Shown here one piece after another: positions 1 to 33,470 of a stretch of DNA of 33,470 bases. A program made the translations under genes and the position numbers. Source of the DNA: Methylotenera sp. (GTDB taxonomy: Bacteria > Pseudomonadota > Gammaproteobacteria > Burkholderiales > Methylophilaceae); assembly GCA_023259635.1 (NCBI GenBank), contig JALRGX010000001.1, positions 1-33,470 on the forward strand, written 5' to 3'. Under the pieces are notes generated by a model, which saw only the letters and a program-made list of their open reading frames with translations, searched no databases and was not told the origin of the DNA. Position 1 is the first letter of the stretch. Each line of letters begins with the position of its first letter.

Positions 1-69
1 GTCAAAGTAGGAAACCGCGAAAACTCACAAAAACGGTCATTCATACAATGGATACGTGACCTTTTTTGA
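1..69 (+). CDS. Possible 3' end of an upstream gene (partial)
   Basis: Frame 1 is open from the window edge to a TGA at 67-69. It encodes 22 residues ending in a hydrophobic and aromatic tail (FIQWIRDLF). A rho-independent terminator follows about 55 bases later, which fits a gene ending here. The tail loosely resembles the C-terminus of LysR-type regulators, but 22 residues cannot establish a family. Frame 3 is also open to 57, so the frame choice is uncertain. Confidence 0.35.
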   Translation, partial: VKVGNRENSQKRSFIQWIRDLF

Positions 70-125
70 CAGAAGAAGCGGGATATAAAGTCAATTATTG
101 TCACTTAACAGTTAAGATGGCACAG

Positions 126-153
126 AAAAGCGGAATTTTAATTCCGCTTTTTT
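126..153 (+). terminator. Rho-independent terminator
   Basis: An 11-bp perfect stem (126-136 pairs with 141-151) with a TTTA loop and a GCGG core runs into a T tract. It probably ends transcription of the gene lying upstream of the window and insulates pilA. Confidence 0.8.
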
Positions 154-423
154 ATTAATTAACCCAACAAAACCCCGCATCAACCCGACTAAAATCTAAC
201 ATTAAATTTCACCTTGCCATATGGGCAACCAATTTAACTCGGGTAATATTGTTAACGATTCATATCCTAAAAATGTCAATAACCAATTGATTTGATGATA
301 AAAATTTACCAATCAATAAGAGCCATCATCAACACTTGAATTATATTAAGCCTCTACATCACATCCTTGCTTAATATATCGTATTACATCAAAATGCCAT
401 AAATAACACCTGCAAAAGAGAAT

Positions 424-438
424 TGGCACACCTATTGC
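424..438 (+). promoter_or_regulatory. Sigma-54 (RpoN) -24/-12 promoter of pilA
   Basis: TGGCAC at 424-429 and TTGC at 435-438 match the RpoN consensus, with the invariant GG (425-426) and GC (437-438) exactly ten bases apart. Transcription should start near 450, giving a leader of about 65 nt. RpoN- and PilSR-dependent pilin transcription is well known in other proteobacteria; its use here is inferred from the match. Confidence 0.85.
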
Positions 439-453
439 TTATATTTTACACAT

Positions 454-479
454 CAATGTAATGATGACCTGTTACATTG
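454..479 (+). repeat. Inverted repeat in the pilA leader
   Basis: CAATGTAA (454-461) and TTACATTG (472-479) form a perfect 8-bp inverted repeat with a 10-base spacer. It lies just downstream of the predicted sigma-54 start, so it would form a hairpin at the 5' end of the pilA mRNA. It could stabilise the abundant pilin transcript or be a protein-binding palindrome; the sequence does not decide. Confidence 0.55.
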
Positions 480-514
480 TAGAATACTCAAATATTTATA
501 ACTAAGGGGTTTAT

Positions 515-850
515 ATGAAACAAGTACAAAAAGGTTTTACCTTGATCGAACTGATGATTGTAGTTGCAATTATCGGTATTCTGGCAGCAGTAGCTATTCC
601 GGCTTATCAAAACTACACCATCACATCTGCTGAGAAATCATGCATGATAGAAGCTAAATCTTATTCTAACAGTGTACTGGTTGAATTTGCACAAGGGGCT
701 ACAAGTGTTAGTGCAGCAAAAACAGGCGCATGTACATCAATTACAACTCCAACAAGTACTAGCGACACAGTTGTAGGTACACCAAAATCTCCAGGCGTAA
801 AAACAGCGAATTGCGATCTGGCTAACGGCGCTACTTGCACGTTGTCATAA
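515..850 (+). CDS. pilA: Type IV pilin, short form
   Basis: Structural subunit of the type IV pilus, assembled in the periplasm from the inner membrane. The prepilin has a 7-residue leader ending in glycine and cleaved before Phe8 (KG/FTLIE). It keeps the essential Glu5 of the mature protein and the hydrophobic N-terminal helix (about residues 8-33). The mature protein would be only 104 residues, clearly shorter than the 140-160 typical of major pilins. Four cysteines (43, 73, 100, 108) can form two disulfides, and the last pair makes a small C-terminal loop. The chain ends in Ser111 and has a Ser/Thr-rich stretch around 74-84, both features of glycosylated pilins. It has its own sigma-54-type promoter, a strong Shine-Dalgarno (504-509) and a terminator, as expected for an abundant product. 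A minor pilin is possible but less likely. Confidence 0.93.
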
Positions 851-892
851 TGCAGAGATAGGTACAGCTAGCATTTAGGTACCTGAGCTTAT

Positions 893-924
893 AAAAAGAG
901 ACCATAACTGGTCTCTTTTTTTTT
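893..924 (+). terminator. Rho-independent terminator of pilA
   Basis: An 11-bp stem (893-903 with 910-920, core GAGACC/GGTCTC, one further A-T pair at the loop) is followed by a run of T to 924. It separates the highly expressed pilin from the ligase gene downstream. Confidence 0.88.
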
Positions 925-978
925 AAATGCAGGCTGATATATTTTTAGATGTGCACTCTAAGTCGGAACGGCCACTGA

Positions 979-2760
979 ATGTTAAAACGCTTTTTACCCA
1001 CCAACAATGCTGCAAACATGAGCCTGGTTTTTACCGGCCTGATGTTTTTACTGCCATTCGTCAACATGCATCATCAACTGCCAATCACATCTTTTTATTC
1101 AGAATGGATTGCCGGAGTATTAGGTTTAGCCGCAATAACTCCAATATTGTGCACTGCAAAATACTCTACTATACGAATTCCACAAATTTCTCTAGTTTTT
1201 ATAGGGTTAACAGTAATCCTAGGGTTGCAATGGACAATGGGAATGTTGCAGTCTACCCAATATACCCTGCTAATGCTTTCATATTTAGTTTGGGCATTTT
1301 TATTGGCGGTAATTGGCAGTTACTTGCGGCAAGAATTCGGGTGGGAGCGATTAGCAACCACACTGGCATGGTTCCTGTTAATTGCAGGCATTATCAATGC
1401 AAGTATCGTCATGTTACAAATTGTAGTTCGCACAGGTGGAACAATTACATTCCTGCCTTTTTTGACAGACTATGGCACGATTTCACAAGCAAATCATTTC
1501 GCTGACTTTATAACACTGTCAGCCATATCCCTTATTTATTTATATATAAAGGGACGCTTTTCACCTGGCTTCTTTACATTAATACTTATATGGCTGCTAC
1601 AGATACTGACATTTTCAGGCTCTAGAAGTGCTTGGCTGTATTTAATAGCAATCACCACATTATCATTTATTTTGCATAAAGCGACGTTTAAGCAACATAA
1701 AGAAACATCAACATCACGTCACTTATTGCACATCTCTATGCTAGTGCTACCTACATTTGCGGTAGTACAGTTATTTACTTATTACGTCATCCCAAATGAT
1801 CTGGTAAATTCAATAATACAACGGATAGCGGATGCCACAACTACAGATACACCATCTGCGCGCTTACATATTTGGTACGATAGCTTGCGTTTATTTATGC
1901 AATCGCCTTGGCTGGGGATTGGTGCCGGAGCAATGAGACTGGAATCATTCCAGTTGTTGGATATGCCGACTGCAATGGCCTATAAAGGTATTTTTGAGCA
2001 CGCTCACAATGTTTTTCTACATTTACTGGTCGAAATGGGCATAGGTGCATTTTTCATTGCCCTGATTGGTTTGATAGCTTGGGTGCGTGCCTTTAAATGG
2101 CAGGAACTAAATTTGGAAACCTGGTGGGCAATTGCATTACTCACCGTATTAGGCATTCACAGCATGTTAGAGTATCCCCTTTGGTATGCCTATTTCTTGG
2201 GAATAGCCGCTCTTTTACTAGGCGCCAGTGATGAAAAGTTTGCGTCGATTAACTTAAGGAAATTAAGCACACCATTAAGCGCTAAATTAGCATGCTCAGG
2301 GTTAACGGCTATATTGCTGGTTGGTGCAGTTAATCTAAGCACAATGTTGGTCGCCAATGTGAAATTAGAAAATTCACTGCAACAATTAAAAAATACAGAC
2401 CTCTACAAAGAAAAAGAACTTGACTGGGTACGTCGTTATACACTGCTTTCGCAGTATGTAGTATTAATGAACGCGATTTCTATGGTGGTAGACCGTAACG
2501 ACATTGATAACCAATTCTTGTTAAATCAGTCCGCCATGGCCTTTATGCCTTTGCGCAAAATTGCCTATCAGCATGCACTGCTGCTAAAACTTAAAGGTGA
2601 TCAAATTAACGCAAAAAACCAGTTAAAACGTACGCTGATTGTTTATCCGTATGATGTTAAATATTTAGAACAATATGTACCCTCGCAATATCGTAAAGAT
2701 TTCTTGGATATACTATCTGAGGCCAATCCTGTATTATCAACCGAAATAGTAGTTAATTAA
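979..2760 (+). CDS. PglL/TfpO-type protein O-oligosaccharyltransferase
   Basis: Multi-spanning inner-membrane protein of 593 residues. The N-terminal segment around residues 30-60 (PFVNMHHQLP, then FYSEW) resembles the PglL_A region. A Wzy_C ligase domain spans about 160-400, with the SGSRSAW motif near 214 and the FEHAHNVFLHLLVE motif near 340, whose histidines are typical of this superfamily. A soluble C-terminal tail of about 170 residues fits the Wzy_C_2/DUF3366 region of PglL proteins. The family transfers lipid-linked glycans to Ser/Thr of periplasmic proteins, including pilins. Its position directly after pilA supports pilin glycosylation. It has no obvious strong promoter and only a weak Shine-Dalgarno (GGAA, 965-968), so it may rely on read-through past the pilA terminator. 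An O-antigen ligase cannot be fully excluded. Confidence 0.85.
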   Translation: MLKRFLPTNNAANMSLVFTGLMFLLPFVNMHHQLPITSFYSEWIAGVLGLAAITPILCTAKYSTIRIPQISLVFIGLTVILGLQWTMGMLQSTQYTLLMLSYLVWAFLLAVIGSYLRQEFGWERLATTLAWFLLIAGIINASIVMLQIVVRTGGTITFLPFLTDYGTISQANHFADFITLSAISLIYLYIKGRFSPGFFTLILIWLLQILTFSGSRSAWLYLIAITTLSFILHKATFKQHKETSTSRHLLHISMLVLPTFAVVQLFTYYVIPNDLVNSIIQRIADATTTDTPSARLHIWYDSLRLFMQSPWLGIGAGAMRLESFQLLDMPTAMAYKGIFEHAHNVFLHLLVEMGIGAFFIALIGLIAWVRAFKWQELNLETWWAIALLTVLGIHSMLEYPLWYAYFLGIAALLLGASDEKFASINLRKLSTPLSAKLACSGLTAILLVGAVNLSTMLVANVKLENSLQQLKNTDLYKEKELDWVRRYTLLSQYVVLMNAISMVVDRNDIDNQFLLNQSAMAFMPLRKIAYQHALLLKLKGDQINAKNQLKRTLIVYPYDVKYLEQYVPSQYRKDFLDILSEANPVLSTEIVVN

Positions 2761-3005
2761 TCACTTACAATACTGGCATCAGTAAAGTTCATAGCCATAC
2801 TATTTGCCAGATTTTAACCGTGCCACTTGATACATGGCAGGATAGCCACATAGGAGTAAAATAGGATTCGCAATTAACACCTTTGATCTCATATTGCTCG
2901 CACTAAAAATAATGCTCTTCAGCACATAGATTTTTAGCAATAGATCCTTATGGTCTTATTCAGACAAACTCAACCAACAGTTTTTAAAACCTTTATGAGC
3001 AAATT
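2761..3005. other. Intergenic region with TGGCA/TGCCA repeats
   Basis: 245 bases with no credible gene. CTGGCA (2773-2778) and TGCCAG (2805-2810) form an inverted repeat, and TGCCA (2821-2825) and TGGCA (2835-2839) form a second one. I see no convincing promoter or terminator, although a promoter for the second ligase gene is expected here. Confidence 0.4.
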
Positions 3006-4439
3006 ATGTTTCGCTTTAACGCATTGACTACATTAAAATTTCTTATCTTTGCGTTATTCATCGGGCTTATAGGTTTGTCACCGAGCCTAAAGGTTATTCC
3101 GCAAGGGTTAATGGCCATCAGCCTTCATGATAGCCAGCGCTTGGTCGAACTGTTGTTTATTGGTGTGATATTGCTAGAAAGCATCACTTTTAGAAACAAC
3201 ACATCCAGTATCACTATCAACAACAATATACGTTACACACTTTATGTTCTGATTGCATTAGCGATTGTTTCATCATGCTTAGCCATATCGCCACGACATG
3301 CCATAATTGAAACCAGTCTGTTTGCGGGACTAACCTATCTGGCTTTATATGTTGCACGTTCATATAGCGATAATAGTACGCAGCTTATCAAACGCCTTAC
3401 TTATGTTTTCTGGGGCGGTATCTTGCTGTCTATGCTCGCTTTCTATGTAGGTTACATCACGGCTACGATTTTCAAAACCCCTGTAACCTGGCCCGCGCCT
3501 ATCACTGGCTTTAATAACGTCAGACTTTTTAATCAATACCAGCTTTGGACATTAGGATTAATCTTATTGCCGATATTATCCTTTGACTTTAAAAATGCAC
3601 ACTCCCGCTATTGGCTGCACTTAGGCTTGATCTGCTGGTGGGTGATCCTGTTCCATACAGCATCGCGAGGTGTGCTACTGGCTTGGGGATTAGGCATATT
3701 AATCACCGCGTTAATATATAGAAAATTGGCTTGGCCGTTTATACGCTTACACCTAATACACATCACAAGCGGATTTCTAAGTTACACAATATTATTCAAA
3801 CTGATTCCATTTTTAAGAGAAACTTCAGTAGTCACCGGGACAATCGTGAGAGAAACCACTAGCGACCGTATCGCATTATGGAGTCAGTCAATTAACTTAA
3901 TTCAAAATCACCCTATCTTTGGCATTGGCCCCATGCATTTTGCATGGTACAGCCCAATAAGCGCACATCCACATAACAGCGTACTGCAAATAATGATGGA
4001 ATGGGGGATGCCTGCAGCTTTATTGATATTCGCGTTTGCAATCTACGGCCTATTTTTCTGGCTAAAAAAAATCAACATTGCAACATTGCAATCCAAAACT
4101 AGTCATGATCGCAATTTAGCAATCATACTATTTTTCACCGTCGTTACTAACGCCGCATACTCACTATTAGATGGTGTAATCGTAATGCCTATCAGTCAAA
4201 TCATGATGTTCACATTTATCGGACTCATGTTAGGTTATTACTACAAGTGCAATGCACCTAAAGCACATAGAATTAAAAGAGGGTCATTCTTCAGCCACTT
4301 ATTCCCCAGTGTTGTGCTGATCGCCCTCATCTTGTCGATACTACCTGAAGTATTACAGAATGCTTCTGGCGACGAGAAAAGATTCTCGATCGGTTACACA
4401 GCAATGGGGCCGCGCATCTGGCTGGAATTCAAACAATAG
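3006..4439 (+). CDS. O-antigen ligase / Wzy_C family membrane protein
   Basis: 477-residue polytopic inner-membrane protein with about 10-12 hydrophobic segments. A Wzy_C domain covers about residues 170-350, including HTASRGVLLAWG near 216 and the motif GIGPMHFAWYSPISAHPHNSVLQ near 300-322, with the conserved His before Asn. Members of this superfamily join glycans to lipid A core, protein or another glycan chain. The protein is shorter than the preceding ligase and lacks the long soluble PglL-type tail. It is therefore probably a second ligase with a different acceptor, or a polymerase. It sits in the same orientation 245 bases after the first ligase. The acceptor cannot be read from the sequence. 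Confidence 0.8.
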   Translation: MFRFNALTTLKFLIFALFIGLIGLSPSLKVIPQGLMAISLHDSQRLVELLFIGVILLESITFRNNTSSITINNNIRYTLYVLIALAIVSSCLAISPRHAIIETSLFAGLTYLALYVARSYSDNSTQLIKRLTYVFWGGILLSMLAFYVGYITATIFKTPVTWPAPITGFNNVRLFNQYQLWTLGLILLPILSFDFKNAHSRYWLHLGLICWWVILFHTASRGVLLAWGLGILITALIYRKLAWPFIRLHLIHITSGFLSYTILFKLIPFLRETSVVTGTIVRETTSDRIALWSQSINLIQNHPIFGIGPMHFAWYSPISAHPHNSVLQIMMEWGMPAALLIFAFAIYGLFFWLKKINIATLQSKTSHDRNLAIILFFTVVTNAAYSLLDGVIVMPISQIMMFTFIGLMLGYYYKCNAPKAHRIKRGSFFSHLFPSVVLIALILSILPEVLQNASGDEKRFSIGYTAMGPRIWLEFKQ

Positions 4440-4493
4440 TAATACTAACCATAGCGCCTTAGAATAACCACAGAAACCAATCCCAATCAGAAT

Positions 4494-5174
4494 ATGAACT
4501 ACAAAATTCCACTCGAATTAACAAATCACCATACAGATACTACCGAAATTGATGCCAGCGTAATCTGGTTACATGGCCTTGGTGCCGATGGTTATGATTT
4601 TGAACCCGTAGTTAAACAACTACTGAGATCAGAAACGTTTCTCAACGTAAGATTTGTTCTACCACACGCACCTGAAATACCAGTTACACGCAACAATGGC
4701 TATATCATGCCGGCATGGTACGACATATATGGTGTTATCCCTGTTCAACAGGAAGATGAAGCCGGAATCAAAGCCAGTCAGCGCTATATTGAATCATTGA
4801 TTCAAACTGAACTCAGCCGCGGCATTGCCAGTGAGCGTATTGTGCTTGCGGGATTTTCACAGGGAGGTGCTATTGCATTGCATACGGCACTACGTTATGC
4901 GCATAAGCTTGCCGGTGTACTCGCCCTATCAACTTATCTACCGTTACATTCCAAACTGGTTACAGAAGCACACGACGCAAATAAAAGTGTACCGATTTTT
5001 ATGGCGCATGGAGTTTATGATGATGTAATTAGCCCGGATATGGGTAAACTCTCGCGTGATTTGCTGCAAAACAATCGGTATTCCGTCAGTTGGCATGAGT
5101 ACAATATGGCGCACTCGGTATGTGCTGAAGAGATTGCAGACATTCAGGAATTTTTAAAGCAGGTTTTGCAATAA
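4494..5174 (+). CDS. Carboxylesterase / acyl-protein-thioesterase-like hydrolase
   Basis: Alpha/beta hydrolase of the Abhydrolase_2 (phospholipase/carboxylesterase) family, 226 residues, cytoplasmic with no signal peptide. The catalytic triad is visible: Ser122 in GFSQGG, Asp176 in HGVYDDV and His207 in MAHSV. An oxyanion-loop motif HGLGADG lies near 27-33, and LPHAP followed by MPAWYDI are family hallmarks. Homologues hydrolyse short-chain carboxyl esters and, in some species, acyl thioesters or lysophospholipids; the natural substrate here is unknown. It lies 54 bases after the second ligase and 45 bases before xseB. The Shine-Dalgarno is weak. Confidence 0.88.
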   Translation: MNYKIPLELTNHHTDTTEIDASVIWLHGLGADGYDFEPVVKQLLRSETFLNVRFVLPHAPEIPVTRNNGYIMPAWYDIYGVIPVQQEDEAGIKASQRYIESLIQTELSRGIASERIVLAGFSQGGAIALHTALRYAHKLAGVLALSTYLPLHSKLVTEAHDANKSVPIFMAHGVYDDVISPDMGKLSRDLLQNNRYSVSWHEYNMAHSVCAEEIADIQEFLKQVLQ

Positions 5175-5219
5175 GATTTGGTAGAATAGCATCTTACTCA
5201 CTGTAAAGTACTTTGCGTC

Positions 5220-5507
5220 ATGCCTGCTTCAAAAACTGAAAAAACAAATACATCCAACTCGTCTAAGAAAGTAGAAACTGAGAAACTGGAATCCGCCCAA
5301 AATTATGAGCAGGCTTTCGGTGAGTTGGAGCAAATTGTTGCGCAAATGGAATCTGGACAAATGTCTCTGGAGGATTCTCTTGCTGCATACAAGCGCGGCA
5401 ACACACTACTGGAATTCTGCCAGAAATCCCTGGCCGACGTTGAACAGCAAGTCAAAATACTGAATGATCGCCAACAATTGACCTCATTCAATTCCGAAAA
5501 TGAATAA
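5220..5507 (+). CDS. xseB: Exodeoxyribonuclease VII small subunit
   Basis: 95 residues. The XseB core (about 29-83) is recognisable by YEQAFGELEQIV, the MESGQMSLEDSLAAYKRG helix-turn-helix and the LADVEQQVK end. The first 28 residues are a Lys/Ser/Thr-rich tail longer than usual, so translation could begin slightly later, but no better internal ATG is present before the core. XseB binds several-fold to XseA to make the nuclease that degrades single-stranded DNA to oligonucleotides. xseA is not in the window. The stop is six bases before ispA, giving the common xseB-ispA-dxs order. Confidence 0.95.
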   Translation: MPASKTEKTNTSNSSKKVETEKLESAQNYEQAFGELEQIVAQMESGQMSLEDSLAAYKRGNTLLEFCQKSLADVEQQVKILNDRQQLTSFNSENE

Positions 5508-5513
5508 GTAAGC

Positions 5514-6410
5514 ATGACTGACAAAACCGCATCAGATTTCTCAACATGGGCAAAAACAAGACAGGCGCGCATAGAAGAAGTGCTTGATGAAGCATTGCCG
5601 CCAGACAGTCAAGAGCCCACTAAGCTCCATGGCGCTATGCGCTATAGCGCACTTGGCGGCGGCAAACGTGTACGCGCCCTCCTCTGCTATGCTGCAGCGG
5701 AGCTCTGCAATACCGAGATTGAGGTTGCCGATGCAGCTGCCGCTGCGGTTGAGTTGATCCATGCCTATTCACTGGTGCATGACGACATGCCATGCATGGA
5801 TGACGATGACTTGCGTCGTGGCAAACCCAGCTGCCATAAACAGTATGACGACGCTACCGCGTTACTGGTGGGTGATGCCCTGCAGAGTCTTGCCTTTGAT
5901 GTGCTATCAACACCACAGCTATGTGCAAATGCAAACCAGCAGGTCAGCATGCTGAATATTCTGGCAAAAGCTGTCGGTTCTACCGGTATGGCCGGTGGCC
6001 AGGCTATTGATTTAGCCTCTGTCGGCAAAGCACTTAGCCAGCAGCAATTGGAAGATATGCACCAACTCAAAACAGGCGCCCTGATTCAAGCCGCAGCCTT
6101 ATTAGGCGCTGCTAATGGCACACTGGAGCAAATTTCATCCGTGCATATTTATGCCGAAAATATCGGCCTTGCATTCCAGGTGATTGATGATATTTTAGAT
6201 ACAGAAGCCGATACTGCCACGCTAGGTAAAACTGCCGGCAAGGATGCTGATAGTAACAAACCTACCTATGTCACGATTTTAGGTTTGGATGTCGCAAAGC
6301 ACCTAGCTGACCAATTGCATAAAACTGCGATTGCAGCAATAACACCTTTCGGGGAACAAGCCCTGCGGCTGCGTGAGCTTGCCGCTTTTATTACACAGCG
6401 CAATTTTTAA
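5514..6410 (+). CDS. ispA: Farnesyl diphosphate synthase (geranyltranstransferase)
   Basis: All-alpha polyprenyl synthase of 298 residues that condenses IPP with DMAPP and GPP to farnesyl diphosphate, the precursor of ubiquinone side chains and undecaprenyl phosphate. The first aspartate-rich motif is DDMPCMD at 90-96, with the DDx4D spacing of bacterial FPP synthases, followed by DLRRGKP. The second is DDILD at 225-229. GGKRVR at about 49-54 and GGQAIDL at 161-167 are also typical. It begins six bases after xseB, so it is probably cotranscribed, and dxs follows after 27 bases. Confidence 0.97.
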   Translation: MTDKTASDFSTWAKTRQARIEEVLDEALPPDSQEPTKLHGAMRYSALGGGKRVRALLCYAAAELCNTEIEVADAAAAAVELIHAYSLVHDDMPCMDDDDLRRGKPSCHKQYDDATALLVGDALQSLAFDVLSTPQLCANANQQVSMLNILAKAVGSTGMAGGQAIDLASVGKALSQQQLEDMHQLKTGALIQAAALLGAANGTLEQISSVHIYAENIGLAFQVIDDILDTEADTATLGKTAGKDADSNKPTYVTILGLDVAKHLADQLHKTAIAAITPFGEQALRLRELAAFITQRNF

Positions 6411-6437
6411 TAACTTTTTGACTACTTCACTCCACTT

Positions 6438-8291
6438 GTGACCTCCTTACTTAACACCATTGACTTTCCTCAGCAGCTACGTCAGCTAGACCGTAGGCAG
6501 CTTGTACAACTCGCTCAGGAATTGCGTTCATTTCTGGTAGAAAGTGTTGCCAGAACCGGCGGACATCTGGCGTCTAATCTGGGTGTAGTCGAACTGACTA
6601 TCGCGTTACATTATGTGTTCAATACGCCGGAAGACAAGCTAGTATGGGATGTAGGGCACCAGACTTACCCACACAAGATTCTTACTGGCCGCCGTAATAA
6701 AATGCAAACTTTGCGCAAGCCACAAGGCTTAGCCGGCTTTCCACGTCGCAACGAAAGTGTATATGACACCTTCGGTACCGGCCATTCCAGCACATCAATC
6801 TCAGCGGCCTTGGGCATGGCAGTAGCCGCCCAGAAGGCAGGCAGCGAACGACGTTCGGTTGCAATCATCGGCGATGGTGCCATGACAGCTGGCATGGCCT
6901 TTGAAGCCCTGAATAACGCCGGCAGCATGGATGCCAACCTGCTCGTTGTTCTCAATGATAACGACATGAGCATCTCGAATAATGTGGGCGCACTCAATAA
7001 ATATTTAGCTAAGTTATTATCCAGCCGCTTTTATGGCACGGTAAGAAAATCCGGGAAAAAAGTACTGTCTGCAGTGCCGCCAATGATGGAATTTGCCAAG
7101 CGCGCCGAAGAGCATGTTAAGGGCATGGTGATGCCAGGTACCTTATTTGAGGAATTTGGATTTAACTACATCGGTCCGATTGACGGCCATGACCTGGATA
7201 CGCTGGTCGACACCCTACACAATATTAAAGAACTCAGCGGGCCGCAATTTCTGCATATTGTGACGCAAAAAGGCAAGGGCTTTGAGCCAGCAGAGGACAA
7301 CCCCAACAAATTTCATGGCGTAGGTAAATTTGACCCCGCCAACGGCAACGCCATTAGCACCAATCCAGCAAAATCCTATACTGAAGTATTTGGTGACTGG
7401 CTGGTAGATATGGCTGCAGAAGATCAGCGTTTGGTCGGCATTACCCCGGCTATGTGCGATGGCTCCGGCTTAAACGCGTTTGCCAGCGCCTACCCGGATC
7501 GCTACTTTGACGTAGGTATCGCTGAACAACATGCGCTTACCTTCGCCGCTGGCATGGCATGTGATGGATTAAAACCCGTGGTCGCCATTTACAGCACATT
7601 TCTCCAGCGCGCATATGATCAACTGATTCACGACATCGCACTACAGAACTTGCCTGTATTACTGGCAATAGACCGTGCTGGTTTAGTAGGCGCTGACGGC
7701 CCGACACATGCCGGCAGCTTTGATTTGGCTTACCTGCGCTGTATTCCTAACATCGTCATCATGACACCAAGTGATGAAAACGAATGTCGGCAAATGCTAA
7801 CTACAGGTTTTCAGCACCCAGGTGTTTCGGCAGTACGTTACCCGCGTGGAAGCGGCACCGGCGCTTGCATTGAGTCTGAATTGACTCCTATTGAAATCGG
7901 TAAAGGCCAAGTAGTACGCAGCGGTAAAAAGGTGGCGATTCTAGCGTTTGGCTCCATGCTCTCACCTGCTCTTAAAGCAGCTGAAACAATCGATGCCACC
8001 GTAGCGAATATGCGTTTTGTAAAGCCTATTGACGCAGAACTCATAGAGAAATTAGCGAATACACACACCTACATCGTGACGGTAGAAGAAAACTGCGTCA
8101 TGGGCGGCGCCGGTTCAGCCGTGATGGAAGCATTGCAGGCAATACAGAAAAATATCGCACATACGCTTAAAACGCTCTGCCTTGGGTTGCCTGACCAATT
8201 TATTGAGCATGGTGTGCATGAAACTATGCTCGCAGAATGCGGTCTAGATGCTGAAGGGATAGCTGACGCAATTGCGCAGTTAATAACCTAG
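6438..8291 (+). CDS. dxs: 1-deoxy-D-xylulose-5-phosphate synthase
   Basis: Thiamine-diphosphate enzyme of 617 residues that joins pyruvate and glyceraldehyde 3-phosphate in the first step of the MEP isoprenoid pathway. His43 (GGHLASNLG) matches the conserved proton-transfer histidine. The TPP/Mg motif begins at GDG (145-147) and continues through the NNAG and NDND segments, and the catalytic glutamate is Glu363 in [11 protein letters not shown] transketolase C-terminal domain begins near residue 495. The start is GTG at 6438 with no obvious Shine-Dalgarno, but [11 protein letters not shown] aligns well with known Dxs N-termini. Together with ispA upstream it forms an isoprenoid supply operon. 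Confidence 0.97.
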
Positions 8292-8300
8292 TGCTATACT
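8272..8300 (+). promoter_or_regulatory. Probable sigma-70 promoter for folE2
   Basis: TTGCGC (8272-8277) and TATACT (8295-8300) are separated by exactly 17 bases. The -35 lies inside the last codons of dxs. This would give folE2 its own start about 28 bases before its ATG. I saw no clear Zur-type palindrome next to it. Confidence 0.5.
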
Positions 8301-8334
8301 CAACTATTATTTAAAATCTACCAAGCATACAACA

Positions 8335-9141
8335 ATGAGCCACATAAAACCGCAAAGCCCCATTGAAGACGTACAGAATACAGCCGACGTTCGCCATTTA
8401 GCAATTGACAAGGTTGGTATCAAAGCCATACGCCACCCTGTAGTAGTCAAGGATAAATCTGGCGGCGAACAGCATACAGTGGCTGTTTTCAATATGTATG
8501 TGCATCTGCCACAGCATTTCAAAGGCACGCATATGTCGCGCTTTGTTGAAATTCTGAACATGAATGAAAAGGCTATCTCTGTTGAGTCATTTGAAACCAT
8601 ATTGCGTGAGATGGTCACACGGCTAGAAGCGGAATCTGGCCATGTGGAAATGACTTTTCCTTATTTCGTTAATAAAGCCGCGCCAATTTCCGGCGTAAAA
8701 AGTCTACTGGATTATGAGGTGACTTTTATTGGTGAAATCCACCAAGGCAAATACGACATTACGGTAAAAGTGCTAGTACCGGTCACCAGTCTTTGCCCAT
8801 GCAGTAAAAAGATCTCCAACTATGGCGCACACAACCAGCGCTCTCATGTAACTGTGACCGCCCTGATCAATGATTTCATCTGGATCGAAGATATTATTGA
8901 TTTGGTAGAAAAGCAAGCATCCTGCGAGCTCTATGGTTTACTGAAACGCCCTGATGAAAAGTTTGTGACTGAACGTGCTTATGATAATCCTAAGTTTGTT
9001 GAAGACATGGTGCGCGATGTTGCCGCACAACTCAATGCAGAAAAACGCATCGACGCTTATACTGTGGAATCCGAAAACTTTGAGTCTATTCACAATCACT
9101 CGGCTTATGCACTGATTGAAAAAGACAAACGCAAAAAATAG
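8335..9141 (+). CDS. folE2: GTP cyclohydrolase FolE2 (type IB)
   Basis: 268-residue FolE2 (COG1469), which converts GTP to 7,8-dihydroneopterin triphosphate, the entry step to tetrahydrofolate and queuosine. Diagnostic segments are [12 protein letters not shown] near 18-29, KGTHMSRF near 63-70 and [21 protein letters not shown], where Cys154 matches the catalytic metal-ligand cysteine of the family. The C-terminal IHNHSAYA (242-249) also matches. FolE2 is unrelated in sequence to FolE1 and accepts metals other than zinc. Many genomes induce it under zinc limitation, but no Zur box is evident here. It follows dxs by 43 bases with a candidate own promoter, and a terminator follows. Confidence 0.96.
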
Positions 9142-9165
9142 ATTCTTAAGTTTACCTGCAACCCC

Positions 9166-9190
9166 AAGCCACTGGTAACAGTGGCTTTTT
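9166..9190 (+). terminator. Rho-independent terminator after folE2
   Basis: AAGCCACTG (9166-9174) pairs with CAGTGGCTT (9179-9187) around a GTAA loop and runs into T residues. It lies between two convergent genes. The A residues on the other side are too few to make a strong terminator for the minus strand. Confidence 0.8.
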
Positions 9191-9193
9191 ACT

Positions 9194-9835
9194 TTAATAT
9201 TTTTTTGTCAGCGTCATTGCAATATTCTGACGCTGCATATTCAGCCGGTTTAGTGCACTCATTCCAAGTAAAACAATTGGGGGTGAACCTCCCTCATGAA
9301 TGCTTGCCTCAACCTGATGTAGTGTAATGCTGCCGATTTTGAGACTGCCAATGATCACTCTATAAGCAGTAACCACTCCATTAGCCGTGGAAATTCTCAC
9401 CGGCGTACCATTCTTGTAGTCAATCTTGGCAAATTTTGCATCCCCGCTATTCAGTGCGACTGTGGTCGCTCCAGTATCAAGGATAAACTTTAATGGCGCA
9501 CTATTGATCTGACACTCGGAAATAAAATGACCTTGTGCATTTGCATATAACGTCACACTTGCATTTGCAGCAGCAGAATCACCAGCTATGGATGCTGCCT
9601 GCCCCATACCTAGCTGCCTGGTTTTCCCTTCTATAAGAAAAGTTGCCGAACTACTATCCGCCGCCAACAACTTTACCCCTTCGCTAGACTGACCAACACT
9701 TAGAGTCTTTGGCATACCACCATTCACCATAACAACAGCTTTATTACTAAACAAGCCAACTACGTTCACTTGCGTCTCTGCATAAACGCTCCCACACGCC
9801 AGCAGCATCGTGATATAAACTATCAGGAACCTCAT
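9194..9835 (-). CDS. Retropepsin-like (clan AA) aspartic protease, exported
   Basis: 213 residues with a Sec signal peptide (about 1-19, ending SVYA). The N-terminal part of the mature protein (about 22-80) resembles the small beta domain of a TIGR02281-like group, with the sequence VNVVGLFSNKAVV. The protease domain begins near 94 and carries the catalytic FILDTGATT motif, Asp120. Retropepsin-type domains carry one Asp-Thr-Gly and work as dimers. The product is probably periplasmic; its substrate is unknown. The ATG overlaps the stop of the preceding MFS gene by four bases (ATGA), so the two are probably translationally coupled. Confidence 0.82.
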   Translation of the reverse strand: MRFLIVYITMLLACGSVYAETQVNVVGLFSNKAVVMVNGGMPKTLSVGQSSEGVKLLAADSSSATFLIEGKTRQLGMGQAASIAGDSAAANASVTLYANAQGHFISECQINSAPLKFILDTGATTVALNSGDAKFAKIDYKNGTPVRISTANGVVTAYRVIIGSLKIGSITLHQVEASIHEGGSPPIVLLGMSALNRLNMQRQNIAMTLTKKY

Positions 9836-11004
9836 CCGAACATCCCCTTTATATTTTGTTCTTTAGCACTAAACTTTAACCCGAACCCAATTACAGCTAA
9901 ACCAAGTAAAGGAAAAATCGCTGCCAACACAAATGTCGACTGGCCACCCAGGTATTGCAAAGCAAACCCTCCTGCTACACCACCTACCGCCCCACCTACA
10001 CCATAAGCCACACTGTTATAAATAGCCTGGCCTTTAGCTTGGTGACGACCTTTAAAGAACTGCGACACCAACTCCACCGATGCCGCATGAAAACTACCAA
10101 AAGTCGCAGCATGTAATGTTTGTGCAAGAACTATCACCCAAAGACTATCTACTGAAGTGCCAATGAGTGTAAACCGAATCACCGCCAGAAACAGACTGAA
10201 TAATAGAATTGTCTTCAAACTAAAATTAACCATAATTTTTGGCATTAACATAAAAATAGCAATCTCACAGACAACACCAACCGACCATAACAATCCTATC
10301 GTACCTTTGCTATAACCATGTTCGCTCAAGTAAATGGAATAAAAGTTATACAGCACACCATGCGCTGTCACCATAAACGAACAACCAACCAGTAAAGCAA
10401 TTACATTCGGCTGTTTAATTACCTGCCATATTGAAAAGTGATCATGCTCATGCGGCGCCACCTTGGGCTCCGGTAAGGTGTAAGATAGCCCAAAAAGACA
10501 AAGTTGTATGGCCAACAAGAGCCATAGCAAGCTTGTAATGCCAGTCATATCAATCAAATAACCCAGCACCACTGCCGCAACTATAAAACCAAAGGATCCC
10601 CACATTCGAATGCAGCTGTAGTGACCATTAGTTGTAGCGAGGTGCGCTAATGTCAGAGACTCGGCTAATGGCAAGGTTGAGCTCGTAAACAAGCTAAGCG
10701 CCCCCATCACAAAAAACATCCAGAAGAAGCCGTGCGCCCAGAATACTGCCACAAACCCGCAGAGGCCCAAAAACGCAGTCAACCTGATCCATTGTGCACG
10801 CTTGCCAGTATGATCTGCGAGCCAACCCCAGAAGTTCGGGGCAAAAATACGGCTAATCTGGAACAGTGACATCAATATGCCAATATCAGCTGCTGAAAAT
10901 TTCTCTGACTGCAGATACAAAGCCCAATACGGTACAAAGGCCCCTACAAAAAAATAGTAGCTGAAATAAAAACTGGAAAGTCGGTTATGTAACTGTGTAT
11001 GCAT
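9832..11004 (-). CDS. MFS transporter (MFS_1_like / HcaT-LacY-type)
   Basis: 390-residue inner-membrane protein with about twelve transmembrane segments. The opening segments (LSSFYFSYYFFVGAFVPYW, then GILMSLFQISRIFAPNFWGWLAD) match the group that includes HcaT-type and nucleoside:proton symporters. The loop LADHTGKR carries the MFS motif-A-like signature between helices 2 and 3. The substrate cannot be predicted. Its stop overlaps the start of the protease gene by four bases. Upstream, the aroC terminator at 11037-11059 suggests it has its own promoter in the 33 bases or so that follow, or relies on read-through. The Shine-Dalgarno is poor. Confidence 0.88.
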   Translation of the reverse strand: MHTQLHNRLSSFYFSYYFFVGAFVPYWALYLQSEKFSAADIGILMSLFQISRIFAPNFWGWLADHTGKRAQWIRLTAFLGLCGFVAVFWAHGFFWMFFVMGALSLFTSSTLPLAESLTLAHLATTNGHYSCIRMWGSFGFIVAAVVLGYLIDMTGITSLLWLLLAIQLCLFGLSYTLPEPKVAPHEHDHFSIWQVIKQPNVIALLVGCSFMVTAHGVLYNFYSIYLSEHGYSKGTIGLLWSVGVVCEIAIFMLMPKIMVNFSLKTILLFSLFLAVIRFTLIGTSVDSLWVIVLAQTLHAATFGSFHAASVELVSQFFKGRHQAKGQAIYNSVAYGVGGAVGGVAGGFALQYLGGQSTFVLAAIFPLLGLAVIGFGLKFSAKEQNIKGMFG

Positions 11005-11036
11005 ATCAATCTTTTTTGTGACGAATCAATATCAAC

Positions 11037-11059
11037 AAAAAAGCCGGCTAAAGCCGACT
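11037..11059 (-). terminator. Rho-independent terminator of aroC
   Basis: On the minus strand, a 7-bp GC-rich stem (11053-11059 with 11042-11048, one G-T wobble) and a 4-base loop are followed by a run of T (complement of 11037-11042). It lies between the aroC stop and the MFS start. Confidence 0.85.
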
Positions 11060-11138
11060 CTTTTATTGCTGCGTCAATGAAGAAACCAAGGCAGACTATA
11101 TTCCACCTTTTTTCCAACTGTATCTCCTGATAGAAACA

Positions 11139-12227
11139 TTAGAAAATTTTCGGTGTACTGCACTTAACATCTGCATTCTGGGCGCGATGACGCAAGGCAT
11201 GATCCATCAACACCATCGCCAGCATCGCCTCTACGATAGGCGTTGCCCTAACCCCTACACATGGGTCATGACGTCCCGTTGTCTGCATCATTACTGTATT
11301 ACCTTGCTTATCAATTGAGCGACGCTCCTGCGGAATGCTTGATGTCGGCTTCAAGGCCACATTCACGCGGATTTCCTGACCGGTTGAAATCCCGCCCAAG
11401 ATGCCGCCAGCATGGTTAGAAACAAAACCTTGCGGAGTCATTTCATCAGAATGCACACTGCCACGCTGGGCGATAGAGGCAAAACCTTCACCGATTTCCA
11501 CACCTTTTACTGCGTTAATACTCATCATCGCATAAGCGATCTCGGCATCCAGCCGGTCAAAAATCGGCTCACCCCAGCCTACCGGCACACCCTCTGCAAC
11601 TACAGTAATACGCGCTCCAACAGAGTCACGTTCTGCACGAATCTTGTCCAGATACTCTTCCAGTTGAGGCAACACTGTTGTATTGGGGGAAAAGAATGGA
11701 TTGCTATTCACCACATCCCAACTCTCGAAAGGAATTTCGATTTCGCCAAGCTGGCTCATATAGCCACGGATTGTTACACCAAAACGTTCCTTCAACCACT
11801 TCTTCGCAATCGCACCTGCAGCTACGCGCACTGCAGTCTCACGTGCACTGGATCGGCCACCGCCACGGTAATCCCTCACGCCATATTTCTGCGTATAAGT
11901 GTAATCCGCATGACCAGGACGGAAAGTGTCCATGATTTTGCTGTAATCCTGACTGCGCTGGTCTGTATTGCGAATCAACAAACCAATAGGAGCACCAGTG
12001 GTTTTACCTTCAAAGATGCCTGAAAGTATTTCCACAGCATCCGCTTCCTGACGTTGCGTCACATGGCGGGAAGTGCCGGGTTTGCGGCGATCCAGATCAA
12101 TTTGCAAATCTTCCGCACTTAGTGCAAGACCTGGCGGACATCCATCAACAACGCCACCGATTGCTGCGCCGTGAGACTCTCCAAATGACGTAAAGGTAAA
12201 TAGCTTACCAAGTGTATTACCTGACAT
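11139..12227 (-). CDS. aroC: Chorismate synthase
   Basis: 362-residue FMN-dependent enzyme that converts EPSP to chorismate, the last step of the shikimate pathway. Signatures are [18 protein letters not shown] (17-34), the [14 protein letters not shown] segment followed by [13 protein letters not shown] (about 104-132), and [16 protein letters not shown] near the C-terminus, all hallmarks of AroC. The length is normal. A GAGG Shine-Dalgarno lies just before the ATG. On the minus strand, TTAATA and TAAAAT 16 bases apart in the 51-base gap upstream could be its promoter. Confidence 0.98.
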
Positions 12228-12278
12228 GATGCGACCTCAATTCAAAGTTAACGGATTTTAACACATCATGTAAAAGTA

Positions 12279-12986
12279 TTAATTTGCCAATCCTCTAATC
12301 CAGTACTTATAAACCTGGTTAGCCACTTTATTCAGGAAAAAGCAATGCAAAGGTAAGTTCTGCGTAATCACTTCTGCAGTTTGCACAGCAGGGCTATCCG
12401 ATGCATTTCTTATTTCATCAGCACCTACTTCACACCAAGTCTGCACCATTTCCGCAGTCATTTCAATATGACACTGGAATGCCAAATGTTTACCTATAGC
12501 GTATGCCTGGTTAGTACAATATTTACTTGATAGCAGATGCACTGCGTTTTCCGGCATACTAAAAGTCTCTCCATGCCAGTGAAAAGCATTAAAACTCTCA
12601 ATGTTATCAAACCAATCCCTGGCCAACTCATTATTAATTACATTCACTTCACCCCAGCCTATTTCCTTCACTGCGTTTACAGTTACTGTACCCCCCAAGG
12701 CTTTGCTGATAAGTTGACCACCCAGGCAATGCCCTAATAAGGGAATATCCAAAGCGACTGCTTCTCGTATCAAATTTAGAAGAGGTGAAATCCATGGCAA
12801 ACCATCATTGACACTCATGGGACCACCCATCAGCACAACGCCGCTATAATGAGCAATAGATGTTGGCAGCGGCTCATTCTCATCAATTTTCACCAATTGC
12901 CAGGGAATATCATGCGCTTCAAGAAAAGTTGCCAGATACCCTGGCCCTTCTACACTGGCATGTCGAAAAATAACAACCGGTTTCAT
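12279..12986 (-). CDS. Class-I glutamine amidotransferase-like protein
   Basis: 235-residue cytoplasmic protein with a GATase-1 fold. The triad is intact: Cys87 in LGHCLGGQ, and His173 and Glu175 in FQCHIEMT. The oxyanion segment [11 protein letters not shown] is at 51-61. Proteins of this type are often annotated as GMP synthase-like, but no synthetase domain follows, so it may act alone or hydrolyse a gamma-glutamyl substrate. It is not GuaA. The ATG overlaps the stop of rluE by four bases (12983-12986, ATGA), implying coupled translation. No function is assigned beyond the fold. Confidence 0.87.
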
Positions 12987-13537
12987 CGCTTTAACACCTC
13001 ATATTGCCCAACTTCAATATCATCCAAAGTAAACTTGCCTATTGCGTAGCGGATTAATCGCAACGTTGGGAACCCAACTTTAGCCGTCATGCGCCGGACC
13101 TGACGGTTTTTACCTTCGCTGATCTTAATCTGGAGCCATGTAGTCGGAATTGCCTTGCGTTCTCGTATCGGCGGATTCCTGGCCCACAAGTTTTCCGGCT
13201 CCGGTATTATTTTTACATCGGCCGGTTTTGTAAAAAAATCGCCTAAATCGACACCCGTTCGTAACGGCTGTAAGTCAGCGTCAGTTGGCACTCCTTCCAC
13301 CTGCACCCAATAAGTTTTAATTTCTTTATATTTAGGATCACTTAAACGATGTTGTAATACGCCGTCATCGGTTAAAATAAGCAATCCTTCTGAATCCGTA
13401 TCCAAACGTCCTGCTGCATAGACATCAGGGATCGGAATGAAGTCTTTTAACGTGGCGTGCCCGTCCTTACCATTTTTAGGGTCATGCGCACTGAACTGGC
13501 ACACGACGTTAAAAGGTTTATTGAATAAAATTATCAT
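12983..13537 (-). CDS. rluE: 23S rRNA pseudouridine synthase, RluE/RsuA family
   Basis: 184 residues when started at the ATG complement at 13535-13537. The protein begins [12 protein letters not shown], matching the RsuA/RluB/RluE start, followed by the catalytic motif [14 protein letters not shown] with Asp46. [17 protein letters not shown] near 131-147 is the second hallmark. No S4 domain is present, as in RluE. The enzyme isomerises a specific uridine in 23S rRNA in RluE proteins. A longer open frame to 13801 would run through icd and is not credible. It diverges from icd with only 15 bases between the start codons, an arrangement also found for rluE (ymfC)-icd in Escherichia coli. It forms an operon with the amidotransferase gene. 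Confidence 0.9.
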
Positions 13538-13552
13538 ACTTAGGAAATTTGA

Positions 13553-14806
13553 ATGGCTTCTAAAATTATCAAACCAGTTACTGGCGAAAAAATCACTGTA
13601 AATGCAGACAATTCGCTCAATGTTCCGAACTACCCCATTATCCCATTTATTGAAGGTGATGGCATAGGTATCGATATTACTCCACCTATGATCAAGGTCG
13701 TAGATACTGCGGTCAATAAAGCCTACAACGGCACCAGAAAAATCTCCTGGATGGAGGTCTTTGCCGGAGAAAAAGCCGTAAAAGTGTACGGTAAAGATCA
13801 AGATGGCAAGGACACATGGTTGCCAGCTGAAACCATGCAGGCTGTTAAAGATTATGTTATTTCCATTAAAGGTCCGCTCACCACACCAGTAGGTGGCGGC
13901 ATTCGCTCACTGAACGTAACTTTGCGTCAGGAACTGGATCTCTACGTTTGCCTGCGCCCGGTACAATACTTTACTGGTGTACCAAGCCCGGTTAAACATC
14001 CGGAAAAAACCGACATGGTGATTTTCCGCGAAAACACAGAAGACATCTATGCCGGCATTGAATGGGCAGCAGGTACCGATGAAGTGGAAAAAGTGATTAA
14101 TTTCTTAAGCGACATGGGCGTACGCAAAAAAATCCGCTTTCCTGAATCTTCAGCAATCGGTATCAAACCGGTATCTATAGACGGGAGCAAACGCCTGGTA
14201 CGTAAAGCCATCCAGTACGCTATCGATAACAATCGCAAATCTGTCACGATTGCCCACAAAGGCAATATCATGAAATTCACCGAAGGCGGCTTCAGGGATT
14301 GGGGCTACGAAGTAGCCAAACAGGAATTCGGCGCAGTCGAAATTGACGGCGGACCCTGGTGCAAACTGCCAAATGGCATTTTGATTAAAGACTGTATCGC
14401 TGATGCATTCCTGCAGGAAATTCTGCTGCACCCGCAAGATTATGATGTTGTTGCAACGCTTAACCTGAACGGTGATTACATGAGTGACGCCTTAGCAGCA
14501 CAAGTCGGCGGTATTGGCATTGCACCTGGTGCGAATTTAAGCGACACCGTTGCAATGTTTGAAGCCACACATGGCACTGCGCCCAAAATTGCGGGAAAAA
14601 ACATCGCAAATCCTAGCTCACTAATTTTGTCAGCTGAAATGATGTTGCGTCATTTAGGGTGGACAGAGGCTGCAGACCTGGTACTAAAAGGCGTTGCCAA
14701 TGCAATTGTAGCTAAACGCGTGACCAGCGATTTTTCTACACAGATGGATGGCGCAACTCAAGTAGGCACATCCGAATTCGGCGATGAAATTATCGCAAAC
14801 ATGTAA
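13553..14806 (+). CDS. icd: Isocitrate dehydrogenase (NADP+)
   Basis: 417-residue TCA-cycle enzyme that oxidises isocitrate to 2-oxoglutarate and CO2 with NADP+. Hallmarks are [15 protein letters not shown] (31-45), [13 protein letters not shown] containing Ser119 (equivalent to E. coli Ser113, target of the AceK kinase/phosphatase), [14 protein letters not shown] and [17 protein letters not shown]. The length matches the E. coli-type homodimer. An AGGAA Shine-Dalgarno (13542-13546) precedes the ATG. Because rluE starts 15 bases away, the icd promoter must lie inside the rluE coding region. A hairpin terminator follows at 14840-14875. Confidence 0.98.
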
Positions 14807-14835
14807 GCATTCAAAAAACTAGCGTTAAAAATATA

Positions 14836-14879
14836 AAAAAAAGGGCACATAAAATTTCAATTTTATGTGCCCTTTAAAT
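14836..14879. terminator. Bidirectional terminator between icd and cspA
   Basis: A 15-bp perfect stem (14840-14854 with 14861-14875, GC core GGGCAC) with a 6-base loop lies between two convergent genes. On the minus strand it is followed by a long T run (complement of 14834-14842), strong for cspA. On the plus strand only three T residues follow the GC core, so termination for icd may be weaker. Confidence 0.88.
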
Positions 14880-14922
14880 TAGGTCAATCGTTCAAGACTA
14901 TTAACCTGATATATCTTTAGGC

Positions 14923-15126
14923 TTACGCCTTTTGAATATTTGAAGCTTGTTTACCCTTTGGGCCTTCAGTCAAATCAAAGCTTACGCGTTGACCTTCTTT
15001 AAGGCTTTTGTAACCGGATTCCACGATTGCAGAGAAGTGTGCGAATAAATCGTCACCACCATCATCTGGGGTAATAAAACCAAAACCTTTAGAATCGTTA
15101 AACCATTTTACGGTACCTGTTGCCAT
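14923..15126 (-). CDS. cspA: Cold-shock protein, CspA family
   Basis: 67-residue single cold-shock domain that binds single-stranded RNA and DNA, melting RNA structure or acting as an antiterminator. RNP1 is KGFGFI (about 13-18) and RNP2 is LFAHF (about 27-31). The start [18 protein letters not shown] is canonical. An AAGGA Shine-Dalgarno lies nine bases before the ATG. A near-consensus promoter at 15247-15275 gives a leader of about 114 nt, as in cold-shock mRNAs whose long leader controls stability and translation. Whether this copy is cold-inducible cannot be told from the sequence. Confidence 0.97.
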
Positions 15127-15152
15127 TTCTACATCCTTACATAATACAAAGG

Positions 15153-15162
15153 GGGGCGCCCC
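15153..15162 (-). repeat. GC-rich palindrome in the cspA leader
   Basis: GGGGCGCCCC is a perfect 10-bp palindrome in very AT-rich surroundings, about 27 bases before the cspA start codon. With no loop of its own it is a DNA palindrome, or part of a larger leader fold close to the ribosome-binding site. Confidence 0.5.
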
Positions 15163-15246
15163 AAAAAGTTTGCCTCAAGAACAGAAGTCGCAGTAACTAA
15201 AATTAAAGCAGGCTGCAAAAAACTCGAATTCAAACACCTAACCATA

Positions 15247-15275
15247 TTTATAAGTTGGTTTTTCAGAGATGTCAA
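15247..15275 (-). promoter_or_regulatory. Strong sigma-70 promoter of cspA
   Basis: Read on the minus strand, TTGACA (complement of 15270-15275) and TATAAA (complement of 15247-15252) are exactly 17 bases apart. Transcription should start near 15240, leaving a leader of about 114 nt before the ATG. Confidence 0.85.
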
Positions 15276-15394
15276 GACCTTTTGCTGACTTAAATAAGAT
15301 TTAAAAATCGCTATGCTATTCTCAACCAAGTAGATTGATACTCAGTACATCTAAATAAAACTCCCCAATTTACATACATCAATACGTTAAAGTC

Positions 15395-15423
15395 TTTACA
15401 AAGAATAGTGTAGAGTGCATTAT
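15395..15423 (+). promoter_or_regulatory. Candidate sigma-70 promoter of pilB
   Basis: TTTACA (15395-15400, five of six consensus bases) and CATTAT (15418-15423, four of six) are 17 bases apart, about 57 bases before the pilB ATG. No sigma-54 motif like that of pilA is visible here. Confidence 0.4.
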
Positions 15424-15479
15424 TCATTCAATAAAAAATAATTAAACTAGCTCCCAGCTAATTAACGCTTACTTTAAAT

Positions 15480-17198
15480 ATGGCATCAGTAATTTCACAA
15501 ACCAAACTAAGTGGCCTCGCTCGCACTCTAATTCAGGAGGAACTGCTCTCTGAAGATGATGCAAAAACGATTGAGGAGCAGGCGCGCAGCTCAAAAACTC
15601 CTTTTATCTCACAAGCTATTCAAAGCAAAAAACTCAGTCCGCTGGCAATAGCCGAAACTACAGCCAAGGCATTTGGCTTTCCGTACTTCAATTTAGATGC
15701 ATTTAACCTGGATTATTTACCTCCGAAAAAAATCGATATCAAGTTAATGCAAAGCAATCGCGTGCTGGCCCTGCATTCGCGCAACAACCTGCTCTTTGTT
15801 GCAGTTTCCGACCCTACAAACATACACGCACTTGATAGCGTCCAATTCCAGATGGGGATGAATGTATCGCCTATCGTTGTTGAAGATGACAAACTAGGCC
15901 GCATGATTGATAAGATCATAGAGTCCAGCGACAAAAGCCTGAAATCGCTAGATGTCGATGATGGCGATTTCGGCTTTAGTGAAGACAATGAACAGGTAGA
16001 TGAAGAGCCGGCTGAAACAGAAGTTGATGACGCACCGGTTGTTAAGTTCCTTAACAAAATGCTTCTGGATGCCATCAATATGGGCGCATCAGACTTGCAT
16101 TTTGAACCCTATGAAAAATTCTACCGTATACGCTACCGTGTCGATGGAATCCTGCGTGAAATAACACAGCCGCCTTTGGCCATTAAAGAAAAATTGGCAT
16201 CCCGCATTAAAGTAATTTCCAGCATGGATATTTCCGAAAAACGTATACCGCAAGACGGTCGTATGAAGCTGGTACTGTCCAGGACCCGCACAATTGATTT
16301 CCGGGTGAGTACACTGCCACTCATTCACGGTGAAAAAATAGTTATGCGTATTCTCGACCCGAGTAGCGCCACGCTTGGCATTGAGGCGCTAGGTTATGAG
16401 CCGATTCAAAAAGAGCGGCTTCTGCATGCAATAAGCCGTCCATACGGCTTGGTACTCGTCACAGGTCCTACCGGCTCAGGCAAGACAGTTTCGCTATATA
16501 CCTGCCTCAACATTCTAAACAACCCTGGCGTTAATATTTCCACCGCAGAGGATCCTTGCGAAATTCCGCTGGCTGGCATCAACCAGGTGAATGTAAACGA
16601 TAAGCAAGGCCTCACCTTTGCTGCTGCGCTAAAATCTTTCCTGCGTCAGGATCCTGACATTATCATGATTGGTGAGATTCGTGACCTGGAAACTGCAGAC
16701 ATGGCGATCAAGGCTGCATCAACAGGCCATATGGTACTATCTACGCTACACACTAACGATGCACCATCTACCCTGACCCGCCTCGTCAATATGGGCGTTG
16801 CGCCTTTCAATATCGCCTCTGCCGTTTCATTAATCACCGCACAGCGCCTGGCAAGACGTTTATGCAAAAATTGCAAAATCCCGTTATCAGTCCCCAAGGA
16901 GGCTTTATTAAGTGTCGGCTTCATTGAAGATGACTTCAAGGAAGAATGGCAACTGTACGGACATAATCCAGATGGCTGCGAACTGTGCAACGGCGGCTAT
17001 AAAGGACGTGTCGGCATTTATCAAGTCATGCCAATTACTGATGCAATCAGTCGCATCATCATGAAAAATGGTACCGCACACGATATTGCGGATCAGGCTA
17101 AACGGGAAGGTGTGAATGACTTACGCCGCTCCGGAGTATTAAAAGTCATACAAGGACTAACCTCTATTGAAGAAGTTGAAGCTTGTACCAATGAATAG
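15480..17198 (+). CDS. pilB: Type IV pilus assembly ATPase PilB
   Basis: 572-residue cytoplasmic hexameric GspE-family ATPase that powers pilus extension. It has an N-terminal MshEN/GspE_N region (about 50-150), an acidic linker (about 158-184), then the ATPase core. Walker A is GPTGSGKT (329-336), the Asp box lies around 356-362, and Walker B is IIMIGEIRD (394-402) with the catalytic glutamate. The His box is GHMVLSTLHTND. The zinc-type tetracysteine is intact at Cys462, Cys465, Cys500 and Cys503, which marks PilB rather than PilT. The length is typical. No clear Shine-Dalgarno precedes the ATG. pilC follows after 65 bases. Confidence 0.97.
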   Translation: MASVISQTKLSGLARTLIQEELLSEDDAKTIEEQARSSKTPFISQAIQSKKLSPLAIAETTAKAFGFPYFNLDAFNLDYLPPKKIDIKLMQSNRVLALHSRNNLLFVAVSDPTNIHALDSVQFQMGMNVSPIVVEDDKLGRMIDKIIESSDKSLKSLDVDDGDFGFSEDNEQVDEEPAETEVDDAPVVKFLNKMLLDAINMGASDLHFEPYEKFYRIRYRVDGILREITQPPLAIKEKLASRIKVISSMDISEKRIPQDGRMKLVLSRTRTIDFRVSTLPLIHGEKIVMRILDPSSATLGIEALGYEPIQKERLLHAISRPYGLVLVTGPTGSGKTVSLYTCLNILNNPGVNISTAEDPCEIPLAGINQVNVNDKQGLTFAAALKSFLRQDPDIIMIGEIRDLETADMAIKAASTGHMVLSTLHTNDAPSTLTRLVNMGVAPFNIASAVSLITAQRLARRLCKNCKIPLSVPKEALLSVGFIEDDFKEEWQLYGHNPDGCELCNGGYKGRVGIYQVMPITDAISRIIMKNGTAHDIADQAKREGVNDLRRSGVLKVIQGLTSIEEVEACTNE

Positions 17199-17263
17199 TT
17201 TTCCAGTTCTCTATAAAAATAAATATGACCAAAAACGCGAATTGAATCGCACAGGAAATCATC

Positions 17264-18493
17264 ATGGCAGCAAATCCTAAACCTAAAAAAGAAATCACCT
17301 ACCTATGGGAAGGTAAAGACAAAAAAGGCAAAATAGCCAAAGGCGAAATGCGAGCTGCCAGTGAAACATTGGTTAACACAACCCTGCGCCGCCAAGGTAT
17401 TACAGTTACCAAAATTAAAAAACAAAGCAGCTTTGCTAGTAAAGGCAAGGTTAGTGAAAAAGACATAACGCTGTTCACACGCCAGCTGGCAACCATGATG
17501 AGGTCAGGTGTACCGTTACTGCAATCTTTTGACATCGTAGGTAAAGGCCACAGCAACCCTGCCGTAGCAAAGTTGTTGCTGGATATAAAATCTGACGTTG
17601 AAACCGGCAGTAGCCTGAGCACAGCCTTCCGTAAATATCCGCTTTATTTTGACAATTTATACTGCAACTTAATTGGCGCCGGTGAGCAGGCTGGTATTCT
17701 GGATACATTATTAGACCGATTGGCAAGTTATAAAGAAAAAATTCTCGCGATCAAATCCAAGATTAAATCAGCACTTTTTTATCCCGTTTCAATTATCGTT
17801 GTTGCTTTTATTATTACTGCCGTAATTATGATTTTTGTAGTTCCAGCCTTTAAGGAACTCTTCAGCAGTTTCGGCGCAGACTTGCCTGGGCCAACGCTCG
17901 TCGTTATGGCAATATCGGATGGGTTTGTACAATGGTGGTGGGCAATCTTCGGTTCTATTGGCTTTGGCCTATGGTTTTTCTTCTACACATGGAAACGTTC
18001 CATTGCCATGCAGGCCACAATGGATAGATTAATTCTAAAAGTCCCCGTATTTGGTGAGTTGATACGAAAAGCAACTATCGCCCGATTTTCCCGTACACTG
18101 TCCACCATGTTTTCAGCAGGGGTTCCGTTAGTTGAAGCACTTGATTCGGTAGCAGGTGCTTCTGGAAACAGGGTTTATTACGATGCAACAAAAAAAATAC
18201 AAAGCGAGATCAGCACCGGCACCAGCCTTACTGTCGCAATGCAAAACAGTGAGGTTTTCCCGAACATGGTGCTGCAAATGACGGCCATTGGCGAAGAATC
18301 AGGTGCCCTAGATTCCATGCTAAGCAAGGTCGCAGATTTCTATGAAGCAGAAGTAGATGATGCTGTAGAGGCGCTGTCAAGCCTGATGGAACCAATGATA
18401 ATGGTGGTACTTGGCACATTAATTGGCGGCCTGGTGGTTGCCTTGTACCTGCCAATCTTCAAGCTGGGCGAAGTCGTAAGTGGCGGCGGCTAA
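17264..18493 (+). CDS. pilC: Type IV pilus inner-membrane platform protein PilC
   Basis: 409-residue GspF/PilC family protein with two T2SF domains (about 70-193 and 275-396). Each opens with the repeated FTRQLATMMRSGVPL / FSRTLSTMFSAGVPL motif. There are three hydrophobic segments near 170-200, 220-240 and 375-400. It forms the platform that couples PilB to pilin insertion. An AGGAA Shine-Dalgarno (17253-17257) is well placed. pilB and pilC are probably one operon. The usual next gene, the prepilin peptidase pilD, is absent; a hairpin and a convergent dsbC follow instead. Confidence 0.97.
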   Translation: MAANPKPKKEITYLWEGKDKKGKIAKGEMRAASETLVNTTLRRQGITVTKIKKQSSFASKGKVSEKDITLFTRQLATMMRSGVPLLQSFDIVGKGHSNPAVAKLLLDIKSDVETGSSLSTAFRKYPLYFDNLYCNLIGAGEQAGILDTLLDRLASYKEKILAIKSKIKSALFYPVSIIVVAFIITAVIMIFVVPAFKELFSSFGADLPGPTLVVMAISDGFVQWWWAIFGSIGFGLWFFFYTWKRSIAMQATMDRLILKVPVFGELIRKATIARFSRTLSTMFSAGVPLVEALDSVAGASGNRVYYDATKKIQSEISTGTSLTVAMQNSEVFPNMVLQMTAIGEESGALDSMLSKVADFYEAEVDDAVEALSSLMEPMIMVVLGTLIGGLVVALYLPIFKLGEVVSGGG

Positions 18494-18506
18494 CTTAGTG
18501 AAAAAC

Positions 18507-18546
18507 GAATAAAAGAAACGATTTACAATGCTCGTTTCTTTTATTC
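18507..18546. terminator. Hairpin terminator between pilC and dsbC
   Basis: A perfect 15-bp inverted repeat (18507-18521 with 18532-18546) with a 10-base loop sits 13 bases after the pilC stop. The stem is AT-rich and its own outer part supplies the T tract. It lies between convergent genes and could serve both strands. Confidence 0.75.
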
Positions 18547-18573
18547 ACAACTACAATATAAAAAATTTAGATT

Positions 18574-19293
18574 CTATTTTCTAGCTGCTACTGACAGCAT
18601 GCGCTCAATTTCCTTATAAGGTTGCGCTCCTAGCATACGTTTACCATCAGCAAAAATTAAAGTAGGTGTACTAGTAACACCAATCTTTCTTGCCAACTCC
18701 CCTACTTTTTCCAGTGGCACTTCACAGTTACCTGCAACACTTGGCAATTGATCTTTCAAAATCCAATTCTGCCAAGATTTTACCCGGTCAGGCGCACACC
18801 AAATTAACTTGGATTTACTCGCAGCATCAGGATGCAACTGTTCAATCGGGTATAAGAAGGTATAGACTGTAACATCTGTAATATTAGCCAGTTCGTTGCG
18901 CTCCAGGCGTTTGCAATAAGGACAGTCCACATCAGAAAACACTACCAACTTACGACTGCCATTACCTTTTACCACTTTGATTGCCTGATCCAGCGGCAGA
19001 CTGGTGAAATCAATCCGGGTCAGCTCTTCCAGGCGTTCACCCGTAATATCCTTCTTGGTTTTTGGATCTACCAGGCGGCCTTCGGCGATCAGGAAAGTCA
19101 GTTTTTCATCGGTATAAATAATCTGCCCAGCCATAAACACCTCATATAATCCTGCGTATGGTGTTTTAGTAACTTTATCTACTTTGAATTTAGGGTACGC
19201 AGCTTCAACAGCCTTTTTCACACTGGCCTCGTCAGCCATTGCATATGTTGACAACATGCTCAGCAAAGCAATGCTGACTATTTTGTTTAACAT
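18574..19293 (-). CDS. dsbC: Thiol:disulfide interchange protein DsbC
   Basis: 239-residue periplasmic disulfide isomerase. It has a signal peptide (about 1-20, ending YAMA), an N-terminal dimerisation domain (about 25-85) and a thioredoxin-like domain. The active site CPYC is at 124-127 and the cis-Pro loop is near TSTPTLIFADG. A second cysteine pair (WCAPD and GNCEV) matches the structural disulfide of DsbC. The enzyme reshuffles wrong disulfides and is kept reduced by DsbD. A clear AGGAA Shine-Dalgarno is six to seven bases before the ATG. It lies between pilC and the ubi operon and is probably transcribed alone. Confidence 0.95.
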   Translation of the reverse strand: MLNKIVSIALLSMLSTYAMADEASVKKAVEAAYPKFKVDKVTKTPYAGLYEVFMAGQIIYTDEKLTFLIAEGRLVDPKTKKDITGERLEELTRIDFTSLPLDQAIKVVKGNGSRKLVVFSDVDCPYCKRLERNELANITDVTVYTFLYPIEQLHPDAASKSKLIWCAPDRVKSWQNWILKDQLPSVAGNCEVPLEKVGELARKIGVTSTPTLIFADGKRMLGAQPYKEIERMLSVAARK

Positions 19294-19385
19294 TCGATTT
19301 CCTTTTTACTTTATATAATTACGATCAAACATGCCTATACTTGCTACAAATTATGCTGTTGCATAGACAGTTGATTGTATAGCGA

Positions 19386-20609
19386 TTAAAGCGCAACAGC
19401 CCGCTTAACCAGCATTTTTTTAATTACCGGCCTGTTAGTCGCAGACAGCCCCCAATTCCTTACTTTTTTTACAACTGCGTTTTCGCTCTCGAACAAATGA
19501 TATAAGCCATTAGTCATCATCAGCATATTTGATAAATCTGCCTTTCTGGCTCGAGCATAACGTTTTAGCAAACCACTATCATTAATCGGCTGACAGGAAT
19601 GCCTGCTAGCCAATATTTCAGTCAGATCGACAATATCTCGAAAGCCTAAATTAACACCCTGACCTGCCATGGGATGTATGCGATGTGCTGCATCACCTGC
19701 CAGCACTACACAATCCTGGATAAATATTTCAGATTTTTTTAATACCAGTGGAAATGCTGCCGGCTCACCAATCATAGTCAGCTGCCCTAGCTCTGCATTG
19801 CCAGCTTGCATCACCTCATTGGTTAAAGCCAAAGCATCCAGTTGCATCAGTACATTCGCATATTCGGTTGGCGCTGACCATACGATGGAAATTTTATTAC
19901 CCGGCAATGGCAGCCAGGCCAGAATACCGCAATGCTTCTTGCCACCATCCTTACCAGCTCCGTCTCGCCTGAACCATTGCCGGGCAATATTGCCGTGTGA
20001 ATTTTCCGTGATGAAATTTGCAACTATCGCAGTCTGGTGATAATCCTTCTGCCCTATGGCAATGCCCAACCGTTCGCGCACCCAGGAATTCACACCATCA
20101 GCTGCAATCAACAACGAACTTTCGAGAAACTGTTGATTATCAAGCTCAAGGATTGCTTTGTTGGGCGTTGCACTTATGGTAATGCATTTATTGCCGAACA
20201 AGGTACGAACCCCGCAAGCCTGAACCTGCTGCATTAATGCTTTTTTTAAAGCCCGCTCTTCTGCAATAAAACCCAAGTCATTCGCATTTACATCTTCGGC
20301 AAACAAGGATAATGGCATATCTGTTGCGTCGCCCCAAATCTCCATAGACTGCATTTCACCGATACGTGATGTATCCAGCAACTGCCAGACACCCAAACCA
20401 GTGAGCCATTGCGCATTTTTCGGACTAATGGCATAAATGCGCTGGTCCCAATCAACATCGCTCTCGGGCACCTGATCATCAGTTACCTGTGTGTGCTGAT
20501 CAACCAGTATTACCTCATAACCAGCCTTGCACATAGCTACAGCAGCTGACAGCCCAACCAGGCCAGCGCCAATAATCGTCACATCGGCTTTCAGGATATT
20601 GTTACTCAT
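19386..20609 (-). CDS. UbiH/UbiF/VisC/COQ6 family FAD hydroxylase
   Basis: 407-residue flavoprotein monooxygenase. The dinucleotide-binding motif is GAGLVGLSAAVAM (about 15-27), a DQRIYAISPKNAQWL segment matches the family's ALS region, and the second FAD motif GDAAHRIHPMAGQGVNLGFRD lies near 302-322. That motif resembles the UbiF/UbiI branch more than UbiH. It should hydroxylate the aromatic ring of a ubiquinone precursor at position C5 or C6; which position cannot be read from the sequence. Its ATG overlaps the stop of the upstream ubiH-like gene by four bases (20606-20609), so the two hydroxylases are probably made together. Confidence 0.88.
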   Translation of the reverse strand: MSNNILKADVTIIGAGLVGLSAAVAMCKAGYEVILVDQHTQVTDDQVPESDVDWDQRIYAISPKNAQWLTGLGVWQLLDTSRIGEMQSMEIWGDATDMPLSLFAEDVNANDLGFIAEERALKKALMQQVQACGVRTLFGNKCITISATPNKAILELDNQQFLESSLLIAADGVNSWVRERLGIAIGQKDYHQTAIVANFITENSHGNIARQWFRRDGAGKDGGKKHCGILAWLPLPGNKISIVWSAPTEYANVLMQLDALALTNEVMQAGNAELGQLTMIGEPAAFPLVLKKSEIFIQDCVVLAGDAAHRIHPMAGQGVNLGFRDIVDLTEILASRHSCQPINDSGLLKRYARARKADLSNMLMMTNGLYHLFESENAVVKKVRNWGLSATNRPVIKKMLVKRAVAL

Positions 20610-21772
20610 TTACCAAAACTCATTTTGCTGACCAGAAATCGTTTGACCGGTTTTACCAGATCAAACATGCCGATGCCGGCGCTTCTTAAAGCCGACACCC
20701 CGAGAATATCATTGGAAAATATATTCACCAGAAAATCGGTAAATAGCAGGCCATGCCTAGTATCAGTGTTACGGCTGGCTCGGTATTCTGCCAGCATTTC
20801 GCTGCTACCTAGATCACCATGCACTTTGGCAATATGACGTGCCAGCTCATCGGCATCACGCAAGCCCACATTAAACCCCTGCCCTGCCACCGGGTGCATG
20901 GTTTGCGCCGCATTGCCAACCACCACTAGATGCGGTGTATCAGTTGCTTGCAACTGTGACAGCTTCAGCGGAAATGTCATGCGTTTCTCAACACTTAAGA
21001 ACCGGCCGACTCTATCGCCGAATTCAGCATGGAACTGCGCGAGGAACTCGGCGTCACTCAATTCCAGCAAAGGTGCAATGCGTGATTTTTCACCGGTCCA
21101 AACTAATGAAAAATCCCGTTCACCATTCGGCAATAACGCCATTGGCCCATTCGGAGTAAAACGCTCATAAGCAATGTTATGATGCGGGAGTTCGGCACTG
21201 ACTTTGGTAATGAGTGCGTCATGGCCATATTCTTTGGTATCACGTTTCAAACCAGCCACTTCTTCCAGGCTACGTCCACCATCTGCCAGCACCACTAGCG
21301 CACTTTGCATATCATGCAATTCGCCATGCCGCTGATAGCGCACGGCAGCATGCGCTGCATTATGCGTAATTGATTCCGCCTGCGCTTCATCAATCAAATG
21401 AATGATGGATAAGTTTGGTATCTGCGCATTTAAAACACTGCACAACGCACCATAAGATAATACGTAGCCCAAAGCCTCCTGCTGATAATTTGCGGCTTTT
21501 AAAAGGCTGCGCCCGATACTGCCCTTCTGCGACACATGTATCGTGTTGATTGCAGTCGCATTTGGTTCCAGATCATGCCATACACCCAGTTTTTCAAGAA
21601 TACGCCTCGTACCAAAAGAAAGTGCCAATGCACGCGTATCCTGATTTGCAGCACCTTGCTTACGCGCTTCAAGCACAGTGCTCCCAATATTCTGCTTTGC
21701 CAGCAACAGTGACAGCACCATACCAACCGGACCACCACCTACTATCACAATGTCTTTAGTTTCACGTGTCAT
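20606..21772 (-). CDS. ubiH: 2-octaprenyl-6-methoxyphenol hydroxylase-like (UbiH)
   Basis: 388-residue FAD monooxygenase of ubiquinone biosynthesis. It shows GGGPVGMVLSLLLAK (12-26), DTRALALSFGTRRILEKLGVW (near 45-65) and GNAAQTMHPVAGQGFNVGLRD near 287-307. The GNAAQT(L/M)HP form of the second FAD motif is characteristic of UbiH. The predicted reaction is ring hydroxylation at C1 of the octaprenylphenol intermediate. The gene overlaps pepP upstream by four bases and the second hydroxylase downstream by four bases. pepP-ubiH-type neighbourhoods are common in gammaproteobacteria as well. The exact regiospecificity is inferred from motif similarity. Confidence 0.87.
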   Translation of the reverse strand: MTRETKDIVIVGGGPVGMVLSLLLAKQNIGSTVLEARKQGAANQDTRALALSFGTRRILEKLGVWHDLEPNATAINTIHVSQKGSIGRSLLKAANYQQEALGYVLSYGALCSVLNAQIPNLSIIHLIDEAQAESITHNAAHAAVRYQRHGELHDMQSALVVLADGGRSLEEVAGLKRDTKEYGHDALITKVSAELPHHNIAYERFTPNGPMALLPNGERDFSLVWTGEKSRIAPLLELSDAEFLAQFHAEFGDRVGRFLSVEKRMTFPLKLSQLQATDTPHLVVVGNAAQTMHPVAGQGFNVGLRDADELARHIAKVHGDLGSSEMLAEYRASRNTDTRHGLLFTDFLVNIFSNDILGVSALRSAGIGMFDLVKPVKRFLVSKMSFGK

Positions 21773-23094
21773 TGCGCCATCACACTTTCAATATCCGCCA
21801 CAGTTTTCGGTGCATCAATAGTAATTACATCGCAGCCGTCAGCCGTTACCAGCACGTCATCCTCAATACGAATGCCAATATTCCAGAAATGTTCCGGCAC
21901 ATTTTCTGCAGGGCGAATATAGCAGCCAGGCTCTACCGTCAGCATCATGCCCGGCTCCAGCATACGCCAATTACCGGCTTTATCCTTATATTCACCGGCA
22001 TCATGCACATCCAAGCCCAGCCAGTGCCCGGTACGGTGCATATAGAATTGCCGGTAAGCACCGCTTTCCAGCACAGCATCTTTGCTGCCCTTACACCAGC
22101 CAAAGTCAATAAACCCCTGCACCAGTACATCCAGTGCCGCCTCATGCGGCGTGTTCCAATGGCTTGCCGGGCTCACTTTAGCAATCGCAGCCGTCTGCGC
22201 CGCCAGCACAAGCTCATATACATCTTTCTGTGCAGCACTGAATTTACCGCTTACAGGAAAGGTGCGGGTAATATCTGAAGCATAGCCATCCAATTCGCAG
22301 CCGGCATCAATCAGCAATAAGTCACCGTCTTTCAGCACTGCATTGTTGGCGTTGTAATGCAATGTACACGCATTAGCACCACCTGCAACAATACTGGTAT
22401 AAGCTGGCGCCTGTGCACCAAAGCGATAGAATTCATGCAAAAATTCAGCTTCGATCTCGTATTCCATTTTACCTGCGCGGACTTTCTGCATCGCTCTTTT
22501 ATGTGCACCTGCAGCAATAATGGCAGAACGACGCATCAGCCCCTGCTCGGCAGGCGATTTCAACAAACGCATTTCATCCAGCAACTTGCGTACATCGGCA
22601 ATATCATCCGGAGCGCTCACCCCGCTGCGTGCCAGCGCTTTTACCTGATTCAGCCAACCCGTCACCCTTGCATCCCAAGCAGCATCTGCACCCAGGCTAT
22701 AAAATAATTTAACTTGATTTGCCAATAACTTGGGTAGCATTTCATCGAGCTGCGCAATCGAGTAAGCCTCATCAAAGCCAAACTCAGTCACCGCTACAGC
22801 TGGCCCGAAACGAAACCCATCCCAGATTTCGCGCTCCACATCTTTATCACGGCAGAATATAATACTTTTCGGAGCAATCCCTTTATCCGCATCACCGGCT
22901 AACAGAATCAATACTGATTCAGGTTCTTTAAATCCGGTGAGGTAATAAAAATAACTGTCAAAACGGTATGGGTAATGGCTATCACGGTTGCGTATTGCCT
23001 CCGGAGCTGTCGGGATAATAGCGATACCTGTCTGCATGAGCTGCATCAGGGCAGCGCGCCTACTTTTAAATTCAGTGGGATCCGATAGTTTCAT
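21769..23094 (-). CDS. pepP: Xaa-Pro aminopeptidase
   Basis: 441-residue M24B metallopeptidase that removes N-terminal residues preceding proline. It has an N-terminal AMP_N domain (about 1-135) and a pita-bread catalytic domain. The five metal ligands are visible: Asp263 and Asp274 (DAGCELDGYASDITR), His357 (RTGHWLGLDVHD), Glu388 (TVEPG) and Glu411 (IRIEDD). The length equals E. coli PepP. It begins 26 bases after murU and overlaps ubiH by four bases, so it is an internal gene of the operon amgK-murU-pepP-ubiH-ubi. Confidence 0.97.
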   Translation of the reverse strand: MKLSDPTEFKSRRAALMQLMQTGIAIIPTAPEAIRNRDSHYPYRFDSYFYYLTGFKEPESVLILLAGDADKGIAPKSIIFCRDKDVEREIWDGFRFGPAVAVTEFGFDEAYSIAQLDEMLPKLLANQVKLFYSLGADAAWDARVTGWLNQVKALARSGVSAPDDIADVRKLLDEMRLLKSPAEQGLMRRSAIIAAGAHKRAMQKVRAGKMEYEIEAEFLHEFYRFGAQAPAYTSIVAGGANACTLHYNANNAVLKDGDLLLIDAGCELDGYASDITRTFPVSGKFSAAQKDVYELVLAAQTAAIAKVSPASHWNTPHEAALDVLVQGFIDFGWCKGSKDAVLESGAYRQFYMHRTGHWLGLDVHDAGEYKDKAGNWRMLEPGMMLTVEPGCYIRPAENVPEHFWNIGIRIEDDVLVTADGCDVITIDAPKTVADIESVMAQ

Positions 23095-23120
23095 ATATTA
23101 TTTCTGCGGGGTTTGTGTCA

Positions 23121-24814
<1,694 letters not shown>

Positions 24815-25009
24815 TTATAATTTTTTGTTAAATCAGCTGTTAATATTCAGTCTGGGAGTCTTAAAATTGTAGGGCTGATTACCAAGTTTTCATTGCCAAA
24901 AAGTGCAATTTATGAGATTTTATCACCGATAAAACAAAACCGTTTACCTAATATATACCGTGCCTTCAACTTCACCGCTACGTCCTGTGCTTATTTCAAT
25001 GGTAACTTC
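24815..25009. other. Divergent promoter region amgK / lptD
   Basis: 195 bases between the two ATG codons. The lptD reading frame stays open back to a TTG at 24893, but the preferred start is 25010. A TAAAAT hexamer around 24861-24866 could be the -10 for lptD, without a good -35. No sigma-E-type motif was recognised with confidence. Confidence 0.4.
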
Positions 25010-27784
25010 ATGCTAAAGAATAGCCTCTTAGCCAGCCTTGCTGCTATTATGATGGCACACAACTCCATTTCGCATGCGGCACCTGATATGCCAAAGGCAA
25101 ATGTAGTAACCTCTAAAATGCTGCTGCAGTTGCGTCCAGGCATGTCCAAGTCTCAAGTACAATCGATTATGGGCACGCCGCTAATTCAAGATAATTTGCA
25201 CAACAATGTCTGGAATTACATCTACCAGAGACGGCAAGGTGACAAAATCAAAGAACAGCGCCTTGTAGTGCTGGGTTTTGAAAACGAATCATTAAAATCG
25301 GTACGTGGAGACATCATTCCAGTTGACAGCAGTCAGTCAACAGCGAATGCAGTGGCATCTTCAGCAGATTCCCGTAAAGTTGCGATTACTGAAAAATCAA
25401 ACGCCAGCACTAAATTGCCAGTTGCCCGCCAAGAGAGCAAAAATACAATACGCAACAACAAGCCCACAAGCGGCTCAAATTCGGTAGCAGATGGCGGCAT
25501 CATTATTGACGGCGACAAGCTGGAATTGCACATTGACCGAAAAATGCGTTCTATCGGCAACGCATCCATACATCAAGACAATCAGCATATTTCCGCAGAT
25601 ACACTTGAATATGATGAACTGAACGACGAACTGCACGCAGTTGGCAACGTTCGCATAGAAGTTGATGACACAAAAATAACCGGTCCGGAATTGCGAATGC
25701 ATCTGTCCGAAAGCATAGGTGAAATGCAGGACGCTTCAATTAGCATGACGAATCCGTCAACATCCATATCACAGAAAAAGCGCGGCCAAAGCTCAGAAAC
25801 CTTCGCCAGGCAATTAGGCGGCCTGCAGAGCCAGCATATAGGCAGTGATGATTCATATACATCACCTTATGGTTTACCGGTCACAGACAACATTGACAGC
25901 AAACAAGAACTTCCGTTTTCACTTAACACAGCAGCACGCTCAACAAAAGCCCGCGGCGACGCCGCAGCAATATTACTTGAAGGGCAGGATAAAAAACGGC
26001 TTTTGAGCGCGCGCTATACCACATGTGAGGCTGGCGTAGATGACTGGTATATAAAGGCCAGCGAAATCTCGCTTAATGACTACACAAAGTCCGGTAGTGC
26101 TGCAAATGCACGCGTAGAATTTAAAGGGGTACCTTTACTCTATACTCCCTGGATCAGCTTTTCATTCAATGATCAGCGCAAGAGTGGCCTGCTGGCTCCA
26201 ACTATCGGCAGTACCAGCCGCAGCGGCTTTGAAGTGCTGGTACCTTATTACTGGAATATCGCGCCCAATATGGACGCAACCCTTGCTGCGCGTGCTTTAA
26301 GTAAACGCGGCGTACAATTGCAGGGTGAGTTCAGGTATCTGCAAGAAGATTACTCAGGAATAGATAGTATCGAATACCTGCCTTCCGACAATCTCACCAA
26401 CGGTACACGTTACTATGCCAACCTGAAACATAGGCACGATCTCGGAAATGGTTGGTCTGCGGGCTATAGCCTTGAAAAAGTATCAGATGATCAATATTTT
26501 TCAGATATGTCTACACGTATTGTTACCACCAGCCGAGTTAATCTGCCGCAACAATTTAATGTAGATTATGCAGATGACACCTGGAAATTCAGTGCGCTTG
26601 CACAGAAATTCCAGACCCTAAGACAGGATGCATATCCGTACGAGCGTCTACCGCAATTATCTCTGATTGGCAATAAATACTACAATAACATCAATCTCGA
26701 CCTATATTCGCAACTGACTGTATTCGACATTAATAAGGATGAGCCCATCACCGGTAACCCGCGCGTAACCGGGACCCGCACAACCATATACCCAAGCATC
26801 AGCGTTCCATTCAATAGGCCCTATGGTTACGTGACCCCCAAGTTCGGCATTCATCACACCAGCTACAGCTTGAATGACGACCCCAATAAAGAATCGTCGT
26901 ACCAACGCACCTTGCCAATATTCAGCCTGGATAGCGGCCTGTATTTCGACCGTGATTTTAAAATTGCCAAGCGCGGCTATTCACAGACATTGGAGCCGCG
27001 TCTGTTCTATGTGTACATTCCTGATCACAATCAGTCGAATATACCGATTTTTGATTCCAGTTTATCCGACTTGAATTTCAGTTCACTATTCAGCGAAAAC
27101 CAGTTTGTAGGTAACGACCGTATCAACAATGCCAACCAGCTGAGTTTCGCCCTGACCACGCGCTTTATTGAAAGCAGTACTGGCACACAGCGATTATCAG
27201 CTTCCATCGGTCAACGCTATTACTTTACTAACCAGAAGGTCGCTCTTGATTACAGCGATCCTACTTCGTTCCGTAAAAACAATAGTTCAGATATCATTGC
27301 CGGAATCAGCGGCCAGCTTAGAAACAGCTGGGTAATAGACGCGTTCTGGCAATACAACACCGATAACTCAAACTCGGTTCGTTCTACAGTTTCGGGCCGT
27401 TACAATCCGGAACCGGGTAAAGTACTTAATCTAAGTTATAGCTACAGGCAAGACTCTATCGACCAGGGCGACATCTCCGCACAATGGCCATTAGGCAAGG
27501 GTTGGTATGGCGTCGGACGTGCCAACTATTCTTTCAAGGAAAGCCGTATCATCGAAACTATCGGCGGTTTGGAGTATGATGCAGGATGCTGGCAAGCACG
27601 ATCTGTCATTCAACGCGTAAGTACGGCTACGGCAGCAGCCAACTATGCCTTATTTTTCCAGCTCGAACTTGGCGGATTAGCTTCCATCGGCGCAAACCCG
27701 CTCAAGGTTATCCAGCGCAATATCCCAGGTTATGTCAGCTCAGGGCTGATACCTGACACCTATCAACAACCATATTACGAGTAA
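25010..27784 (+). CDS. lptD: LptD with an N-terminal BamE-like (SmpA/OmlA) domain
   Basis: 924 residues from the ATG at 25010. LptD forms the outer-membrane barrel that, with LptE, inserts LPS into the outer leaflet. Domains in order: Sec signal peptide (1-23, ending SHA, no lipobox cysteine); a BamE-like SmpA/OmlA domain (about 33-104) with LRPGMSKSQVQSIMGTPL, then VWNYIYQRR and VLGFENESLKSVRG; a Ser/Asn/Lys-rich linker (about 105-160); an LptA/OstA-like jellyroll (about 161-248); a polar insert (about 250-312); and the LptD barrel (about 315-924), with YTTCEAGVDDWY, FKGVPLLYTPW and PYYWNIAPNMDATL. Only two cysteines remain in the mature chain (Cys339, Cys860), matching the inter-domain disulfide. 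Ordinary LptD proteins have no BamE domain and are usually about 750-850 residues. The frame is continuous throughout. A TTG start at 24893 would spoil the signal peptide. surA starts two bases after the stop. Confidence 0.93.
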   Translation: MLKNSLLASLAAIMMAHNSISHAAPDMPKANVVTSKMLLQLRPGMSKSQVQSIMGTPLIQDNLHNNVWNYIYQRRQGDKIKEQRLVVLGFENESLKSVRGDIIPVDSSQSTANAVASSADSRKVAITEKSNASTKLPVARQESKNTIRNNKPTSGSNSVADGGIIIDGDKLELHIDRKMRSIGNASIHQDNQHISADTLEYDELNDELHAVGNVRIEVDDTKITGPELRMHLSESIGEMQDASISMTNPSTSISQKKRGQSSETFARQLGGLQSQHIGSDDSYTSPYGLPVTDNIDSKQELPFSLNTAARSTKARGDAAAILLEGQDKKRLLSARYTTCEAGVDDWYIKASEISLNDYTKSGSAANARVEFKGVPLLYTPWISFSFNDQRKSGLLAPTIGSTSRSGFEVLVPYYWNIAPNMDATLAARALSKRGVQLQGEFRYLQEDYSGIDSIEYLPSDNLTNGTRYYANLKHRHDLGNGWSAGYSLEKVSDDQYFSDMSTRIVTTSRVNLPQQFNVDYADDTWKFSALAQKFQTLRQDAYPYERLPQLSLIGNKYYNNINLDLYSQLTVFDINKDEPITGNPRVTGTRTTIYPSISVPFNRPYGYVTPKFGIHHTSYSLNDDPNKESSYQRTLPIFSLDSGLYFDRDFKIAKRGYSQTLEPRLFYVYIPDHNQSNIPIFDSSLSDLNFSSLFSENQFVGNDRINNANQLSFALTTRFIESSTGTQRLSASIGQRYYFTNQKVALDYSDPTSFRKNNSSDIIAGISGQLRNSWVIDAFWQYNTDNSNSVRSTVSGRYNPEPGKVLNLSYSYRQDSIDQGDISAQWPLGKGWYGVGRANYSFKESRIIETIGGLEYDAGCWQARSVIQRVSTATAAANYALFFQLELGGLASIGANPLKVIQRNIPGYVSSGLIPDTYQQPYYE

Positions 27785-27786
27785 CT

Positions 27787-29088
27787 ATGTTGCGTATTTT
27801 TGTTCAGATTTTATTTTTCAGTTTATTAAGCATCAGCCATTTCACTGCGTCTGCAGCCGAGATAGTAAAAATGGATCGCATCGTTGCAGTTGTTGATCAG
27901 ACTGTGATCACCGAGCAGGAACTGGATAACCGCATCCGCACCCTTACAACACAACTGACTAAGCAGGGGGCTGAATTGCCTCCGGAAAATATTCTTCGCA
28001 AACAAGTACTGGAACGCCTGATTTCTGATGCATTGCAATTGCAATACGCAGCACAGACAGGCCTGAAGGTTGATGACAATCAACTCGACAAAACAATAGA
28101 GCGCATTGTGGATCAGAACAAGATGACAATGAAAGAATTTGCTGATGCCCTCAGCGCTGATGGCATTAGCATGACAAAATTCAGGTCGGATATCCGCAAT
28201 GAAATTACCATCGCCCGTTTACGCGAGCGCGAGGTAGATAGTCGCGTAAACGTTAGCGAATCTGAGATTGATAATTTCCTGACCACCCAAGCCTCAAGCA
28301 ATGAAAATCGTGATGAATTTGAAATTTCTCACATTCTTATCCGCACTCCTGAAGAAGGCTCTACCGAGGAAATACAGAAAGCCAAGGCCAAAATTGACGA
28401 AGCGATCCAGGCACTACATGATGGCAACAGTTTTGCCAAAGTTTCAGCAAGCTATTCTGATGCCCCCAATGCACTGGAGGGAGGCAGTTTAGGCTGGAAA
28501 AGTGCTAGCCAGTTGCCTGCATTATTTCTCGATGCTTTAAAAAACATGCAGACCGGAGACATTTCCCCTGCGCTACGTAGCCCGAATGGTTTTCATATAT
28601 TAAAACTTACCAATAAACGTGGCGGCAACTCCCCCTTGGTCATTGAGCAGACGCATGCACGCCACATCCTGATCAAGCTTTCGGAAATCGTATCTGAATC
28701 CGAAGCCAAGAAAAAAATGGATGAAATTAAAGAGCGTCTTGATAATGGCGAAAAATTCGAGGTGCTCGCACGCCAGTATTCTGAAGACGGTACCGCATCG
28801 AACGGCGGCGATCTGGGCTGGGTCAACCCTGGTGACACTGTCCCTCAGTTCGAGAAAGCCATGAATGAGCTTAAAGACAACCAGATCAGCGCACCGGTCC
28901 GTAGCCCGTTTGGCTGGCACATTATTCAAGTACTCGAACGCCGCAAACAAGACATGACTAAAGAAGCTGCCCGCCTGAAAGCACGTCAGGAAATTCGCAC
29001 GCGTAAAGTTGATGAAGCTTATCAGGACTGGCTTCGTGAATTACGCGACCGTGCTTACGTGGAATACAGGCTTGAAGATAAATTCTAA
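27787..29088 (+). CDS. surA: Periplasmic chaperone / peptidyl-prolyl isomerase SurA
   Basis: 433-residue periplasmic chaperone for outer-membrane proteins, including LptD. It has a signal peptide (about 1-23, ending TASA), an N-terminal SurA_N chaperone region (about 25-170, opening VKMDRIVAVVDQTVITEQEL), two parvulin domains (about 178-277, opening FEISHILIRTP, and about 288-390, opening HARHILIK) and a short C-terminal helix. The ATG lies two bases after the lptD stop, so the two are almost certainly one operon, as in many proteobacteria. Confidence 0.97.
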   Translation: MLRIFVQILFFSLLSISHFTASAAEIVKMDRIVAVVDQTVITEQELDNRIRTLTTQLTKQGAELPPENILRKQVLERLISDALQLQYAAQTGLKVDDNQLDKTIERIVDQNKMTMKEFADALSADGISMTKFRSDIRNEITIARLREREVDSRVNVSESEIDNFLTTQASSNENRDEFEISHILIRTPEEGSTEEIQKAKAKIDEAIQALHDGNSFAKVSASYSDAPNALEGGSLGWKSASQLPALFLDALKNMQTGDISPALRSPNGFHILKLTNKRGGNSPLVIEQTHARHILIKLSEIVSESEAKKKMDEIKERLDNGEKFEVLARQYSEDGTASNGGDLGWVNPGDTVPQFEKAMNELKDNQISAPVRSPFGWHIIQVLERRKQDMTKEAARLKARQEIRTRKVDEAYQDWLRELRDRAYVEYRLEDKF

Positions 29089-29111
29089 AGAAACGTTGAT
29101 TAAGCAGGAAC

Positions 29112-29150
29112 GCGGGCAGTCGGCTTCGTTGCATGGTGCGTATTGCCCGC
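29112..29150 (+). other. GC-rich inverted repeat between surA and pdxA
   Basis: GCGGGCA (29112-29118) and TGCCCGC (29144-29150) are perfect complements around a 25-base spacer, 23 bases after the surA stop. No T run follows, so it is not a standard rho-independent terminator. It could be an mRNA processing or attenuation hairpin. Confidence 0.45.
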
Positions 29151-29206
29151 TCGCACAATTAATCGATCCATCTTTAATTTTTTAATTACATCTATATTCC
29201 AGTCTT

Positions 29207-30214
29207 TTGAATAACTCACTACCTCGCATTGCAATCACCGCCGGAGAGCCGGCAGGCATAGGCCCCGACCTATGCGTCCAACTCGCACACAAAGCTTTAA
29301 ACGCACAAATCATCATCATTGCAGATCATGACATGCTGCAAGCCCGTGCAGCACAAATTGGCGTAACTTTAAACATTCTGCCTTTTACTGAGAACGAAAG
29401 ACAGGCGCACAGCGGGAACGGTACGCTAACAGTTCTACACCACGCCGTTAGCAGCCCTGTCATTGCTGGCACACTTAATGTACAAAACAGTGAATACGTA
29501 TTAGAAACACTTAAAACAGCAGCACTAGGCTGTGTGTCTGACCAACATAAAACAAATCTTTTTGATGCCATGGTCACCGCACCCGTACACAAAGGGGTTA
29601 TCAATGCCGCCGGCATCACATTTAGCGGTCATACGGAATTTCTGGCCGAACTCACCCATACAAAACAGGTTGTGATGATGCTGGTTGGTGGCGGCATGCG
29701 GGTAGCGCTGGCAACAACCCATCTACCACTGAAAGACGTTCCGCAGGCAATTACCCAGACCAGTCTGGAAACCACCATTCGCATTCTGCATCATGATCTG
29801 GTCACAAAATTTGGTATTGTTAATCCGCGCATTCTGGTGGCCGGTCTGAATCCGCATGCGGGCGAGGATGGTTATCTGGGCCGCGAAGAAATCGATGTCA
29901 TCAATCCGGTACTGGAAAAACTGCGTACAGAAGGCATGAACCTTGTCGGCGCACTTCCGGCAGATACTTTATTTGCCAAACATCATTTAAGCAAGGCAGA
30001 TGCGGTGCTGGCCATGTACCACGATCAGGGCTTGCCTGTGCTAAAACACGCCAGCTTTGGCGGGGGCGTAAACGTAACTCTAGGCTTGCCGATTATTCGC
30101 ACCTCGGTTGATCATGGCACGGCACTGGACCTTGCCGGCACCGGCAACATTGAAATTGGTAGCCTGTTGGCAGCCATTAAATTGGCTATTTCACTAGCCC
30201 AGAACAAACACTAA
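29207..30214 (+). CDS. pdxA: 4-hydroxythreonine-4-phosphate dehydrogenase
   Basis: 335-residue NAD-dependent enzyme of vitamin B6 synthesis. It oxidises 4-phosphohydroxy-L-threonine, whose product decarboxylates to the amine used by PdxJ. Metal ligands are His172 (TTHLPL), His217 (NPHAGEDGYLGREE) and His272 (MYHDQGLPVLK). Substrate-binding SGHTEFLAE is at 140-148 and the N-terminal signature is AGEPAGIGPD. The start is TTG at 29207, with no nearby ATG, and MNNSLPRIAITAGEP aligns with family N-termini. The Shine-Dalgarno is poor, so expression may be low. rsmA follows 13 bases after the stop. Confidence 0.96.
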   Translation: MNNSLPRIAITAGEPAGIGPDLCVQLAHKALNAQIIIIADHDMLQARAAQIGVTLNILPFTENERQAHSGNGTLTVLHHAVSSPVIAGTLNVQNSEYVLETLKTAALGCVSDQHKTNLFDAMVTAPVHKGVINAAGITFSGHTEFLAELTHTKQVVMMLVGGGMRVALATTHLPLKDVPQAITQTSLETTIRILHHDLVTKFGIVNPRILVAGLNPHAGEDGYLGREEIDVINPVLEKLRTEGMNLVGALPADTLFAKHHLSKADAVLAMYHDQGLPVLKHASFGGGVNVTLGLPIIRTSVDHGTALDLAGTGNIEIGSLLAAIKLAISLAQNKH

Positions 30215-30227
30215 AAGTACACACACC

Positions 30228-30998
30228 ATGAAACACGTTGCAAAAAAGCGCTTCGGCCAAAACTTCCTGACTGATCAAGGCGTGATTGATAGCCTGGTCT
30301 CTGCAATTTCACCGAAGGCAAATGACCTCATGGTTGAAATTGGACCAGGCCTGGGCGCCCTCACCAAACCGCTACTGCAAAAACTGGATATGCTGCATGT
30401 AGTAGAAGTTGACCGGGACATCATTGCCTGGATGCAAAATGAATATGCCAAAAACAGTATCACCATCCACAACTCGGATGCGCTGAAATTCAACTTTGGT
30501 ACACTCGGCGAAAACCTGCGTGTTGTAGGCAACCTGCCCTACAACATCTCTACGCCCATCCTGTTTCATTTGCTTGATAATGTTAAACACATTACCGACA
30601 TGCACTTTATGCTGCAAAAAGAAGTAGTTGAGCGCATGGTGGCTGAACCTTCTACAGCAGCTTATGGCAGATTAAGCGTTATGCTGCAGTATCGCCTGCA
30701 AATGGAATATTTATTTACCGTGCCGCCCGAGGCCTTTGACCCGGCACCTAAAGTTGAGTCTGCCTTTGTACGCTGCGTACCATATGCCGAGTTGCCATTT
30801 AAGGCCATTGATGAGACGCTTTTTGCGAAAGTTGTGACTGCTGCATTCGGCCAACGCCGCAAAACGCTGCGCAATACACTTAAAGAGTTATTGGATGATG
30901 AAGGCTTTGCAGCGCTCAATATTGATTCGCAGCTTCGTGCTGAAAATTTAAGCGTTACCGACTTTGTTGCCATCGCGAATTATTTAAGTGGCAGGTAA
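30228..30998 (+). CDS. rsmA: 16S rRNA (adenine1518/1519-N6) dimethyltransferase
   Basis: 256-residue SAM-dependent enzyme (also KsgA) that dimethylates two adjacent adenines near the 3' end of 16S rRNA during late 30S assembly. The N-terminal KKRFGQNFLTD (6-16), SAM-binding EIGPGLGALT (37-46) and catalytic NLPYN (102-106) are all intact, and the C-terminal domain FDPAPKVESAFVR is typical. It sits 13 bases after pdxA, the widely conserved pdxA-rsmA pair. The usual downstream apaG-apaH pair is absent; adk follows instead. Confidence 0.97.
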   Translation: MKHVAKKRFGQNFLTDQGVIDSLVSAISPKANDLMVEIGPGLGALTKPLLQKLDMLHVVEVDRDIIAWMQNEYAKNSITIHNSDALKFNFGTLGENLRVVGNLPYNISTPILFHLLDNVKHITDMHFMLQKEVVERMVAEPSTAAYGRLSVMLQYRLQMEYLFTVPPEAFDPAPKVESAFVRCVPYAELPFKAIDETLFAKVVTAAFGQRRKTLRNTLKELLDDEGFAALNIDSQLRAENLSVTDFVAIANYLSGR

Positions 30999-31034
30999 AT
31001 GCATCCTCATAAATTCAAATAGACCAAATTCCAA

Positions 31035-31040
31035 TATAAT
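31035..31040 (+). promoter_or_regulatory. Possible -10 element of adk
   Basis: A perfect TATAAT lies in the 80-base gap between rsmA and adk, 38 bases before the adk ATG. No good -35 is found at the right distance, so the call rests on the -10 alone. Confidence 0.4.
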
Positions 31041-31069
31041 TCCAAAAAACTTAACACTTAATCTTTTAG

Positions 31070-31732
<663 letters not shown>

Positions 31733-31800
31733 TAATATTAATACAATGCCTGTTTTAATGTAGTTCTGTTTTAAAGTACTACTACAACCTGGAGAACATG

Positions 31801-32160
31801 ATGCGCCATAGTTTATTGGTTATTCCTATCGCTGCAGCAGTCCTTTCAGGTTGTGCAACGCACAAAATGGGCAATGTTATTCCCGGTGAAAATAATTTAT
31901 ACCAGGTTATCTCCACTGGAAAGAGTGAGGATGCAGCACTTGCGTCCGCACTTTACTCAGCAGAAACTACATGCAAACAAAGGCAGCTAAGGCATATTGT
32001 GCTGGCCCACAAAACAGAATACAAAGGCATGATCTCTGCCGGCGCAGGTGAAACTATCGAAAAAGTGCTGGAAATCATCCTTAACGAGCCCGGCAAGGAA
32101 ACTCCAACGGTTACTGGTGAAAATGACTACAAAACCACAATGCAGTTCCGATGTGAATAA
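31801..32160 (+). CDS. Small lipoprotein of unknown function
   Basis: About 119 residues with a lipoprotein signal peptide: a charged start, the hydrophobic segment SLLVIPIAAAV and the lipobox LSGC, so the mature protein begins with an acylated cysteine. Two ATG codons lie at 31798 and 31801. The GGAG at 31791-31794 is only three bases from the first and six from the second, favouring 31801. The mature part is soluble, with an Ala-rich segment ending TTCKQRQ and a terminal FRCE; two more cysteines could pair. Residue +2 is Ala rather than Asp, which in the E. coli Lol rule favours the outer membrane. I do not recognise the family. Confidence 0.8.
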   Translation: MRHSLLVIPIAAAVLSGCATHKMGNVIPGENNLYQVISTGKSEDAALASALYSAETTCKQRQLRHIVLAHKTEYKGMISAGAGETIEKVLEIILNEPGKETPTVTGENDYKTTMQFRCE

Positions 32161-32255
32161 TTTTATAAATTGTAATAGCAAGAGAAACTACATCAACATT
32201 ACCCCTCGATTGTTCATAACGTCATGTAGAAATCGCATTATTCACCCACCAAAGG

Positions 32256-32261
32256 TATAAT
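32256..32261 (+). promoter_or_regulatory. Possible -10 element of leuS
   Basis: A perfect TATAAT lies 36 bases before the leuS ATG in the 137-base gap after the lipoprotein gene. The -35 region is poor, so confidence is modest. Confidence 0.4.
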
Positions 32262-32294
32262 TCCGCTATTCGTTTAATATTCAAGAATAGTTAA

Positions 32295-33470
<1,176 letters not shown>

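Follow-up and report, generated by a model that had tools for sequence, protein, structure and literature searches.

The lptD gene of this Methylotenera sp. genome encodes, ahead of LptD itself, a domain resembling BamE, a subunit of the BAM complex, and the question is whether this arrangement is genuine, how it arose, and what a BamE domain could be doing on LptD. The window referred to below is the whole stretch of DNA that was analyzed, 33,470 nucleotides from the genome designated G000, and the fused protein is designated P0001. The features of the locus are collected in Table 1; the gene following lptD is presumably surA-like.

Table 1. Features of the fused lptD locus, in positions of the window
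Feature	Coordinates	Strand	Basis
lptD with N-terminal BamE domain, P0001, 924 aa	25010..27784	+	Translation, Pfam, genome survey
Signal peptide, residues 1-24, without lipobox Cys	25010..25081	+	Cleavage site judged by eye
BamE domain, residues 29-104 (Pfam core 31-97 = 25100-25300)	25094..25321	+	Pfam, PDB chain matches, model, Foldseek
Linker, residues 107-161, taken as disordered	25328..25492	+	pLDDT <50; dN/dS of residues 106-160
LptD N-terminal (LptA-like) domain, residues 193-356	25586..26077	+	Pfam E 2.6e-4; strands in model
LptD barrel domain (Pfam LptD), residues 466-832	26405..27505	+	Pfam, class LptD survey, Foldseek
Cys339, first of the two cysteines of P0001, invariant in 44 aligned LptDs	26024..26026	+	
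Cys860, second cysteine of P0001, invariant in 44 aligned LptDs	27587..27589	+	
Next gene, presumably surA-like	27787..29088	+	ORF list

As the initial annotation had proposed, lptD is one uninterrupted frame, its coordinates and phase being correct and its translation stop-free from the ATG; a TTG start 39 codons upstream of this ATG would give a 963-aa ORF. Using Pfam, the BamE profile (PF04355) was found to match the N-terminal domain with 73.5 bits (cut-off, 23.2; E = 1.2e-20) and the LptD barrel profile to match with 343.7 bits (cut-off, 22.4; E = 2.1e-102). The LptD_N match lies narrowly above its cut-off (21.7 against 20.4 bits). The LptD behind the domain is complete. Searched alone, the BamE domain matched solved BamE chains, that of Pseudomonas aeruginosa (7jrk) at 1.1e-15 and the Escherichia coli BamE structure entries mostly at 2e-8 to 5e-8. 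A model of the domain gave 25 PDB matches in Foldseek at an E value of ≤0.001, 24 of which were chains of BamE or chain E in BAM structures, the remaining one being the N-domain of TpgA (TpgA-N), with TMt values of 0.39 to 0.68 over the set. Profile, solved chains, and BamE-fold model thus agree with the domain having been called BamE-like.

AlphaFold models of moderate confidence (mean pLDDT of 69.6 for the full protein, and 62.5) kept both the BamE fold and the LptD body. The full model (pTM of 0.53) matches LptDE structures, and its 15 best Foldseek matches were all LptD structures or models, aligned over about 780 to 830 columns. P0001 shares with LptD (PF04453/PF03968) the LptA-like domain, the barrel, and these best fold matches, and differs from it in the additional N-terminal BamE domain and linker and in having two cysteines; E. 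coli LptD has four. As the two are at residues 339 and 860, no cysteine precedes residue 339, the BamE lipobox is absent, as had been noted, and at most one disulfide could form. Over the whole window, no Rfam match was obtained at the gathering score.

An assembly artefact or frameshift, such as a stop between the domain and LptD, was ruled out, as the same frame is common to seven genomes, including G116, which is a single contig of 2.5 Mb. The E values, together with this recurrence, also exclude a chance match. A separate bamE, which the initial annotation had suggested looking for, is present: PF04355 had two matches over cut-off in G000, the fusion and C129:2810-3010, the product of which combines a lipobox-like VSCG with the usual start, KPYKLDIQQGN. 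A separate lipoprotein-type bamE was found in all seven fused Methylophilaceae genomes. The distance between bamE and lptD is about 45 kb in G116 and 41 kb in G134, with the two genes on opposite strands. Compared with the BamE (SmpA/OmlA) lipoprotein, the domain of P0001 shares fold, core sequence, and origin, its nearest relative being the genus's own bamE, but it is without the lipobox, the KPYK...QGN start, and the equivalents of G35, F68, and the aromatic residue at 57, and it lies within LptD while a separate BamE coexists.

To describe how widespread the fusion is, the whole protein was used as a query against the genomes of the family, of which 186 of 187 matched; LptD rows were listed for 149, and the counts of this search rest on these. 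Among the matches listed, those aligned from residue 1 came from seven genomes, four of the 51 with a listed LptD row in the window's genus, g1 (G000, G116, G134, and G117), and three of the six in genus g24 (G183, G184, and G185). In the other 142 genomes the alignment began at residue 106 or later with no BamE part aligned, a start that by itself leaves room for a divergent BamE further upstream. Six-frame profile scans of 50 family loci (L032 to L081, a few genomes being represented twice) found LptD at all 50 and BamE in frame in exactly the seven. The architecture, seen in 7 of the 149 genomes listed, is as unusual as had been supposed, and in the other 142 LptD does without the domain. 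In a collection of named genomes, BamE was found in the LptD frame at 5 of 80 loci, all from metagenome-assembled genomes (MAGs): Methylotenera sp. AG31, Methylotenera sp. RIFCSPLOWO2_02_FULL_45_14, Methylophilaceae UBA7525, and HGW-Betaproteobacteria-1 and -2. Their proteins are identical, respectively, to those of G134, G117, G183, G185, and G184. By this kinship, the window's genus, g1, is Methylotenera. Using a joint BamE and LptD_N profile against 399 genomes of the window's order, a joint match was obtained only in G000 among the matches listed.

The N termini of other LptDs in the family also vary. Five (L068 to L072) carry a different motif, about R(I/V)KLRMS, before the LptD N-domain, and three unfused g24 LptDs (L062, L063, and L067) have a long N-terminal stretch of another kind at the place occupied by the BamE domain in their sisters.

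A second lineage with the fusion was identified in the class, where an LptD survey found the protein in 136 of 143 genomes. Twenty of these loci were scanned in six frames, 15 with frames of at least 886 aa (G000 apart) and five with frames of 862 to 876 aa; LptD was found at all 20 and BamE in frame at one, that of G713 (68.4 bits by Pfam). A further candidate, G946 (frame of 912), was rejected, as its GC-rich frame proved to hold an ordinary bamE of the lipoprotein type. G713 is 99% complete in three contigs and 1.1 Mb, and its fused BamE is the sole BamE match even at an E value of 10. Its order is unrelated to the Methylophilaceae and has genomes of ~1 Mb; a BamE match (E value of 0.01) was obtained in 24 of 25 of them; in 22 it lies in a frame of at least 860 aa, and in all 22 LptD is in that frame also. 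BamE and LptD share one locus in G715 and G729, where the frame is broken and was read as pieces, and G737 has a second copy of the domain that runs into a contig edge before the barrel. No standalone BamE was found in the 25 genomes by profile search at an E value of 0.01. G714, with neither BamE at that threshold nor the N-terminal part of LptD, is uninformative on the fusion. BamD (PF13525) was detected in 24 of the 25. A joint BamE and LptD_N profile gave, among the matches listed for 369 genomes of the class, joint matches only in G000, G713, G724, and G721.

The fusions of this order (loci L228 / L234 and L235 to L258) share with P0001 the order of domains, their place in the gene, and, by eye, a signal peptide without a lipobox. 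They differ in that no BamE other than the fused one was detected, in keeping the KPYK..QG start and F68-type residues, and in belonging to a different LptD lineage. Five of the loci have a G+C content of 32 to 36%, and in both G713 and G730 lptD is followed by frames that are presumably surA-like and then pdxA-like, with a presumed ksgA-like frame after these in G730.

The two lineages differ at positions conserved in standalone BamE. With the register to E. coli BamE numbering set by alignment, all 55 standalone Methylophilaceae BamEs have G35, F68, and F or Y at 57, as do all 25 domain copies (from 24 genomes) of the order of G713, whereas the Methylophilaceae fusions keep none of the three (0/7 for each). 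The equivalents of N36 and D66, present in 55 of 55 standalone proteins, remain in two of the seven fusions each (G000 and G117), the window's own copy thus being one that keeps both. Of the 25 copies from the order of G713, 17 retain D66, one has N36, and none has L63; since N36 and L63, both fixed in Methylophilaceae BamE, have changed there, the three-position contrast is one of chosen positions. No row in any of the three groups has changed at fold positions such as G60, P62, W73, Y75, and F95, and the KPYK..QG start, kept in the order of G713, is absent from the Methylophilaceae fusions. Mutations of G35, N36, D66, and F68 in E. coli BamE raise sensitivity to vancomycin, Y57 not being in the table concerned (Knowles 2011, via PMC10135246). 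The contact residues are taken from mutant phenotypes in that review's table, and some may be structural.

The initial annotation had suggested that the domain could tether LptD to BamD and BamA. Through the ordinary BamE site this is not supported for the Methylophilaceae fusions, given the loss of the three equivalents in all seven. A BAM tether fits better in the order of G713, which keeps the three positions and in which no BamE besides the fused copy was detected. From loss in 7 of 7 against retention in 25 of 25, we judge that the domain of the window is probably no longer part of BAM and works for LptD, and that a functional BamE is probably what LptD carries in the order of G713. Our reading is that the sole-copy fusion would still do the work of BamE in BAM and the Methylophilaceae duplicate would not.

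Selection on the domain was examined by pairwise dN/dS. For pairs with usable dS, values were 0.09 to 0.23 in the fused BamE domain, 0.51 to 1.15 in the linker, 0.03 to 0.11 in LptD_N, and 0.02 to 0.06 in the barrel; saturated pairs yield no dN/dS, several of the dS values used exceed 1, and the ranges leave out the deep pair L032-L064 (BamE, 0.08 at a dS of 5.1; linker, 0.95). The standalone BamEs of the same genomes gave 0.013 to 0.044, set against 0.09 to 0.22 for the fused domain in that comparison. These ratios indicate that the fused domain is under purifying selection, weaker than that on the BamE lipoprotein, and that the linker is hardly constrained; the faster evolution of the fused domain relative to standalone BamE also fits relaxed constraint.

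To trace the origin of the fused domains, trees were built from 62 BamE domains (7 fused and 55 standalone), on 76 residues for protein or 228 bases for DNA. In g1, all four fused domains fall among Methylotenera bamE, where their neighbors are the BamE lipoproteins of G116 (supports of 99/86 and 97/80), of G134, and of G000. For g24, the DNA tree groups the three fused domains with the BamE lipoproteins encoded in those three genomes (87/96, the inner forks being weaker), and the protein tree has them next to these lipoproteins at its midpoint root. The fused domain of each genus thus lies beside that genus's own bamE, favoring two internal duplications as the probable source. The branches of the fused rows are long, and in the DNA tree the long fused-domain branches of G116 and G134 meet, which calls for caution. 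Forcing all seven fused domains together costs 6.2 and 11.9 log-likelihood units, and the AU test (P = 0.34 and 0.17) leaves a putative single origin within the family unrejected. In the linker of L034 (G134), residues ~120 to 135 resemble by eye the C-terminal tail of that genome's own BamE lipoprotein, as if the tail had been copied too.

An LptD barrel tree of 91 rows, made with a quick method, placed unfused sisters of the g24 fusions within g24. It grouped G000, G116, and G134 together and put G117 with the unfused G146, G129, and G144. On this tree, midpoint rooted and with G117 counted as vertical, one vertical gain in the family implies 12 losses; the minimum is three changes. The sequence of G117 was compared in 100-base steps. 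From -99 to +400, identity to G000 is 80 to 94%; from +501 on it is 54 to 80%, against 78 to 98% (mostly 86 to 98%) to the unfused G146, and beyond -100 on the upstream side, those steps that align well return to being nearer G146 (81 to 96%). The left edge of the patch is therefore no more than about 100 bases from the start codon, and the right edge lies between +400 and +500. Between G117 and G000, synonymous sites have a divergence of 0.38 over the BamE part and are saturated over LptD. The switch in identity together with this contrast in dS argues that the module moved into the LptD background of G117 by recombination, and the pattern indicates that a patch of some 400 to 600 bases (L035; signal peptide, BamE domain, and linker) entered an otherwise unfused, third LptD background.

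What the domain does on LptD can be approached through a known barrel partner. We give about even odds (roughly 0.5) to P0001 carrying a flexibly tethered periplasmic module that is dedicated to LptD. The domain would have vacated the BamE site of BAM and would bind another, putative partner, which may be LptE, the nascent barrel, or the rim of the LptD barrel on its periplasmic side. Such binding would help LptD to assemble or stay assembled, by analogy with the BamE-fold N-domain of TpgA, which binds the AtaA barrel. The TpgA N-domain has been crystallized in complex with the AtaA barrel (9VNJ; PMC13082670); no mention of SmpA or BamE was found in that paper, and TpgA-N as a BamE-type domain is a result of the present profile and Foldseek comparisons. 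Chain B of 9VNJ was the rank 10 match of the P0001 domain model (E = 9.1e-5), with a weak sequence match (E = 0.063). TpgA has, as P0001 would, a BamE-fold domain dedicated to one outer membrane barrel, AtaA being a trimeric autotransporter, but TpgA is a separate protein with an OmpA domain, whereas the P0001 domain is part of LptD, and no OmpA domain was matched in P0001 by Pfam at an E value of ≤1. A TpgA-like protein with BamE and OmpA domains by Pfam is encoded in G116 (L095, G116:C1:548706-548906), beside a frame that by eye looks like a trimeric autotransporter.

This precedent, the match of the domain model to TpgA-N, and the TpgA-like protein in G116 led us to rank a dedicated module first for P0001. 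Points against it are the retention of N36 and D66 in G000 and G117, the 142 of 149 listed family genomes in which no BamE part aligned, and the unrejected single origin. In the order of G713, the fused domain, as the only BamE detected, would probably still dock on BamA and BamD, LptD there carrying a BAM subunit.

Second in rank, and clearly less probable for P0001, is a tethered domain that still binds BamD and BamA weakly, at high local concentration; it would bring its own LptD to BAM or coordinate BamA and BamD while the barrel folds, the weakened contacts allowing release afterwards. BamE sits between POTRA5 of BamA and BamD (PMC13067283, PMC10135246), and the slow folding of LptD on BAM described in PMC13067283 is in line with such a role. 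It is also consistent with the occurrence of the fusion in two unrelated groups, with the state of the order of G713 (fused BamE only, the three positions intact in 25 of 25, BamD in nearly every genome), and with the fold residues kept in all seven window-type fusions. However, those same seven have lost G35, F68, and the aromatic residue at 57, the BamE lipoprotein that is also present would compete for the site, and a passage on E. coli in PMC6529637 counts against any simple story in which LptD needs BamE.

Unlikely, though third in rank, is an accidental N-terminal duplication that folds, is tolerated, and is slowly decaying, as the patchy distribution, the faster evolution relative to standalone BamE, and the loss of BamE-conserved residues might suggest. 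Decay sits poorly with a dN/dS well below 1 next to a nearly neutral linker, with fold residues invariant in 7 of 7, with what is probably more than one origin and transmission by recombination, and with a fusion that runs throughout the order of G713. Least probable of all is a role in binding phosphatidylglycerol or LPS near LptD, the one observation behind it being that E. coli BamE reportedly binds phosphatidylglycerol.

On sequence grounds, the fusion is a new combination of known parts, and the strongest claim to be made for it is architectural and evolutionary. No description of a BamE-LptD fusion was found among the listed titles and abstract openings of open-licence PMC papers, a body that includes few subscription papers and no preprints; PMC8151025, PMC7806268, PMC5056442, and PMC10300371 contributed nothing decisive. 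The occurrence of the fusion in two unrelated groups suggests that the lines of LPS insertion and outer membrane protein assembly can be physically linked. Taken further, and tentatively, BamE would exist in the order of G713 solely as the N terminus of LptD, BAM would be complete only via LptD, and LPS exit and outer membrane protein assembly would be obligately coupled; in Methylophilaceae, the fusion would have arisen separately by duplication, the copy then being released from BAM for a job on LptD only. We hold this combined scenario to be doubtful as a whole.

Both LptD and BAM, essential in E. coli, are being explored as targets for drugs, and the fusion bears on whether LPS insertion is spatially coordinated with barrel assembly. 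That LptD has been joined in nature to a BAM subunit, in two unrelated groups and in one of them as the sole detected copy, is independent evidence of a functional link, and the fusions are ready-made constructs for testing it. They also form a natural experiment, in that the three BamE positions are retained in sole-copy fusions and lost alongside a separate BamE, a pattern that predicts the residues relevant to BAM. Elsewhere in the window, the neighboring proteins at 979-2760 and 3006-4439 have many hydrophobic stretches and by eye resemble O-antigen ligase or polymerase types.
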